Assembly (NCBI GenBank): GCA_017451265.1
Contig: JAFSPU010000003.1
Coordinates: 248,001-312,000, forward strand
Length of the DNA: 64,000 nt
Direction of reading: 5' to 3'
DNA from: Clostridiales bacterium
Lineage (GTDB): Bacteria; Bacillota; Clostridia; Saccharofermentanales; Saccharofermentanaceae
Numbering within the stretch: the stretch's first letter is position 1; each line of letters opens with the position of its first letter. Made by a program: the position numbers and the translations under genes. Under the pieces are notes generated by a model, which ran no database searches, had not been told where the DNA came from, and worked only from the letters and a program-made list of their open reading frames with translations. Below, one piece after another: positions 1-64,000 of this stretch.

Positions 1-1142
1 GTAATACCGATCGCATATGCTGCGAGCGAACCCGCACCCGAACCTCTTCCGGGACCGACCATAATGCCGTTGGTCTTCGCAAAGTTAATAAAGTCCCATA
101 CGATCAGATAGTAATCCGTATATCCCATGGAATTGATGACATTAAGCTCGTAGTCCGCCCTCTTCAGATACACTTCATGATCTGCGGCGGCGCCTCTTAT
201 CTTAAACCTGTTCTCAAGTCCCGAAGTAACGAGATACTTAAGATACGCCTTGTTATCTGCGAAGCCTGAAGGTACATCATACTTAGGAAGATGAATTGTA
301 TTAAAGTCATATTCCGCATTGCACATCTGTGCGATCCTGACAGTATTATCAACAGCCTCAGGGATCTCGGAGAAGAATCTTCTCATCTGAGTCTCGGACT
401 TCACATAAAAATCATCGGTCTCGAACTTCATCCTGTCCGGGTCGCTTAATTTCGATCCCGTCTGCATGCACATCAGAACTTCCTGAACCTCATGGTCCTC
501 CTGCTTCAGATAATGGCAGTCGTTAGTCGCAACAAGCGGTATACCTGTATTCCTGGAAATCTTAACCAGAGCCGCATTAACCGGGCCCTGTTCCTTCAGG
601 AAATTGCTCTGAATCTCAAGGTAGTAATTACCTCTGCCGAACAGGCTGTCATACCAGCATGCAGCAGACTCGGCCTCATCGATCCTTCCCTCTTTAATCA
701 GGCAAGCAACTTCTCCCGCGAGACAACCCGAAAGACACACAAGTCCTTCATGCCACTTTTCAAGCAGTTCCTTATCTATCCTGGGCTTCCTGTAGAAGCC
801 CTCAGTCCAGCCTGCGGTGACGAGTCTGTTCAGATTGGTAAGTCCTTCATTATCCTTGGCAAGTAAGATCAGATGATGATAAGCCTTCTGACTGTTACCT
901 GCCGGATTCTCGAATCTGGATCCGGGAGCCACATAGACTTCACAGCCAATGATCGGCTTAATCCCTGCAGCCTTCATGGCCTTAAAGAATTCGACGCATC
1001 CGAACATCGAACCGTGATCGGTGATCGCACACGCGTCCATACCCATCTCCTTTAGACGCGCAGGAAGTTCCGAAATCCTGATTGCTCCGTCAAGAAGACT
1101 GTATTCAGTATGAAGATGAAGATGTACGAATCCTTCAGACAT
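1..1142 (-). CDS. dnaE: DNA polymerase III subunit alpha (DnaE), N-terminal part, cut by window edge
   Basis: The first 380 residues of the replicative DNA polymerase alpha subunit are present; the gene continues beyond base 1. The start reads [20 protein letters not shown], the classic PHP-domain opening with the HxH metal motif, followed by [10 protein letters not shown] and CEVYVAP. Near the window edge the protein reads [18 protein letters not shown], the conserved entry to the polymerase core. The ATG lies 2 bp after the uvrB stop, with no strong Shine-Dalgarno in the gap, so translation is probably coupled to uvrB. This is DnaE1-type by its N-terminal PHP domain without an exonuclease (PolC would start with an OB fold). 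Co-transcription with uvrB would put this polymerase downstream of an SOS promoter, although other promoters inside uvrB are possible. Confidence 0.93.
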
Positions 1143-1144
1143 AC

Positions 1145-3145
1145 TTACTTGCTTTCCCCGTTCTTCAATGCGATGATCGCATCTCTTATGCTCGCAGCCT
1201 TCTCGAAGTCGAGATCCTTGGCCGCTGCTTTCATATCCTTGGTAAGAGTAGCTATTAGCTTCTCCCTCTCCTCGCCGGTGAGCTTACCCGGATCATTATT
1301 CTCGATGAGCTTCTTTATATCAATCTTCTTGACCTTATCTTTCTTCGCAGCATCATCGATAGTATCGAAGACATTCTTAACATGCTTTATTACAGTCTTC
1401 GGAACAATGCCGTGATCTTCATTATACTTCTGCTGAATATCACGTCTTCTGTTAGTCTCGGAGACTGCACCCATCATGGAATCCGTAATCTCATCAGCAT
1501 AGAGGATAACGCGCCCGTTACTGTTACGCGCACAGCGTCCGATGATCTGGATCAGTGACCTCTCGGATCTTAAGAAACCTTCCTTATCAGCATCGAGGAT
1601 CATGAGCAGTGAAACCTCAGGAAGATCGATACCTTCACGCAGAAGATTAATACCGACGATTACATCCGTCTCATCATTACGAAGTTTATTCAGGATCTGC
1701 ATTCTCTCCACAGTCTCGATGTCGGAATGAAGATATGTGACTCTGATGTCTTCCTTCTCAAGGAACTCAGTCAGATCCTCAGCCATCTTCTTCGTCAGCG
1801 TCATAATAAGAGACTTCTCGCCGTTCTTATTATTCTCACGGATCTCATGAATAATGTCCTCGATCTGCCCGTCAACAGGCCTGATAAAGATCTGGGGCTC
1901 GAGAAGTCCGGTCGGTCTGATCACCTGCTCCACAGTCTGCTCGGAGTGCTCCTTCTCATAATCCGCGGGAGTCGCAGATACGAATACAGTCTGCCCCATC
2001 CTGGGCTCGAACTCCTCGAACTTCAGAGGCCTGTTATCACGCGCTGACGGCAGACGGAAACCGTAATCCACGAGCATGTCCTTACGCGAGCTATCTCCCT
2101 TGTACATGGCACCCACCTGAGGCACGGTAACATGGGACTCGTCTATAAACATCAGGTAATCCTTCGGGAAAAAGTCAAGAAGTGTACAAGGAGGCTCCCC
2201 CTCACGGCGGCCTGCAATGTGACGTGAATAGTTCTCGATTCCCTTGCAGAAGCCTGTCTCACGCAGAAGCTCCATGTCATAGCGGGTGCGCTGCTCAAGC
2301 CTGTAGGCCTCCACGAGCTTTCCTTCATCGCGGAAGTACTTAAGGCGGTCATCAAGTTCCTCTTCAATGGTACCGAGCGCACGCTCAAGCTTCTGCCTTC
2401 CTGTGGCATAGTGGGACGCAGGGAAGATTTCGGCGAAAGGCTTGGTGTAAAGCGAGCGTCCTGTCAAAGCATCCACATAAGATATCTTCTCTATCTCATC
2501 ACCGAAGAACTCTATCCTGGTTATCACGTTATCCGCATCAGGCGTATATACATCCAGCACGTCACCCTTACAGCGGAATGTGCCTCTTTTAAGCTCGAAC
2601 TCATTACGGTCATACTGGATATTGATAAGTTCAGCCATGACCTGATCACGCGTGATCTCAAGACCTACATGAAGATCCACCATCAATGACAGATAGTCTT
2701 CCCTCTCACCGATACCGTAGATACATGAAACGGATGAGATAACGATAACATCATCACGTGTAAGGAGCGATCTGGTGGCCGAATGCCTTAATCTGTCTAT
2801 CTCATCATTAACGGACGAATCCTTCTCGATATAAGTATCTGTGGAAGCGATGTAAGCCTCAGGCTGGTAGTAATCGTAGTACGAGACAAAATACTCCACG
2901 GCGTTCTCCGGGAACAGTTCCTTAAACTCAGAATAAAGCTGACCTGCAAGAGTCTTGTTATGGGCAAGGATGAGAGTCGGGCGGTTGATCTCCTTAATTA
3001 CATTCGCCATCGTGAAGGTCTTACCCGAGCCGGTAACACCGAGGAGAGTCTGTCCCCTCATGCCCTTCTTAATGCCGTCAACAAGCTGTCCTATCGCTTT
3101 AGGCTGATCGCCTGAAGGCTCATACTGTGAAACTAACTTAAACAT
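1145..3145 (-). CDS. uvrB: UvrABC excinuclease subunit B
   Basis: UvrB is the damage-verification helicase of nucleotide excision repair. The protein is 666 residues, normal for the family. Visible landmarks: Walker A GVTGSGKT (residues 36-43), the [10 protein letters not shown] beta-hairpin that clamps the [20 protein letters not shown] (helicase motif II), SATPADYE, the [16 protein letters not shown] and [12 protein letters not shown] helicase motifs, and a C-terminal UVR domain ([12 protein letters not shown]) that binds UvrC. The open frame extends 45 codons further upstream, but that stretch is not family-like and overlaps the LexA box and promoter, so the ATG at 3145 is chosen. The -10 TATAAT ends 6 nt before this ATG, so the mRNA may be leaderless. 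dnaE follows after 2 bp. Confidence 0.97.
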
Positions 3146-3151
3146 AATACG

Positions 3152-3180
3152 ATTATAACAGAACATGTGTTCGGTTTCTA
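3152..3180 (-). promoter_or_regulatory. uvrB promoter (leaderless type)
   Basis: On the minus strand the hexamers TAGAAA (3180-3175) and TATAAT (3157-3152) are separated by exactly 17 bp. The expected transcription start falls at or one base before the uvrB ATG (3145), leaving no room for a Shine-Dalgarno. The LexA box occupies the spacer between the two hexamers, the position where a repressor would block RNA polymerase. Confidence 0.75.
3160..3173. promoter_or_regulatory. LexA (DinR) SOS box upstream of uvrB
   Basis: The minus strand reads CGAACACATGTTCT, which differs from the B. subtilis-type consensus CGAACATATGTTCG at two of 14 positions and keeps both GAAC/GTTC half-sites with a 4-bp spacer. 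It lies in the spacer of the uvrB promoter. uvrB is a standard SOS gene in Gram-positive bacteria. The divergent YczE-like gene has its own promoter about 20 bp away, so SOS control of that gene is less certain. Confidence 0.85.
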
Positions 3181-3190
3181 CATTATGCCA

Positions 3191-3219
3191 TAAACATTTA
3201 TGCCCCGAAAAGTTATAAT
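3191..3219 (+). promoter_or_regulatory. Promoter of the YczE-like gene (leaderless type)
   Basis: TAAACA (3191-3196) and TATAAT (3214-3219) with a 17-bp spacer. The ATG is at 3225, 5 bases after the -10, so transcription should start at or next to the start codon. No Shine-Dalgarno is visible before the ATG. Confidence 0.65.
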
Positions 3220-3224
3220 TAAGT

Positions 3225-3893
3225 ATGGGTGCTGAGAAGAACAAAAAACGACGTATTATCGACATAATACTCACTGTCATCGGAGCCGTTCTGTGCGGAA
3301 CGGGATGCGGCTTTATGAACTACGGCGCCCTCGGTATGGATGCGATCGGTTCGTTCTACGACGGCATCAGGATCGCACTTGATCTGTCCATTGATACGAT
3401 CGGTACCGTCTCCATCGGGATAAGCATAGTCCTCATCATCTTCCTTCTCATCGTAAGGCGTAAATACGTTAACATCGGAACGGTCATCTACCTTGTCATC
3501 TACGGCATATCCGCAAACTTAAGTACGATGTGCCTTGAGAAGCTCATTACATCAGATTCGGTATATATAAAAGCCGTGGTAAGCATCCTCGGAATAGTGA
3601 TACTTACCTACGGCGTTGGAATTTATATAGCAGTCGATATCGGAGTAGATCCGTTCACCGGAGTTACCCTCTACCTGTCCGAAGTCACACACAAGAAGCT
3701 CGAGTACATCAAGATCGCCACCGACATAATCTTCATGGTTATCGGCATCCTGCTAGGCGCGAGGATAGGCGCAGTCTCTGTTATATCGGTTCTATCCGAA
3801 GGGCCTCTCATCGCCTTCTTCACCAAGAGGGTTCAGCTTTGGTACTTCAAGCTGTTCTTCAAGAAGAAAAACGGCTCAGGAACAAACAAGTAG
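3225..3893 (+). CDS. YczE/YitT-like integral membrane protein
   Basis: This 222-residue protein has five or so hydrophobic segments (about residues 11-35, 52-77, 82-103, 112-137 and 167-200) and ends in a basic tail. The pattern [22 protein letters not shown] followed by a second related half with [14 protein letters not shown] is typical of the YczE/YitT family, whose members are small multi-pass proteins of unknown transport substrate. It is monocistronic and divergent from uvrB, and it converges with the ABC permease gene, with only 5 bp between the two stop codons and no terminator between. The function is not known. The family assignment is fairly secure. Confidence 0.8.
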
Positions 3894-3898
3894 AAGCC

Positions 3899-5506
3899 TT
3901 ACATCTCCGCTCTGTCTACGACTACGGAAGCGATAGGAAGTAATATCGCGATCAGTATGATGCCCGTAACCGCTCCGGCAATAATTCCGAAGAACAGCTC
4001 GGACGTGATCGCCGTAACTGCAACAAGCGGTACGATGGCGATGGACACTGCTATCATTACACCTATATATCTGACCATCATGAGCAGGTACTTGCCGAGC
4101 ATGGGAAGCAGTCTCATGATAAGGAGAGCCGCCATCTCGCAAAGCAGGTCAAACACGATCATCATGCCACCGAAAGCAATTGCCTCGGGCCAGCTCAATC
4201 CTACCAGTAAATTCATAAGCAGAGCGCACAGTACCGAGTCGAAAGCCATCTCGGGGATGTCAGCCTTAAGACATGCAAAAAGCTTAGACTTAGACGTCTC
4301 TGGTATGAGGTAGATATAGTGCTTCGTAAACTCTGTAACTGTCTTTCCGCCTGCATATACAACAGCGTTAAGCAGGATCATCATCATGAACGCAGAGATG
4401 ATAAGGGATTTAGGATTATCATTCGAACCGCTCTGCGACATAAAGAAAAGATAACCGGCAGTAATAAGTCTGTACATCATTGCCAGAGGGTTAACAAAGA
4501 AGAACTTGGATCCTCTCTTGTTCATCAGGAAATGAATGGCAGTAAGTGCTGAAGCACCCTCACCGCTGCCGAGCTTCTCCTTGCCTACCTTGGCTCTCTT
4601 GGTCATGGCCGCAGTATCGGCATCGACGCCGGCACGCTTAGCCTCAGCCATGTCATGAGCTTTCTGTGCATAGGCAATGGCAGCCTCATAGTAGTTCAGG
4701 TCGAACCTGGTGTAGACCACGAACAAAACTGCAAGCGACGCAATAACAAGCACTGCACCGGCCGCAGTAAGCACAGGGGAACGGCTTATGATTCCGTCAT
4801 ATATCATCGCGACCCAGCCGCCGCCCGGGAACGCCTTGATGAACCACGAGTTGCCGAAAGCTGCAAGAGCACCCTTGGCAGAGAACGGAAGCAGAGTGTT
4901 GTTGACAAATGCTGTGACAGCAAAGCCTCCGACTGCGATCAGGTCGAGCACGATGCCGACTGTCATTACCTTATTGCGCTTGCCCTCGTCTTCGTCATCG
5001 GAGTAGAGAGCGCCGAAGAAGGAACCTAAGAAGTATCCGATCAAAGCGGACACAAACGAACCGAAGACGATATACAGAAGATCAACGGTGCTTACGCCGA
5101 TGGCGTTATAGATCATCGCGGTCTGAGTCGAGATAAAGAATGCGAAGACAACGCAGATCTGCATTGTTCCCGAAGCCGCGAGGATAAGGTTAAACCTGGG
5201 CGTAAAGGGTCCCGCCATGTGATATACAACGTCTGCAGTAGAGAAACCGACGACGCCGTTCTTCAGTCCCGTATAGAACATGAAGTTGAACATAACAACG
5301 AGGAACAGATAGAGTCCGCCCCTGACTACATCGATGTCTCTGGGAACAAACGAATCACTTACCGTTCCGTCAGAATTAGGCATAGCCATAAGAGTCGGGA
5401 ATGCCATCATGATTACAAAGATTCCGATGAACAGTAAAAGGAGCAGAAATTTCCACGGATGCTTGAGCGCGGATCTACGCACTCTGTAAAGATAAGCTCT
5501 AAGCAT
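3899..5506 (-). CDS. ABC exporter permease (putative ABC exporter family)
   Basis: A 535-residue polytopic protein that starts MLRAYLYRVRRSALKHPW and has about twelve hydrophobic segments in two blocks, separated by a charged central region (residues about 285-330: YYEAAIAYAQKAHDMAEAK). This layout matches the large 'putative ABC exporter' permeases of Clostridia. It lies 11 bp after the ATP-binding gene, with a strong ribosome site (AGGGGG), so the two should form one exporter. A clear paralogue sits at 10034-11650, sharing the RAYLYR start, the F(D/N)(F/Y)YE(T/A)A central motif and the FFINKVAMIYR/FFVNPLAMMYR stretch. The substrate is unknown. Confidence 0.8.
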   Translation of the reverse strand: MLRAYLYRVRRSALKHPWKFLLLLLFIGIFVIMMAFPTLMAMPNSDGTVSDSFVPRDIDVVRGGLYLFLVVMFNFMFYTGLKNGVVGFSTADVVYHMAGPFTPRFNLILAASGTMQICVVFAFFISTQTAMIYNAIGVSTVDLLYIVFGSFVSALIGYFLGSFFGALYSDDEDEGKRNKVMTVGIVLDLIAVGGFAVTAFVNNTLLPFSAKGALAAFGNSWFIKAFPGGGWVAMIYDGIISRSPVLTAAGAVLVIASLAVLFVVYTRFDLNYYEAAIAYAQKAHDMAEAKRAGVDADTAAMTKRAKVGKEKLGSGEGASALTAIHFLMNKRGSKFFFVNPLAMMYRLITAGYLFFMSQSGSNDNPKSLIISAFMMMILLNAVVYAGGKTVTEFTKHYIYLIPETSKSKLFACLKADIPEMAFDSVLCALLMNLLVGLSWPEAIAFGGMMIVFDLLCEMAALLIMRLLPMLGKYLLMMVRYIGVMIAVSIAIVPLVAVTAITSELFFGIIAGAVTGIILIAILLPIASVVVDRAEM

Positions 5507-5517
5507 GATGTACCCCC

Positions 5518-6216
5518 TTAAGCTTTGCCTTCGGTGATTTCGAAGAAGAGCTGCTCAAGGCTCTTGTCATCGGATGTTCCGGGGATGTTATGCTTAGTCG
5601 CAGCGATCTTGCCGTTCATCATGATGTGAACGACATCCCAGTAATCTTCGATGGTATCGATCATGTGTGTGGAGATAAGAACCGTCTTACCGGCATCGCG
5701 AAGCTCCTGGAATACCAGCTTAAGTTCCTTGATGGCATGAGGATCAAGACCTACCATGGGCTCGTCGAAGATAACGACTGAAGGATCATGCATGAGTGCA
5801 CAGCAGATGGAAACCTTCTGCTGCATACCCTTGGACAATTCCTTGCCCATCTTCTTTCTCTTATCTGAAAGCTCAAATCTTTCGAGTAGCTTCTCCTTAA
5901 CGGAAACATCCTCAACCTTATAAGCACGTCTGATGAATTCAAGATGCTCATCTACCGTGAGCGTATCGTACAGAGCGGGAATCTCGGGAATATAACCGAG
6001 CTTTCTCTTGGCCTCGAGTGAATGTGTATCAAGGCCGTCTATCTCAATCGTTCCCTGATACTTAAGAAGTCCTGCGATGGACTTGATGATGGTGGACTTA
6101 CCGGCTCCGTTAGGGCCTAAGAGGATTCCTACCTCTCCGTCTCCGATAGTGAACGAAAGATTATCATTCGCAACAAACTTCTTGTATTTCTTGGTAACTC
6201 CATTAACTGTAAGCAT
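5518..6216 (-). CDS. ABC transporter ATP-binding protein
   Basis: A 232-residue nucleotide-binding subunit. Walker A is GPNGAGKST (about residues 34-42), the signature is ELSKGMQQKV, Walker B is VVIFDEPMVGLD, and the H-loop is LISTHMID. The LSKGM signature and short C-terminus are those of the EcsA/YhaQ-type drug or peptide exporter ATPases. It begins with ATG after AAGGAGGG, a near-perfect Shine-Dalgarno, and is the first gene of a two-gene operon with the permease at 3899-5506. It may also serve the second permease (10034-11650), which has no ATPase of its own nearby. Confidence 0.93.
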   Translation of the reverse strand: MLTVNGVTKKYKKFVANDNLSFTIGDGEVGILLGPNGAGKSTIIKSIAGLLKYQGTIEIDGLDTHSLEAKRKLGYIPEIPALYDTLTVDEHLEFIRRAYKVEDVSVKEKLLERFELSDKRKKMGKELSKGMQQKVSICCALMHDPSVVIFDEPMVGLDPHAIKELKLVFQELRDAGKTVLISTHMIDTIEDYWDVVHIMMNGKIAATKHNIPGTSDDKSLEQLFFEITEGKA

Positions 6217-6303
6217 AATAATCCCTCCTTAATTTCCTTTAGCATTCTAACAATTGCAGGCAGAGAAATAAATTATGAAAAATTAAGACTTATTAAAGAT
6301 TAC

Positions 6304-7758
6304 TCACAGTTCCTTACTCTCGGGGTGTAACTTCGGCAGGTGCGGATGTACCTTGTCCCTGCACTTTATGAGCAGAATGAAGAATATGAAATGAGACACT
6401 GCAAAGCCGATGCCAATTGGATATGCCGTATATCCCGGTATACGGAATCCCTCTTCCGCCATGAGGATATATGTTAGGCACACGCCGGTCATGAATGAAG
6501 CCGGAACAGCCGTGATCAAAGACGCAAAAGGATTCTTATGTGTCTTAATAAGATACTCGGTAGAGACCCAAAGCGCGATCATCGCAAGAGACTGATTGCT
6601 CCACGAGAAATAACGCCACAGCACATTGAAATCGATCTGCGTCATGACAGCGCCGAACACGAGCATGGGCACCGTAAGGATAATGCGGTTGCGTATGCTC
6701 TTCTGATCAAGCTTGGTGGTCTCCGCGAGTATAAGTCTCGCTGAGCGAAAAGCAGTATCTCCCGAGGTTATGGGACACACCACAACGCCGACAACTGCAA
6801 GTATTCCGCCTACAGCGCCTAGCATCCCCGTGGAGATATCGTAAACTGCGCCGGACTGTCCCAATTCTGTCAATGCATTCTGAAGTCCGCCTGTCGCGCC
6901 GTAGAAAGCGACACCTCCCGCAGCCCACACGAGTGCTATGACGCTCTCTGAGAGCATCGCACCATAGAACACCTTGCGTCCCTGCTTCTCTGAAGTTATG
7001 CATTTGGCTACCATAGGAGACTGCGTAGAGTGAAATCCAGAGATAGCACCGCAGGCCACAGTCACAAACATAAATGGCCATACAGGAAGATCTTTGGGAT
7101 GAAGGTTCTGCAATGTAAGTTCCGGAACCGTATATCCGCCCCTGATAATACCGAATACTATGCCCACAGCCATAATGATGAGAACTCCGCCGAACACCGG
7201 ATATACGCGTCCGATTATTTTGTCTATTGGCCAGATAGCTGCAAGAAGATAATAGATCAAGATAACTGCTATCCAGAATGGCCGGTTTAAAAATGCTGGT
7301 GTAAGCTGGGCGATCAATGCCGCAGGGCTTGTGACAAATACAGTGCCTGTCAGAAGCAGCAGAACCACAGAGAACAGGCGCATAGTCCACTTAGCCAACG
7401 GACCGAGATAAACACCGGATAATTCGGCAATCGAAGCACCGTCGTGACGTTCGGAGATCATGCCGCACATGTAGTCGTGAACACCGCCTCCGATAATGGC
7501 ACCAAAGATTATCCACAGGAACACGACGGGACCGAAGCAGGCGCCCATCAGAGCCCCGAAGATAGGGCCGGTCCCCGCTATATTCAGCAGTTGAACAAGA
7601 TACAGTTTCCATAGCTTGAGCGGAACAAAATCCACCCCGTCCTCTCTTGCGACTGCAGGCGTTTTCCTGTCATCAGGGGCGAACACCCGTTCTACCAGTC
7701 TTCCGTAGAAAACGTATCCCAGGAGCAGTATGACTAGAGATAATACGAACGAGATCAT
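6304..7758 (-). CDS. cstA: CstA-family carbon starvation transporter
   Basis: A 484-residue protein with about 13 hydrophobic segments. CstA hallmarks are visible: GYVFYGRLVERVFAPDD near the start, QLLNIAGTGPIFGALMGACF, GAIIGGGVHDYMCGMISERHDG, and VCPITSGDTAFRSARLILAE. CstA-type carriers import peptides or pyruvate during carbon limitation. This is the short form found in Firmicutes; E. coli CstA is near 700 residues. The gene overlaps the upstream phosphatase by one base (TAATG), so the two are translationally coupled. Substrate (peptides or pyruvate) cannot be told from the sequence. Confidence 0.92.
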   Translation of the reverse strand: MISFVLSLVILLLGYVFYGRLVERVFAPDDRKTPAVAREDGVDFVPLKLWKLYLVQLLNIAGTGPIFGALMGACFGPVVFLWIIFGAIIGGGVHDYMCGMISERHDGASIAELSGVYLGPLAKWTMRLFSVVLLLLTGTVFVTSPAALIAQLTPAFLNRPFWIAVILIYYLLAAIWPIDKIIGRVYPVFGGVLIIMAVGIVFGIIRGGYTVPELTLQNLHPKDLPVWPFMFVTVACGAISGFHSTQSPMVAKCITSEKQGRKVFYGAMLSESVIALVWAAGGVAFYGATGGLQNALTELGQSGAVYDISTGMLGAVGGILAVVGVVVCPITSGDTAFRSARLILAETTKLDQKSIRNRIILTVPMLVFGAVMTQIDFNVLWRYFSWSNQSLAMIALWVSTEYLIKTHKNPFASLITAVPASFMTGVCLTYILMAEEGFRIPGYTAYPIGIGFAVSHFIFFILLIKCRDKVHPHLPKLHPESKEL

Positions 7759-9218
7759 TACTTAGCCCCCTTGTATTTAAGGCACAGCATCGTAATATCA
7801 TCGAACTGCTCCGCACCCTTAACGAAGGCATTGATACCGTCCATGACGTTATCGAGCACTTGCTTGGGAGAAGCATCAGGATCCTTATTAAGAGCCTCGA
7901 GCATTCTGTCATTGCCGAGAAGCTCGTTCTTCGCATTATTTGCTTCGGGGACGCCATCCGTATAAACAAACAGGCTGTCACCCGGTTTAAGCTCGAATTC
8001 ATGCTCTTTATACTTAGTTCTCTTAAGGGCGGCTACTGCAGGAGAATGCTTATACTCCACAAGCTCGTACTTACCGTCAGCTCTTCTTAATACAGGATGC
8101 TCATGTCCGGCATTAACGGCAACGCCCTTACCTGTGGAGATTTCTATAACTGCAAGCCAGACCGTAACAAACAGATGGGCATCATTACCTTCACACAGCT
8201 GACTGTTAACACTATTAAGAGTCTGTGCCGGAGTCTCGCCGTTCTGCATATGGGCCTTGATGAGCACGCGCGCTATCATCATGAACAGTGCGGCAGGAAC
8301 GCCCTTGCCGGATACATCCGCCATGACAAGCGCGATGTGATCGTCATCAACGAGGAAGAAATCGTAGAAGTCTCCTCCTACCTCCTTCGCAGGGGTCATA
8401 CTCGCATAAAGATCAAACTCGTCACGGGACGGGAACGCGGGAAAAAGCCTCGGCAGCTGGCTGGCCTGTATATCGGTTGCCATACTAAGCTCTGTAGCAA
8501 GTCTCGTCGTAATGATCTGCTGCTTCTCATAAGTCTCATTGATGTCCTCGATGATTACTGTAAACATATAGACCGCAGCAGATACGGTGGCAAAGATAAT
8601 GAACTGTATACCGTAAGATATCGTCTGGACGGCTATGGCACCCAAGGGTGCAACAATAAACATCCAGAACGCGAATCTGACGCGGCTGCTCATATTCTTA
8701 CGGTATTTAACAAGAAGCGATGAATCGTACAGAAGCATCAGTAGCGGTGCTATATTCGAGAGAACATAAAGATTCGCTCTGCCGTAGTGATTGAACTCAT
8801 CGAAGTAATAGATAAAGCCGTCAACCTGTCCCAGTGTAACGATGAACACATGGACTACGAGAAACACCATCAAAACAAGTCTTAATCTAAATTCTCTTTC
8901 CTTCGGAACCTTTGCTGCTACAAGCACACACACCGACATCATAAATGACATAAAACCCGCAGCCATCAGTTCTATATATGTAACCGAATACAGAAGTGCA
9001 CGAACGCCTTCAACGGTGCAGCCATCGAACAGCTGGCGGATAAGGTGTGACGTGATGTAAAAAAGTATCAGCGCGAAGAACACCTGGAAATAGCGTCTAA
9101 TCTCTTTCCTTAGGTGATCTGAAACTGTTATCTGAAGCAGACACAGAAAACAAACACCGATACCCACAGCGACCAATAACAGGTTGATAATATCCTGAAT
9201 ACTGTATACCAAATCCAT
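7758..9218 (-). CDS. Membrane PP2C-type (SpoIIE/RsbU) serine phosphatase
   Basis: This 486-residue protein has seven hydrophobic segments in the first ~220 residues, a short coiled-coil linker (about 225-250), then a SpoIIE/RsbU phosphatase domain. Family motifs: ATDIQASQLPRLFP, ASMTPAKEVGGDFYDFFLVDDDHIALVMADVSGKGVPAALFM with the metal-binding aspartates, LFVYTDGVPEANN and FDDITMLCLKY. Such enzymes dephosphorylate anti-sigma-antagonist proteins in partner-switching systems; no antagonist or anti-sigma factor gene is adjacent. The minus-strand leader contains TATAAT and a Shine-Dalgarno AAAGGAAAT before the ATG. It is the first gene of an operon with cstA, suggesting a link between membrane sensing and starvation uptake. 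Confidence 0.9.
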   Translation of the reverse strand: MDLVYSIQDIINLLLVAVGIGVCFLCLLQITVSDHLRKEIRRYFQVFFALILFYITSHLIRQLFDGCTVEGVRALLYSVTYIELMAAGFMSFMMSVCVLVAAKVPKEREFRLRLVLMVFLVVHVFIVTLGQVDGFIYYFDEFNHYGRANLYVLSNIAPLLMLLYDSSLLVKYRKNMSSRVRFAFWMFIVAPLGAIAVQTISYGIQFIIFATVSAAVYMFTVIIEDINETYEKQQIITTRLATELSMATDIQASQLPRLFPAFPSRDEFDLYASMTPAKEVGGDFYDFFLVDDDHIALVMADVSGKGVPAALFMMIARVLIKAHMQNGETPAQTLNSVNSQLCEGNDAHLFVTVWLAVIEISTGKGVAVNAGHEHPVLRRADGKYELVEYKHSPAVAALKRTKYKEHEFELKPGDSLFVYTDGVPEANNAKNELLGNDRMLEALNKDPDASPKQVLDNVMDGINAFVKGAEQFDDITMLCLKYKGAK

Positions 9219-9304
9219 AATTTCTTATTTCCTTTTGCCGTATAGTTAAATTATAAACGGCATAAAAGACCAAATTGTTAAGACATTATGTAATTTTTAC
9301 CGCA

Positions 9305-10030
9305 TCACTCGTCAGTGCCGATATCAAACTTCTTTACAGGCAGATCCATTAGACCGTTCTGTTCAAGGAATGCCTCGACCTTGGCGAAGTAATCATCGAC
9401 TTCATCAATATTCTCACAGAGTATATTCTCACTAAGTGAAGTATCTGCCGTATCGGAATCAAAGAGAAGGTCATACCACAGATGAACTATAACATCGTCA
9501 TTTATCTCGCGTTGTCTGTCAAAAGAGATGACAAAATGATTCTGACCATCTTGATAAACATAGGTAGAGACGCTGAATTCAAACATAAGATTATTATTGA
9601 TTACGCTTCCGGCATGCTCTTTATAAAGATTGAATGCCTCTCTGACGCTTTCAGCATTCTCTGCCTCTTCAGTGAATATCTCAACCCGGGAACGGAAGAA
9701 TTCTTCTCCTGTACCTGACCATTCGCCCGTAAGCTTGTTAAGACTTTCATACGGATTATTGCCTAACATGGCCTGTCTGAATCTCTCATACTCGGGATTA
9801 TTAGATTGAATCTTCTTAAAACGGATAATAGACGTGATCGAGAGTAAAAGATCGATCAAAAGAAGGATAACTCCGACGATTAAGAATTCATGCTTAAACA
9901 ACCCGATCACGATAAAAATGGCACCGAGAAGAACGAGCGGGAAATACATCTGAAAGAAAAAAGACGTAAACAGAGTAAACCTGAGGAGACTGTTCATTTT
10001 CTTCTGCATCTTCTCATCCGGTTCATTCAT
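9305..10030 (-). CDS. Small membrane-anchored protein of unknown function
   Basis: A 241-residue protein with two hydrophobic segments near the N-terminus (about residues 18-42 and 45-66), followed by a soluble, acidic C-terminal region rich in aromatic residues. No family is recognised. It is the last gene of the nfnA-led operon, starting 3 bp after the ABC exporter permease stop, and it may be an accessory to that permease. The C-terminal domain should be cytoplasmic if the two segments form a hairpin. Confidence 0.65.
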   Translation of the reverse strand: MNEPDEKMQKKMNSLLRFTLFTSFFFQMYFPLVLLGAIFIVIGLFKHEFLIVGVILLLIDLLLSITSIIRFKKIQSNNPEYERFRQAMLGNNPYESLNKLTGEWSGTGEEFFRSRVEIFTEEAENAESVREAFNLYKEHAGSVINNNLMFEFSVSTYVYQDGQNHFVISFDRQREINDDVIVHLWYDLLFDSDTADTSLSENILCENIDEVDDYFAKVEAFLEQNGLMDLPVKKFDIGTDE

Positions 10031-10033
10031 AAG

Positions 10034-11650
10034 TCACTCCTCGTTAAATAATCTCCAGGATATAAGTATCGTCAGCCCCCACATGACAAGATAAGTTACT
10101 GCCAGAAGACCAATCAGCACTGTAAGTATAGCAGATATATCAGTCCCCATTGAAGCAGTAAGACCGCCGGTAAGTGCCTCAGAGGGAATCATTCCTATAA
10201 CAAGCAGAGCAACCATAAGCACATAGCGTGCGAACATCATGGAAAACTTACCGAACTGACGCAGAAGCTTAACGCACACTATACCCACAGTCTGAGCAAG
10301 AAGATCGAAGACCGTCATCATCACAATAAACGTAACACAGGGCAGCAGGCCGAAGTCGTTCCAGGCTACAAGCTTTACCATAAAGGCGCACACCACCGCA
10401 TCGAAAAGCATTTCGGGCACATCGGCAAGAAGGCACAGCATGAGTTTATATGAGGTCTTTTCAGGCACGATAAAGAAGTACGGACGTCCAAGTTCCATTA
10501 CGGTCTTCCCGCCTCCGAACACAATGGCATTAAGCACCATCATGGTGCATATGCCGATAACGATTACTATGACATCGAGGTCCTCCGGCATAATGCTGTC
10601 AGTTATGAGCAGAACTATAAGCGCGAACACCCTGTAGATCATTGCCACCTTGTTTATGAAGAACAATTTCGATGTCCTTAAGTTCTCGAACAGATGCATG
10701 TGGAAGAATGCCGTGGAACCCCAGCCTCTCTTATACACTTCCCTGCCGACGACCGCCGTTCTTGCGATGCCCGTATTAACGGCTTCGACTCCCGCCTGGC
10801 TTGCCTCTACGATCTCCACTATCCTGCTCGTATTAAGCACGGCAGTCTCATAGAAATCGAACTTTCCCTTGCGGTAGAGCAACACCACAGCGATCCATAA
10901 TACCGCATAAAGAACAACAACCACAGGAAGATACAAGCTGCTGCCACGAAGCATTCCCTTGTAGAACAATCCGATCCATCCTGCTATAGGGAACATATCG
11001 GCCCAGCCGGTATTACCTGCAATCGTAAGGTTAACGACGAGGCTTGCTTCGCGCACCGCATCGAATGAACCGTATATACCGATAAGATCCTTGATTACCA
11101 ATGCGATGAACAGTCCGTTAAGCATAAGAAGCCCTGCAACGGCAACGACCTTCGGCCATATCTTATCCGTAAACCTCGCACTGATAAAAGAAGTGATCAT
11201 GAATGTCAGTGACATGATAAAGAATGCCTCGACCACGAAGGCCGCCATATCAGCCGCCGTGAATCCGATCCACCACTTAAGCACGGGTGAATTGACACAT
11301 ATAAGCCAAATGAATACCAGCAGGCTTCCTACGCCGTACGGGAAAGACACGAACAGGTTGAATACTCTCGTGAACGGAGCTGCAAACTGGAATGTCATGT
11401 CAGCAGGATTATACCCGAGTATACCGCTTCTGAAGCCCGTCACGAATGCATAATCGAATGCGAGTATAAGCATCAGCGACAGCACGCCGAGGACAGTATC
11501 CTGCGAACGGGGAATCAGATTATACGGGATATCCTCCAGGTGCATTATCGTAAGAACAGCAGTAAAAATCCCGGCAACAGCAACTATGTCGGCTATGAGC
11601 CTTCTTTTGACCGTTATGAACATTCTGTACAGATATGCTCTTATCATCAT
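10034..11650 (-). CDS. ABC exporter permease, paralogue of 3899-5506
   Basis: A 538-residue polytopic protein with two hydrophobic blocks and a charged middle (KFDFYETAVLNTSRIVEIVEASQAG). It resembles the permease at 3899-5506 along its whole length: MIRAYLYR start, GFRSGILGYNPADMTFQFAAPFT versus GLKNGVVGFSTADVVYHMAGPFT, FFINKVAMIYR, GGGKTVMELGRPYFFIVPE, and LFDLLAQT. It has no ATP-binding gene beside it, so it presumably borrows the ATPase at 5518-6216 or another one. It is tightly packed with its neighbours (3-bp gaps on both sides). A second in-frame ATG follows the first directly. Confidence 0.78.
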   Translation of the reverse strand: MMIRAYLYRMFITVKRRLIADIVAVAGIFTAVLTIMHLEDIPYNLIPRSQDTVLGVLSLMLILAFDYAFVTGFRSGILGYNPADMTFQFAAPFTRVFNLFVSFPYGVGSLLVFIWLICVNSPVLKWWIGFTAADMAAFVVEAFFIMSLTFMITSFISARFTDKIWPKVVAVAGLLMLNGLFIALVIKDLIGIYGSFDAVREASLVVNLTIAGNTGWADMFPIAGWIGLFYKGMLRGSSLYLPVVVVLYAVLWIAVVLLYRKGKFDFYETAVLNTSRIVEIVEASQAGVEAVNTGIARTAVVGREVYKRGWGSTAFFHMHLFENLRTSKLFFINKVAMIYRVFALIVLLITDSIMPEDLDVIVIVIGICTMMVLNAIVFGGGKTVMELGRPYFFIVPEKTSYKLMLCLLADVPEMLFDAVVCAFMVKLVAWNDFGLLPCVTFIVMMTVFDLLAQTVGIVCVKLLRQFGKFSMMFARYVLMVALLVIGMIPSEALTGGLTASMGTDISAILTVLIGLLAVTYLVMWGLTILISWRLFNEE

Positions 11651-11653
11651 TAC

Positions 11654-12421
11654 TTACCCTGCCGTCTGTTTACGGAATAACACGGCCTTCTCTATCACGA
11701 ATATCAGATACGAGATGAGCACGATACTAACAAGATATATACAGACCTCAACGAGTATCCCAAATCTTGAAGCTATATCAGACAGAATAGTCTGAGTAGT
11801 CGGATAGAACGGACTGATATAGAACATATTAGGTTCCCTGACCGGATCATTAACAATAAACTTCGCCGCCACATTGATCACTTCAGCGGCAGCAGCCGTG
11901 ATTCCGAACATCACAAGAGCAGGAGCAAACGAAGGCTTTGACCTTCTCTTAAGAAGTATCAGGGCGATAACAGACTCACTGATTATCAGAGCATGATAGA
12001 TAAACGAGTGAACTGTAAATACAATCTCGTCCAGGAGCATATTCTTGGGAACAATAAGCGCCATAACAGCGCCGAAGAGCGAGAAGGTGCAAAGGTACAC
12101 CAGCATGCCCTCTCTGATCCTTCCCTTCGTGAAGAATACCAGAACAGAAAGATACATCGCGATCGAACAAAGCTGCCACGGGAAATAGACCAGGCTAATA
12201 GTCCCACCGAACATATAGCGGAAGCAGAACCACTGCTTGAACAATTCCGCAGCAACCATAAAGACTCCGAGAACAAACAGAATCTTTATCAGAACATCAT
12301 CTCTTCTGCGCCTGACAAGAAGAAAGAACACAACATTAAGGACAGCCGCCATCACCATAAGGATGATGTGGACATGACCGAACATTTGTGGACTTTCCGT
12401 AAAACAGACGTTAAGGTCCAA
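11654..12421 (-). CDS. YwaF-like (TMEM164-type) membrane protein
   Basis: A 255-residue protein with about seven membrane segments. The pattern (FGHVHIILMVMAA, LFKQWFCFRYMFGG, LVYFPWQLCSIAMYLSVL, SFIYHALII) matches the YwaF/TMEM164 family, in which conserved His, Gln and Cys residues in membrane segments suggest an enzyme, though the bacterial members have no established role. The start is TTG, preceded by TGAGG at an 8-nt spacing, only 18 bp after the nfnB stop; no ATG fits better. It is the third gene of the nfnA operon. Confidence 0.75.
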   Translation of the reverse strand: MDLNVCFTESPQMFGHVHIILMVMAAVLNVVFFLLVRRRRDDVLIKILFVLGVFMVAAELFKQWFCFRYMFGGTISLVYFPWQLCSIAMYLSVLVFFTKGRIREGMLVYLCTFSLFGAVMALIVPKNMLLDEIVFTVHSFIYHALIISESVIALILLKRRSKPSFAPALVMFGITAAAAEVINVAAKFIVNDPVREPNMFYISPFYPTTQTILSDIASRFGILVEVCIYLVSIVLISYLIFVIEKAVLFRKQTAG

Positions 12422-12439
12422 GTCTATATCCTCAGGTTG

Positions 12440-13834
12440 TTATCCCTTAGACTTGATGTACTCGTCGATACCCTTGGCTGCAGCCTTACCTGCACCCATC
12501 GCAAGGATAACAGTAGCAGCACCGGTAACGGCGTCACCGCCTGCGAAGACACCTTCCTTGGAGGTCTTACCGAATTCTTCGTCTGCTACGATACACTTCC
12601 ACTTATTGGTCTCAAGGCCTTCAGTTGTAGAAGCAATGAGCGGGTTCGGAGATGTTCCGAGAGCCATGATAACAGCATCAGTCGGAAGCTCGAACTCAGA
12701 ACCTTCGATGGCAACAGGTCTTCTTCTGCCGGAAGCATCGGGCTCACCGAGCTCCATTCTTACGCACTTCATTCCCGTTACATTGTTATCGTCATCCGTG
12801 AGGATCTCGATAGGGTTCGTAAGAAGCTCGAACTTGATACCCTCTTCCTTGGCATGCTCTACTTCTTCTGCTCTTGCAGGAAGCTCGGCAGCTGATCTTC
12901 TGTAAACGATGGATACTTCAGCACCTAATCTCAGAGCTGTTCTGGCAGCGTCCATGGCAACGTTACCGCCGCCGACTACTGCAACCTTAGCAGGCTTAAA
13001 GATAGGTGTATCAGCATCATTACGGAAAGCCTTCATGAGGTTGTTACGTGTGAGGTACTCATTCGCGGAGAATACACCCTTGGCATTCTCGCCGGGGATC
13101 TTCATGAACATGGGAAGACCTGCGCCGGAACCGATGAATACAGCCTCGAAGCCCTCATTCTTCATGAGCTCATCGACAGTAACAGACTTACCGATAACTA
13201 CATTTGTCTCGATCTTAACGCCCAGGGCCTTAACATTCTCTACCTCAGGAGCAACTACCTTCTCCTTAGGGAGACGGAACTCGGGAATACCGTATGTAAG
13301 AACTCCGCCTGCCTCGTGAAGAGCCTCGAAGATAGTAACGTCGTAGCCTAACTTGGCGAGGTCACCTGCGCATGTAAGACCTGCAGGGCCGGAACCGATT
13401 ACAGCCACCTTGTGTCCGTTGGCAGGAGCAGTAACCTTCATTCTGGTTCCCTCTTCCCTTGCGCGGTCAGCGACATATCTTTCAAGCTTACCGATGGATA
13501 CGGCGTCACCCTTGATGCCTCTTATGCACTGAGCCTCGCACTGTGTCTCCTGAGGACATACACGTCCGCAGACAGCAGGAAGTGATGAAGACTCTGTAAG
13601 GATCTCGTAGGACTTCTTGAAGTCTCTTTCCTTAAGAGCTGTTACGAAGCCCGGGATATTGATCTGTACGGGACATCCGCTTACGCATCTGGGGTTCTTG
13701 CAGTTAAGGCATCTTGCAGCCTCTACTACTGCTTCCTCTTCTGTATATCCGAGGCAGACCTCTTCAAAGTTAGTTGCTCTGATCTTAGGGTCCTGCTCGC
13801 TAATCGGTACTCTGTCAAATCCGGGTGCACCCAT
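12440..13834 (-). CDS. nfnB: NfnB / GltA-type NADPH-linked FAD oxidoreductase
   Basis: A 464-residue flavoprotein of the glutamate synthase small-subunit family. The N-terminal Fe-S region has CLNCKNPRCVSGCP and CGRVCPQETQCEAQC; then come an FAD-binding GSGPAGLTCAGDLAKLG, an NADPH-binding VGGGNVAMDAARTALRLGA, and a C-terminal FAGGDAVTGAATVILAMGAGK. Because the gene directly follows nfnA with a one-base overlap and no glutamate synthase large subunit is present, the best reading is the large subunit of the NfnAB electron-bifurcating complex, which couples NADH and ferredoxin to NADP+. The alternative, a stand-alone GltA-like protein annotated as glutamate synthase small subunit, is less likely. 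Confidence 0.9.
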   Translation of the reverse strand: MGAPGFDRVPISEQDPKIRATNFEEVCLGYTEEEAVVEAARCLNCKNPRCVSGCPVQINIPGFVTALKERDFKKSYEILTESSSLPAVCGRVCPQETQCEAQCIRGIKGDAVSIGKLERYVADRAREEGTRMKVTAPANGHKVAVIGSGPAGLTCAGDLAKLGYDVTIFEALHEAGGVLTYGIPEFRLPKEKVVAPEVENVKALGVKIETNVVIGKSVTVDELMKNEGFEAVFIGSGAGLPMFMKIPGENAKGVFSANEYLTRNNLMKAFRNDADTPIFKPAKVAVVGGGNVAMDAARTALRLGAEVSIVYRRSAAELPARAEEVEHAKEEGIKFELLTNPIEILTDDDNNVTGMKCVRMELGEPDASGRRRPVAIEGSEFELPTDAVIMALGTSPNPLIASTTEGLETNKWKCIVADEEFGKTSKEGVFAGGDAVTGAATVILAMGAGKAAAKGIDEYIKSKG

Positions 13835-14721
13835 TACTTGTCACCTCCGCAGTTTCCGCATCCGCCGTGATGCGTCTTTCCTTCTTCAAGAGCCAGAAGA
13901 GCCTCGCCCTCCTGAGTCTTATAAAGTCTCATTCTTCCCATAGCCTCATCGAAGTTAACCTTGTAACCGTCGAACTCAGGTCCGTCGATACAAGCGAACT
14001 TGGTCTCATCGCCGACTGTAAGTCTGCAGGCACCGCACATTCCGGTACCGTCGACCATGATCGGGTTCATTGAGACTATTGTGGGGATATCGAACTTCTT
14101 TGTGGTAAGCACACAGAACTTCATCATGATCATAGGTCCGATAGCAACGCACAGATCATACTTCTTTCCTTCTGCTACAAGGTCCTCTATGACCTTGGTA
14201 ACCATTCCTGAACGACCGTAAGAACCGTCATCAGTCGTGATATAAAGATTACCTGCTACCTTGCTCATCTCCTCCTCGAGGATAACAAGTTCCTTGGTCT
14301 TGGCACCGACGATAACGTCTGCATCGATACCGTGCTCATGGAGCCACTTGACCTGGGGATATACAGGAGCGGTTCCGAGTCCGCCTGCAACGAAGAGGAT
14401 CTTCTTTTTCTTAACCTCTTCAAGGTCATCCGTAACGAGTTCTGAAGGCTGGCCGAGAGGTCCTACTACATCGTGGAAACCCTGACCCTCCTCGAGGTCC
14501 ATCATTCTCTTCGTGGATGCACCGATCGTCTGAACAACGATAGTTATCGTTCCCGCCTCGCGGTCATAATCACAGATGGTAAGCGGAATTCTCTCTCCGT
14601 TCTCATCTATCCTGACGATCAAAAACTGTCCGGGCTCACAGTACTGAGCCACACGGGGAGCCTCGACATCCATGAGGAAGATCGAGGGGCACAGCACCTT
14701 CTTCTTCTTAATCAGATACAT
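13834..14721 (-). CDS. nfnA: NfnA: sulfide/ferredoxin-NADP oxidoreductase FAD subunit
   Basis: A 295-residue flavoprotein with the dihydroorotate-dehydrogenase electron-transfer subunit fold: FAD-binding RIPLTICDYD, VGPLGQPS, NAD-binding LFVAGGLGTAPVYPQ, and a [2Fe-2S] cluster region DGTGMCGACRL...KFACIDGPEF. This is the small subunit of NfnAB. After the usual end near RMRLYKTQE the protein has an extra tail with GGCGNCGG, a CxxC pair not expected in the family. It is first in the operon, with GGAGG before the ATG and a TAAAAT -10 some 50 bp upstream. The stop overlaps the nfnB start (TAATG). Confidence 0.9.
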   Translation of the reverse strand: MYLIKKKKVLCPSIFLMDVEAPRVAQYCEPGQFLIVRIDENGERIPLTICDYDREAGTITIVVQTIGASTKRMMDLEEGQGFHDVVGPLGQPSELVTDDLEEVKKKKILFVAGGLGTAPVYPQVKWLHEHGIDADVIVGAKTKELVILEEEMSKVAGNLYITTDDGSYGRSGMVTKVIEDLVAEGKKYDLCVAIGPMIMMKFCVLTTKKFDIPTIVSMNPIMVDGTGMCGACRLTVGDETKFACIDGPEFDGYKVNFDEAMGRMRLYKTQEGEALLALEEGKTHHGGCGNCGGDK

Positions 14722-14833
14722 AACTGATGGAACCTCCTGCTCAAAGGCATAAACTCATTGAATTTTATCACTTTACACAAAAGACTTCAAAGAATAATAT
14801 GACTTATATTATCTTTGCTCTCTTGGATACCCG

Positions 14834-15862
14834 ATGAATCTGCTTCGTACAAAAACAATTCTGTTCGGTTCTGTTTTACTGATAGCTCTGGGAGGCGCCG
14901 CCCTTTTTGTTATCCACAGAGAACTCGGCGGGCACAGCATTATCGAGGCTGTTAAAAATGCGGATTTTAAATGGCTTTTTATCGCTTTTGCATTCATGAT
15001 CATCTATTCGGTGTCAGACGGGCTTAACATCAGATCCTGTCTTAAACTTTCCGGGTATACAATCAGTTTCACTCAAATGATGAAATACTCATATGCGGGA
15101 TTCTTCTTCAGTTCCATAACCCCATCCTCGAGCGGAGGACAGCCGGGGCAGCTCTTCTTTATGTCCCGGGATAAGATCAGGATCTCTCATGCAACATTCT
15201 CACTTCTAAGCGCACTTCTCAGTTTTCAGGTTTCTGCAGTTATATGGGGAATCCTCGGCTTTTTCTTCATAATGCACAGGGACATATTGCCTTACGGTCG
15301 CTTCTCATTCCTTTTTACTGCAGGCTTTCTTCTGAATCTTCTCATAGTCACTTTTTTATTAATTGTTCTCTTTTTCAGAAAAGCTTCGGATTCTTTAGCG
15401 GGTATAACTATTCGGTTATTCAGAAGAATCAGTTCTAAACCGGGAACTAAGCATAGAATCCTTCGTTCATTCGTCACCTACAGACACGCTTCGGATCTTA
15501 TGAAAAAGAATCCGCCTGTACTTATGACTATGTTGTTCAGATCTTTTATACAGATTACGCTGTACCATTCGATCTCTTTCCTGTGCCTATGTTCATTAGG
15601 ATGCACCGGTCCCGACTGGTTTACGGCAGTCTGCGTACAGGGAGTCCTTTTCATGTCAGTCTCTTCGCTTCCGCTTCCGGGTGCATCAGGAATTACGGAA
15701 TACGGATACTCTCTTTTCTATTCAGACTTCATCCCCTCAAACAAACTCGGCGCAGCGATACTTCTGACGCGTTTTATGAGTTTTGTGCTTCCGCTTATAA
15801 TAAGCGGCCTCGGACTTCTCATCATTCAGTTAAAAGAGAATATACGGCGCATCAGATTATAA
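14834..15862 (+). CDS. Flippase-like membrane protein (LPG synthase TM / UPF0104 family)
   Basis: A 342-residue protein with about eight hydrophobic segments. The conserved block YSYAGFFFSSITPSSSGGQPGQLFFM and LPLPGASGITEYGYSLFY are the two glycine/serine-rich signatures of the MprF N-terminal flippase-like family (lysylphosphatidylglycerol synthase TM region). Only the membrane part is present, with no aminoacyltransferase domain. Members are thought to move lipids or lipid-linked sugars. Its 3' end overlaps that of the GT2 gene on the other strand by 37 bp. No convincing Shine-Dalgarno is seen before the ATG. Confidence 0.82.
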   Translation: MNLLRTKTILFGSVLLIALGGAALFVIHRELGGHSIIEAVKNADFKWLFIAFAFMIIYSVSDGLNIRSCLKLSGYTISFTQMMKYSYAGFFFSSITPSSSGGQPGQLFFMSRDKIRISHATFSLLSALLSFQVSAVIWGILGFFFIMHRDILPYGRFSFLFTAGFLLNLLIVTFLLIVLFFRKASDSLAGITIRLFRRISSKPGTKHRILRSFVTYRHASDLMKKNPPVLMTMLFRSFIQITLYHSISFLCLCSLGCTGPDWFTAVCVQGVLFMSVSSLPLPGASGITEYGYSLFYSDFIPSNKLGAAILLTRFMSFVLPLIISGLGLLIIQLKENIRRIRL

Positions 15863-16860
15863 CCAAAGCGATAAAGCGGATAACATATCCTGTGAGGCAT
15901 ACGGCGCAATGCTCCTATCGGATGCTGATAAAAAGGGCCTCTCGTAAATCTACGGTACATCACGGGGTTACGGAGTTCTATCTCATCAAGAAATGAGTCG
16001 ACCGCCTTCTCATCTTCCTTTGTATTTTTTCGAAGATAGAATGCCACTGTTGCCATGGTAATGATCTCAACATAGTACTGAAGATATTCAAGTTTATTAG
16101 CATTAACAACATCATTAATTCCGAGATCATAAAGAAGGATCCTGTTTACTTTAAGCTGCTGATCCATTCTGCTCAGCATTACTTTCTCGTTTACAGACTG
16201 ATCTTCCCTGCCTATAAAGTACCGGTAAAGATCGACATCCAGATAATACATGGTCTCAACCTTAGTCATGGGACTTAGTACATATATGTGATCAACATAG
16301 AATGTGTGCTTAGGAAGCACCATGCCGCATGTTCTCAAAAGGTCTGTGCGATATGTTGCAGAATGCATAAGGATATAAGAACCAAAGCTGAAATGTCCGA
16401 CTTCATCCCATCCGAAAACTCTTCCGCAAGGCAATGACCGCCGATAGTTGATAGAGCGGCTCCTTCCTTTCAGGACTTTCTCATAAACATAATTGGTTAT
16501 AACAAGATCTACAGGCGAATCTGACTGTGCCATCGTATCCAGAACTTTAATAAGGCTGATCAGAGCATCACGTTCAACCCAGTCATCAGAATCAAGAACT
16601 CGAAAGTATAATCCGCAGGCTTCATTGATTCCGGTCATAACTGCATCCCCGTGCCCGCCGTTCTCTTTATTTATAAGACGCACCGTATCAGGATATTCAG
16701 AAGCATATTCTTCAGCAATCCTTGCCGTATCATCAGTGGAACCGTCATTTATTATAAGTATCTCGATCTGATCTTTTACGGAAAGCAAGCTGTCTACTGC
16801 GCGCCTGATATAATCCTGCGAGTTATAACACGGAATCGCAACCGAGAGCAGCTTTGTCAT
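15826..16860 (-). CDS. Family 2 glycosyltransferase
   Basis: A 344-residue GT-A fold enzyme. It begins LLSVAIPCYNSQDYIRRAVDSLL, then ILIINDGSTDDT, NGGHGDAVMTGI and the catalytic-metal motif RVLDSDDWV. There is no membrane segment at the C-terminus, so it is probably cytoplasmic or peripheral. It is the last gene of the GH25/ABC-2 operon, 28 bp after the previous stop, with AAGGAAGG as ribosome site. Its role is likely in making a cell-surface glycan or glycolipid. The last 12 codons overlap the flippase-like gene on the other strand. Confidence 0.88.
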   Translation of the reverse strand: MTKLLSVAIPCYNSQDYIRRAVDSLLSVKDQIEILIINDGSTDDTARIAEEYASEYPDTVRLINKENGGHGDAVMTGINEACGLYFRVLDSDDWVERDALISLIKVLDTMAQSDSPVDLVITNYVYEKVLKGRSRSINYRRSLPCGRVFGWDEVGHFSFGSYILMHSATYRTDLLRTCGMVLPKHTFYVDHIYVLSPMTKVETMYYLDVDLYRYFIGREDQSVNEKVMLSRMDQQLKVNRILLYDLGINDVVNANKLEYLQYYVEIITMATVAFYLRKNTKEDEKAVDSFLDEIELRNPVMYRRFTRGPFYQHPIGALRRMPHRICYPLYRFGYNLMRRIFSFN

Positions 16861-16888
16861 TCAGATACTTGCCTTCCTTCGAAATCGT

Positions 16889-17929
16889 TCAAAAATAAAA
16901 CGGCAGGAACATCATGGATACAATCCTTAAGATGGGACTGTAAACAGACAGATTTATAAGAACGCCGCCAAAAAGGAACGAGAGTATAAGGTATGTAGGC
17001 AGCACCGCAGCAAAGATATTGCTCTTCGGAGAATGCGAAGGCACAAACACAATAACAGCAGCCACGAAAAACGCCAGAAGTATAGCAGCTATGCTGTATA
17101 TCAGAACATGAATGACCGAGAACTCCGCACTGCATATAAGGAAGCTTACGATTGATATAAGAACTATCGGTAACACATGGGTTGTAATAAGGATGAGTCC
17201 GATGAATACTCTTCCGGGTTTACTCATCTTAAGATAAAGCTTATTGTCACAATCATTAAGGAAAGAGAGCGCACCGATCAAAGCGGCCATCCAGATAAAA
17301 AAGCCTGCAAACTTATATACCGGGATTGCTAACTTAGTAGTCGTATTGATCTCGTTATATTCGATTTGCTCAAGAGATTCCAATCTGTATATACCTTCAT
17401 CGTTCAGATAAGAATCAAAGATTTCTCTGAGAGTGCTCTCATAACCTGCAGGAAAATCCTGTTCACGCGAACTTGCATTATGGATTATTATCCTGTAGGC
17501 AAAGTGAGGAAACAGCTTCATGAATATCTCTTCCGAAGACATATAATGCAAAGTAGATGACGGAGTCATAATAACTGTAATCTTCGGAGTCGAACGGATA
17601 GACACACCTTCTCTTATAAGGTTTTCCGGAAATATAAAACCGGTATTTGCCTTGCCGGAAGCGATATCTTCCAACATCTCCTCTTCACTGTAAACTTCGT
17701 AAAAATCAAAGATTGAGCCCATGTGACACAGTTCATCAACAACCTCTTCCGTTTCCTCATCATCATCAAGATTCAGTATCGCCACGGGAATATAGGCAGA
17801 AGCGCTCTGTGAAGGCACAACAACAGAAACTACAGCAAGAGCCGTAAGGATGAACGTCATGATGTATATATAGGGGTTGATCAAACTCCTCTTTGAGCAC
17901 AAATAAAGTCGGTTTAAAAGGAGTCTCAT
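16889..17929 (-). CDS. ABC-2 type permease (second of two)
   Basis: A 346-residue ABC-2 membrane subunit: one membrane segment near the N-terminus (about residues 20-42), a ~160-residue extracellular loop (IPVAILNLDDDEETEEVVDELC...), then a block of five segments from about residue 205 onward. This is the YhgE/DrrB-like exporter layout. It starts inside the last codon of the preceding permease gene (ATGA overlap). Together with the sister subunit and the ATPase upstream it should form a heterodimeric exporter. The substrate is unknown. Confidence 0.8.
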   Translation of the reverse strand: MRLLLNRLYLCSKRSLINPYIYIMTFILTALAVVSVVVPSQSASAYIPVAILNLDDDEETEEVVDELCHMGSIFDFYEVYSEEEMLEDIASGKANTGFIFPENLIREGVSIRSTPKITVIMTPSSTLHYMSSEEIFMKLFPHFAYRIIIHNASSREQDFPAGYESTLREIFDSYLNDEGIYRLESLEQIEYNEINTTTKLAIPVYKFAGFFIWMAALIGALSFLNDCDNKLYLKMSKPGRVFIGLILITTHVLPIVLISIVSFLICSAEFSVIHVLIYSIAAILLAFFVAAVIVFVPSHSPKSNIFAAVLPTYLILSFLFGGVLINLSVYSPILRIVSMMFLPFYF

Positions 17930-19014
17930 GAGAACATCGCCCCCACAGTTATATCTATAATGTACTTGAACGGATTATAAGGCGCACTCTCCTGCAGGAA
18001 CTTCGGCAGGAACTCCAGCGGCATCAGACCTCCGGCAAGATACATCATCACAGTAAACACGCTAAAAGAAACATAAGCAGCCGTTACGGGCGACCTGAAA
18101 AGATAACTTACTAAGGTAACCATTAAAGCAATAATGATCAGCACAGGTATCATCCTGTAAAGAGCCGCATAACTGACTCCTATCTTCGTAAACTTAAGTC
18201 CTGCTACCACCAGCACAAAAGACGCATACATCATAAAAAACACGGATGCACCCTCTATTCCGAAAAACGCCGCCGGATGAATACCGGACAGTTTGGCTCT
18301 GGCGATAAATGCGGGATTTGAGCCTTTGCAAAAATAGGAGAAAACAAATACAGAAAGAAGATAGATATAAACCAGAACAGCACCGGTTACTCTCTGGGTA
18401 AGCGTATAAGCAGTGATAGAATCTATCGTCTCGTAATCAAATATTCCGCCTATCCTGTCCATAGCAAATTCCAGCTCGCGGCTCCTGATATCACTCGCAA
18501 AATCTTCAGATGCCTGGTCATCAAGACCGATCTCATCGCAGAATGAATACACCGTCTGTGTACAAGCCTGACCGATACCGAGATCATTGGCAAGAACCAG
18601 CATTATATCCTTGACCACCTGCTCGTCGAAGGTCTCAGCAGATTTAAATACCACTTCGATTTCCGGGTTATTTCCATAATAGATACCCGAAAGAAAATTA
18701 TCGGGGATGATAAGGCCTGCAACAACATCACCTTCATCGACCATTTCCCTGACCTCTTCAGGATCATCACACTCATCAAAGGTTATGCTGTTCTCTATAC
18801 TGTTCATATGGGAAATAAAGCTGAAGCCGACCGAATTAAGCTGATTATCCGAAGGCATATAGAAAGCAACATGCACCATGGAAAATGCACCGTCTTTAAA
18901 CAGCACATTCTCAGCAAAGAATGCAAACGCCATAGCAGCGACTACCAGCGCAAGGAAATATGCTGCAACATATGGAAAGAAATGCAGGATCCTTTTTATC
19001 GAAGCTTTAATCAT
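17926..19014 (-). CDS. ABC-2 type permease (first of two)
   Basis: A 362-residue permease with an N-terminal membrane segment (about 13-35), a long extracytoplasmic loop to about residue 210, then six C-terminal segments including YLAGGLMPLEFLPKFLQ, the usual ABC-2 membrane end motif. It shares architecture with the next gene (16889-17929) and overlaps it by 4 bp; its own start overlaps the end of the ATPase gene by 8 bp. All three are therefore translationally coupled. Confidence 0.82.
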   Translation of the reverse strand: MIKASIKRILHFFPYVAAYFLALVVAAMAFAFFAENVLFKDGAFSMVHVAFYMPSDNQLNSVGFSFISHMNSIENSITFDECDDPEEVREMVDEGDVVAGLIIPDNFLSGIYYGNNPEIEVVFKSAETFDEQVVKDIMLVLANDLGIGQACTQTVYSFCDEIGLDDQASEDFASDIRSRELEFAMDRIGGIFDYETIDSITAYTLTQRVTGAVLVYIYLLSVFVFSYFCKGSNPAFIARAKLSGIHPAAFFGIEGASVFFMMYASFVLVVAGLKFTKIGVSYAALYRMIPVLIIIALMVTLVSYLFRSPVTAAYVSFSVFTVMMYLAGGLMPLEFLPKFLQESAPYNPFKYIIDITVGAMFS

Positions 19015-19636
19015 TGATTATATCTACAACCTGTCTGTTCTTATCTGCTTCAATACATTTTCCGTCTTTCAGGTGATAAACAGTATCACAATGACGGAAA
19101 ACTTCAGCTTCATGGCTTGCAATAAAAACGATTCCGCCGTCAGCCTTGAATGAATCTATGAACTTTAATATGTCGCTCTTTGCAGGAATATCGAGAGCCG
19201 CGAGAGGCTCATCCATTAAAAGTATATCGGGGCCCGTGATAATGACAGAAGCAAGAGCCAGACGCTTCTTCATACCACCGGACATATTGCGAACTTTAAC
19301 GTTAATAAAATCATTGACCTTAAGTATGGACAGCTTCGGACCGTTTATTGCCTTCAAGATGTCATCCTTCTTCATGGAAGTCCACATAAGAAGATTATCG
19401 TAAGCCGTAAGCTCATCTATCAGGGCATTCTCCTGCGTAACGAAGCCGATCTTTCCTTCAGTGGTGATCTTGCCGGAAGCCGGCTTCTTGATACCTGCGA
19501 TTGCTGAAAGGAGCGTAGACTTACCGGAACCGTTAAGTCCGAGCAGGCCGATGCACTCTCCGTTTGAAGCCTTGATATTAACGTCTTTAAGAACTGTCTT
19601 CTTATACTTAACACTGACATTCTCTATCGTTATCAT
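19007..19636 (-). CDS. ABC transporter ATP-binding protein
   Basis: A 209-residue ATPase: Walker A GLNGSGKST (about residues 33-41), Q-loop GFVTQENAL, signature NMSGGMKKRLALA, Walker B ILLMDEPLAALD, and H-loop IASHE. It partners the two ABC-2 permeases that follow. It begins 30 bp after the GH25 lipoprotein gene on the same strand, so the lysozyme, transporter and glycosyltransferase genes probably form one transcription unit. Confidence 0.92.
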   Translation of the reverse strand: MITIENVSVKYKKTVLKDVNIKASNGECIGLLGLNGSGKSTLLSAIAGIKKPASGKITTEGKIGFVTQENALIDELTAYDNLLMWTSMKKDDILKAINGPKLSILKVNDFINVKVRNMSGGMKKRLALASVIITGPDILLMDEPLAALDIPAKSDILKFIDSFKADGGIVFIASHEAEVFRHCDTVYHLKDGKCIEADKNRQVVDIIND

Positions 19637-19666
19637 CCTTATCCTCCATCCCTTACGGTCTGCTGA

Positions 19667-20776
19667 TTACGGCAGTTCGCCGTAAAACAGATCCATATCT
19701 ACGTAAGCATCTATACCGGGTATGGTTCCCGTGCAGCTTTGCTGCCAGTAAGAATAGTTGCCTGTGTAATCAGTCTGCGTGGTGTAATGGGCAAGCCAGA
19801 CATTCTCGATGTCATCGTCCCAGATAATATCGAAGATGAACTTACTTCCATAGATCATGGAAGTATAGCCTCTGGCCTGGATCTCTTCCTCAAAAATATC
19901 GTACAGATCGTTGATACTTCTGATGCTGAGCTTATACTTCTGGAAATTACTGAAGAAGTTCTCCCAGTCGAATACGATCGGAAGATCTACCTGATATTCG
20001 GAAACGAGATCACACATATGATCCGCGAGCGCAGTAATGTCCTCAGGCGTATTGTCCGTCGTGTATACATAGACACCGATGGTGATGCCTGCTGCATTTG
20101 CGCCTTCCATATTCGTTCTGAAATACTCATCCTCATGGAATTCTCCGGCGCTGGACCAACCTGCTCTGATGAAAGCGAATTCACATCCTGCATCTGCTAC
20201 CTGCTGCCAGTTGATGGCCCCCTGCCACTTGGAGACATCGATTCCGTAGTGAACATTATCACCGGGATACGCTGCCATGAAGTCTGCAAAAGCAGTGGCG
20301 TTGGTAGTGGAAGTACCTGTATTGTCTCCGCCCGATCCCGTATCAACAGGCTCGTAGACAGTAACATTAACATAATCGGAAGTAGAATTTCCTTCGTCAT
20401 CGATGATGGTAAGATTCAGCGGGTATGAGCCCGTCTGAGTGGTATTTATGCCTCCGTCGATGATAAGTTCGACCTCATCATCCATATTATCGATATAACT
20501 TACATAGTTATTGATATCGAACTCATCGTTCAGCGCCACCCAGGCATCCCTGTTGATATTCACAAAGAACGGGGCCGTAACATCGACCTCGGGTGTGGGT
20601 TCCGGTGTGGGTGTGGAAGTTGCGATAATAGGCGCCAGAGCCGTCTCGGCAGGAGCCTGCGTCTGCGTTGTCTCAGGTACCGGGGCTGTCGTTTCAGCCG
20701 GCTCTGCAGAACATGATCCCAACAGCGCTGTTCCCAGTACAAAACATATTGATCCGATAAATAATTTTTTCTTCAT
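19667..20776 (-). CDS. GH25 lysozyme-like lipoprotein with Ig-like domain
   Basis: A 369-residue exported protein. The N-terminus is a lipoprotein signal with lipobox LLGSC (Cys22). A low-complexity Pro/Thr/Ala linker (25-65) leads to an Ig-like module (about 67-145: APFFVNINRDAWVALNDEFD, DDEGNSTSDYVNVTVYEP), then a glycoside hydrolase 25 domain (about 175-369). GH25 features: YGIDVSKWQGAINW, FAFIRAGW, GVYVYTTDNT, and FDWENF with the catalytic Asp/Glu. GH25 enzymes cut the glycan of peptidoglycan, so the product is probably a membrane-anchored muramidase. The -10 TATAAT ends 7 nt before the ATG and there is no Shine-Dalgarno; the transcript may be leaderless. Confidence 0.9.
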   Translation of the reverse strand: MKKKLFIGSICFVLGTALLGSCSAEPAETTAPVPETTQTQAPAETALAPIIATSTPTPEPTPEVDVTAPFFVNINRDAWVALNDEFDINNYVSYIDNMDDEVELIIDGGINTTQTGSYPLNLTIIDDEGNSTSDYVNVTVYEPVDTGSGGDNTGTSTTNATAFADFMAAYPGDNVHYGIDVSKWQGAINWQQVADAGCEFAFIRAGWSSAGEFHEDEYFRTNMEGANAAGITIGVYVYTTDNTPEDITALADHMCDLVSEYQVDLPIVFDWENFFSNFQKYKLSIRSINDLYDIFEEEIQARGYTSMIYGSKFIFDIIWDDDIENVWLAHYTTQTDYTGNYSYWQQSCTGTIPGIDAYVDMDLFYGELP

Positions 20777-20783
20777 GGCAATT

Positions 20784-20793
20784 ATTATATAAT
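20784..20793. promoter_or_regulatory. Shared symmetric -10 element, divergent GH25 / trkH promoter
   Basis: The perfect palindrome ATTATATAAT lies in a gap of only 23 bp between two divergent start codons. It supplies TATAAT on the plus strand (20788-20793), 6 nt before the trkH ATG, and TATAAT on the minus strand (20789-20784), 7 nt before the GH25 ATG. The two -10 boxes overlap by two bases. -35 elements are weak on both sides and would lie inside the opposite coding region. Both transcripts would be leaderless. Confidence 0.75.
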
Positions 20794-20799
20794 AACCTC

Positions 20800-22134
20800 A
20801 TGCAAAATCGTACTGTAAGCAGACTTACCGGTCCCCAGGTCATTCTCTTGGGGTTCCTTATACTTGTGTTGGCAGGTGCCATCCTGCTTATGCTACCTAT
20901 ATCCACGAAAGACCGTACAGTAACGCCTTTCATAGATTCGCTGTTCACTTCTGTGTCGGCCGGATGCGTTACAGGACTTATAGTAAAAGACACCCAGACC
21001 TCATGGTCCTTGTTCGGACAGGTCGTCATCCTGTTCCTGATCCAGATCGGAGGCATGGGAGTTCTCACCATGACCACCTTCTTCACCAAGCTCATGGGCA
21101 GGAACATCGATATCCGCTCCAGAGCTGCCATGCAGGAAGCTGTATCCGCACCTAACATGGGCGACATCGCAAAGCTCACCGACTTCATCGTGAAGGGCAC
21201 TGTCCTTTTCGAGGGACTGGGCGCAGTACTTGTAATGCCCGTATTCGTCAAGGACTTCGGCCTTGCCAAGGGCATCTGGTACTCGGTATTCATGTCCATC
21301 TCCGCTTTCTGTAACGCGGGCTTCGACCTCATGGGCTCCGCAGGCGGCGAGTGCTCCTCCCTGACCTTCTACGCCGATAACCCCATCGTAAATATCGTTT
21401 TCATTGCGCTGATACTGACGGGCGGCATCGGATTCCTGACCTGGTCCGACATCTGCACCTACAAGTTCGAATTCAGAAAATACAGCACTCAGAGCAAGAT
21501 CATCATCATTTCCGAGCTGTTCCTCATTATCATCCCGGCAATGTATTTCTATCTTTACGAGCTCGCGGGCGCACCCACGGGCACAAGACTTCTCGAGGCT
21601 CTCTTCTGCGCCGTAAGCCCCAGGACCGCAGGCTTTAACACCATCGACTACAATGACTTCTCAGGCTGCGGCATCGCCATCACCATCATCCTCATGCTGA
21701 TAGGCGGAGCTCCGGGTTCCACTGCAGGCGGCATGAAGATTACCACCGTTGCCATCATGTGGGCCGCAATGATATCCGTACTGCGCCATGAGAAGGCACC
21801 CGCACTCTTCAAAAGACGCATCACGCATGATACTGTGGCAAGTGCTGTCGCAGTCTTCTTTCTTGACATGCACCTGTTCCTTGTAGGTGCCATCACCATC
21901 GCGACCATCGAACACCTCCCTCTCGTAACCACGCTCTTCGAGTGTGCTTCCGCAGTTGCTACTGTAGGACTTACGATGGGAATCACTTCAGGCTTAAGTG
22001 CAGCTTCCAAGCTGATACTGATATTCATAATGTACGGCGGCAGAGTCGGCGGATTGACGCTCGTCTTCGCAGCCACAGGACGCAAGAGCACAATGAACGA
22101 CAAGTATCCGTCAGACAGTGTAGCCGTCGGATAA
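20800..22134 (+). CDS. ktrB: TrkH/KtrB-family potassium transporter membrane subunit
   Basis: A 444-residue K+ translocating subunit. Four pore repeats are visible through their filter regions: SVSAGCVTGLIV, CNAGFDLMG, SPRTAGFNTIDY and VATVGLTMGITSGLS. GGMGVLTMTTFF and APGSTAGGMKITT are also family blocks. The short length and the pairing with a 218-residue single-RCK KtrA gene favour the KtrB branch over TrkH. It begins with ATG just after a -10 hexamer (see the shared promoter). The RCK subunit starts 19 bp downstream. Confidence 0.95.
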   Translation: MQNRTVSRLTGPQVILLGFLILVLAGAILLMLPISTKDRTVTPFIDSLFTSVSAGCVTGLIVKDTQTSWSLFGQVVILFLIQIGGMGVLTMTTFFTKLMGRNIDIRSRAAMQEAVSAPNMGDIAKLTDFIVKGTVLFEGLGAVLVMPVFVKDFGLAKGIWYSVFMSISAFCNAGFDLMGSAGGECSSLTFYADNPIVNIVFIALILTGGIGFLTWSDICTYKFEFRKYSTQSKIIIISELFLIIIPAMYFYLYELAGAPTGTRLLEALFCAVSPRTAGFNTIDYNDFSGCGIAITIILMLIGGAPGSTAGGMKITTVAIMWAAMISVLRHEKAPALFKRRITHDTVASAVAVFFLDMHLFLVGAITIATIEHLPLVTTLFECASAVATVGLTMGITSGLSAASKLILIFIMYGGRVGGLTLVFAATGRKSTMNDKYPSDSVAVG

Positions 22135-22153
22135 CGAACTTAAGGAGGAACTT

Positions 22154-22810
22154 ATGAAGAACATACTCGTGATCGGAGCAGGAAGATTCGGAACATACCT
22201 TATGCAGAAGCTCCAGGCCCAGGGCGACGAGATCCTGTGCATCGATAACCAGGAAGAAAGACTTCAGAAGGTGCTGCCGTATGTAACCTCGAGCCTCATC
22301 GGAGATGCCACAGATCCGGACTTCATGAAGTCCGTAGGAGTCGAAGCATTCGACCTGTGCGTCGTATCCATCGGTGATGATTTCCAAAGCTCCCTCGAGG
22401 CCACTTCCCTGCTTAAGGAACTCGGCGCCAAGTTCGTAATCTCCAGAGCTTCAAGAGGAGTTCATGAGAAGTTCCTGTTAAGAAACGGAGCTGACGAAGT
22501 CGTATACCCCGAGAAGTTCATGGCCAAGTGGGCAGCCATCAGATTCAGCTCTTCAACTGTTAAGGACTATATCCCGGTTCCCGGTGATTATTCCATCTTC
22601 GAAGTTGAAGTTCCTTCCTCATGGGTCGGAAAGTCTATGATCGACCTTAAGATCCGTCAGAACATGAGACTTAACGTACTCGCCGTTAAGAATACAAAGG
22701 ATGATTTCAACATGGATTATGATCCGTCGGAGCCCTTCAAGCAGGGACAGACGGTCGTTATCATCGGTAGCGACTCCGATCTTAAAAAGTATCTGGGATT
22801 GACGTATTAA
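22154..22810 (+). CDS. ktrA: KtrA/TrkA-family potassium uptake regulatory subunit
   Basis: A 218-residue cytoplasmic gating subunit. The RCK-N Rossmann domain starts VIGAGRFGTYL, with the acidic end of beta-2 at CIDNQEE and GDATDPDFMKSVG; an RCK-C domain occupies about residues 135-218. It gates KtrB in response to ATP/ADP or c-di-AMP in related systems. A strong AAGGAGG lies 6 nt before the ATG. An intrinsic terminator for the ktrBA unit sits 36 bp after the stop. Confidence 0.95.
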   Translation: MKNILVIGAGRFGTYLMQKLQAQGDEILCIDNQEERLQKVLPYVTSSLIGDATDPDFMKSVGVEAFDLCVVSIGDDFQSSLEATSLLKELGAKFVISRASRGVHEKFLLRNGADEVVYPEKFMAKWAAIRFSSSTVKDYIPVPGDYSIFEVEVPSSWVGKSMIDLKIRQNMRLNVLAVKNTKDDFNMDYDPSEPFKQGQTVVIIGSDSDLKKYLGLTY

Positions 22811-22837
22811 GATACAGATCCTGCGGAAAAGACCAGA

Positions 22838-24520
22838 TCAATAGTGGCGGAAGGCTTCTTCCGCCTTTTTCTTTATGCTGTCTGCGTACTCACGGTCGTA
22901 TTCCTTACCGATAAAGGTATTCTTACCATTTCCCTTGGCCTCATACAGAAGCTCATCTGCCTGACGCAGCATAAGTCTTAAGTCTTCCTGAAGCGAGAGC
23001 TTGCCGTATACGTAACCTGCTGAGTAATGAACGGGAAGCTGCTGATCCTCAAGCGAGATGATGTTCAGTTCATTAGTGAGATTAGCCAAAACCTTCTTAT
23101 ATTCCTTCTCATTATAGCTGTCGGTAATAACAAGGAATTCGTCTCCTCCGTATCTATAGACGCTTTCCTTACCGAAGTTATTAACGAGCGCATCGCTTGT
23201 CTTCTTAAGCAGATAATCTCCGATGGCATGACCGTAGCCGTCGTTGATCTTCTTAAAGTCATCGATATCGAACATAAGAAGATGAATATCCTTATCGATA
23301 TAAGAGTCATAATCGCGGCGGAGAGCAAAGCGGTTTCTCGCACCTGTCAGCGAATCACGGACAGTGGCCTCCTCGAGCTTGGCATTATCCTCTTTAAGCC
23401 TGGCGATATAAGTCTTAAGGTTATTAACGAGATCCTCGAAAGTACGTGCAAGTATTCCGACCTCATCATTACTCTGATGGGTGATCTCGATGTCGTAATC
23501 TCCTGCACCTACTTTCTGTGCCGCCTTCGTGAGTTCACGCAGAGGCCTGGTGATAGTATCTGACACATACATGGCAACGAGCACGAAGATAAACAGAATG
23601 AATACCGAAGCGTAAACGGTCTTGGATACGAGAGACTCCCAGTTCCCGTTGATCTCATCGACGGGAACCGATACCGTAAGCTTCATTCCGTTATGAAGCG
23701 GCAGGCACACACCCTGCTTCTCTACTCCCTCGAAGATATATCTGGTGTTGACGCCCTCTGAAAGCATGCCGTCAGGAACCTGGGGGATCTCATCGTCAGT
23801 CATGGCGAGAGTATCGATAAACGGATGGTAGATGATACCGCCTTCCTTATCGATAATGAACGCATAGCCCGTATCATAAAGTCTGATATTATCGACCTGG
23901 TTAGCCATGGTGGAGTAATCGATCTCGATACCGATAACTCCGATGAACTCTCCGGCCTTATAAACGGGAATATTATAGGAAAGCACATATACATTCAGGT
24001 TCTCGGTCTCATACGGAGGGAGCCAGACGGGCTCTCCGGTAACCTTAGGTACCGTAAACCATACGAGATCTGAAGTATCTGTCGTATCATACTCGGAGAT
24101 ATCCGTAACCTCGTGCTCTACAAAGCCCGTACCGTCAGTATCGACATACCAGAAGCCTGATGTATCAGATGAGACCTCAGGATCTATTCTGTAGTAATAA
24201 GTGAGAACTCCGTTGGTCTGAACTGCGATATCCTCGAAGATATCTCTTACACGGTCAACATGGTCCGGCAGGTCCTCAATCTCAGTGTCCGCCAGATCAT
24301 TCTCCACATATGAAGCGATAAGTCCGACTGACTTCTCTACACTGACAAAATAGGAATCCAGGTTCTTCTGTCCGGTCTCGCAAAGAAGGAGCAGGATATG
24401 TTCCGAATCTTCCTGTCCGAGTCTCTTAATCGAATTCATACTGAGCAAAGTAACGATGCCCATAGAAAGGACGATCGCCACGATGATGATTAAGGTAATC
24501 TTTGCTTTGATGTGTCTCAT
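22838..24520 (-). CDS. Membrane diguanylate cyclase: dCACHE-HAMP-GGDEF
   Basis: A 560-residue sensor cyclase. Membrane segment (about 8-28), large extracellular sensor (about 35-298) with double-CACHE features (WFTVPKVTGEPVWLPPYE, VYVLSYNIPVYKAGEFIGVIGIEIDYS, GYAFIIDKEGGIIYHP), second membrane segment (300-320), HAMP (about 321-375), and GGDEF domain with the intact catalytic motif GGDEF at 458-462 and FDIDDFKKINDGYGHAIGD. It should make cyclic di-GMP in response to a small extracellular ligand. No RxxD inhibitory site is placed ahead of GGDEF (the motif is preceded by SVYRY). Encoded convergently with ktrA. Confidence 0.93.
   Translation of the reverse strand: MRHIKAKITLIIIVAIVLSMGIVTLLSMNSIKRLGQEDSEHILLLLCETGQKNLDSYFVSVEKSVGLIASYVENDLADTEIEDLPDHVDRVRDIFEDIAVQTNGVLTYYYRIDPEVSSDTSGFWYVDTDGTGFVEHEVTDISEYDTTDTSDLVWFTVPKVTGEPVWLPPYETENLNVYVLSYNIPVYKAGEFIGVIGIEIDYSTMANQVDNIRLYDTGYAFIIDKEGGIIYHPFIDTLAMTDDEIPQVPDGMLSEGVNTRYIFEGVEKQGVCLPLHNGMKLTVSVPVDEINGNWESLVSKTVYASVFILFIFVLVAMYVSDTITRPLRELTKAAQKVGAGDYDIEITHQSNDEVGILARTFEDLVNNLKTYIARLKEDNAKLEEATVRDSLTGARNRFALRRDYDSYIDKDIHLLMFDIDDFKKINDGYGHAIGDYLLKKTSDALVNNFGKESVYRYGGDEFLVITDSYNEKEYKKVLANLTNELNIISLEDQQLPVHYSAGYVYGKLSLQEDLRLMLRQADELLYEAKGNGKNTFIGKEYDREYADSIKKKAEEAFRHY
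22846..22870 (+). terminator. Intrinsic terminator of ktrBA, inside the convergent coding region
   Basis: GGCGGAAG and CTTCCGCC form an 8-bp stem with a GCTT loop, followed by TTTTTCTTT on the plus strand. It overlaps the last codons of the minus-strand GGDEF gene (stop at 22838), so the hairpin is also coding sequence. Confidence 0.85.
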
Positions 24521-24569
24521 TACGGATTCACTCTTAAAAATTTTTGTTATTTAACGTAATAATACCACA

Positions 24570-25004
24570 TTATCTGCCGAATAGTGCGTTCAAGACCTCA
24601 ACTGTACCCTGGAATGCTGCAGTAGCCTCATCGAGTCTTTCGATGGAGTCATTGAGCTGGTCGATGTTGATGGAATCGATCTTCTCCATAGTAGTAGCCA
24701 CGCCGTCAGTAGCAGTCTCAGTCAGTGAGTTGATCTGAGTTGCCATACCGGGAAGATCTGCTTCCTGGATATCAGTAGCAATCTCGTTAAGAGCTGTGAT
24801 CGCCGTATCTGCCTTCTTATAGAAAGCATTTATCTTATTGTTGATATTTACGAATACAGTTACCGCCACAACGGTGATAATAACAGCGCATACAGCCATT
24901 ATGGTGACACCGACCGTCTGGATACCTTCCTTACGGTTCTGCTTCTTCTCTTCTGTGAGTATCTGCTTTGATACCTCAACTGCACCCTGATTCTCTTCAG
25001 CCAT
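24570..25004 (-). CDS. Single-span membrane protein with coiled coil
   Basis: A 144-residue protein with one membrane segment (about residues 32-53) and a long amphipathic helical region after it (about 57-144, rich in Thr, Ala, Ile, Asp), resembling the helical part of chemoreceptors or DUF948-type proteins, but with no signalling tip. The start is placed at MAEENQGA because GGAGG lies 8 nt before that ATG; an upstream in-frame ATG at 25052 has no such site and would add 16 residues. It lies just upstream of the dCACHE-GGDEF gene on the same strand (49-bp gap). Function unknown. Confidence 0.7.
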   Translation of the reverse strand: MAEENQGAVEVSKQILTEEKKQNRKEGIQTVGVTIMAVCAVIITVVAVTVFVNINNKINAFYKKADTAITALNEIATDIQEADLPGMATQINSLTETATDGVATTMEKIDSINIDQLNDSIERLDEATAAFQGTVEVLNALFGR

Positions 25005-25093
25005 TTTTAACGCCTCCGTTATTCTTGATTTCTCAATTATATTAAACTTCAACCGTTTATGCTAAAATCACGCTGAATGGGAGGGATAAATAT

Positions 25094-26320
25094 ATGTTTC
25101 TTGCAGCAGCGCCTATGACTGTAGGCAAAAGCATAAGCTATTACACCGGAATCTTTTCCACAGCCGTCACCGCTTCGGTCAATCCGACTGCCACCATGGC
25201 GGCGCTGTCGGCACTAGGAGCCATCGAGAACGCTGCCAAGTATTCGCCCGACTCCGCTTTCTTTACGGGTGTCGCGGATCTGCTTAACGGCATCCCCGTC
25301 ATCAATACGGCAGCCGAGCTCCCCATTGCGAACCCTTATGCTGCAGTATTTCTGACCATAGTCGCCGCCCTCATGATAGTCCTGCACTCCTTTGCCGAGA
25401 GCAAGATAGTCTCCCAGGCCACCATCGACAAGCTCGATAAGTTAACGGGCTGGATCGGGGTCACGGCGCTCTCTCTCATGCCCATGTTCACCACCGAGTC
25501 CCTCGAGAAGACTTCGCACGCGTCAAAAAATGCAGCTGCAGTCGCGGCTCAGGCAGGAAACATTTCCTCCGGCGCCCCCTGGTATGTCTGGGTTATCGGC
25601 ATAACCACGCTCATAGTCGCTTCCGTCGTCTACTTCTGCTGCTACTCCTGCGTCGATAACATCGGCACCATCTGCGCCGCCATCCCCGTGAAGGGTCTCA
25701 ACATCGTGGAGCAGATCATCAAGGCTCTGGTACACGCAGGCCTGATACTGCTTCAGCTGACCTTCCCCGTGCTGTCTTTCATCTTCTCCGTCATCCTCGC
25801 GATCCTCGGCATACTTCTTTTCCGTGTCCTTGCCAGGATCACGTTCTACTACAAGGAAGTCTATATTAGACCAATCCTTCACCTTATCTTCCGCAAGGAC
25901 AAGCCTGTCGACAGGCTCCATAAGAAGCTCCCCCGTAAGATCCGCAAGCGCTTTAAGGACATCGAGCTCAGCTTCCCCGTCTTCGTAATTAAGGGCGTAC
26001 GCGGCATTAAGTCCCGCGCGCCTCTCTGGTTCGTCAAGGAAACTTCCGGTGACTCTCACCTCATCGCAAAGAAGAGCTGGGGACGAATCCGTGAGCTTTC
26101 TGTCAAGGAGTTAAGAGACGCTAATCCCAATGCCGTGATCATTCCGTGCAGAAGATTTGCCGAGCTCAAGTCACCTGACAAGAAGTTCAGTATCGTCATC
26201 GGAAACAGCTATAAGGCTTATATCTCAGATGTAGGAAAGGGTCTGGGCTTCCCTGTTAAGGAAGCCGCGCAGGAAGCTGAACCGGCTGATATCAAGCCTG
26301 CTCTTCAAAGCGAAAAATAA
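25094..26320 (+). CDS. Polytopic membrane protein of unknown function
   Basis: A 408-residue protein with membrane segments near residues 90-108, 118-135, 163-187, 205-235 and 235-258, and a basic cytoplasmic C-terminal region (about 265-395). The C-terminal part (FPVFVIKGVRGIKSRAPLWFVKE, RFAELKSPDKKFSIVIGNSYKAYISD) looks like a small beta-rich domain. No family is recognised with confidence. A strong GGGAGGG lies before the ATG and an extended -10 (TGCTAAAAT) is about 30 bp upstream. The 3' end overlaps the convergent lipoprotein gene by 29 bp. Confidence 0.7.
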   Translation: MFLAAAPMTVGKSISYYTGIFSTAVTASVNPTATMAALSALGAIENAAKYSPDSAFFTGVADLLNGIPVINTAAELPIANPYAAVFLTIVAALMIVLHSFAESKIVSQATIDKLDKLTGWIGVTALSLMPMFTTESLEKTSHASKNAAAVAAQAGNISSGAPWYVWVIGITTLIVASVVYFCCYSCVDNIGTICAAIPVKGLNIVEQIIKALVHAGLILLQLTFPVLSFIFSVILAILGILLFRVLARITFYYKEVYIRPILHLIFRKDKPVDRLHKKLPRKIRKRFKDIELSFPVFVIKGVRGIKSRAPLWFVKETSGDSHLIAKKSWGRIRELSVKELRDANPNAVIIPCRRFAELKSPDKKFSIVIGNSYKAYISDVGKGLGFPVKEAAQEAEPADIKPALQSEK

Positions 26321-26999
26321 TATCCTCAGCCTGATCCTGAATCGCATTCTGACAGAATACGTAATAAGCAGTATCGTGGTCGCCTACTAAGAATGCGATT
26401 TGCGTAAACTCAGGATAATTGGAATAAAGGGCAAGAACTCCGTATGCTTCACAGTCATGTCCGTCCATCTCGAAGTCGATAGTATATACATTGGTATATC
26501 CGCCGTCCTGAATGTGTGATTCATTCATGCTGTCTATCATATCGCTTGCCTGATCCTGCAGGCTGGAATTCATGAAGTTATAAGGTCCCATATAGATAAC
26601 GTAGATATAACCCACATCATCATCTGCCGCGGCGAAAAGGAATCTTCTTTCATCACCGGGGCCGCCTATTCCTTCAGAAACTCTGGCAGTATCTTCTTCA
26701 ATACTGTATGAAGGCGGCAGTGTGAACAATATCTGAGTGCCCGGCAGTATACATGTGCCGTCCTCCTCGAAAGAGAACTTGCTGAACTCGTCATCCTCGG
26801 GGATGGACCTTTCACGGGGAACATATTCTTCTGTCTCCTCGGTCCCATTCGGGTCATAGACCGTAAAAGTAAATTCCTGAGTAGGCGCTGTCACGGCTGC
26901 AGAATGCACCGTCTCGGCAGGAGCCGGGTCAGCAGCACATCCGCACAGGCAAAATGCCATTGTGAATATAGTAAAAAATACAGCCGTTTTCTTGTTCAT
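26292..26999 (-). CDS. Lipoprotein of unknown function
   Basis: A 235-residue exported protein with a signal peptide ending in lipobox LCGC (Cys21), then a Pro/Thr/Ala linker and a globular region starting near residue 75 with many acidic and aromatic residues. No family is recognised. The -10 TATAAT (27011-27006) ends 6 nt before the ATG and no Shine-Dalgarno is present, so the mRNA may be leaderless. The last nine codons overlap the 3' end of the convergent membrane protein gene. Confidence 0.72.
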   Translation of the reverse strand: MNKKTAVFFTIFTMAFCLCGCAADPAPAETVHSAAVTAPTQEFTFTVYDPNGTEETEEYVPRERSIPEDDEFSKFSFEEDGTCILPGTQILFTLPPSYSIEEDTARVSEGIGGPGDERRFLFAAADDDVGYIYVIYMGPYNFMNSSLQDQASDMIDSMNESHIQDGGYTNVYTIDFEMDGHDCEAYGVLALYSNYPEFTQIAFLVGDHDTAYYVFCQNAIQDQAEDIIFRFEEQA

Positions 27000-27005
27000 A
27001 TGAAC

Positions 27006-27046
27006 ATTATACTTTACTTTCGCAAAATTATTTGAATGATTATAAT
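27006..27046. promoter_or_regulatory. Divergent -10 elements between lipoprotein and FAD oxidoreductase genes
   Basis: On the minus strand TATAAT (27011-27006) lies 6 nt before the lipoprotein ATG (leaderless type). On the plus strand TATAAT (27041-27046) serves the FAD oxidoreductase gene with a ~40-nt leader. The -35 elements are not clear on either side. Confidence 0.6.
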
Positions 27047-27090
27047 AATTTTATATTTACAATGACTTTTGTGTAAGAGGGGGTGCTTAC

Positions 27091-28635
27091 TTGTCAGAGA
27101 AATACGATCTGATTGTCATCGGTGCCGGTAACGGCGGACTGATGACAGCATGCCGTGCATCCAGAATGGGACTGAAGACACTCGTATTAGAGCGTCATAA
27201 CCTCCCCGGCGGTGCAGCTACCAGTTTTGTAAGAGGAAGATTCGAATTTGATGCCTCACTGCATGAGATCCCGGACTTCGGCGAAGGCGAGATCCGCGGC
27301 GAGCTCGGCAAGCTCTTTGATGAGCTCGGCATCAAGGTTGATATGCTTCCCCTTAAAGATTCATTCCGATACATCGTACAGAAGAACGGTGAACGCACCA
27401 TAGACGTTACCTTCCCTCACGGCAAGGACAATGTCATGGAGCTTATTAACAAGATCTGCCCCGATGACATCGAGAGCATGAACAAGTTCTTCATGGCTTA
27501 CGAGGATATGGCCGCAGGCCTTGATTACTGGGGCTCCACCAGAGGCAACCCCGATCCGGATGTCTTAAAGAATGAACACGCCAACTTCATGAGAATTATG
27601 ACCATGTCCGCAGGAGAATTCTTCCGCGCACTCGGCATGAGCGATAAGCTCATCGACATCATGACAGCCTACTGGCCTTACCAGGGCACTGATATCAATA
27701 CTGTCGATGCTTCCCGCTACCTGCTCATGGTTTACGGCTACTTCATAAATGGTGCTTACATCCCTAAGATGAGATCGCACCAGCTTTCCGTAGCCATCGT
27801 GAACCGCGCTGCCAAGCTCGGCTGCAAGTTCCTCTTTGAGACGGAAGTAACGAAGGTCCTTACCAAGAACGGCGCAGTTTGCGGTGTCGAGGTCGAAAAC
27901 GGAAGAGTCTTCGAGTGTACAGCGGTGGCCTCGAGTGCTTTCCCCGAGGTAGTTTACGGCAAGCTTCTTGACAACAAGTCACTTGTACCCGCTTACGAGT
28001 ACAAGAAGATCAATGCCAGAAACTACGGTTTCCGCGCTTTCAGCGTTTACTTGGGACTTGATGCTCCCCCGGAGGAGATCGGTATCAAGGACTACACGCT
28101 GTTTATAAGCACCACCAAGGATTCCAAGGCAATCTACGACGCCTCCGTAACTCGCGAGATGACCGAGTTTGCGCTTGATGTGTGCTGCCTTAATATCTGC
28201 AATCCCGACTGCACTCCAGAGGGCACGACCATGATGATCCTCACCATCTCCTACACGGCTGATGCCTGGGCAGATGTCTCCGAAGAAGAGTACGTGAAGG
28301 TCAAGAGGGCCATTGCAGACAATATGATCACGCAGCTCGAGGAGATCATGGACTTCAAGATCCGCGAGCACATCGAAGAGATCGAGATCGCAAGCCCGGT
28401 AACGTTTGCACGCTATATGGCGACACCTCAGGGTTCTGTATACGGTTACGCTTCCGAGAAGTGGGACGGCATGTCATCCAGAACGCTCGCCAACGGTGTG
28501 GAGAGAACAATTCCCGGCCTGTTCTTTGTAGGAGGCCACGGAGCTTCCCTGTCAGGCTACTTCCCCACTTACACGGGCGGTAACAGAACAGGACTTCAAG
28601 TCTTAGGTTATGTAATGTCAGGAGGCGGAAATTAA
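27091..28635 (+). CDS. FAD-dependent oxidoreductase, CrtI/phytoene-desaturase-like
   Basis: A 514-residue flavoprotein. It opens with the dinucleotide motif DLIVIGAGNGGLMTACRASRMGLKTLVLERHNLPGGAATSF, written here in parts: GAGNGG for FAD, then LPGGAATSF as in CrtI/retinol-saturase enzymes, and ends with GLFFVGGHGASLSGYFPT and a GG helix. These enzymes oxidise or reduce isoprenoid or other lipophilic substrates, but the real substrate here is unknown. The start is TTG, chosen because AGAGGGGGTG lies 7 nt upstream. The stop overlaps the ATG of the next gene (TAATG), a ferredoxin-reductase fusion that could supply electrons. Confidence 0.85.
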   Translation: MSEKYDLIVIGAGNGGLMTACRASRMGLKTLVLERHNLPGGAATSFVRGRFEFDASLHEIPDFGEGEIRGELGKLFDELGIKVDMLPLKDSFRYIVQKNGERTIDVTFPHGKDNVMELINKICPDDIESMNKFFMAYEDMAAGLDYWGSTRGNPDPDVLKNEHANFMRIMTMSAGEFFRALGMSDKLIDIMTAYWPYQGTDINTVDASRYLLMVYGYFINGAYIPKMRSHQLSVAIVNRAAKLGCKFLFETEVTKVLTKNGAVCGVEVENGRVFECTAVASSAFPEVVYGKLLDNKSLVPAYEYKKINARNYGFRAFSVYLGLDAPPEEIGIKDYTLFISTTKDSKAIYDASVTREMTEFALDVCCLNICNPDCTPEGTTMMILTISYTADAWADVSEEEYVKVKRAIADNMITQLEEIMDFKIREHIEEIEIASPVTFARYMATPQGSVYGYASEKWDGMSSRTLANGVERTIPGLFFVGGHGASLSGYFPTYTGGNRTGLQVLGYVMSGGGN

Positions 28636-30404
28636 TGGCTGATAAAGAATACCTTAAAGGCGTTTCCGCCGACAGCTTCTACAACATTCTTCCGAATCGT
28701 CAGGCTGTTATCAATCAGGCTTCAGACAAGGAGCCGCAGTATGAGTTTAATGCCAATGTCCTCGCACGCAGCCTTCACCCGAAGGTTCAGCATGTTAAGG
28801 TCAGCGACATCAAAGAGTTTAACGGGGCAAAAGTCTACACACTCGAGCCCGACACATCCAAGGGAACGACTAAGCTTGCTTACTTCAGGGCGGGCCATTA
28901 CATCTCCCTCAAGCTTAAGATCGGTGACTCGGTCCTCACGCGTCCCTACTCCCTGTGCTCCTCACCCAAGCTCGCATTAAGCGGCAAGTATCAGATTATC
29001 GTGAAGAGCATGAAAGACGGCTTCGCTTCTGAGTACATCAACAAGGAGTTCAAGGTAGGAACTGCACTGGACATCTCCGAGCCTGCAGGCTTCTTCGAGT
29101 ATGAACCCCTGCGCGATGCTCCTGCAGTGATCGGTCTCGCAGGAGGCTCCGGCATCGCACCCTTCATGTCGTTCGCGGCTGCTATCGCCGACGGCACTGA
29201 GGACTTTAACCTCACCCTCCTTTACGGAAGCAGAACAGAAGACGCGATCCTGTTTAAGGACGAGCTCGCCGAGTACGAGAAGGCCGCAGGAGGAAAGATC
29301 AAGGTAGTTCATGTCCTCTCTGACGAGGAGAAACCCGGCTATGAGCACGGCTTCATCACTGCCGACCTCATCTCGAAGTACGCACCCGAGACCTATTCAG
29401 TCTTCGTATGCGGCTCACAGGGCATGTACGACTACGCCGAGGGCGAGTGCAGCAAGCTCGGTCTTAAGAAGAAATTCGTAAGACTGGACGCATACGGTCA
29501 GTACAGGCTCACTGCTCGCGATGAAGAATTCACCTCAGCTCACAAGGACAAGACCTATGAGCTTACGGTCATCATGAACGACTGCATCGAGCGCAAGATC
29601 CCTGCCAAGGCCGAGGAGCCCATACTGGTGGCACTCGAGCGCGCAGGCATTGAAGCACCGAGCAAGTGCCGTTCAGGCGAATGCGGCTTCTGCCGTTCCA
29701 AACTTGTTTCCGGCGAGGTTTACACACCCGGGAAGGTCGAGCACAGAAGGCAGTACGACAAGATATCAGGTTACATCCACCCTTGCTGTACTTATCCCAA
29801 GTCCGACTTGAAAATACTTATCAATTACGAAGAACCAAAAATTGAAAGGAAGGTCAAAGACATGAAGAAGAAAGAACGTACGATGGGGCTTATTATGGCC
29901 ATTATCATCTCCCTTGCAATGGGTATCCTGGTAGCTTATCTGATTCCCAAGATCAATCCCCAGGCAGCTGATTCCCAGCCTGTAGCTATCCGTTATATCT
30001 CCAACATCCTGTTGTCAGTTACAGTCGGAATCATCGTTGCATTCGTTGTACCTCTGGGCAAGCTCGGAAAGAACCTCGCAGCCAAGGCAGGTGCTAACCC
30101 TCCTTCCTTCAAGTTCACATTGATCAATTCCATCCCGCTGTCAGTTGGCAACACGTTCATCGTCAGCCTGGTATGCAGCATCGTTGGCGTTTTGATGGCA
30201 CGCTCACATGCACCCGCTGAAGCACTCGCTCACATGCCTCCGTTCCCTGTTATGTGGCTCGGCAGCTGGGCTAAGCTTCTTCTCCCCACACTGATCGTTT
30301 CCTATATCCTCGCTGTAGTCCTCTCACCTATCGTCTCACAGGCAGTAGGCATGGCAGATGCAGGCGCCGAGGTAGGCAAGGCAGCATCCGGCAAGGACGA
30401 CTGA
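28635..30404 (+). CDS. Flavin reductase / 2Fe-2S ferredoxin protein fused to a four-span membrane domain
   Basis: A 589-residue fusion. Residues ~50-145 form an FAD-binding barrel (RPYSLCSSPKL), ~150-270 an NAD(P)H-binding domain (GLAGGSGIAPFMSFA, FVCGSQGMYDY), ~305-395 a plant-type ferredoxin with cluster ligands Cys345, Cys350, Cys353 and one of Cys384/385. From residue 410 a different module follows, with four hydrophobic segments and resembling DUF2798-type membrane proteins. The junction codes for ERKVKDMKKKERTMG: the DNA carries GAAAGGAAGG 8 nt before the ATG at 29862, i.e. a fossil or working ribosome site. It may therefore also produce the membrane domain alone. It is coupled to the CrtI-like gene by a one-base overlap. 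Confidence 0.88.
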   Translation: MADKEYLKGVSADSFYNILPNRQAVINQASDKEPQYEFNANVLARSLHPKVQHVKVSDIKEFNGAKVYTLEPDTSKGTTKLAYFRAGHYISLKLKIGDSVLTRPYSLCSSPKLALSGKYQIIVKSMKDGFASEYINKEFKVGTALDISEPAGFFEYEPLRDAPAVIGLAGGSGIAPFMSFAAAIADGTEDFNLTLLYGSRTEDAILFKDELAEYEKAAGGKIKVVHVLSDEEKPGYEHGFITADLISKYAPETYSVFVCGSQGMYDYAEGECSKLGLKKKFVRLDAYGQYRLTARDEEFTSAHKDKTYELTVIMNDCIERKIPAKAEEPILVALERAGIEAPSKCRSGECGFCRSKLVSGEVYTPGKVEHRRQYDKISGYIHPCCTYPKSDLKILINYEEPKIERKVKDMKKKERTMGLIMAIIISLAMGILVAYLIPKINPQAADSQPVAIRYISNILLSVTVGIIVAFVVPLGKLGKNLAAKAGANPPSFKFTLINSIPLSVGNTFIVSLVCSIVGVLMARSHAPAEALAHMPPFPVMWLGSWAKLLLPTLIVSYILAVVLSPIVSQAVGMADAGAEVGKAASGKDD

Positions 30405-30430
30405 CAGTAACCAAAACTTAACGCAGATTA

Positions 30431-30467
30431 AAAAGGCTGTCCGCAAAAAACGGACAGCCTTTTACTT
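30431..30467. terminator. Bidirectional intrinsic terminator
   Basis: A 13-bp perfect stem (AAAAGGCTGTCCG at 30431-30443 with its complement at 30451-30463) and a CAAAAAA loop, with A-rich and T-rich flanks. It sits between the end of the ferredoxin-reductase fusion gene (plus) and the end of the GGEEF gene (minus), and can serve both. Confidence 0.88.
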
Positions 30468-30476
30468 GCAAATAAA

Positions 30477-31565
30477 TCATTCAAACTCTGTGTGTGCTTT
30501 GCCGTTATGCTTGCCCTTATACAGGCGGCTGTCGGCGATGTTGATTATCTTATAGATATCATCTTCAGCTGATCCGCTGCATATGCCTATCGTCATCGTT
30601 ACCGAGAACTCACGGCCGCCTGACTCGAACTTGTGGGAACGGATAGCATCTATAATACTATCAGCGTACTTCTTGCCCTTTTCGATATCACAGTCAGGAA
30701 TAAGGAAGAGGAACTCCTCACCGCCCCATCTGGCAGCACTGGCGGCTTCAGGGATAGTCTCGGACATAAGTGACGCTACCTGTGAAAGAACAACGTCACC
30801 CGTTTCATGCCCGTAGGTATCATTTACTTTCTTAAAGTCGTCTATATCTCCGATTCCGACGACATAATCTGTAGATATATTATTCAGTCTGCTCTGCATC
30901 TCACGGCGGTTGTAAAGCTTGGTAAGAGGATCTGTAGAAGCCATCTGCCTTAACTGTTCCGTCTGAACACGCAGCCTGCTTTCAAGGTAACGGTTCATAA
31001 GTGAGAATATGATTGAGATATAAATCAGAACAGCCGATCCGCTAATGAAGTTGATTATATAGAAAACATTCTCGAAGGCCTTCGTCATCTCGTTAGGCAC
31101 ATGGGACGCGTCATTGTAGTAATAGTTCAGCACACCGTACAGAGGAACTGAAATCAACAGAATAATGAACGGCACATACTTATTCTTGTTCGGCATAAGA
31201 AACGCCAGCGGGATGAGCATCAGCAGGAACATGGTGAAATTAGGTTCAAGACCGACAAATGCTGTCGCTACCGTGGCATGCAGCATTATCTCGAAGATCG
31301 TGGCATAAACAAGGCTCAGCTTATTCTTAACTGCGTTGATCAGGAAGAATGTCAGTATATAGAACACCACACTGCCGACATTGAACAACGCCATAGCCTT
31401 TACGCCGGCAAGTGCAAAAAGAATCACATAAAGCAGATGCGCCAGAAGGCATGCGGCAAAAGCGAAGACATAAGCCGTATGATCCAGGCGACGCTCCATC
31501 ATACCATCTATCTTCTGAATAAACTGTATATCCTTGTTATACTGTTCTTTCACATAGGTGTCCAT
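30477..31565 (-). CDS. Membrane diguanylate cyclase (GGEEF)
   Basis: A 362-residue protein with six hydrophobic segments in residues ~30-190 (an MHYT/7TM-like sensor without a recognised family), a short linker and a C-terminal GGDEF domain: DPLTKLYNRREMQ, GDIDDFKKVNDTYGHETGD, and catalytic GGEEF at 281-285, a fully active variant in known cyclases. It should make c-di-GMP. The -10 TATACT ends 6 nt before the ATG and there is no Shine-Dalgarno, so it belongs to the leaderless set in this window. Confidence 0.92.
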   Translation of the reverse strand: MDTYVKEQYNKDIQFIQKIDGMMERRLDHTAYVFAFAACLLAHLLYVILFALAGVKAMALFNVGSVVFYILTFFLINAVKNKLSLVYATIFEIMLHATVATAFVGLEPNFTMFLLMLIPLAFLMPNKNKYVPFIILLISVPLYGVLNYYYNDASHVPNEMTKAFENVFYIINFISGSAVLIYISIIFSLMNRYLESRLRVQTEQLRQMASTDPLTKLYNRREMQSRLNNISTDYVVGIGDIDDFKKVNDTYGHETGDVVLSQVASLMSETIPEAASAARWGGEEFLFLIPDCDIEKGKKYADSIIDAIRSHKFESGGREFSVTMTIGICSGSAEDDIYKIINIADSRLYKGKHNGKAHTEFE

Positions 31566-31571
31566 AATTGC

Positions 31572-31577
31572 AGTATA
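31572..31577 (-). promoter_or_regulatory. -10 element of the GGEEF gene (leaderless type)
   Basis: TATACT on the minus strand lies 6 nt before the ATG at 31565. The -35 region is not convincing. It is downstream of the terminator of the solute-binding protein gene, so the gene must have its own start site here or read through. Confidence 0.5.
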
Positions 31578-31633
31578 GTTGATTTCTATTAATCATCTAT
31601 TCCTATCATGTAAATAGTTTGAGAATAAATAAA

Positions 31634-31659
31634 ACAGGCTGCCCTTTCGGACAGCCTGT
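31634..31659 (-). terminator. Intrinsic terminator of the solute-binding lipoprotein gene
   Basis: ACAGGCTG and CAGCCTGT pair around a short inner stem with one mismatch; on the minus strand the hairpin is followed by TTTTATTTATT. It lies 20 bp after the stop at 31681. Confidence 0.8.
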
Positions 31660-31680
31660 CTCTTTATCCTGTAGGATCAA

Positions 31681-34065
31681 TCAGCTTCTCTCGTTGAGAA
31701 CTGTACTTACTCTGTCATTAAGAACAGGAAGAATCTGATCGAGAGTCTTCTGACCTTCGAAGAATGAAGGCATCTCCTCTCTGATGATGGAGTTGATGGA
31801 ACCGTCATTTATGTACATGCCGTCGATACTGCCGATAAACTCCTCAAACGCAGGAATATTGGATTCATCCATGAGCTGCAGATTATATCCGTAGAGAGTA
31901 AGCAGTGCCTCATCATACAGACGGAGCATGATGCTGACCTCATTGTTGTTGGACTCAATGTACAGACCTGCGATGGTATTGAAAGCAGAACGGTTGACAG
32001 GGATCGTGAATCGACCATATATCTCCTGGCAGCTGTCACTAAGAAGCATGGATACGAAATCGTAGCATGCGTCCTGATTGTCAGACTGAGCAGAAATAGC
32101 AACGGAATCAACCTGATAGATAACAGGTCCTCTTCCATCATAAGAAGGAAGACCGAGAATCGCATTATCCTTGCCGATTACATTCGTGAAGTAATCAGTA
32201 ATATTAGTGATGTATGAGACGGAAGCTGCTTCGGGATCTTCCTCGGAATAGCCATAATCATCTGAACCGCTTAATTCATCGTTGATGGCTTCAGATGTAA
32301 ACTCAGCAAGAGCTCTGAACTCTTCAGTATCGAAGTTTACGACGCCCTCTTCAACAAAGCTGTCATACATACAGTCGATAAGGTTAATGAATATATCTAA
32401 CTTATTTCCGCTGAACGGACTTACACCGTTGCAGGGGCCTTCAACAAACTCCTCGTACTGCTCAAATGTGAAGCCTCTCTGACCTTCCTCAACGTTGTCT
32501 GCTGATGTGGTGATACCGATAACATTGAAAGCAAGAGGTACCTGATACAGAGCATCTCCGTCCTTGCAGGCATCGAAGATATTTGTGAAGTAATTGTCAG
32601 ATCCGATGTTCTCCTGGATATAGGGAGCGAGATCGACAAGATAGTCGCTGTTGTTAAGCATATTAAGGGACGCGCCGTTGATGATGATATCCGGGCCCTC
32701 ACCGGCCATAAGATCGATGGCGAGCTGATTGCTGAGGTTAGCGGACACCTCATCACGGGCAGCCTCATAATCTTCAGCACTGTCAAATTCATTGGAATGT
32801 CTGTCGATACTGTACTTGGAATCAAGCTTAATGAAATAGTCCGTAGAAGTGGAATTGAATTCACATACTGCATTACATACCGAATAAGAGAAAGACTCAA
32901 CGGAAGCAACCGTTATGACAGTCTTACCTGCATTTGGATTGGAATCGGCACGTGTGAATGTATAAATTCCGGCTCTGGGACTAACGTATGAGGATGCGCC
33001 GATCTCAGGAAGGTTAGGAGTACCTGTGAAAACACACTCGTCTTCCGTAATCCTTACGGGAGTAAAGTTATTAACATCAGCGCGGTTTACATTCGCATCA
33101 TCAAATAGGAACAGAGGCTCGGTAGTTCTGTTCTCGAAGTCGATGGAATAAACACCGTCCTGATCAACAACAGCTGAACCGATACCCTCTACAGAATAGA
33201 TATTGCTTGAAGAGAGCCATGACATATCCTCGTCAAACTGTTCTACATTCATCGTGGAAAAATCGATAATAAAGTACTTATCATTACCGTCATCTGTTGC
33301 ACAGATGAGACCCTTATTATTACCGATATCAACGATATTCGAGATATCGAAGATAGATTCATTCGGGAACAGTTCTCTCATGTCGATCACCGTGGTGTTA
33401 TCATCGGCATCTGTAACAAGCAGAACATAAGAGCTGCCTGTATCAGCGTAGATCCAGAACTTCCTGATCTGATAATCCCCGATATCAACCTCAGTCTCTT
33501 CACTGGCGCCTTCGGCGATAATCTCACTGATCACCTCCGGACTCTCAATGAGTTCAGCCTCACCGAATTCTCCGGTCTCAAGATCAACAGGAATACGGTA
33601 ATTCAGCTCTTCCATGGTATCCATATCATAGGCAGAGATCTTTACATACCATGTACCGTCACGCTCGATTACACCGCCCATATTCGTATAACCTCCGAAA
33701 TCCTGTTCCTTAAGGTACGAGGAAACATCGATGGTAACTGCTCTTTCTCCGGCGTCATTGTAGATGAACAGTGACTGCTCGATCAGATCATCATAATCAT
33801 TCTCGATGTCAAAGCCGTCAGGAATGAGTTTTACTGCGTATGCCTGATAGATGTAACCCTGATCACATACACCGACATAGTTGATGTAGGCTATCTCATA
33901 CACTTCAGGATCGTAGTTCTCCTCGATCGATACGGCATTGAGCTCGAACCAGGGATCATCTGCTGAGATAACATCAGCACTGCCGGTCTTGGAGCAAGCT
34001 GCAAAAGCCGTTATCGCCATAGCCGAAACAAGGGCCGAAGCGACCAATTTCTTAAAGATTTGCAT
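31681..34065 (-). CDS. Extracellular solute-binding lipoprotein, orphan
   Basis: A 794-residue lipoprotein with signal peptide and lipobox FAAC (Cys24). Residues ~40-400 form a beta-rich region of repeated short strands ending in acidic turns, possibly a propeller. Residues ~400-794 resemble family 1 solute-binding proteins of sugar ABC transporters: VASVESFSYSVCNAVCEFN, DLMAGEGPDIIINGASLNMLNNSDYLVDLAPYIQEN, YQVPLAFNVIGITTS, and ISAQSDNQDACYDFVSMLLS. No permease or ATPase gene is near, so it may use a remote transporter or act as a sensor. It is transcribed alone, with TATAAT (34106-34101) upstream and AAGGGA as ribosome site, and ends at a terminator. Confidence 0.85.
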   Translation of the reverse strand: MQIFKKLVASALVSAMAITAFAACSKTGSADVISADDPWFELNAVSIEENYDPEVYEIAYINYVGVCDQGYIYQAYAVKLIPDGFDIENDYDDLIEQSLFIYNDAGERAVTIDVSSYLKEQDFGGYTNMGGVIERDGTWYVKISAYDMDTMEELNYRIPVDLETGEFGEAELIESPEVISEIIAEGASEETEVDIGDYQIRKFWIYADTGSSYVLLVTDADDNTTVIDMRELFPNESIFDISNIVDIGNNKGLICATDDGNDKYFIIDFSTMNVEQFDEDMSWLSSSNIYSVEGIGSAVVDQDGVYSIDFENRTTEPLFLFDDANVNRADVNNFTPVRITEDECVFTGTPNLPEIGASSYVSPRAGIYTFTRADSNPNAGKTVITVASVESFSYSVCNAVCEFNSTSTDYFIKLDSKYSIDRHSNEFDSAEDYEAARDEVSANLSNQLAIDLMAGEGPDIIINGASLNMLNNSDYLVDLAPYIQENIGSDNYFTNIFDACKDGDALYQVPLAFNVIGITTSADNVEEGQRGFTFEQYEEFVEGPCNGVSPFSGNKLDIFINLIDCMYDSFVEEGVVNFDTEEFRALAEFTSEAINDELSGSDDYGYSEEDPEAASVSYITNITDYFTNVIGKDNAILGLPSYDGRGPVIYQVDSVAISAQSDNQDACYDFVSMLLSDSCQEIYGRFTIPVNRSAFNTIAGLYIESNNNEVSIMLRLYDEALLTLYGYNLQLMDESNIPAFEEFIGSIDGMYINDGSINSIIREEMPSFFEGQKTLDQILPVLNDRVSTVLNERS

Positions 34066-34228
34066 AAATTATCTTCCCTTCTTTATATTTGCAAGTTCGT
34101 ATTATACCCTAAACACCTGAGGCAATTCAGTGGCAATTTAATCAAATTCTCTCCATATTCGTTAACTGATTGTTCTTATTTTTACTGATAAAATCTATAT
34201 TGGTAAGTAATGTTTATGTGAGGATCAG

Positions 34229-36163
34229 ATGATCAACGGCAAAAGACTTGTGGCGCTTTGCACATCGCGAGTATATGAACCGCAGACGCACGGATATATC
34301 GTACGTCTTAATGAATTGCTGAAAGACGAAGGCATCTCTCTTCTCATATTTACCATCAATTCAGACATCTACTGGGAAGAAGACAGACAGGCTACAGAGA
34401 AGTATGTCTTCGACCTCATCCCCTACCGCTATATCGATGCCGTCATCATCATGGACGAGAAGATCAAGAGCCATAAGATCGCCGGCAAGATCATAAACAA
34501 TGCCAAGGCTCATAACCTTCCCATTGTCATAGCTGACGGTAATTACGAAGGCGCATCCTGCATCGGTTACGATTACGACCAGGGATTCGAGAAAGTAGTG
34601 CGCCATGTAATCGAGCATCACCATGTATGCCGTCCTCATATAATGGCAGGACACGTCGGTAACGAATTCTCAGACAAGCGTATTGAAGTATTCAGAAAAG
34701 TCATCGAAGAGAACGGTATCACCTTTGAAGATTCCATGGTAAGCCATGGTAATTTCTGGGCAGACCCCTGCAGGATCGCCACACAGGCACTTATCGACCG
34801 CGGTGATATGCCTGAAGCCATCATATGTGCCAACGACATCATGGCCATAACTGTATCGGAGATGCTTATCAAGGCAGGCTTCCTGGTACCTCAGGACGTT
34901 ATCGTTACAGGCTTTGACGGATACGATGAGATATACTTCACCAACCCGAAAATAACCACTGCCACATGTGACATTATCCAGATGGCTAATGTCACGGCTG
35001 AACTGGTAACCGATGCACTTAGAGGCGGCGCAGTTCAGAACAGGCTGATCGAGCCCACTTTCCAGGCCAATCAGTCTTGCGGCTGCCCCGAGCATAATGA
35101 GCACCCTGCTATCCTTCGTAACCGCTTTAGAGAGAGCTTTGCGAGACTTAATGACGACAACCGCGTGCTCACACTCATCACGTCTTCTATGCAGATGAGT
35201 AAGACTCCGGGAGAAATGGTGTCGCAGCTGGAATCCTATAAGATGGACCACACCTTCTTTGTTGTCGACCGCCGCTGCTTCGAGAAAGACATCAACTACT
35301 TCACGGACAAGCATATCCAGGATTCCAAGAAAGAATTCGTAATGATATACGACTCCGAGTTTCCCGAGAAATACAAGGAAGGAACGCTTGACCTTTCAAG
35401 CCGCGAGGGTGAGCTTTTCGAGGATGTAATGGCCCCTAACCTTTGTGCCAGGATAATGGAACTGACGAAGTCGGGTTACCCGCTCATCTTCAATGCTCTG
35501 GACTTCATGAACCGTCCTTTCGGCTTCTCCTGTTTCCACTTTAACGACTTCCTTATCTCGAATTACACGAACACTTTAAGCGTAACGAATGCCGTTAGTA
35601 TAGGTATCGGCGGTTATATCAATATTCGCTATCAGAGAACGCTTCTTAAGGAAATGGATGAGATGTACCGTCATGACGCTCTTACGGGACTGTTTAACCG
35701 TATCGGCTTCCAGAACCAGCTTAAGGCTCTGCTCAAGGAACCTGAATATCAGGATATCCCGGTAACGATAATCATGTCTGACCTGGACGGTCTTAAGTAC
35801 ATCAACGATAACTACGGACACGCCGAAGGAGACAGTGCCATCTACCAGGTGGCAAATGCTCTGTCCAAATCAGTTCCCGAGTCCAGTCTGTCAACCAGAT
35901 TCGGCGGTGACGAGGTCTTCTCCATCGTATTCGGCGAGTGTGATGCGGATGCGATCATAAAGAATATCGACCAGACTCTCGAAGCTTATAATGCTGTTTC
36001 AGATAAGCCCTATACGGTAGCCACGAGCTGCGGTTATACCACGGCAGTTCTGGATAAGGACTTCGACATGAACAAGTGCATCAAGGATGCCGATGCAGCC
36101 ATGTATAAAGCCAAGAACGAGAAGTACGCAGCAAGAGGTCAGCAGCCTTCATCTCATCACTGA
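34229..36163 (+). CDS. LacI-type ligand-binding domain fused to diguanylate cyclase
   Basis: A 644-residue cytoplasmic protein with no signal peptide. Residues ~5-290 form a periplasmic-binding-like domain as in LacI regulators (RLVALCTSRVYEPQTHGYIVRLNELL, GYDYDQGFEKVVRHVIEHH, AIICANDIMAITVSEML, VIVTGFDGYDEI), but the helix-turn-helix is missing. A middle linker domain (~300-470) follows, then a GGDEF domain (~480-640) with DALTGLFNRIGF, SDLDGLKYINDNYGHAEGD and GGDEV at 559-563. The fifth motif residue is Val instead of Phe, which does not touch the catalytic acids. It likely couples an intracellular sugar-type ligand to c-di-GMP synthesis. GAGG lies 6 nt before the ATG. Confidence 0.9.
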   Translation: MINGKRLVALCTSRVYEPQTHGYIVRLNELLKDEGISLLIFTINSDIYWEEDRQATEKYVFDLIPYRYIDAVIIMDEKIKSHKIAGKIINNAKAHNLPIVIADGNYEGASCIGYDYDQGFEKVVRHVIEHHHVCRPHIMAGHVGNEFSDKRIEVFRKVIEENGITFEDSMVSHGNFWADPCRIATQALIDRGDMPEAIICANDIMAITVSEMLIKAGFLVPQDVIVTGFDGYDEIYFTNPKITTATCDIIQMANVTAELVTDALRGGAVQNRLIEPTFQANQSCGCPEHNEHPAILRNRFRESFARLNDDNRVLTLITSSMQMSKTPGEMVSQLESYKMDHTFFVVDRRCFEKDINYFTDKHIQDSKKEFVMIYDSEFPEKYKEGTLDLSSREGELFEDVMAPNLCARIMELTKSGYPLIFNALDFMNRPFGFSCFHFNDFLISNYTNTLSVTNAVSIGIGGYINIRYQRTLLKEMDEMYRHDALTGLFNRIGFQNQLKALLKEPEYQDIPVTIIMSDLDGLKYINDNYGHAEGDSAIYQVANALSKSVPESSLSTRFGGDEVFSIVFGECDADAIIKNIDQTLEAYNAVSDKPYTVATSCGYTTAVLDKDFDMNKCIKDADAAMYKAKNEKYAARGQQPSSHH

Positions 36164-36224
36164 CAGGCACTCTTTCCTGCGCTCAAAAAACGCCAAAATT
36201 TACCTCTTCAAGAAAGAAATATAT

Positions 36225-36254
36225 ATAACATTTATTTTTGATTTATTGTATAAT
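36225..36254 (+). promoter_or_regulatory. pilT promoter
   Basis: ATAACA (36225-36230), an 18-bp spacer, and TATAAT (36249-36254) preceded by TTG, giving an extended -10 character. The leader is about 25 nt and contains GGAGG before the ATG at 36284. Confidence 0.6.
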
Positions 36255-36283
36255 ACTCGCAGTATATACCCTGGAGGTAAGTT

Positions 36284-37381
36284 ATGACTTTTAATGAACT
36301 CGTAGATTACGCTATTGAAAATGAGTGTTCCGACGTACATATTACAGCAGGTACTAACCACGCTGTAAGAAGATTCGGCGAACTCCACATCCTTGACGAG
36401 AAGCCTACTATTGAAGAAGCCAACAAGATGATCTACGGCCTTCTTTCCGAAGATTATGCCAAGAGAATCGAGAAGGGCGGCGACGTTGACTTCGGTATGT
36501 CTTATAACGAAGATTACCGACTCAGAGTAAATGTTTACCATCAGCGTAACAACCTCGCTGCAAGTATCCGTATCCTCAGTGCCAAGATCCCCGACATCGA
36601 GGTTCTCGGTCTTCCTGATGTAATCAAGTCGCTTGCAGATGCACCTAATGGTATCATCATCGTTACAGGTCCTACGGGTTCAGGTAAGACAACAACTCTT
36701 TCCGCTATCGTTGACTACATCAACAAGACAAAGGCAAGACACGTTATCACTATCGAAGACCCTATCGAGTATATCTACCCTCACAACATGGCTATGATCC
36801 ATCAGCGTGAGCTCGGACGTGATACACCTTCTTATGCACACGCTCTGCACTCTGCACTCCGTGAGGACCCGGATATCATCCTCGTTGGTGAGATGAGAGA
36901 CTTCGCTACGATCTCCGCTGCTATCACAGCTGCTGAGACAGGCCACTTGGTTCTTTCCACTCTCCACACGCTCTCCGCTGCAGCTACTATCGACAGAATC
37001 ATCGACGGTTCTCCTGTTGAGCAGCAGGGTACAATCCGTACACAGTTCGCTAACTGTATCCGCGGTGTTATCTCACAGCAGCTCCTTCCTAAGCAGGACG
37101 GAACAGGCCGTGTACTTACAACAGAGATCATGGTCGGTAACTCCGCTATCCAGAACCTCATCCGTGAGGATAAGGTCGTAATGATCCCCGGTGCTATCCA
37201 GTCCGGTCACAAGGACGGCATGCATACTCTTAACGAGGACCTCCTCGATCTGTACCGTCAGGGACTCATCAGCAGAAAGGTCGCTCTCAATGCTTCCTAC
37301 GATCCTGTCGACTTCGACAAGTCACTCGGCGGCAACAGCATCAGCGGCGACGCAGTCAACTTCATCGGACTCGGATTCTGA
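36284..37381 (+). CDS. pilT: PilT-type twitching motility ATPase, orphan
   Basis: A 365-residue hexameric ATPase of the type IV pilus retraction family. Residues ~1-100 form the PAS-like N-domain (CSDVHITAGTNHAVRRFGEL); Walker A is GPTGSGKTTT, the Asp box is TIEDPIEYIY, Walker B is DPDIILVGEMRD, and the His box is ETGHLVLSTLHT. The AIRNLIRE-like end appears as SAIQNLIREDK. The AGLI motif region has TAAETGH. No other pilus genes are nearby, so the motor serves a pilus encoded elsewhere. Codon choice is strongly biased (for example CTC/CTT, ATC, AAG), suggesting good expression. It has its own promoter, a GGAGG site and a strong terminator. Confidence 0.93.
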   Translation: MTFNELVDYAIENECSDVHITAGTNHAVRRFGELHILDEKPTIEEANKMIYGLLSEDYAKRIEKGGDVDFGMSYNEDYRLRVNVYHQRNNLAASIRILSAKIPDIEVLGLPDVIKSLADAPNGIIIVTGPTGSGKTTTLSAIVDYINKTKARHVITIEDPIEYIYPHNMAMIHQRELGRDTPSYAHALHSALREDPDIILVGEMRDFATISAAITAAETGHLVLSTLHTLSAAATIDRIIDGSPVEQQGTIRTQFANCIRGVISQQLLPKQDGTGRVLTTEIMVGNSAIQNLIREDKVVMIPGAIQSGHKDGMHTLNEDLLDLYRQGLISRKVALNASYDPVDFDKSLGGNSISGDAVNFIGLGF

Positions 37382-37403
37382 TAAAGAAAACAGACTACAT
37401 AAT

Positions 37404-37433
37404 AAAAGGAAGCGGATATCCGCTTCCTTTTTT
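37404..37433 (+). terminator. Intrinsic terminator of pilT
   Basis: A perfect 10-bp inverted repeat GGAAGCGGAT/ATCCGCTTCC, extended by A-T pairs, is followed by a run of six Ts. It starts 22 bp after the pilT stop. Confidence 0.9.
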
Positions 37434-37554
37434 ATTGCCTTCTGCCCTGCCTTATTACATCTCTATCGAAAGAACATTCAGGCCCAGCAGAATGTGATAT
37501 TCCATACCCTTGGCACGCTTCAGAGTGTTCTATTTGTAAAATACGCAATAAATA

Positions 37555-37577
37555 AGAGGCTGTCAGTGACAGCCTCT
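37555..37577. terminator. Terminator downstream of the DUF4214 gene
   Basis: AGAGGCTGTCA pairs with TGACAGCCTCT around a single G (about 11 bp of stem). On the minus strand it is followed by TATTTATTG and lies 40 bp after the stop at 37618. The rest of the 236-bp gap between pilT and this gene contains only this hairpin and the pilT terminator. Confidence 0.75.
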
Positions 37578-37617
37578 CATTTGGTTTATACCGTTAGTGT
37601 AATGCTAAGTTTATACC

Positions 37618-38571
37618 TTAAACATTAACCTGGAAGAATGCACATACGTTTGCGAACTCTTCAGTAGCGAGGAATGTATCTACAACCTGTGCTCTTGTTG
37701 TGCCGCTTGCAAGTGCTGTTGTCCATGTAGCGATCTCTGCGTCTGTAGGTGCTCTGTGAGCCATTACCTGGCAGAGAGTAGCGATGAACTCTTCATCAGT
37801 CTGATTACGTGCTGCGTACTCTTCACTGTTGAACATTGCTCTAACTACGTCAGAACCTGTCATCTCGTTTCCATTGAGAGCTGCGATAAAGGATGCTCTA
37901 CCCTCAGAATCGAAATTTCTGCCGAGTACGTCAATGTACATATTCTCTACGAATGCATCGATAGAGAGAGCTCTGCGCTGCTCGGGTGTAAGACCGGATG
38001 TATCGCCGCCGTTAGGAGCTGCTGTCAATGTGATAGCGAGAGTATGCCGGCCATATCCACTGGACTTATCAGTAACAGTAGCTGTCATTCCGTCGGGGAT
38101 TGTATAAGAGCCTCTGTTGGGGATGCTTGCTGAACTTTCGCCGTCATTAATATCAACTGTTACAGCATTATGATGGTTATTATTCGTAATCTTATCGCCG
38201 CCATTGAGTGTTGAACCTTCAGTGATGTCATCAAAATCTACAGATGTAGTCGGTTCCGGTCCAGGTGGTGTAGGAATATCTGACAATGCAATAGTCATAG
38301 AACGTTGCCTCGTACTGAGAGCCGTAACCGTTCCCGTTTTTCCGCTAGGAATGGTATAAGTCGATCGAGAACTATAACTTATATCGTTAATAGTCCAAGG
38401 ATTACGCTGTGTGTTGATATAAATCATATCTCCCTCATTGAATTCCTGGTTGAGAGATACTTCACTTACATTTACCTGTGTTCCTGTTGCTGCAAATGCT
38501 GTCATTCCGAGAGCGAACACCATTGCTACTGCCATGATGATCGCTACTACCTTAGTCTTTATAGTTTTCAT
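37618..38571 (-). CDS. Secreted protein with duplicated beta modules and DUF4214 domain
   Basis: A 317-residue protein with a clear signal peptide (about 1-27, cleavage after MTAFA). Two related modules follow, roughly 40-98 and 118-182; both contain a YTIPxGxTxTVT core and end in TIAL/AITL, separated by a Pro/Gly/Thr linker (IPTPPGPEPTTS). The C-terminal part (about 205-310) is a DUF4214 domain: FVENMYIDVLGRNFDSEGRA, GSDVVRAMFNSEEYAAR, and a second helical repeat. Related proteins occur on the outside of Firmicutes and are thought to bind surface polymers. It is monocistronic with AAAGGAG upstream of the ATG. Confidence 0.82.
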   Translation of the reverse strand: MKTIKTKVVAIIMAVAMVFALGMTAFAATGTQVNVSEVSLNQEFNEGDMIYINTQRNPWTINDISYSSRSTYTIPSGKTGTVTALSTRQRSMTIALSDIPTPPGPEPTTSVDFDDITEGSTLNGGDKITNNNHHNAVTVDINDGESSASIPNRGSYTIPDGMTATVTDKSSGYGRHTLAITLTAAPNGGDTSGLTPEQRRALSIDAFVENMYIDVLGRNFDSEGRASFIAALNGNEMTGSDVVRAMFNSEEYAARNQTDEEFIATLCQVMAHRAPTDAEIATWTTALASGTTRAQVVDTFLATEEFANVCAFFQVNV

Positions 38572-38610
38572 ACTCTTATCTCCTTTCGGGTTATTATTCC
38601 CTAAATTATG

Positions 38611-38631
38611 ATTTGATTCTAAACATCAAAT
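38611..38631. repeat. Inverted repeat upstream of the DUF4214 gene
   Basis: ATTTGAT and ATCAAAT are perfect 7-bp inverted repeats separated by 7 bp, 40 bp before the ATG at 38571. Placed near the expected promoter it could be an operator, but no known regulator consensus fits. The rest of the 213-bp gap is AT-rich with only the terminator of the next gene. Confidence 0.4.
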
Positions 38632-38730
38632 TTAAATAAGAAAACCTCTTAAGACGACCTTTTACCAATGGTTTAATGCTTCATAACATTTTGTTAATAA
38701 TCAGTGATATTTGATAACAATTAATTAAAA

Positions 38731-38756
38731 AAGAGGCCGTCATCAGACAGCCTCTT
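38731..38756 (-). terminator. Terminator of the scaffold/GGGtGRT operon
   Basis: AAGAGGC pairs with GCCTCTT, with an inner GT/AC and a C·A mismatch; on the minus strand it is followed by TTTTTTAATT. It lies 29 bp after the stop at 38785. Confidence 0.82.
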
Positions 38757-38784
38757 TATGTTTTTACTGATCTAATTTACTTAA

Positions 38785-39804
38785 TCAGAACTTGCCTGCC
38801 TTAGCAGCCTCCTCGATGGAAACAGCTGTAGAAACTGTCATACCAACCATCGGGTTGTTACCTGCACCGATAAGACCCATCATCTCAACGTGAGCAGGAA
38901 CGGAAGAAGAACCTGCGAACTGAGCGTCAGAGTGCATACGGCCCATTGTATCTGTCATACCGTAGGAAGCAGGACCTGCAGCCATGTTATCAGGGTGAAG
39001 TGTTCTACCTGTACCACCGCCGGAAGCAACTGAGAAGTACTTCTTACCAGCCTCGAGTCTCTCCTTCTTGTATGTACCTGCAACAGGGTGCTGGAATCTT
39101 GTAGGGTTAGTGGAGTTACCTGTGATGGAAACGTCAACGTTCTCCTTCCACATGATAGCTACACCCTCGCAAACATCGTTTGCACCGTAGCAGTTAACCT
39201 TAGCACGAGGAGAGTTAGCATCCTTGGAATAGCATGTTCTGGAAACTTCCTCTACTGTGTTTGTATAAGGATCATACTTTGTCTCAACGAATGTGAAGCC
39301 GTTGATTCTGGAGATGATCTGAGCAGCGTCCTTACCGAGACCGTTGAGGATAACTCTGAGGGGCTTCTGACGAACCTTGTTAGCCTTCTCAGCGATACCG
39401 ATAGCACCCTCAGCAGCAGCGAAAGACTCATGACCTGCGAGGAATGCGAAGCACTCTGTGTCCTCCTCGAGGAGCATCTTACCGAGGTTACCGTGGCCAA
39501 GACCAACCTTACGTGTGTCAGCAACAGAACCGGGGATACAGAAAGCCTGGAGGCCTTCACCGATTGCTGCAGCAGCGTCAGCAGCCTTGCGGCAGCCCTT
39601 CTTAATAGCGATAGCAGCACCTACTGTGTAAGCCCACTTAGCATTCTCGAAGCAGATAGGCTGAATGCCTTCGATGAGGTGATAAACGTCAAGACCTGCA
39701 GCCTCTGTGATCTCCTTGCACTCTTCGATGGAGGAGATGCCGTATTCCTTCAGAACAGCGAGGATCTGAGGTTCTCTTCTTTCATATGATTCAAATAATG
39801 CCAT
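38785..39804 (-). CDS. GGGtGRT family protein
   Basis: A 339-residue soluble protein of the GGGtGRT family, named after the motif SVASGGGTGRTLHPDNMA seen here at about residues 262-279. Other conserved stretches: FESYERREPQILAVLKEYG at the start, ECFAFLAGHESFAAAEGAIG and GLIGAGNNPMVGMTVSTA. The biochemical role is unknown. It is second in an operon with a NifU-like scaffold (18-bp gap), a pairing seen in other Clostridia, which suggests a shared job in Fe-S or thiol chemistry. Codon use is strongly biased, a sign of high expression. The ATG is preceded by AGGCAGGA. Confidence 0.9.
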   Translation of the reverse strand: MALFESYERREPQILAVLKEYGISSIEECKEITEAAGLDVYHLIEGIQPICFENAKWAYTVGAAIAIKKGCRKAADAAAAIGEGLQAFCIPGSVADTRKVGLGHGNLGKMLLEEDTECFAFLAGHESFAAAEGAIGIAEKANKVRQKPLRVILNGLGKDAAQIISRINGFTFVETKYDPYTNTVEEVSRTCYSKDANSPRAKVNCYGANDVCEGVAIMWKENVDVSITGNSTNPTRFQHPVAGTYKKERLEAGKKYFSVASGGGTGRTLHPDNMAAGPASYGMTDTMGRMHSDAQFAGSSSVPAHVEMMGLIGAGNNPMVGMTVSTAVSIEEAAKAGKF

Positions 39805-39822
39805 TGTAATGTCCTGCCTTTC

Positions 39823-40515
39823 TTACTCTTTTCTGGGATCGATGAAACGAACTGCGTCAGCAACTCTTCCATACTTACCGGAAGCCTTCTCGAAAGCAGT
39901 AGCGGCATCATCACCGGCCTTGATGAAGTCCATCATCTTACCGAAGTTAACGTACTTATATCCGATGATCTCGTCGTTCTCGTCAAGTCCTACCTCTGTG
40001 ATGTAACCATCTGTGAGCTCGAGGTAACGGGGACCCTTCTCGAGAGTACCGTATGTTGTACCTACCATGGAACGTGTTCCCTTACCGAGGTCCTCAAGAC
40101 CTGCACCGATCTGGAGACCGCCCTCGGAGAAAGCGGACTGAGTTCTTCCGTAAACGATCTGCAGGAAGAGCTCTCTCATAGCTGTGTTGATAGCGTCGCA
40201 AACAAGGTCTGTGTTAAGAGCTTCGAGGACTGTGAGTCCGGGAAGGATCTCAGCTGCCATAGCTGCGGAGTGTGTCATACCGGAGCAGCCGATTGTCTCG
40301 ACGAGAGCTTCCTGAATGATACCGTCCTTAACGTTAAGGGAGAGCTTGCAGCAACCCTGCTGAGGTGCGCACCAGCCGATACCGTGTGTGTAACCGGAAA
40401 TATCGGTAACCTGCTTAGCCTGTACCCACTTTGCTTCCTCAGGGATCGGAGCTGCACCGTGGTGCACTCCCTGATGAACAGGGCACATGTTCTTGACTTC
40501 TGTAGAATAGATCAT
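39823..40515 (-). CDS. NifU/IscU-like iron-sulfur scaffold protein
   Basis: A 230-residue protein. The core (about 45-120) resembles the U-type scaffold: GWCAPQQGCCKLSLNVKDGIIQEALVETIGCSGM reads like IscU's cysteine region, giving two of the three canonical ligand cysteines (GC-C-K and GCSGM). The third cysteine of IscU is not found in its usual place; instead a ~100-residue C-terminal extension (MVGTTYGTLEKGPRYLEL...) follows. The N-terminus carries extra cysteines (CPVHQG, GWC). It is first in the operon with the GGGtGRT gene; GGAGG precedes the ATG. Scaffold function is inferred, not certain. Confidence 0.85.
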   Translation of the reverse strand: MIYSTEVKNMCPVHQGVHHGAAPIPEEAKWVQAKQVTDISGYTHGIGWCAPQQGCCKLSLNVKDGIIQEALVETIGCSGMTHSAAMAAEILPGLTVLEALNTDLVCDAINTAMRELFLQIVYGRTQSAFSEGGLQIGAGLEDLGKGTRSMVGTTYGTLEKGPRYLELTDGYITEVGLDENDEIIGYKYVNFGKMMDFIKAGDDAATAFEKASGKYGRVADAVRFIDPRKE

Positions 40516-40636
40516 ATTATCCTCCTATAAATTCTGGATGGGATTGAAATCACCCTAAAAATCTATCATATTGGAAAACTCCTTTCAAGGTGCGATAATA
40601 ACAACTATATTTATATTAATAAAAGGTTCAAAATTC

Positions 40637-42256
40637 ATGAGCGATATTTATGTAGTAGGACACAAGAACCCCGATACGGACTCTGTAGTGGCAGCACTCG
40701 CCTATGCAAACCTGCGAAATGCCTCCGGAGACCGTGAATACAAGGCTGCAAGGCTGGATTACATCTCGGACGAGACCAAAAGAATGCTTAGGATGTTCGG
40801 TTTTGACGCGCCGATGCGCCTCAAGGACGTAAGGACTCAGGTAAGCGACATTGATTTCGACACACCGACAGCCCTGGACCCTTCAGTCACGCTGGACCGC
40901 GCATGGAAGGTCATGACGGAGACCGAAACGACTTCAATTCCTGTCGTAAACGCCGACGGTACCCTTTACGGAACACTTACATCAGGTGACATCGCGACTT
41001 TTAACCTGAACACCATCGAGCAGCCGCAGATCTCGGATCTTCCACTGTTTAACCTCCTCGGAGTAATCGAGGGACGCATAATTAAGGATCCTGCGGATAT
41101 GAGCGATTCGGTATCCGGAAACATCATCATCGCCCTTCCGGCCAACGAAGAGTCACTGATGTTTAAGGGCCAGGATAATATCGTCATCTGCGGTGATCAG
41201 CCCGATATGATGAAGAGAGCCCTGGATAATGAGGTTTCATGCCTTATCCTCTGCGGCTCCGACATACAGGCAGGCACGGCAAAGCAGTATTCCGAAAGCC
41301 GTACATGCGTAATCCAGACGCCTCTGGATCCGCTCAAGGTAAGCAAGCTCATTTATCAGGCTACCCCAATCTCCAGAGCATGTTCACACGGAGATATCGT
41401 GGCTTTCCATTTAAGCGATTATATCGATGATGTTAAAGAGATCGTTCTTAAGAGCCGTTTCAGGTCTTACCCTGTACTTGATGAGAACGATAAGGTAGTC
41501 GGAACTCTTTCCCGCTATCACCTGCTGCGTCCCCGCCATAAGAAGCTCGTACTTGTAGATCATAACGAGGCAGCCCAGGCTGTTCCGGGACTTGATCAGG
41601 CAGATATCCTCGAGATCATCGACCACCACCGTCTGGCTGACATCCAGACAACTCAGCCGATTTATGTGCGCAACGAGCCCGTAGGTTCGACCACGACTAT
41701 CATCGGCGAGATCTACCGCGAGCACGGTGTCACTCCCTTCCCTCAGATGGCAGGCCTGATGGCTTCCGCTATCTTGTCTGACACCGTTATGTTCAAGAGC
41801 CCTACCTGTACCAAGCGTGACATTGCGATGGCGGAGAGGCTTGCGAAGATCGCCGGAGTTACTATCGAAGACATAGGCAAGGAGCTTTTCGACTCGTCCG
41901 CCTCCGACTCCAAGTCCGCGGAGCAGCTTATCGGCGCAGATTTCAAAGAGTTCCATATCGCAGGTCAGATCCTCGGTGTGTCGCAGATCATATGCGTCGA
42001 TTCCGAGAAGATGCTTCAGCGTAAGAACGAGTTTATCGAGACGATGCAGACCATGCGCAAGAAGAACGGCTACGACATGATAATCCTCATGCTCACGGAC
42101 GTTCTCATCGAAGGCACGCAGCTTCTGTATCTGGGTAATGACGATACGATCAGGTTCGCGTTTAATATCGAACCTAAGGACAATCAGGTATGGCTTCCCG
42201 GCGTAATGAGCCGTAAGAAGCAGATAATCCCGATGCTCACCGCTTTGTGGGGCTGA
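40637..42256 (+). CDS. ppaC: Manganese-dependent inorganic pyrophosphatase with CBS-DRTGG insert
   Basis: A 539-residue DHH-family hydrolase of PPi. Catalytic N-domain starts VVGHKNPDTDSVVAALAYA; a regulatory insert holds two CBS motifs (TSIPVVNADGTLYGTLTSGDI and FRSYPVLDENDKVVGTLSRY) flanking a DRTGG-like segment (~residues 165-250). Then come DHNE, EIIDHHRLADIQT with the DHH motif, PVGSTTTIIGE, SDTVMFKSPT and a DHHA2 domain ending in LPGVMSRKKQIIPML. CBS inserts bind AMP, ADP or diadenosine polyphosphates and tune activity. The start is ATG at 40637, 12 nt after AAAAGG; an upstream ATG at 40571 adds a non-family extension and is rejected. Confidence 0.95.
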   Translation: MSDIYVVGHKNPDTDSVVAALAYANLRNASGDREYKAARLDYISDETKRMLRMFGFDAPMRLKDVRTQVSDIDFDTPTALDPSVTLDRAWKVMTETETTSIPVVNADGTLYGTLTSGDIATFNLNTIEQPQISDLPLFNLLGVIEGRIIKDPADMSDSVSGNIIIALPANEESLMFKGQDNIVICGDQPDMMKRALDNEVSCLILCGSDIQAGTAKQYSESRTCVIQTPLDPLKVSKLIYQATPISRACSHGDIVAFHLSDYIDDVKEIVLKSRFRSYPVLDENDKVVGTLSRYHLLRPRHKKLVLVDHNEAAQAVPGLDQADILEIIDHHRLADIQTTQPIYVRNEPVGSTTTIIGEIYREHGVTPFPQMAGLMASAILSDTVMFKSPTCTKRDIAMAERLAKIAGVTIEDIGKELFDSSASDSKSAEQLIGADFKEFHIAGQILGVSQIICVDSEKMLQRKNEFIETMQTMRKKNGYDMIILMLTDVLIEGTQLLYLGNDDTIRFAFNIEPKDNQVWLPGVMSRKKQIIPMLTALWG

Positions 42257-42277
42257 TCAGGTAATTACAGACATAAT

Positions 42278-42307
42278 AAAACTCCTTCCGGCCGGAAGGA
42301 GTTTTTT
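42278..42307 (+). terminator. Intrinsic terminator of ppaC
   Basis: A perfect palindrome (CTCCTTCCGG/CCGGAAGGAG, extended by A-T pairs) followed by TTTTTT, beginning 22 bp after the ppaC stop. It stands between ppaC and the convergent HIT gene. Confidence 0.9.
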
Positions 42308-42372
42308 AACAATCAAGACTGACTCTGTCCTTAGAATAAACCTGAATTGGAAATAAACAGAGGAGTCAACTG

Positions 42373-42765
42373 TCACATCGCAGCCTTGATCTTAGCGGCC
42401 ACCTCGGCGGATACTTCCTTCTTCCCTTCCGGGTAGATCCAGTCGTAACCGTCGTCAGGCAGGCGCGGGAAAACATGGAAATGGAAGTGTCCGAACTCGC
42501 AATTAGTACCGCCGTTCTGCATTACGCCGTAACCCGTGGCACCATAAACTTTCGCATAGGCACTTATCACCCTGCGCTCGACGCTCGTAATCTCCAGTAC
42601 ATATTCGTCTGGCAGATCAAGTATGGAATCCACATGAAGCTTGGGGATTATCAGGACATGTCCCTCGTTCGCAGGTGCGATATCAAGGAATGTGATCGTC
42701 CTTTCGTTCTCATCGACGATATGTGCGTCGGCTTTATGTGCGGCTATATCACAAAACAAACACAT
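42373..42765 (-). CDS. HIT family nucleotide hydrolase
   Basis: A 130-residue histidine-triad protein with CLFCDIAAHK at the N-terminus, VDENERTITFLDIAPANEGHVLIIPKLH and the catalytic triad GHFHFHVFPR. HIT enzymes hydrolyse adenosine phosphoramidates or dinucleotide polyphosphates. It follows the ABC exporter gene by 14 bp with AAGGAGGAG as ribosome site, so it is the second gene of that operon. Confidence 0.93.
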   Translation of the reverse strand: MCLFCDIAAHKADAHIVDENERTITFLDIAPANEGHVLIIPKLHVDSILDLPDEYVLEITSVERRVISAYAKVYGATGYGVMQNGGTNCEFGHFHFHVFPRLPDDGYDWIYPEGKKEVSAEVAAKIKAAM

Positions 42766-42779
42766 ATTAATTCTCCTCC

Positions 42780-44669
42780 TTATGGTTCATCCGCAGGCTG
42801 TGTACCCCAGATATACTGCTCGAGCTCAGATGCGCCCTCTTCTTCCGTAAGAGCCTTACTGAACTGAGTCTCATAAAGCTCGCGGTAGATGCCGTCCCTG
42901 TTAAGCAGTTCCTTATGACTGCCGCGTTCTACGATGGTTCCGTCCTTTACTACCAATATCTCGTCAGCCGCGAGTATTGTCGACAGACGGTGCGCGATCA
43001 GTATACTCGTCTTGCTTCTGATGATCGGATCGATCGCCTCCTGTATCTTCTTCTCTGATATCGAATCAAGTGCAGATGTCGCCTCATCGAAGATAAAGAT
43101 TGTCGGATCTTTCAGGATTATCCTCGCGATTGAAATACGCTGCTTCTCACCGCCGGACAGTTTCAGGCCGCGGTTGCCCACCTCAGTGTCTATTCCCTTT
43201 TCCTGGTTGGAGACGAAGTCCCAGATATTCGCCTTTTTCAAAGCCTCTTCCATTTCTTCTTCAGTGGCGTCAGGCTTGGCGTACAAAAGGTTATCGCGGA
43301 TGGTTCCGTTAAACAGGTATGTCTCCTGCGATACGACGCCCACCCGGTCACGCAGGAACTTAAGGTCAAGCTTTCTTACGTCGATCCCGTCGAAAGTAAC
43401 ACGGCCAGAGTCGACATCATAAAGTCTCGGGATCAAGTTGACTATGGTGCTCTTGCCGGAACCTGAAGGGCCTACGATAGCGATGCTCTTGCCGGCACTG
43501 AGCGTAAAGTTTATGTCCTTAAGTATCTTCTTCGACTCGTCATAAGAGAATTCCACGTGCTCGAAAACAACATCACCCGTTACGCTTTCAGGTGTCACGG
43601 CGTCAGGCGCATTCTCTATATCTACGGGAATATCAAAGTAATCAAAGATCCTAGTAAACAGCGCCATCGACCTGATCCAGTCCACCTGAATATTAAGAAG
43701 GCTGTTCACCGGCATATACATTCTGCCCAGGAGTGCGACGAGAACTGAGATATCACCTATCGTAAGATCTGAATCATACTTCATCATGAGTATGCCGCCA
43801 GCAAGATAGATAAGCATAGGACCGATGCTCGTGAAAGTCGTAAGCACCACCATGAACCAGCGGCCCGCCATACTCTCCTTAATGTTGAGGCCGATCATGC
43901 GGCGGTTGGCCTGCTCGTACTTTTCGTACTCGTACTTCTCCTTGCCGAACAGCTTGACCAGTAGCTGACCGCTTACGGACAAAGTCTCATTAAGAATGCC
44001 GTTTACCTCGTCATTGACCTGCTGTGACTCATTAGTGATAGACCATCTCTTCTTGCCTGCACTTCTAGTAGGAATGGTAAAGATCGGAACGATGATGATG
44101 CCGACCAGCGCCAGGATCCAGTTCTTCTGGAACATCGCAACCATGGCGATGATGAGCGTAATGGAGTTGGAAAGGATACTGCTGAATGTACTCGTGATGA
44201 CCGACTTAACGCCGTCAATATCACTCGTCATTCTGGTGATGATATCGCCCTGGTTATTGGTGGTGAAGAACTTCTGCGACATCTTCTGCAGATGTGCATA
44301 CATCTGGTTCCGCATATCGAATGTGATGTGCTGTGCGATCCAGGTGTTGATATAAGTCTCGGCAACGCCGATAAGACTTGCGAGTAAAGTCACTATAAGT
44401 GAAAGAACGATGTAATAGACAAGTGCGCGGAAATCCTTCCTAACAAGGCCATCATCAATGATCTTACCCGTGATCATAGACGGAAGAAGCGTAAAGAAAG
44501 ACGAGACTATGATGCACAGCAACACAAGAACAAGCTGCTTGGAGTAGGGTTTAAGATACGAGAAAACTCTCTTCAGAAGGGCGGGAGTAACCTTGGGCTG
44601 ATTAGCTTTCTCCTCTTCTGTCAGGAACTTGCCCATGGGGCCGCCCATTCCTCTTGCTCCGGGTGGCAT
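42780..44669 (-). CDS. ABC exporter, fused permease and ATPase (MsbA/LmrA type)
   Basis: A 629-residue half-transporter. A Gly/Pro-rich N-terminus precedes six membrane segments (about 45-330), then the nucleotide-binding domain: Walker A GPSGSGKST (about 410-418), signature LSGGEKQRISIAR, Walker B IFIFDEATSALD and H-loop IAHRLS. It should dimerise to export lipids, peptides or drugs. It is a lone half-transporter, hence probably a homodimer, or paired with an unlinked one. It is the first gene before the HIT gene, with GAGGT before the ATG and TAAAAT upstream. Confidence 0.94.
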   Translation of the reverse strand: MPPGARGMGGPMGKFLTEEEKANQPKVTPALLKRVFSYLKPYSKQLVLVLLCIIVSSFFTLLPSMITGKIIDDGLVRKDFRALVYYIVLSLIVTLLASLIGVAETYINTWIAQHITFDMRNQMYAHLQKMSQKFFTTNNQGDIITRMTSDIDGVKSVITSTFSSILSNSITLIIAMVAMFQKNWILALVGIIIVPIFTIPTRSAGKKRWSITNESQQVNDEVNGILNETLSVSGQLLVKLFGKEKYEYEKYEQANRRMIGLNIKESMAGRWFMVVLTTFTSIGPMLIYLAGGILMMKYDSDLTIGDISVLVALLGRMYMPVNSLLNIQVDWIRSMALFTRIFDYFDIPVDIENAPDAVTPESVTGDVVFEHVEFSYDESKKILKDINFTLSAGKSIAIVGPSGSGKSTIVNLIPRLYDVDSGRVTFDGIDVRKLDLKFLRDRVGVVSQETYLFNGTIRDNLLYAKPDATEEEMEEALKKANIWDFVSNQEKGIDTEVGNRGLKLSGGEKQRISIARIILKDPTIFIFDEATSALDSISEKKIQEAIDPIIRSKTSILIAHRLSTILAADEILVVKDGTIVERGSHKELLNRDGIYRELYETQFSKALTEEEGASELEQYIWGTQPADEP

Positions 44670-44748
44670 ATTTACCTCACTTCAACGTAATACAACCTAT
44701 TTTATGCCACTTTACACTAAATGGGAAACTTAACAACAGAAAAATCAG

Positions 44749-46623
44749 TCACTGTTGTTCTGCAACATTAATTCTATCCAATGTAACCGGTTCCGAAGAG
44801 TTGTTGAATAGTGTGAATTCAATATTGGTAGTATACGAATCGAGATAAATGGTATAAGTAATCACATCGTCTGTTACGGCAGCAGATTCTATAGGTATAC
44901 TGCAAAGTGAGTAGTTATCACTGTAATCACAATCAAAACCTAGGTGCTCAAGTCCCTTTCCACAGATCGTTACTTGATACGTTCCCGGATACAGAGATAT
45001 ATACGGACCAAACGACACTCCTCCCTCATAGAGACATCTGCATTCGTCAACATCTTCACCATTCATAAGACACAGATTATCTTCATAAACAATCTGCGTC
45101 GGGAAAACATGTATGCTGCTGTTATAGCTCAATTCTTCTGCATCCAATTCTTCCAGATTATATTCGACAAACGAAGAACCAAACTTAATGTCTTTACAGT
45201 AGTAATAAGAGTCTTTACAGATGAACATGTAGACAAATGCCAACAAAATTATCGGAACCAACAGAGAATTAACAGCTACCAGAATATCCTTATTGATCTC
45301 GAATAATCTGTACTCCTTCTTAAGTCCACTCCTGCTGTTGATATAGAAGATTACTATAGCAAGAGATAAACACACAGCTGTAATCAGACCTGAATTGGCA
45401 AGGAGAGAAATCTTATCGCCATAAAACTTTCCCATTATCAATTTGCCGACATTATCGTAGATTTTTCGTAATGTTATATTATTGATCGACAAATACGCTG
45501 ATGACATGCTTTGGGGAGCACCATTTACCAGTCCCAGTATACTTCTACCCCATGTATATAGCAGATATAGGATAGCATTCGTTGTCGAATTCTGTTCCGA
45601 TGTAAGAATCAGAATTATCAGAAAAGGAACAAACAGAAGATCTCTGTAGAAGTAATTAATATAGCCGCCTGTCGACAGCAATGACATTCCGACCATGAGA
45701 AGAGCCATAGACCATACCAGGTTTCTGTTATCAGGCTTCTCATCACGATGTGCATAAATAAAGAAAAGCATCAGACAAATCAGAATGATAAATAATGATA
45801 CAGTGTTCTCCCCGATCTTTAATCCTATATCTGTCGAAAATAAGGATCTCGTAAATTCAGAGCCTGTAACTCTCGCATTGTTATACACCTCGTTATTGCG
45901 ATAAATGAAGTTAATTATCCCAAGTGGAACTACACAGATAAATGCATCCAGGAAAACCTTCCAAATACGATCCTCATAAAACAGGATCATGAGAATAACA
46001 GGGATTATCATCTCAGGATTAAGAGCTACAGACAAGGCAGAGAACACAAGAAACAGTATTATCTTTCTGTTGATCATATGCCTCATGGCGATAACTAACA
46101 CCATAAGATATACAATCTCATCCTGAGCGGCATAAAGAGTCGAGCATAGAACGTCAAACGAACCAAGCATCAGCGGGAACACGAACTCAGAATTAGCATC
46201 TGGTCTTACCGCTTTGACAATCTTGGTACATTCTACAGCTGTGATAACAATGCACAGGATAAATCCTAGTTTCATCCAGGCAATATCCCAGATACCTGTT
46301 ACTATCATTTCACCTGTAATCTGATGTGCTATCCAAACAGGAATGTTCCAGATAGCTAACGGGAGAATCATAAGAACCGATTTATCACAGCCCTTAAACA
46401 GTGAGTTCTCAATATGCAGATTTAATGCAGAATACTCGTAAAACTCTTTATTAGCTTTTCCGAAAAGACAGTCAAGAAAATCCATAGACCACGCGATGTA
46501 AACATCACCATCACAATAATCAAAAATGACAGTCATAAACACGATGCATAGAATAGATACGACCATAGATGCAATCAGCAATGGTCTTCTCAACATCGAA
46601 TCACTTCGAAGAGTCAATTTCAA
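44749..46623 (-). CDS. Large polytopic membrane protein, tandem paralogue 2
   Basis: A ~624-residue protein with about 12 hydrophobic segments up to residue ~470 and a soluble C-terminal domain (~500-624) containing a beta-sandwich-like stretch (SYNSSIHVFPTQIVYEDN, GGVSFGPYISLYPGTYQVTICG). Much of it is identical to its upstream neighbour 46742-48616 along the full length, so the pair arose by duplication. The membrane layout and the DGDVY...D motif in the first loop resemble GT-C glycosyltransferases or polymer ligases, but that is only a guess. The start is set at TTG 46623 because it aligns with the paralogue's start and AGGTG lies 6 nt upstream; a GTG at 46632 is the alternative. Confidence 0.75.
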   Translation of the reverse strand: MKLTLRSDSMLRRPLLIASMVVSILCIVFMTVIFDYCDGDVYIAWSMDFLDCLFGKANKEFYEYSALNLHIENSLFKGCDKSVLMILPLAIWNIPVWIAHQITGEMIVTGIWDIAWMKLGFILCIVITAVECTKIVKAVRPDANSEFVFPLMLGSFDVLCSTLYAAQDEIVYLMVLVIAMRHMINRKIILFLVFSALSVALNPEMIIPVILMILFYEDRIWKVFLDAFICVVPLGIINFIYRNNEVYNNARVTGSEFTRSLFSTDIGLKIGENTVSLFIILICLMLFFIYAHRDEKPDNRNLVWSMALLMVGMSLLSTGGYINYFYRDLLFVPFLIILILTSEQNSTTNAILYLLYTWGRSILGLVNGAPQSMSSAYLSINNITLRKIYDNVGKLIMGKFYGDKISLLANSGLITAVCLSLAIVIFYINSRSGLKKEYRLFEINKDILVAVNSLLVPIILLAFVYMFICKDSYYYCKDIKFGSSFVEYNLEELDAEELSYNSSIHVFPTQIVYEDNLCLMNGEDVDECRCLYEGGVSFGPYISLYPGTYQVTICGKGLEHLGFDCDYSDNYSLCSIPIESAAVTDDVITYTIYLDSYTTNIEFTLFNNSSEPVTLDRINVAEQQ

Positions 46624-46654
46624 GGCGAACACCTGCAGTCAATAAAGATCATTA

Positions 46655-46683
46655 GTCAGGGGTTATTTTCAATAACCCCTGAC
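46655..46683. repeat. Strong hairpin between the tandem paralogues
   Basis: GTCAGGGGTTATT and AATAACCCCTGAC form a perfect 13-bp stem with a 3-nt loop. On the minus strand no T-run follows, so it is not a canonical terminator. It ends 31 nt before the start of the downstream paralogue and could be an attenuator, an mRNA stabiliser or the scar of the duplication. Two weaker stems lie beside it: CTGCTA/TAGCAG (46685-46705) and CTGAC...GTCAG with inner CTGTC/GACAG (46721-46745), the last overlapping the stop codon of the upstream gene. Confidence 0.75.
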
Positions 46684-46741
46684 TCTGCTAGGCGTAGTAT
46701 AGCAGGCGTTTTGAAGCCTACTGACTGTCACGACAGACTAG

Positions 46742-48616
46742 TCAGTTTTGCTGTTCTTCGATATTAATTCTGTCGATTACAAGGGTCTCAGACGAGTGGT
46801 TATAAACTCTGAATTCGATGTTGGATGTGTACTCATCCAGCTGGATATAGTAAGTGATCGAATCGTCAGTTACCGTCATAGGATTTGCCGGGATACTGTA
46901 AAACTCTTCGTCTTCAGTGGCACCGCAGTCGATGCCGGCTCGTTCAAGGCCCTGTCCGTATACCGTCACCTGATATATTCCGGGATAAAGTGATATATAA
47001 GGACCGAATGATACGCCTCCGCCTTCAACATAACGGATACCGTCTTTATCCTCTCCGTCTGTGAGGCACAGATTATCGTCATATACGATCTGAGTCGGGA
47101 AAATATGTATGCTGCTGTTATAGCTTAACTCTTCATCGCCAAGCGTCTCCTGATTATATGTCACATACTGAGAGCCGAACTTCAGATCCTTGCTGAAATA
47201 ATCAGAATCTTTACTCATAAACATATATACAAATCCCAGAAGAATAAGCGGTACAAACAATGAATTAACCGCAGTCAAAATGTCTTTGTTGGCATTAACC
47301 GTCTTGAAATCCTTCTTGAGGCCGGGTCTGCTGTTGATATAGAAGATCAGTATGGCAAGTGAAAGACATACTGCCGTGATAAGGCCCGCATTCGCAAGAA
47401 GCGGATACTTATCGCCATAGAACTTACCCATAATCAGACAGCCGACATTATCGTAAATCCTGCGCAAAGTATATGTGTTAATTGTCAGATATGCAGATGA
47501 CATACTGTTGGGATACCCGTTAACAATACCGAGGATGCCCCTGCTCCATGTATATAGCAGGTACAAGATAATATTCGTAACCGCATTCTGCCTGGAAATA
47601 ACGATGAGTATGATCAGGAAAGGAACATACAGAAGATCTCTGTAGAAATAATTGATATAGCCTCCTGTCGAAAGCAGAGTCATGGAGACCATAAGCAAAG
47701 CCATAGACCATACAAGATCCGAGTTATCAAGTTTCTTCCTGCTCGTAAACACAAAGAACATCAACAAATATACGAGAACAACAAACAACGATACTGTATA
47801 TTCACCGATCTTAAAGCCGATATCAGTGGAGAACAATGATTCAGTGAAGCCGGATCCAACAACCCTTACAGTGTTATATGTCTCATTATCCATATACAGG
47901 AAGTAAGCCAGAACCGCCGGCAACACGCAGATCAAAACATCCAGCAGCACACGTCTAAACTTATTCTCGTAGAACAGGATCATGAGTAATACCGGCAGTA
48001 TCATCTCAGGATTAAGAACAACCGAAACTGCAGCAAACACGAGGAACGGTTTTATCTTCCTATTAACTATATGTCTCATGGCAATAACCAGGAACATCAG
48101 GTAAACAATCTCATCCTGAGCTGCATAAAGAGTCGAACACAGAATGTCGAATGAACCTAACATCAAGGGGAAAACGAGAGCGGTATCGGCATCAGGTCTG
48201 ACTGCTTTAATTATTCTGGTACACTCGATGGCAGTTATAACAACACACAGGATAAATCCGAGTTTCATCCAGGCGATATCCCAGATTCCCGTCACTATCA
48301 TATTCCCTGTAATCTCATGCGCGATCCAGACGGGAATATTCCATACTGCAAGAGGAATCATCATGAGGATTGTCTTATCACAACCATAGTACACCGGTTT
48401 ATCAACGCGCAGATTTAATGCTGAATAATCGTAAAAATTCATATCCGTCTTACCGAATACACAGTCAAGCAACTCTGCTGACCACGAAGCATAAACCTCA
48501 CCGTCGACATAGTTAAACATGAAAACCATAACGACTATGCATATCAATGAAATAAGCACTGACAAAGACAACCAAGGTCTCTTAACTAACGGATTACTGC
48601 GAATATCAAGCTTCAA
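46742..48616 (-). CDS. Large polytopic membrane protein, tandem paralogue 1
   Basis: A 624-residue protein with about 12 membrane segments and the same C-terminal soluble domain as 44749-46623 (SYNSSIHIFPTQIVYDDN, GGVSFGPYISLYPGIYQVTVYG, Cys near GIDCG). The first extracytoplasmic loop carries DGEVYASWSAELLDCVFGK. The start is TTG, preceded by GAGG, 13 bp after the stop of the large GGDEF/EAL gene, so it is probably co-transcribed with the c-di-GMP genes. Family unknown; a GT-C-like glycan enzyme is one possibility. Confidence 0.75.
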   Translation of the reverse strand: MKLDIRSNPLVKRPWLSLSVLISLICIVVMVFMFNYVDGEVYASWSAELLDCVFGKTDMNFYDYSALNLRVDKPVYYGCDKTILMMIPLAVWNIPVWIAHEITGNMIVTGIWDIAWMKLGFILCVVITAIECTRIIKAVRPDADTALVFPLMLGSFDILCSTLYAAQDEIVYLMFLVIAMRHIVNRKIKPFLVFAAVSVVLNPEMILPVLLMILFYENKFRRVLLDVLICVLPAVLAYFLYMDNETYNTVRVVGSGFTESLFSTDIGFKIGEYTVSLFVVLVYLLMFFVFTSRKKLDNSDLVWSMALLMVSMTLLSTGGYINYFYRDLLYVPFLIILIVISRQNAVTNIILYLLYTWSRGILGIVNGYPNSMSSAYLTINTYTLRRIYDNVGCLIMGKFYGDKYPLLANAGLITAVCLSLAILIFYINSRPGLKKDFKTVNANKDILTAVNSLFVPLILLGFVYMFMSKDSDYFSKDLKFGSQYVTYNQETLGDEELSYNSSIHIFPTQIVYDDNLCLTDGEDKDGIRYVEGGGVSFGPYISLYPGIYQVTVYGQGLERAGIDCGATEDEEFYSIPANPMTVTDDSITYYIQLDEYTSNIEFRVYNHSSETLVIDRINIEEQQN

Positions 48617-48629
48617 AATAAATGTAACC

Positions 48630-51600
48630 TCAGTTCTTCTCTTCCCATTCTATAAACTCGTCGAACTTCAGCGGCTTTGCATAATAGTAGCCCTGGAAGC
48701 TTCCGACATTAAACTGCTGAAGAATATCTCTCATGCCCTCTGTCTCGATACCCTCGACACATACCTTGGCCCCGAATATGGACGCAAGTACGGCAAAATT
48801 CTTTATCAATTCTCTGTCCACACGGTCCTCTTCGATCCTTTCTACGAAGCCGCGGTCGATTTTGATAATATCAAACGGCAGTTCTTTTACAATACCAACA
48901 GAAGAAAAACCTGTTCCGAAATCATCCAAAGCAATCAGAACACCTCTGGATTTAAGGCTGGCAGTAACATTCTTCAGCAGATTTACATCCAGAAGTCTGC
49001 ATCTTTCTGTAACTTCGAAGCACAGGTGTTCCGGCGGGTAATTCAAATCCTTGAGAATGCGGAATACCATGTCGACGAAGTCATGTTTCTCAAGCTGTGT
49101 ATATGACAGATTGATATTAATAACAAATTCAGGATTCTTCTTAAGTATCTTCTTAGCCGACATAATGGCTTCTTTTATTATCCATTCGCCGAGATCAGGA
49201 AACAGCGGATCGGATTCAAGCAACGGTATAAACTGATCCGGCGGAACCATTCCGTAGATATCATTCTTCCAGCGAAGCAGTGCCTCGGCAGCTACAAGCT
49301 TCTCGGTGTGAGCATCCACCACCGGCTGATAAAGAAGATAGAAACCTCTGTAACCGTGCATGATAGATGCGCGAATCGCATGAAGCTTCTCAAGCCTTTG
49401 CCTGTTATCTTCATTTACATCGTTCTGGAAGAATACCAGATCACCCTGGCTTCTCGTCTTCGATTCGGTATAAGCATAGTTCAGGCAGGCATAGACAGTC
49501 TGCGAATCGAATTCGAAGCGGTCCAGCTTCAGAGCACCGCAGTTGATCTCCAGCATGACCTTCTTATCGTCGACCTGGAAACCCTCACGTAAGAAGTTAC
49601 GTAATTCATCATATTTTTCCTGCAGATGTTCTGCAGTTGCAACGGCACTTATGACAGCGAACTTGGTGCCGTCTATCCTGTAGCAACTTCCGGAATTGCC
49701 TGTAACCTCGAATAGCTTTCTGGCAAACATCTGCAGCACGCGGTTACCGAAATGGTATCCCAACACTTCATTGACTTCAGAGAACTTACTAATGCCGACA
49801 ATAATAATATAGGCAAAAGCATTCCTCTTGATAAAACCGTTAAGATCGTCAAAGAAACCGTACTGGTTACGAAGTCCCGTCAAAGTATCGATATGCCCCT
49901 GTGTACCGTGGTTACGTATAGTACCTACAAAGTAATCAGGCTCACCGAAAAGATCTCTTATTACCACGCCTCTGCAGGTGCATACATCGTACTCACCATC
50001 AGTCCTACGTGCACGGTACTGCATGTCATGACCTGAAGCATTACCAGAGAATATTTCCTCAATACCTTTGTGATATGCATCTCTGTCATCCGGATGTATG
50101 CAGTTCTCCCATATATCTCCTGCACCATACATATATTCGGAAGGAAGTCCGTAAATATCAACAGCATTCTTCGACCACTTGGAAAAGTCGTACTTCATAT
50201 CACAAAGATAGACATAAGTACCTTCAGATACGACATCGTATGACTTAAACAGCGTATCGAGCATCTTGCGTCTTTCTTCCGTAATCATCTTAATGCTTGC
50301 TTCTTTAAGCGAATAGCTTTCGCGAAGAAGCTTCATATCCTTAAGGTGAGCCTTCTCCTCATACATACGCTCATCAGCACGTTTAAAGACATCCTCTACA
50401 TTACTGTCGGTAACAGGATCAAACTCCGCCATACCGGATGCAACGACAGGTCCCTGATTGAGCCTGATATTATTCTCTATCTGCCGTCTTAATGATGAGA
50501 TTAATAACTCACGGTCATCATAATCCCTGTCTTTAAGAATGATTACGAATTCATCTCCGCCGATCCTGAACACGGGACTGTGAGAAAAAAGCCTGCATAT
50601 AAGCTTACAAGCAGTCTTAATATACTCATCACCTTCCTTATGTCCCTGAGTATCGTTGATAAGCTTAAGATCATTAAGGTCACAGATAACTATCCCGAAT
50701 GATGTATTCTTATTCTCGTCAATCGATGCCTGCAGATCCTTCTCAAATTCGTTATAGGCAGTTTTGTTTCTCGTTCCCGTAAGGCTGTCACGTCGGGCGA
50801 TCTCATTGGCAAGATTAAGTGCCTGAATATGTTCTTTCTCCTTCTTGACAGCTTCATCACGATCCTCGATACAAACAATGAAGTGAGTCTTATCGGAAGA
50901 CCAGCTTACAGTCATTCTTGTATAATGGGGCTCACCGTCTCCAACGACCATACGGTAATCCTCTACAAGCTGTCTGTTGTTATCAAGTCCGGATATGAAG
51001 TTATCCTTATCAATGAACAGCTTTATACGGGCTCTGTCATCTGGATGAATCACTCTGTCTATATTCATCTCGGATATACCGAAAAAGTCATCTGCATCCT
51101 CATGAACCTCGAGTTCACCATAGATCTTATGTGTAGCAAATTCAGTGTAATGATCTGTCTCGGCATCTATGTAATAGATAAGATCATAGTGGGATGCAAG
51201 GCTCTCCGCGATCTGTGAATAAGTAACACTTCTCTGCCTAGTCTCGGCAAGTTCTAGTCTCGCCTTAATCTCATCATCGATATTCTCGATACAGACTATG
51301 AGATGTTTCCTGTCGCTTGCCATGATCTCGGTATGTCTTATATGCTTTACCTGATCATTGACTACAAGGCGGTATGCCACAGAGAAAGAATTCCTGTGCT
51401 TTAGATTATTTAACATTGCATCCTTGTAGTGATACTTAAGAATCTTCTCCTGATCCTCGGGATGTACATACTTGCGGATGCTTCTGCGACTCTCAGCAAA
51501 GAAATCACTTCCTGTTGCAGGTACATTCAGCTTCTTATACTCATCAGTAGAGGAGATTTCCACATATGTGTTGTCCTCAACATTAATGTAGTAAAGGGTA

Positions 51601-52082
51601 TCATACTGACCTGCGAGACTTCCCGTTATCTGGTTATAAACCTCTCTTTGACGTGCGATCTCCTTCTCTATCTGTCTTCTTTTGTATTCTTCGTTAATAT
51701 TGATGATTCCGAGGATAAAGTAATCGGCATTATCATCAAGCCCCCTTATCATTCGAAGCGAATGCCATACCGGTTCTCCGTTTATCAACAGACGGTACTC
51801 TATGCTCTGCATACTTCCCTTTTTCATAGCTGCAAGCAGATTATCCTTCTGGATATCTTCGATAAATATATGCTGATCCTCTTCGTAGATAACCTTTTTA
51901 CAGTCCCGGATAATATTCCTGAAAAAGTCATCACCGCCCTGTTCGAGGCTCAACGAATGATACTCGGGATTAACTGAATACCAATAGTATTCATTCGTTA
52001 CCGCATTAACGTAGTAGACACTTGAGTAGTCCACAAGCAGAGCTTCTGCGATCTTCTTAAAAACGGTGTCTTGAGCGTTCAT
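48630..52082 (-). CDS. Multi-PAS, double GGDEF, EAL signalling protein
   Basis: A 1150-residue soluble protein. Three related PAS-like modules (about 1-140, 145-278, 285-418) each contain a YYIxxxxxxY core and an HPDD-type motif. A first GGDEF domain has an intact GGDEF at 508-512. A PAS_3 module (about 612-725, CIHPDDRDAYHKGI) follows, then a second GGDEF domain whose site is DGTKF (804-808) and so probably inactive. An EAL domain (about 895-1150) has AAEALLRW, FEVTER, LDDFGTGFSS, KIDRGFV and QGYYYAKPL intact. It can in principle both make and break c-di-GMP. A GGGGG site precedes the ATG, 9 bp after the HPt gene. Confidence 0.93.
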   Translation of the reverse strand: MNAQDTVFKKIAEALLVDYSSVYYVNAVTNEYYWYSVNPEYHSLSLEQGGDDFFRNIIRDCKKVIYEEDQHIFIEDIQKDNLLAAMKKGSMQSIEYRLLINGEPVWHSLRMIRGLDDNADYFILGIININEEYKRRQIEKEIARQREVYNQITGSLAGQYDTLYYINVEDNTYVEISSTDEYKKLNVPATGSDFFAESRRSIRKYVHPEDQEKILKYHYKDAMLNNLKHRNSFSVAYRLVVNDQVKHIRHTEIMASDRKHLIVCIENIDDEIKARLELAETRQRSVTYSQIAESLASHYDLIYYIDAETDHYTEFATHKIYGELEVHEDADDFFGISEMNIDRVIHPDDRARIKLFIDKDNFISGLDNNRQLVEDYRMVVGDGEPHYTRMTVSWSSDKTHFIVCIEDRDEAVKKEKEHIQALNLANEIARRDSLTGTRNKTAYNEFEKDLQASIDENKNTSFGIVICDLNDLKLINDTQGHKEGDEYIKTACKLICRLFSHSPVFRIGGDEFVIILKDRDYDDRELLISSLRRQIENNIRLNQGPVVASGMAEFDPVTDSNVEDVFKRADERMYEEKAHLKDMKLLRESYSLKEASIKMITEERRKMLDTLFKSYDVVSEGTYVYLCDMKYDFSKWSKNAVDIYGLPSEYMYGAGDIWENCIHPDDRDAYHKGIEEIFSGNASGHDMQYRARRTDGEYDVCTCRGVVIRDLFGEPDYFVGTIRNHGTQGHIDTLTGLRNQYGFFDDLNGFIKRNAFAYIIIVGISKFSEVNEVLGYHFGNRVLQMFARKLFEVTGNSGSCYRIDGTKFAVISAVATAEHLQEKYDELRNFLREGFQVDDKKVMLEINCGALKLDRFEFDSQTVYACLNYAYTESKTRSQGDLVFFQNDVNEDNRQRLEKLHAIRASIMHGYRGFYLLYQPVVDAHTEKLVAAEALLRWKNDIYGMVPPDQFIPLLESDPLFPDLGEWIIKEAIMSAKKILKKNPEFVININLSYTQLEKHDFVDMVFRILKDLNYPPEHLCFEVTERCRLLDVNLLKNVTASLKSRGVLIALDDFGTGFSSVGIVKELPFDIIKIDRGFVERIEEDRVDRELIKNFAVLASIFGAKVCVEGIETEGMRDILQQFNVGSFQGYYYAKPLKFDEFIEWEEKN

Positions 52083-52091
52083 ATATCCCCC

Positions 52092-52436
52092 TTACTTCCC
52101 GCAGGCAAGTTTGAGTTCTTCGTTAAGATCCGATATCTGTTTCAGCAGTTCGGAATAATCCGTATCCGTCTTCGCACGCAGCAGTTCGGTTATCTCGCAC
52201 ACCTTATCATAAAGAGGAGTCAGCGAGAGATTACCGAGCACACCTTTAAGTGCGTGTGCTGCCTCGAAAGCGGCACTAAGGTCACCTTCTGCAATCTTGT
52301 CAGAAAGAACAGTAAACTCCTTCTGTCCCGGCACGGTGGAAACGAGTTTTAAATAAAACTCTTCGTTTCCCATGCATCTTGCTACACCTTCATCGGTATT
52401 AGCACCGAACTGCTTAAGCTCATCTATTGTGATCAT
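52092..52436 (-). CDS. Stand-alone HPt phosphotransfer protein
   Basis: A 114-residue helical protein with the HPt motif AAHALKGVLGNL; the phosphorylated residue would be His61. It lacks a kinase domain. It should shuttle phosphate between hybrid kinases and receivers. The ATG at 52436 overlaps the stop of the REC-GGDEF-EAL gene (ATGA) and has AAGGA 6 nt upstream; another ATG two codons earlier (52442) is possible. Its position between a receiver-bearing c-di-GMP enzyme and the PAS/GGDEF/EAL gene suggests it links the nearby hybrid kinases to them. Confidence 0.9.
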   Translation of the reverse strand: MITIDELKQFGANTDEGVARCMGNEEFYLKLVSTVPGQKEFTVLSDKIAEGDLSAAFEAAHALKGVLGNLSLTPLYDKVCEITELLRAKTDTDYSELLKQISDLNEELKLACGK

Positions 52437-54121
52437 ACGCATTCCTTCTTAATGAATTCTTCAAACTCGGATGCAGGCACAGGGCGTGAGAAATAATAAC
52501 CCTGAATAACCTGGCAACCCATCTTCTTTAATTTTAAAAGCTGACTTTCTGTCTCTACTCCTTCAGCTACGACAGGCACGTCGAGGAACCCAGCGATACC
52601 GATGATCAGCTCGACAAGCTTTAGGCTCTTCTCATCCTTCTCCATGTTACGCACGAACTTCATATCGAGTTTCAGCACATCGATAGGCAGCGTTGTTATC
52701 ATGTTAAGTGACGAGTAACCCGAACCGAAATCATCCATTTCAATCATGAATCCTCTGTCTCTTAACCTGTTTGCCACTTCAGTAAGCGAGTCTGCATTAT
52801 CGGAATATGCTGACTCTGTAATCTCGAGCATAAGATCCTTTTCAGTGATGCCGTTATTCTTAAGGATATTCTGAAGTTTCTCTTCCAGCTTGCTGTCAAA
52901 GATGTCGATCCTGGATACATTAACTGATACAGGCACCGAGTATCCGTACTTATCCTTCCATTCTCTTATGCATGATGCGGCCTTGTTCCAAACAAAGTTA
53001 TCCACCTTCTGAATAAGACCGTTGCTTTCGAAGAGAGGAATAAATTCACCTGGGCTTATCATACCGAGTTCAGGGTGATTCCATCTGATAAGTGCCTCGG
53101 CACTTCTAAGCTTGGGGGTATCTCCCGTGATGTCATACTTAGGCTGGAAGTAAACCTTAAAATCCTCATCCTCGATAGACTGGTCTATGTTCTCTATAAG
53201 GTGTTCCTGATAGATCGCCTTCTGATAAAGTTCCTTGTTATAGTAGGCAACTGTAACTGTGTAATCACCCTTGATCCGGTCGCATGCCAGCTTGGCGCGA
53301 TCGAACATTGTCTCGGGATCTAAAGAAAGATCCGCATCCTGATAGACACCCGCGCGAAGTCTGATCTTAGCAGGTCCCTGATCACTTCCCACCATCTCAG
53401 TTATACGATCCATCAGCGCCTCATATTTTTCCTGATGCTCACAATACAGATAGAATGAATCACCTTCCGTCCTGCACGCCAGAGAAGCATGTTCTTCCAT
53501 AACTTCGGTTATGGTGTCAGCAACTTTCTTAAGTATCGCATCACCTGTCTCACGTCCGTACATCTCATTAACAAGATGGAAGTGATCGATATTGAAAACC
53601 AAGCAGTCCATATCAAGAGTCTTCTGATGAACTTCGATCTGCCTTACATACTCGAAGAACAAGTCCCTCGTATAAAGACCGGTGACATGATCCTTCTCCG
53701 CGGATCTGATTATCGTGTTATCTTCGTACAGTTCGATGATCCTCTCACATCTTGCGAGAATAACATCAGGCATACCGAACGGCTTCTTGATAAAGTCAGC
53801 TGCTCCGAGCTTGATGCTTCTGACCTCAGATTCTTTATCCGAAGTAATGACGATGATCGGAACCGCCTTAAGAACGGGATCAGCTTTAACTTTCTCTATC
53901 AGTTCAAAGCCGTCCATAACAGGCATAAGAAGATCTGAAAGAATCAGCGAATAATCGCTGCCGTCCTCATTAAGTCTTTCCCATGCTTCCTTGCCGTCAC
54001 AGGCAAAGTCCACATCGTAAGTTTCACTTAGCATATTGCCAAGAATCTGGCGGTTGATATCCTCATCATCTACAATCAGGACTCTCTTTTTGAAATTACT
54101 AATCGTTCTGAATCTTTTCAT
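52433..54121 (-). CDS. Response regulator with GGDEF (degenerate) and EAL domains
   Basis: A 562-residue regulator. The receiver (about 12-128) has VLIVDDE, phosphoacceptor Asp63 in LILSDLLMPVMDG, ITSDK and the KKPFG lysine. The GGDEF-like domain (about 140-295) has EGDSF at 219-223 in place of GGDEF and is likely inactive or regulatory. The EAL domain (about 305-560) has AEALIRWNHP, NVNVSR-like VSVNVSR, LEITESAYS, EMDDFGSGYSS, KLDMKFV, AEGVET and QGYYFSRP, and is probably an active phosphodiesterase. The start is ATG 54121 because the GGGAGAAGG ribosome site lies just ahead; an upstream TTG would include that site. Confidence 0.93.
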   Translation of the reverse strand: MKRFRTISNFKKRVLIVDDEDINRQILGNMLSETYDVDFACDGKEAWERLNEDGSDYSLILSDLLMPVMDGFELIEKVKADPVLKAVPIIVITSDKESEVRSIKLGAADFIKKPFGMPDVILARCERIIELYEDNTIIRSAEKDHVTGLYTRDLFFEYVRQIEVHQKTLDMDCLVFNIDHFHLVNEMYGRETGDAILKKVADTITEVMEEHASLACRTEGDSFYLYCEHQEKYEALMDRITEMVGSDQGPAKIRLRAGVYQDADLSLDPETMFDRAKLACDRIKGDYTVTVAYYNKELYQKAIYQEHLIENIDQSIEDEDFKVYFQPKYDITGDTPKLRSAEALIRWNHPELGMISPGEFIPLFESNGLIQKVDNFVWNKAASCIREWKDKYGYSVPVSVNVSRIDIFDSKLEEKLQNILKNNGITEKDLMLEITESAYSDNADSLTEVANRLRDRGFMIEMDDFGSGYSSLNMITTLPIDVLKLDMKFVRNMEKDEKSLKLVELIIGIAGFLDVPVVAEGVETESQLLKLKKMGCQVIQGYYFSRPVPASEFEEFIKKECV

Positions 54122-54279
54122 CTTCCTTCTCCCTCTTACCAATATAGAGTTCCAAAGTCTCGAATAATGATTCGGGTCGGACTGGTTTACTTAAGTGTTC
54201 ATTTTATGGCTATCTTAATCGCCCTGTTATTACGGTTTATACTCACGTAATCAGCCATTACCCCCGTCCCCCTGCCGAG

Positions 54280-57006
54280 TTATTTTTCCATATACAGAAG
54301 TCCGAAGGTACCCGCTCCGCAGTTAACTGCAATGGCAGGTGACGCCTGTTTGAAATAGATCTGATCGAAGTCCATTCTCTTCTCTATCTGCTCGCGGATC
54401 CAGTCTGTCTCTCGCTTGGTCAAGCCTACATAAGTTACAAACAGAACACGGTTATCGATTGCAGCAGGAGTGGACAAGGCTGAAGCGATATAGCTCTTCC
54501 AGGCCCTCTCGCGAGCTCCGAAATAAGTCATTCCGACACCCATCTTACCCTTGCGCAGAACAAGAACAGGACGACCCATCAATGACTTAACAACATTTGC
54601 GACACCGTTTCCGACCTGGCCCGCGCGTGCCAGGAAGTCGAGATTATCAACGATAAAGCTTGTGCGGATCTTTTTCTTAACCTGCTCAAGTTCTTCTACG
54701 ATTTTTTCCGGAGGCATTCCTAGATCAGCCATACGTGCCGCCTCGAGCGCGAGTATTCCCTGACCGCTGGAAAGGTGCAAAGAGTCGATAACAAATACAT
54801 TATCGAAAGACCTTGCAGCGTCGATTGCAGGCTTGTAACCGGAGTTCTCTACATGGCTCGAGATAGAGATATGGATGACGTTATTCGCATAAGACAGCTG
54901 CTTGGCGAAGAACTCCTCCGCTTCTCTTACAGTAGGACCCATAGGCATTACCGCATTTGTCGGATCTTCCATATACTTAAGAACACCCAGGGTCTCGATC
55001 TCCTTGCCGTCCTTGAAAACACCTTCTGCGGTGCGGACCTTATGAGGCAGGATACCGATCTTATACTTACGGATAACTTCAGGAGCCAAGTCAGCTACAC
55101 TCTCCGTAGTAATGATGACACTCTTACGCTTATTGCTGCCGTTCATCCACGAGATAGATTCCTCTGCGATCTCGCTTCTCTGACCTGTGATCTTTACCAT
55201 CTCCTTCGGCAGGATATTGTAAAGCTCGTTCTCAAGTTCTTCACCGCTTACAGGCTTGCTTAAGTATCCGTCGAAATTCTCACGAGCATACAACGCACGG
55301 TTCTCTTCGTCGGCATTCGCGGTAAGGATTATGATGGCAGTCTCGCGGCATCTTCCTCCCGTCTGTTCCTTGATCTTACGGCGGCATTCGATACCATCCA
55401 TCTCGGGCATCAGGTGATCCATGAAGATGGCATCGTACTTAACATTAAGCGTTCTTCTTAAAGCCTCGGCACCGCTTGTGACAGTATCGATACGTACTTT
55501 GGTACTTCTTAGAAGCTTGCTTACAACCATGAGGTTGGCTTCGTTATCATCGACAACGAGAATGCGGGCATCAGGAGCCTCGAACTTAGGAGCGTACTCC
55601 TTACGCTTGGCAGCTCCGTGTGATTTCTCAAAATCATACTGTCCTACGGAACCCTCACGCTCTACTCTCTGAGGAATCTCGATGATGAATGTGGAGCCCT
55701 TCTTGTAAACGCTGTTAACCGTGATCTTACCGCCCATGAGATCAACAAGCTGCTTTACGATGGAAAGGCCGAGACCGGTACCTTCGATGTGCTTGTTAAC
55801 TGTCTCATCGACTCTCTTAAATGCCGAGAACAGATAAGGGATATCCTCACTCTTAATACCGATACCGGTATCAGAGATCATGTATATCATATTGCAGATC
55901 TTATCTTCCTTCATCTCACACTGTACGGAGAGAGTTACCGATCCTTCACTCGTGTACTTGATGGCATTGTTGATAACATTGATGAGGATCTGCTTGATAC
56001 GCACCTCATCACCTACGAGCTCAGCGGGGATATCAGGAGATACATCGACATTGAAGTCGAGCTTCTTATCCTTTGCTCTGATCCAGAGCATACCGACGAT
56101 ATCAGAGAGCATGTCACCTGTGCGGTAAGGCTCGATGAGAAGCTGCATGCGTCCGGACTGGAACTTACTCATATCGAGGATATCGTTGATGAGGTTAAGG
56201 AGCAGCTTACCTGCAGCCTTGATATTGACCGCATCCTCGATAACTTCCTCGCTTACATCCTCTCTTAAGATCATCTCATTAAGACCGATGATCGTATTTA
56301 TAGGAGTTCTGATCTCATGGCTCATGTTGGAGAAAAAGCTGTTCTGAGCCTTGTTCAGCATCTCGATCTCTTTATGCTGTCTCTCCGCCTTTACAAGCTG
56401 ATCATTCAGCTTGTACCTGGTGTAAGACATAATGATTCCCATAAGAACCTGGAATACGGAGAAGATCGTGAAGTTTGCCATCTCGTTAGGCTCGATCGCA
56501 CCCTTGTTTACCATGATGTAAAGGAATGTCATTACCACACAGTTCGACGTGACTGAGACAGTTACATAAGCGATGGGGTTAAAGTATACGCACAAAGGTA
56601 CAACGAGCGCGACGGTCATGAACAAAGTCGTATCTACGGTTCCTCTTGCCATGGAGTTAACGATAACCAGAGATATTACCCACGCATAAAGCGACATTCC
56701 CATGAAGTGGTTCAGGCCGTATACGGTCTTATACCTGGTCGCATAATCCTTCATGGCATAGTGTATTCCGGCGAACCAGATAATTACTACTACAAGAAGC
56801 CAGATATAGCACAGCTGATGATAAAGAACCGTCGTTCCTCCGAAATAAGGAGGATAAACGAATGTAAGTGTCAGGAAGATCACCGCCGTAATGAACGATA
56901 TATACATCGTGACACGAGTAGGTCCTATGGACTCGTAATATGTTGACTTTACAGCCTCCGGGTCATTGGTCGTCGGCTTGAACAGATATCTTAATATGTC
57001 TCTCAT
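54280..57006 (-). CDS. Hybrid histidine kinase with receiver and C-terminal DegV domain
   Basis: A 908-residue fusion. Six or so membrane segments (about 32-52, 62-82, 98-120, 124-142, 146-166, 178-196) lead to a kinase core: H-box FFSNMSHEIRTPINTIIG (His230), N-box NVINNAIKYT, G1 SDTGIGIKSED and GTGLGLSIV. A receiver (about 480-602) follows with Asp530 in AIFMDHLMPEMDG. Residues ~629-908 are a complete DegV fatty-acid-binding domain: ITTESVADLAPEVIRKYKIG, VIHISISSHVENSGY, VIDSLHLSSGQGILALEAA, SFIVDNLDFLARAGQ. DegV proteins bind fatty acids and deliver them for phospholipid synthesis. The start overlaps the previous kinase stop (ATGA); AGGGAGG precedes it. Confidence 0.93.
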   Translation of the reverse strand: MRDILRYLFKPTTNDPEAVKSTYYESIGPTRVTMYISFITAVIFLTLTFVYPPYFGGTTVLYHQLCYIWLLVVVIIWFAGIHYAMKDYATRYKTVYGLNHFMGMSLYAWVISLVIVNSMARGTVDTTLFMTVALVVPLCVYFNPIAYVTVSVTSNCVVMTFLYIMVNKGAIEPNEMANFTIFSVFQVLMGIIMSYTRYKLNDQLVKAERQHKEIEMLNKAQNSFFSNMSHEIRTPINTIIGLNEMILREDVSEEVIEDAVNIKAAGKLLLNLINDILDMSKFQSGRMQLLIEPYRTGDMLSDIVGMLWIRAKDKKLDFNVDVSPDIPAELVGDEVRIKQILINVINNAIKYTSEGSVTLSVQCEMKEDKICNMIYMISDTGIGIKSEDIPYLFSAFKRVDETVNKHIEGTGLGLSIVKQLVDLMGGKITVNSVYKKGSTFIIEIPQRVEREGSVGQYDFEKSHGAAKRKEYAPKFEAPDARILVVDDNEANLMVVSKLLRSTKVRIDTVTSGAEALRRTLNVKYDAIFMDHLMPEMDGIECRRKIKEQTGGRCRETAIIILTANADEENRALYARENFDGYLSKPVSGEELENELYNILPKEMVKITGQRSEIAEESISWMNGSNKRKSVIITTESVADLAPEVIRKYKIGILPHKVRTAEGVFKDGKEIETLGVLKYMEDPTNAVMPMGPTVREAEEFFAKQLSYANNVIHISISSHVENSGYKPAIDAARSFDNVFVIDSLHLSSGQGILALEAARMADLGMPPEKIVEELEQVKKKIRTSFIVDNLDFLARAGQVGNGVANVVKSLMGRPVLVLRKGKMGVGMTYFGARERAWKSYIASALSTPAAIDNRVLFVTYVGLTKRETDWIREQIEKRMDFDQIYFKQASPAIAVNCGAGTFGLLYMEK

Positions 57007-59576
57007 GCCAGATCACCTCCCTTGGCAGAATCATCTTCCGGCACGAATTCGAACACCTCATCGTCCTCTTCAACTGCCGGAATACTCATAAGCAGAGATT
57101 TGATCTCGCCGCATATTCTTGCGTAATCCATCATTGCCTGATCGTGATTGCTTACAATGAAGCCTTCATCAGAAGCCTTGGCAGCCATCTCAAGCGACTT
57201 GGCTTTCTCGGACAGATCGGCCGCACCGATCATCTTCGAAGTGCTCTTAAGCGCATGCACGAAGATCTCGTAATTGTGCCAGTCCTTCTTACTGTAAGAA
57301 GACTTCATAGATTCGAGTTTCTCATCAGACTCGGATGCAAACTGGATAAGAAGGGACTTATAGAAATCCTCATCATCCACACAGTACTTAAGACCTGCTG
57401 CAGTGTTAATGCCGGCGGCATCAAGTTTCTCCAGAGGATCGGCTGTCTGTGCATCACCGGAAACAGGCACCGGAGCTTTACGCTCTTCCTCATAATCATC
57501 TTCTTCCTCTGCAGTGCTGCCGTCATCATAGGAGATCGACTTCTTAGGGAGAACGAGCTTCAGTACACGCTCAAGCTCTTCCGTCTCTACAGGCTTACTT
57601 ACAAATCCGTCGAAGCCCTCTGCCAGGAACATCTGCTTGGCAGAGCTCATGGCATTTGCAGTTAGTGCAACGATCGGGATAGAAGCATTTAGTCCGGATA
57701 CATCCGTACGTATTCTCTTCATAGCCTCCACGCCGTCCATTCCGCTCATCATGTGGTCCATGAAGATGATATCGAATACCTTCTCGCGGCAGATGTCGAT
57801 GGACTCCTGACCGGAAGTAACGGTAGTAACCTCCATGCCGTAACGGGAGAAGATACTCCTTGCTACTACGAGGTTCATGGACTCATCGTCAACTACGAGT
57901 GCACGCACGCCGTTGCAGCGCATCTTCTTGACGGTGGAATCGGGATCGCCGACAGACGAGTTAAGAACGGATACTACCGGGAAGCAGTAGAACGGCTTCT
58001 CGACAATCTTTACGCGTGAGTTCTTGGGCAGAACGAGATCATCGTTTGCAACGACGGCAACTACCATATCGCGCGCGAGCTTCTCGAGAAGTTCCACATT
58101 ACTCAAGTACTCGTCCTCGCCGACAAACACATGTGTTAAGTGTATCGAGTCGCGAAGGAGCTTCAGGTTGCTTGCGTTGTTTACGCGGTGCATCTGGACG
58201 CCGAGGCCCTTAACGATATTAAGTACCATGGCGTTGTAGTAATCACGCACAGCCGGGTTATCGTACTTCTCGAAGTGCAGGAAAGCACCGAGGCACAGCT
58301 TGTCGGGATTTGCCACAGACATGCAGGAAACGGGATCAACTACCTTCTGAGGGATACTGACGTGTACTGTGGTGCCGACGTCAGGCTTACTGTCGATGGT
58401 CATGAAGCCGCCGAGGAGTGAAACGAAACCGGATACGATCGCAAGGCCTAGGCCTAAGCCGCCGCCCTTTCTGGTGCGGGAAGAATCAGCCTGGTAGAAG
58501 CTCTCATATACCTTCTCGAGCTCGTACTCACTCATTCCGATACCGGTGTCCGTGATCTCGATGCAGAGGTTAACGCCGTACTCCTGTTCCTCAGTGGAGA
58601 TCCTTACATAAACACCGCCCTTCTGAGTGTACTTAAGGCCGTTGCTGATCAAAGCCTTAAGGATCTTCTTGAGCTTGCTTACATCTGAATTCATTACCGC
58701 AGGGATCGAAGGATCCACATCGATAATGAGCTCGACGTCCTTATTCTTATACTGCTTGATCTCGGTAACCAGATCATGCAGCACGGACGAGAGCATATAG
58801 TCTTCGTTGTTACGGACCGCCTTATGTCTGTCGATCTCGGAATAATCAAGGATATCGCTGATCTGCTCAGCTACACGTCTTCCTGCATTGCGTACAGAGA
58901 TCATGTCGCCTTCCACAGCGCGGTTACGGCTCTTCTCGATACAGATCGTAGAAAGGCCGATGATGGCGTTAACAGGTGTTCGAAGCTCGTGGGATACATT
59001 GGCAAGGAAGTCGTTCAACTTCTCTGTTGCTTCCTTAAGCTGGATTACTTCGTCCTTGGATCTGTTAAGAACTTCCTCCCACTTGTCGATGATGATCTTG
59101 GCAAATCTTCCGATAAAGAAGACCATGACAAAGTGAAGGATTGAACGGGAAATGATAAGCGCATCGAAGGGCTCATGCTCGATCACCATCATAACGATCT
59201 CATAGGTCATGGTACCGTAAAATGTAAACTGGCACAGACTTATGAGAGACTTGATACCCGTCATCGTGAACAGCATGATAAGCGCTGACATGACTACCGC
59301 CAGATCAAATGTGCTTGTTCTGTGGGTACCGTAGAAGAAGAACTCACCCATCATGAGGACCGCATATATCCAGATCCTGACTCCCGCGGGAGTGTTGTGT
59401 CTGATATGAAGCACCCAGCTGACTATTACGCCCGCGAGGACCAGAAGGAGCATCCATGTCTCCCACCCCATCAGGAATGATTCGATAATAAGCGCCGCCG
59501 AGAACAGCGTGTAGCTTATAAGAAGCGTCAGGTGCGATGTCTGGAATAATCCATTGGTTTCGGAATTCGTGGTCAT
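57003..59576 (-). CDS. Hybrid histidine kinase with receiver and HPt domain
   Basis: An 857-residue protein. Five or six membrane segments (about 14-32, 38-57, 65-83, 90-106, 108-131, 143-160), a coiled linker, then a kinase core: DFLANVSHELRTPVNAIIG (His196), ALISNGLKYT, TDTGIGMSEYE and GLGLGLAIV. Residues ~420-540 look like a worn receiver lacking a normal phosphoacceptor. A true receiver (about 556-675) has VVDDE and Asp607 in FMDHMMSGMDG. An HPt domain (about 715-835) has FVHALKSTSKMIGA (His774). It is BarA/EvgS-like in arrangement and can run a full phosphorelay alone. The start is 6 bp after the preceding gene. Confidence 0.93.
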   Translation of the reverse strand: MTTNSETNGLFQTSHLTLLISYTLFSAALIIESFLMGWETWMLLLVLAGVIVSWVLHIRHNTPAGVRIWIYAVLMMGEFFFYGTHRTSTFDLAVVMSALIMLFTMTGIKSLISLCQFTFYGTMTYEIVMMVIEHEPFDALIISRSILHFVMVFFIGRFAKIIIDKWEEVLNRSKDEVIQLKEATEKLNDFLANVSHELRTPVNAIIGLSTICIEKSRNRAVEGDMISVRNAGRRVAEQISDILDYSEIDRHKAVRNNEDYMLSSVLHDLVTEIKQYKNKDVELIIDVDPSIPAVMNSDVSKLKKILKALISNGLKYTQKGGVYVRISTEEQEYGVNLCIEITDTGIGMSEYELEKVYESFYQADSSRTRKGGGLGLGLAIVSGFVSLLGGFMTIDSKPDVGTTVHVSIPQKVVDPVSCMSVANPDKLCLGAFLHFEKYDNPAVRDYYNAMVLNIVKGLGVQMHRVNNASNLKLLRDSIHLTHVFVGEDEYLSNVELLEKLARDMVVAVVANDDLVLPKNSRVKIVEKPFYCFPVVSVLNSSVGDPDSTVKKMRCNGVRALVVDDESMNLVVARSIFSRYGMEVTTVTSGQESIDICREKVFDIIFMDHMMSGMDGVEAMKRIRTDVSGLNASIPIVALTANAMSSAKQMFLAEGFDGFVSKPVETEELERVLKLVLPKKSISYDDGSTAEEEDDYEEERKAPVPVSGDAQTADPLEKLDAAGINTAAGLKYCVDDEDFYKSLLIQFASESDEKLESMKSSYSKKDWHNYEIFVHALKSTSKMIGAADLSEKAKSLEMAAKASDEGFIVSNHDQAMMDYARICGEIKSLLMSIPAVEEDDEVFEFVPEDDSAKGGDLA

Positions 59577-59582
59577 ACTGTT

Positions 59583-61946
59583 TTAGCCCTTTAGTCTGTA
59601 GTCTTTGTCCTCTTCGATAATCGAGAGCATTATGTCTGCGAATGTCGGATCGAACTGGATTCCCTTGCCGTTCGCAATCTCTTTTTTTATCTCATCCTGC
59701 GGCAGATGATTACGGTAGCTTCTGTCGGAAGACATTGCATCATAAGCATCAGCCACCGCGATTATCCTTGCCTCCTCGGGGATCTTATCTCCCTTCAGGC
59801 CGTCAGGGTAACCCGTGCCGTCATAGCGCTCATGATGGTGCTTGGCACCCAGCGCGATCTTGGGGTTATCCTCTATCTTCTGCAGTATCGCCGCACCCAT
59901 AACGGAGTGCTTCTTTATCTGCTCATACTCTTCGTCAGTAAGTGAGCCTTTCTTGTTAAGGACCGTGATCGGGATACCAATCTTTCCTACGTCATGCAGG
60001 ATACCCATCATGTAGATTTCGTCCTGCCTTGCCTCAGAGTAGCCGAGCCTCTTGGCGATCATCTTGGAATACTTCGCCACGCGGCTGCTGTGTCCCTTGG
60101 TGTACACGTCCTTGGTATCGATGGCCGCCACGAGGGCACTTACTACCTGAAGGAAGAGGTTCTTATTCTCACGTGTCTTCTGCTCCACCTCAAAGTAAAG
60201 CTGCTTCTGAAGCGTAACGAGCTCGATTATGTTGTTAACTCTAAGCAGCAGCACTTCCGGCACGAAAGGCTTGCGGATAAAATCCATTGCGCCGAGCGTG
60301 AGGCCTTCTCTCTCAGCGCCGTCACTCTCGTCAGCCGTGAGGAAGATGACAGGTATCTTAGACGCGGGCGTCTCAAGGGAATGCAGTCGCTTTATCGTCT
60401 CATAGCCGTCCATGCCGGGCATCTTAACATCAAGCAGTATGAGGTCAGGCAGCACTTCTGCCTTATCAAGTTGCTCGAAAAGTGCCTCTCCCGACTTCAG
60501 CGCCGTAACATGGATTCCGCCGGAACTTAAGATCTTACCTGCAATCTGGAGATTGATGACATCGTCATCAACGATATATACCCTCTTGGTCTTCTCCACT
60601 TTGACCTGCTCGGCGTTGTTGCCGATGAACTCGATCTCATGTGTGATGGCAAGATTATCGATTCCCTTCTTATGCCAGGAATCAAGAATGTGTCCGATAA
60701 CCTTGTCGACTGAATCTGCTCTTATGTCCGTAAGGAATACGAAGTACTGATTCTTACGGTTCCTCATGAAGATATCGGACTTACGAAGCGACTCTCTTAT
60801 GTGGTTGCCGAATTCGTCGACACTCTCGTGATATTCAACAGTTGCCTGTCCTGATGCAGGTGCAAGCGTAAACAGGATCTTACATGCATTGATGTGATGC
60901 CTGATTATGTATCTGATAACGTAGCGGTAAACGGGAGAGAACGAATCCTTATCAAGCTGCAGAGCAACATTCTGAATGGATCTCTCACCGAGGATCTCTG
61001 AGAGGGCTTTGATATCAAGATCCTGTGCACCCTCAGTTTCATCCTCCATGTCATCATCGTACAGTTCATATCCGTGCTTGCCGTTCTTCTTAACGATGTA
61101 CAGGGACTTATCAGCAAGCTTAAGAAGCGAATTATACTCGTTGCCGTATCTGGGTACGAAGATACCTCCGATGGACGCACCGAGAGGGATACTCATATCA
61201 TCTCCCATCAACTCCTTGGCTTTACGCACGAGATCCGCATTGATCTTAGCGGTGATATCAGCAACTCTCTCTTCCGAGGTTACGCCCGCCGCAAAGGAAA
61301 CGAACTCATCTCCTCCGATACGACCGAACTTACTTCCGGAAGGGACCGTATCCCTTATGATGTCCGCGAAAGCGATGAGCACCTTGTCACCCATCTCGTG
61401 GCCGTAGATGTCGTTTACGAGCTTGAACGAGTCAAGATCAATCATCATGAGGCATCCGGTCGTATCCGAACACATCTTGGACAGTTCTACGCCTGTGGCG
61501 CTCTTATTAAGAAAACCCGTGAGCTTATCGATCGTAGCTTCACTCTTAAGACTCTGCATTTCCTGAGAGTTGGACAGGATATTATCAAGTCTTCTGATCA
61601 ATACATCCGGGTTAAAAGGTTTTCTTATAAAGTCCGATACACCGACCTCGAATCCGCGTGTCTCGGTATCAACGTCCTCGTCTGCCGTAAGGAAGATTAC
61701 CGGGGTCTTCATAAGCCCCTTCTTCTCTTCAAGCTCCCTTAACTTAAGCAGCGTCTCAAAGCCGTCCATCTCGGGCATCTTGATATCAAGAAGCACGAGG
61801 TCCGGCATCCCGTTAGTCTCAACATAATCAAGGAAAAATCTGCCCGATTTAAGGGCGGTGACGCGCATATTGTTCTTACTTAAAATATGACCGGCCATCT
61901 TCAGATTGGCTGTATCATCATCTACGACAATTATCCACTTCGCCAT
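59583..61946 (-). CDS. Two-receiver GGDEF and HD-GYP protein
   Basis: A 787-residue protein. Receiver 1 (about 3-122, Asp54 in LVLLDIKMPEMDG); an active-type GGDEF domain (GGDEF at 211-215, MIDLDSFKLVNDIYGHEMGD); a second GGDEF-like stretch (about 311-445) whose site is NRKNQYF and so lost; receiver 2 (about 454-572, Asp506 in LILLDVKMPGMDG); and HD-GYP (about 595-787: KGHSSRVAKYSKMIA, GILHDVGKIGIP, KHHHERYDGTGYPDGL, VADAYDAMSSDR). It pairs c-di-GMP synthesis with HD-GYP hydrolysis in one chain. The start is ATG 61946, where MAKWIIVVDDD begins and GGGGTG lies 7 nt upstream; an earlier ATG at 61988 is rejected. Confidence 0.93.
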   Translation of the reverse strand: MAKWIIVVDDDTANLKMAGHILSKNNMRVTALKSGRFFLDYVETNGMPDLVLLDIKMPEMDGFETLLKLRELEEKKGLMKTPVIFLTADEDVDTETRGFEVGVSDFIRKPFNPDVLIRRLDNILSNSQEMQSLKSEATIDKLTGFLNKSATGVELSKMCSDTTGCLMMIDLDSFKLVNDIYGHEMGDKVLIAFADIIRDTVPSGSKFGRIGGDEFVSFAAGVTSEERVADITAKINADLVRKAKELMGDDMSIPLGASIGGIFVPRYGNEYNSLLKLADKSLYIVKKNGKHGYELYDDDMEDETEGAQDLDIKALSEILGERSIQNVALQLDKDSFSPVYRYVIRYIIRHHINACKILFTLAPASGQATVEYHESVDEFGNHIRESLRKSDIFMRNRKNQYFVFLTDIRADSVDKVIGHILDSWHKKGIDNLAITHEIEFIGNNAEQVKVEKTKRVYIVDDDVINLQIAGKILSSGGIHVTALKSGEALFEQLDKAEVLPDLILLDVKMPGMDGYETIKRLHSLETPASKIPVIFLTADESDGAEREGLTLGAMDFIRKPFVPEVLLLRVNNIIELVTLQKQLYFEVEQKTRENKNLFLQVVSALVAAIDTKDVYTKGHSSRVAKYSKMIAKRLGYSEARQDEIYMMGILHDVGKIGIPITVLNKKGSLTDEEYEQIKKHSVMGAAILQKIEDNPKIALGAKHHHERYDGTGYPDGLKGDKIPEEARIIAVADAYDAMSSDRSYRNHLPQDEIKKEIANGKGIQFDPTFADIMLSIIEEDKDYRLKG

Positions 61947-62033
61947 ATGTGCACACCCCAAATTATCAATTCTGCTTAATAATAACACGGGCGCGGTAAT
62001 ATTTTCTATATTTTATTTATATATAAGGGCAAT

Positions 62034-62726
62034 TCAGAGGAACAAAAAGTATGAAAGTGCGCCCGCTGCGATGGCGCATATGAGCAGGGAAACGGCAGGA
62101 GTTGCCAGAAGCGCCTTATGGAAGCCTTTGATCCTGTTAGGAGCATCCGGATCTATCCTGATAGTTTCAGTCGAACCCAGCGGGATTTTTGCGTCTTTCG
62201 AGTTTTCGAAAGTGTCATAACAGGCCTGATATTTCTGACCGTTATAGTGATATTCGAACACCGGAGAAGTTACAGGATAAAGGATCTCGTCTCCACCGCC
62301 GTCCATAGTACGCCAGTAACCGATACAGGTCGCACTGACTTCCTCCGTATAAACAGTCTTATCAGCAGACATATATCCGATGATCTTAACGAGCATATAA
62401 AGACCGATCGCAATACTTGCGATAAGACCCATAGTCATGTAATAACTGATCGAATCCGCGGACCCTGTACTAAAGTGGAAAACTACCGCCGCTATAATCC
62501 CTGCAAGAATACATGCCCTTCCTATCCACTGAAAGACAGGGCTTTCTATGAAGTATCTGGGCGAATCCTTATCCTGCTTCATCATCTTTCCGAACCAGCC
62601 GGAAGGATTATTGAGGACAGATCTGCGGTACTCACCAAAGCTTTGGCGGAGCGCCTCCTCACCTTCAGGGCTTAATATCATCTCTTCGTTGAAGAAGAAT
62701 TCCTTGTCGTTCGGATTAAACTTCAT
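62034..62726 (-). CDS. Membrane protein with DUF3592-like region
   Basis: A 230-residue protein with hydrophobic segments at about 66-84, 92-118 and 203-228. The loop between the second and third (about 128-195: CIGYWRTMDGGG, PVFEYHYNGQKYQACYD, GSTETIRIDPDAPNRI) has the layout of DUF3592-type proteins. Function unknown. AAAGGAG precedes the ATG, 12 bp after the previous stop, so it forms a pair with 62739-63446. Confidence 0.7.
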   Translation of the reverse strand: MKFNPNDKEFFFNEEMILSPEGEEALRQSFGEYRRSVLNNPSGWFGKMMKQDKDSPRYFIESPVFQWIGRACILAGIIAAVVFHFSTGSADSISYYMTMGLIASIAIGLYMLVKIIGYMSADKTVYTEEVSATCIGYWRTMDGGGDEILYPVTSPVFEYHYNGQKYQACYDTFENSKDAKIPLGSTETIRIDPDAPNRIKGFHKALLATPAVSLLICAIAAGALSYFLFL

Positions 62727-62738
62727 AAGACATCTCCT

Positions 62739-63446
62739 TTATAGCTCTTCGAAGTCCTCGATCAAATCCTTGTAATCGTGAATAAAACCGTATTCTTTCT
62801 CGTTGCGTGTGCCGTTTACCGCGAACGCAAACCAGTCTATGAAGATCATGTAGTCGTAATCATAAAGCATAAGATGGCGTACTTCCTCTTTCGCGCCGCG
62901 CTTTGTTGTACTGCTTAACGGAAGCACCCAGACCGTGTCGGGAAAAGGCTGCCAATGCCTGTCATCTACGTAAGGATACTTCTTAAGGAAGAACTCTTTC
63001 GTAACCTCGTAGACGGTCACGCGTTCACTCTCGATGAGCCCCGTGTCCCGAAGCCAGTTGTAGAACAGATTAAATCCTTTTTCCTCATTGGTCCACAGAA
63101 CGAGTGCACCTTCGTGATACCACTCATCCATGATATCAGGATCCGTGGGTGTTACCTTGTCAAATCTCTCGTGCGCATTCTCGTAGACATACACGACTTT
63201 GTTAAGTATATGCTGGTGCAATTTGACGAGGAGCTTCGGAATAAAGTACCACGTGAGTATGAGCACAGCGGCAGCAGCGGGAATCACAAGCTGCCAAGGA
63301 AGAAACACGGACAAAGCCGCTATTATAAATATGCTTGAGACATAAGAAGCGACCACGCTTCCGATAAAAATTCCGTCGCGAGCCCTGTCCCGTCTGTTAC
63401 GGTTGATGTAAGCGATATCGAATAAGTCACCCTTCGGTGCAGCCAT
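62739..63446 (-). CDS. Membrane protein of unknown function
   Basis: A 235-residue protein with two hydrophobic segments (about 29-52 and 54-74) and a soluble region carrying WYFIPKLLVKLHQHIL, TDPDIMDEWYHEGALVLWTNEEK and a C-terminal acidic end. No family is recognised. The start is placed at ATG 63446 (MAAPKGDLFD) because GGGGG lies directly upstream; an upstream TTG at 63488 would give 14 more residues. It overlaps the 3' end of the truncated MATE gene by 20 bp, so it was probably once its operon partner. Confidence 0.65.
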   Translation of the reverse strand: MAAPKGDLFDIAYINRNRRDRARDGIFIGSVVASYVSSIFIIAALSVFLPWQLVIPAAAAVLILTWYFIPKLLVKLHQHILNKVVYVYENAHERFDKVTPTDPDIMDEWYHEGALVLWTNEEKGFNLFYNWLRDTGLIESERVTVYEVTKEFFLKKYPYVDDRHWQPFPDTVWVLPLSSTTKRGAKEEVRHLMLYDYDYMIFIDWFAFAVNGTRNEKEYGFIHDYKDLIEDFEEL

Positions 63447-63702
63447 CCCCCGTTCCCCCACAGCTGTATTCGTTATTAATTCTATCAATAACGCTTAGCA
63501 AAAGCATTATCGAAACAGCCATCATGACGGCTTCTGTCACGGGCTGCGCGTGGATGAGCCCGGTGAATCCGAAGAACTTATTGAAGATGATAAGCAGTGG
63601 GATATAAAGGATCAGCTGGCGCACTAAAGTGATGCAGAAAGCGTACACGGGCTTACCCATTGTCCAGATATCGCGCGATTCGGCTCCGTTTAACAGGTTT
63701 AT
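63427..63702 (-). pseudogene. MATE efflux transporter, C-terminal remnant
   Basis: About 80 residues remain, from SRDIWTMGKPVYAFCITLVR through QLILYIPLLIIFNKFFGFTG and two last membrane helices to the stop. The GKP...LVRQ...IPL...FGFTG pattern matches the last two helices of MATE drug/sodium antiporters (about 450 residues). Upstream of this, the frame runs into a repeat region and a stop codon, and no other MATE part is visible. The gene is therefore missing its first ~80%. An ATG at 63660 exists but cannot give a working transporter. Confidence 0.75.
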
Positions 63703-63830
63703 GGGGAATGGACCCCCACTGTTCCCTATAGACCACTCATTTTGACCTCAAAATGATGTCATCACGGGGAATAGACCCCATCTATTCCCTAATAAGCGTT
63801 CATTTTGATTTAAAACGATTGGGTTACGGG
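63703..63830. repeat. Repeats of ~62 bp with dyad symmetry at the truncated MATE gene
   Basis: GGGGAA recurs at 63703, 63766 and 63828, spacings of 63 and 62 bp. The first two units share GGGGAAT(G/A)GACCCC, (T)TCCCTA and TCATTTTGA at matching places. Unit 2 contains GGGAATAG/CTATTCCC; unit 1 contains the perfect inverted repeat TCATTTTGA/TCAAAATGA (63737-63756). The third copy is short and overlaps the stop of the partial gene at the right edge. The layout resembles the repeated ends of IS21-type elements, but no transposase is visible in the window. Confidence 0.7.
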
Positions 63831-64000
63831 GAACTCTTCCAACTATCACAAAGCAAATCGTCGATATTTGTCTCTATCGCCATCCGTAAAAGAGTCTGAT
63901 ATTCAGAAGCATCAAAGGTTCCCGAATCAAGCATACGTATAAATACAACATCTTTGAACTCCCTGAATCCGTCTTCAAAATAATCATTCTGTCGATTAAC
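63824..64000 (-). CDS. 3' end of an unknown gene, cut by window edge
   Basis: The last 58 codons of a minus-strand frame, with an acidic stretch FEDGFREFKDVVFIRMLDSG and an end DDLLCDSWKSSP before TAA. Base composition and codon use look like coding DNA. No family is recognised from this fragment. The stop falls inside the last unit of the ~62-bp repeats. Confidence 0.5.
   Translation of the reverse strand, partial: VNRQNDYFEDGFREFKDVVFIRMLDSGTFDASEYQTLLRMAIETNIDDLLCDSWKSSP

Follow-up and report, generated by a model that had tools for sequence, protein, structure and literature searches.

The window, by which we mean the whole 64,000-nucleotide stretch of Clostridiales DNA analysed in this work, encodes a variant of the hybrid histidine kinase that carries a re-tooled DegV domain, and for which we found no description in the literature searched. 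We refer to its gene as C. The same kinase, nearly always beside the same partner kinase (gene B), is present in many gut and rumen bacteria. On balance we favour a reading in which DegV serves as a cytosolic regulatory (sensor) module, derived from a FakB-like protein, which would tune kinase C within a relay where B and C share one Hpt domain and which leads toward c-di-GMP. The evidence comes from the architecture of the protein and its conservation, from the cassette in which the gene lies, from the complementary distribution of Hpt domains, from the grouping of the DegV domains in a single clade and from the residues that these have lost. As a hallmark of the known fatty-acid carriers is missing, the domain resembles a recycled sensor module and not a carrier.

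A kinase, a receiver and a DegV domain in one protein

Gene C is a single unbroken open reading frame of 908 amino acids at 54280..57006 on the minus strand, with an ATG at 57006 and a stop codon that ends at 54280. It has a TM-HisKA-HATPase_c-REC-DegV layout, supported by the reading frame, by Pfam and by its relatives, and all four of its Pfam matches score above their cut-offs. All of its features lie on the same strand. Six hydrophobic segments (Kyte-Doolittle, residues 27-194, 56425..56928) make up the membrane domain. These are followed by HisKA (residues 221-285, 56152..56346, Pfam 1.3e-15) with the phospho-acceptor His230, HATPase_c (residues 332-446, 55669..56013, Pfam 1.2e-26), the receiver, Response_reg (residues 482-594, 55225..55563, Pfam 1.9e-22), with Asp530, and DegV (residues 630-907, 54286..55119, Pfam 1.3e-39), where the match is near full length, covering model positions 2-279 of 280. 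One chain hosts the HisKA histidine, the N, G1 and G2 boxes of HATPase_c and the receiver aspartate, and His230, Asp530, Thr562 and Lys584 are invariant in all 81 aligned proteins. From these domains and residues gene C is a predicted hybrid histidine kinase. An initial annotation had described a membrane hybrid kinase, a receiver with Asp530 and a complete DegV domain in one protein, and the reading frame, the Pfam matches and the residues bear this out.

The C-terminal domain is predicted to have a DegV fold. It aligns to solved FakB and DegV chains across almost its full length; a PDB profile search with it gave a best match with an E-value of 5.3e-30, and 3.7e-27 for a FakB1 chain. An AlphaFold2 model built from an 80-sequence alignment is confident, with a mean pLDDT of 92.4 and a pTM of 0.90. 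The NCBIfam DegV domain model also exceeds its cut-off in gene C. Among the 25 of 138 NCBIfam families listed, the kinase equivalogs all fall below their own cut-offs. The membrane domain is far more variable among relatives than the DegV domain, with a mean commonest-residue frequency of 0.435 (residues 1-205) against 0.735, and a PDB sequence search with it gave no match. An Rfam scan of 44-64 kb returned nothing above the gathering score.

A fusion of this kind may arise from an assembly error or a frameshift that joins two genes, and the initial annotation had named 55,180-55,140 as the place for such a join. We found no artefact there. A protein search of a genome collection returned at least 589 stretches that encode relatives, and we examined 80 of these (L002-L081). 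Together with the copy from the own genome (L001) they give 81 frames with a DegV hit, from separate public records, and kinase and DegV share one frame in 81 of 81. At least three of the records (L003, L022 and L051) have titles without a MAG label. The TM-HK-REC-DegV architecture recurs in all 80 relatives (80 of at least 589). Furthermore, three of five comparisons of the DegV part gave dN/dS values of 0.042, 0.045 and 0.091, which points to strong purifying selection on this part; in the other two dS was saturated. We found no evidence in support of an artefact and reject it; its probability is practically negligible.

A putative ligand site that departs from that of FakB

The known role of DegV proteins is to carry lipids for FakA. 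The available excerpts of a study of FakB1 (PMC8892158) describe a carboxylate network around the fatty acid that consists of Thr62, Ser95, Ser171 and His270. In the same excerpts Arg173 is required for catalysis, acts as a latch and is termed completely conserved in the FakB family, Arg205 serves in FakA docking, the ligand-site residues include Ala121, Ala158 and His270, and the dynamic region is used for membrane docking (PMC8892158). Background on FakB and Rpf was drawn from excerpts of this paper and of two others (PMC10138225, PMC5391125).

In the window the equivalents of Thr62, Ser95, Arg173, Arg205 and His270 are Pro688, Glu720, Gln797, Phe829 and Asn895. We compared these positions between 51 canonical DegVs (five from the PDB, 45 free DegVs of the class and genus, and L122) and 106 kinase-associated DegVs, which are a close set of 77 after deduplication and 29 wider sequences. 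Eight duplicates were dropped, and L110, L112 and L113 of the wider rows are copies of close-set members and were counted there. The free protein L122/L119 was scored as canonical, and the FakA-DegV chain L090/L128 is in neither group.

The clearest difference is at Arg173. The arginine is present in 51 of 51 canonical DegVs and in 6 of 106 kinase-associated ones; the close set has glutamine in 77 of 77, and the six arginines are all among the other 29. On these alignments Arg173 is a clean marker separating kinase-associated from canonical DegVs, and the six sequences that retain it count against the argument from residue loss. Set A1, which is the window and 79 of the 80 loci (L052 omitted), has glutamine here in 80 of 80. 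Two smaller alignments were also made, A2 with 27 rows and A3 with the window and 45 relatives (L023 omitted from 46 selected of 79).

Arginine or lysine is found at the Arg205 position in 43 of 51 canonical DegVs and in 1 of 106 kinase-associated ones. At the His270 position the canonical set has histidine in 32 of the 50 with a residue there, and the kinase-associated set has asparagine in 103 of 105 (76 of 76 in the close set). These two positions can only be supporting evidence. Eleven free DegVs encoded beside FakA in the same genus, our control, have lysine or threonine at 205 and serine or alanine at 270, so changes at the two positions alone do not show that a Fak role is lost, and we rejected them as proof of lost fatty-acid binding.

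The hydroxyls of the carboxylate network tell a more divided story. Position 62 is threonine in 50 canonical DegVs and serine in one. In the close set it is proline in 51, threonine in 21, serine in two, tyrosine in two and alanine in one, so that Ser/Thr is kept in 23 of the 77, and in the other 29 it is serine in 18, threonine in seven, alanine in two and proline in two. Position 95 is serine in all 51 canonical DegVs, glutamate in 52 and serine in none of the close set, and serine in 20 of the other 29, in a column that is uncertain owing to a one-residue insertion with the conserved Ser722 adjoining.

These counts bear on the claim of the initial annotation that the kinase reads fatty-acid or membrane-lipid status, i.e. 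that its DegV domain would bind a free fatty acid in the manner of FakB. The fusion itself and the association of DegV with the kinase stand. The fatty-acid part is unsupported as it was stated, since it rests on FakB homology while the equivalents of all five FakB1 residues have changed in the window, with Arg173 and His270 replaced throughout the close set. Several observations are in its favour. The domain matches the DegV fold by profile and has a confident model. Hydroxyls are frequently retained at 62 (25 of 29) and at 95 in the broader kinase-associated family, which leaves room for a lipid ligand. The stretch of the model with the lowest confidence (about residues 794-803, mean pLDDT 69) is also the equivalent of the FakB1 dynamic region as this is delimited in the available excerpts. 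Fatty-acid sensing by this clade is thus a weakened possibility, and we regard it as doubtful that the kinase reports lipid status in this way.

A carrier role is a separate matter. We compared 40 genomes: the own genome with 23 others of its genus and 16 of its order. FakA (TIGR03599 above its cut-off) is found in eight of these, and the identical eight have free DegVs of 305-333 amino acids. Fused C is also encoded by genomes in which no FakA was found, namely G006 (97% complete), G023 (91%), G016 (64%) and G000 (69.5%), and G006 has neither FakA nor a free DegV. On these alignments and genomes we reject a FakB-type carrier that feeds FakA for the close set, where Arg173 is lost and no FakA was found in the near-complete G006. 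In short, the DegV of C is the same domain as S. aureus FakB1 across its whole length, but it is covalently attached to a kinase, has lost the equivalents of Arg173 and Arg205 and exchanged His270 for asparagine, and occurs in a nearly complete genome where no FakA was found.

The site does not appear to have decayed. The kinase clade has signature residues of its own, e.g. Thr659, His712, Ser747, Ser783, Asn895 and Cys896, identified in a comparison of undeduplicated sets of 105 and 51 sequences. These conserved residues and the purifying selection argue for a working site, and the ligand site of the close set is predicted to be rebuilt. By alignment, signature positions 123, 159 and 270 fall near Ala121, beside Ala158 and on His270, at or next to residues that the FakB1 excerpts place in the ligand site. 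This matters for another explanation, that DegV is a structural part which binds no ligand and, for example, holds the B-C kinase pair together. The alteration of the Fak carboxylate-site residues in the close set fits such a role, as does the near-constant pairing of C with B in the genomes, but the signature positions near the ligand site and the existence of free DegV versions both speak against it. We think it unlikely.

Placement and ancestry of the domain

In its usual place DegV is C-terminal to HK-REC, but there are several departures from this. In L138 the domain is N-terminal, ahead of five TM segments, the kinase and the receiver, in a frame that reaches the contig end. In L139 and L140 it follows a kinase-like region that has no H box, HisKA match or receiver. 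In L121, L141, L142 and L143 DegV is a free gene that neighbours a hybrid kinase; that of L121 is flanked by a REC-GGDEF gene and a REC-HD-GYP gene. These varied placements indicate that DegV tracks the kinase and not the receiver, in keeping with a role in input or regulation.

It is common for effector domains to come after receivers. Most members of the family have DegV in this place, usual for an output domain, and this counts against a sensor. The domain could then be an output whose binding or release of a ligand, lipid or other, is gated by phosphorylation of the receiver. The constant HK-REC-DegV order of the close relatives (80 of 80, from at least 589) would agree with this. It sits poorly with DegV ahead of the membrane segments, with DegV on proteins that have neither receiver nor H box and with DegV as a free protein, and we consider an output role quite improbable.

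The sampled kinase-associated DegVs form one clade in a 61-row tree (36 of 36 rows, bootstrap 100, SH-aLRT 99), for which every second CAN row was taken and the FakA-DegV chain left out. An 87-row tree recovers the same clade (41 of 41 rows, SH-aLRT 99). The term clade presumes a root among the canonical DegVs. The free canonical DegV L122 adjoins the clade. Repeated capture of DegV by kinases is unsupported by this single grouping.

A conserved cassette with one Hpt per kinase pair

Gene C is the final gene of a conserved cassette, A-B-C, on the minus strand. Directly upstream and overlapping it by 4 bp is gene B (57003..59576), a hybrid kinase of 857 amino acids with a TM-HisKA-HATPase_c-(degenerate middle)-REC-Hpt layout from its reading frame and Pfam. 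Gene A (59583..61988) encodes 801 amino acids with a REC-GGDEF-(degenerate middle)-REC-HD-GYP layout, and its GGDEF, HDVGK and GYP motifs are present.

Among the relatives L002-L081 (80 of at least 589), B immediately precedes C in 78 of the 79 loci where this side is visible; there is no B at L063, and L035 begins within C. The 4-bp overlap is found in 51 of the 78 loci, taking the first in-frame Met as the start of C. A adjoins B in 69 of the 73 loci that have more than 500 bp before B (again from 80 of at least 589). In the remaining four, B of L059 is broken into two frames with A ahead of them, and no match to A precedes B in L055, L066 and L067. The 40 genomes agree with this. With thresholds of E <= 1e-120 for B and E <= 1e-100 for A, a B ortholog is present in 12 of 12 genomes with fused C, including G018, whose C frame is truncated at a contig boundary. 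Of the 28 other genomes, 1 has a B ortholog. This is G003, where B is near a contig end and the DegV end of C would fall off the contig. An A ortholog is present in the same 13 genomes, and also in G019 and G022 at 53% identity.

Gene A is the most changeable member. HD-GYP is absent in 13 of 65 frames uncut by a contig end (11 with and two without the second receiver), and A is a lone receiver in L125, REC-Hpt in L124 and REC-HD-GYP alone in L126. The c-di-GMP part thus differs or is absent in places.

The strongest evidence for B and C acting in one phosphorelay, as predicted from their domains, is comparative and lies in the complementary distribution of Hpt. In L002-L081 (80 of at least 589) no C has an Hpt (0 of 80), and B carries one in 78 of 78. 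Some genomes in the family of G239 have longer C frames, of 1115-1166 amino acids, that host an Hpt of their own; in the nine such loci with B visible, B has none (9 of 9), and in L136 B lies off the contig. Where C, or a C split from DegV, has no Hpt in the scan of this family and B is visible, B has one in 8 of 10. As for the other two, L138 encodes its Hpt as a separate gene, and L124 has it on A, with only a 27-bit match, below what Pfam reports, left on B. The nine Hpt-on-C loci are related and are not nine independent events: eight are in one subclade with L129 apart, and the tree requires two changes. L131, L133 and L135 have another hybrid kinase farther upstream that carries an Hpt as well, so the one-Hpt rule holds for the B-C pair and not for the whole neighbourhood.

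In the mechanism that we propose, the DegV clade would descend from a FakB-like free DegV protein. The arginine involved in FakA-dependent phosphorylation of fatty acids would have been lost, and conserved residues particular to the clade gained. The binding of a cytosolic ligand, or an open/closed change in DegV, may then tune kinase C. From the domain content we infer a phosphate route from the kinase histidine to the receiver aspartate, on to the single Hpt of the pair (on B here) and from there to A. The receivers of A would take up the phosphate, and its GGDEF and HD-GYP domains would make and break c-di-GMP.

Known systems and significance

BarA-type hybrid kinases have the HK-REC core in common with C. 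BarA (NF008318) also gives the best NCBIfam score, 302.5 bits, but this is far under its curated cut-off of 890. To our knowledge, the BarA family is without a DegV domain.

A parallel for the partners of C is the RpfC/RpfG system, which the available excerpts describe as a hybrid kinase with REC and HPt and an HD-GYP regulator, through which the fatty-acid signal DSF controls c-di-GMP (PMC5391125). With its TM-HK-REC-Hpt layout B is like RpfC, and A is like RpfG in having receivers and HD-GYP. By this analogy of layout, A and B may work like RpfG and RpfC. That the excerpts have the Rpf pair answering a fatty acid (PMC5391125) is a further point in favour of lipid sensing by C. The differences are a second hybrid kinase with DegV, a degenerate middle region in B, and in the window's A a GGDEF domain and a second receiver, GGDEF being usual in A.

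Literature searches, whose larger result lists were viewed in part, found no paper on a DegV-kinase fusion. The closest matches, as far as their excerpts go, mention DegV and histidine kinase apart and not joined. Within the coverage of the search this agrees with the initial annotation, to which no described system with this domain order was known.

A whole DegV clade seems to have left the FakA carrier job and joined signalling. If true, the control of c-di-GMP in the abundant and poorly understood Clostridia of the rumen and gut gains a concrete cytosolic input, and there is a natural example of a carrier that became a sensor, with defined residues (Gln797 and Asn895) to test. The proposed two-kinase relay, with a single Hpt on either partner, would make the partnership directly testable. 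We go further only tentatively, with the hypothesis that the kinase-associated DegVs are a new class of cytosolic sensor. A fatty-acid carrier would have changed a single time into a receptor for another ligand, perhaps one related to lipids. This receptor would feed a two-kinase, one-Hpt relay setting c-di-GMP in gut and rumen Clostridia, and might work even with a partner whose kinase is catalytically dead.

Distribution and neighbouring genes

We surveyed genomes with a REC+DegV profile (E <= 1e-60). In the class it matches 10 of 391 genomes, with nine matches that run across both domains and one (G194) confined to DegV. In one other family 51 of 299 genomes match, 46 of which span both domains by query range. 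A sample of the phylum gave 5 matches in 398 genomes: three, all of the class, cover both domains, and the remaining two come from other classes and are frames of 286 and 301 amino acids with DegV alone. In 60 class genomes, 2 of 88 DegV matches sit in frames of more than 900 amino acids. Judged by these samples, some Clostridia commonly carry the fusion, and none was seen in the rest of the phylum samples. Gene C had been called the most novel single protein in the window. It is not a lone oddity, being part of a conserved cassette, and the profile has matches in 51 of 299 genomes of one family.

Downstream of C the window has a REC-GGDEF-EAL protein of 569 amino acids (52433..54142, minus strand), a lone Hpt protein of 116 amino acids (52092..52442, minus strand), both from their reading frames and Pfam, and a PAS-GGDEF-EAL gene. 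All three are outside the conserved core. Among the relatives examined (80 of at least 589), a full-length copy of the PAS-GGDEF-EAL gene lies downstream of C only in L025.

DegV domains in other gene contexts

DegV is also found joined to FakA, the kinase partner of the S. aureus fatty-acid-binding DegV protein FakB1. A 615-aa frame (L128:6702-8546) carries a DAK2 domain, a FakA-like middle domain and a DegV domain, and is predicted to be a single-chain FakA-FakB. This frame and the FakA-DegV frame in locus L090 are one gene, whose host genome belongs to the order of the window's source genome.

Two membrane proteins (L139:6781-9375 and L140:6933-9560) end in a DegV domain that follows a kinase-like region. 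They have no H box and no HisKA match, and their kinase region resembles that of gene B, the partner hybrid kinase upstream of the kinase-DegV gene C. They are likely pseudokinases that have retained DegV.

The free DegVs of the genus at L082-L089 and L095-L097 have FakA nearby on their contigs. In these proteins the FakB1 Arg205 position is K or T and the His270 position is S or A. They lack Arg205, despite its description as completely conserved in the FakB family in PMC8892158.

Neighbouring genes

All four genes downstream of gene C described here lie on the minus strand. Directly after it is a REC-GGDEF-EAL gene (52433-54142), overlapped by a lone Hpt gene (52092-52442); both are possibly further phosphorelay partners in this genome. 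Two consecutive frames downstream of the signalling genes, of 627 aa (44749-46632) and 624 aa (46742-48616), had no matches in a Pfam search.

Upstream, gene B is made up of two frames in L059 and L147, a kinase part and a REC-Hpt part. Gene A lacks its HD-GYP domain in 13 uncut frames from the upstream-gene scan of L002-L081, the close relatives of gene C. In the window's own gene A (59583-61988, minus strand), the stretch between GGDEF and the second receiver resembles, by eye, a second, degenerate GGDEF.
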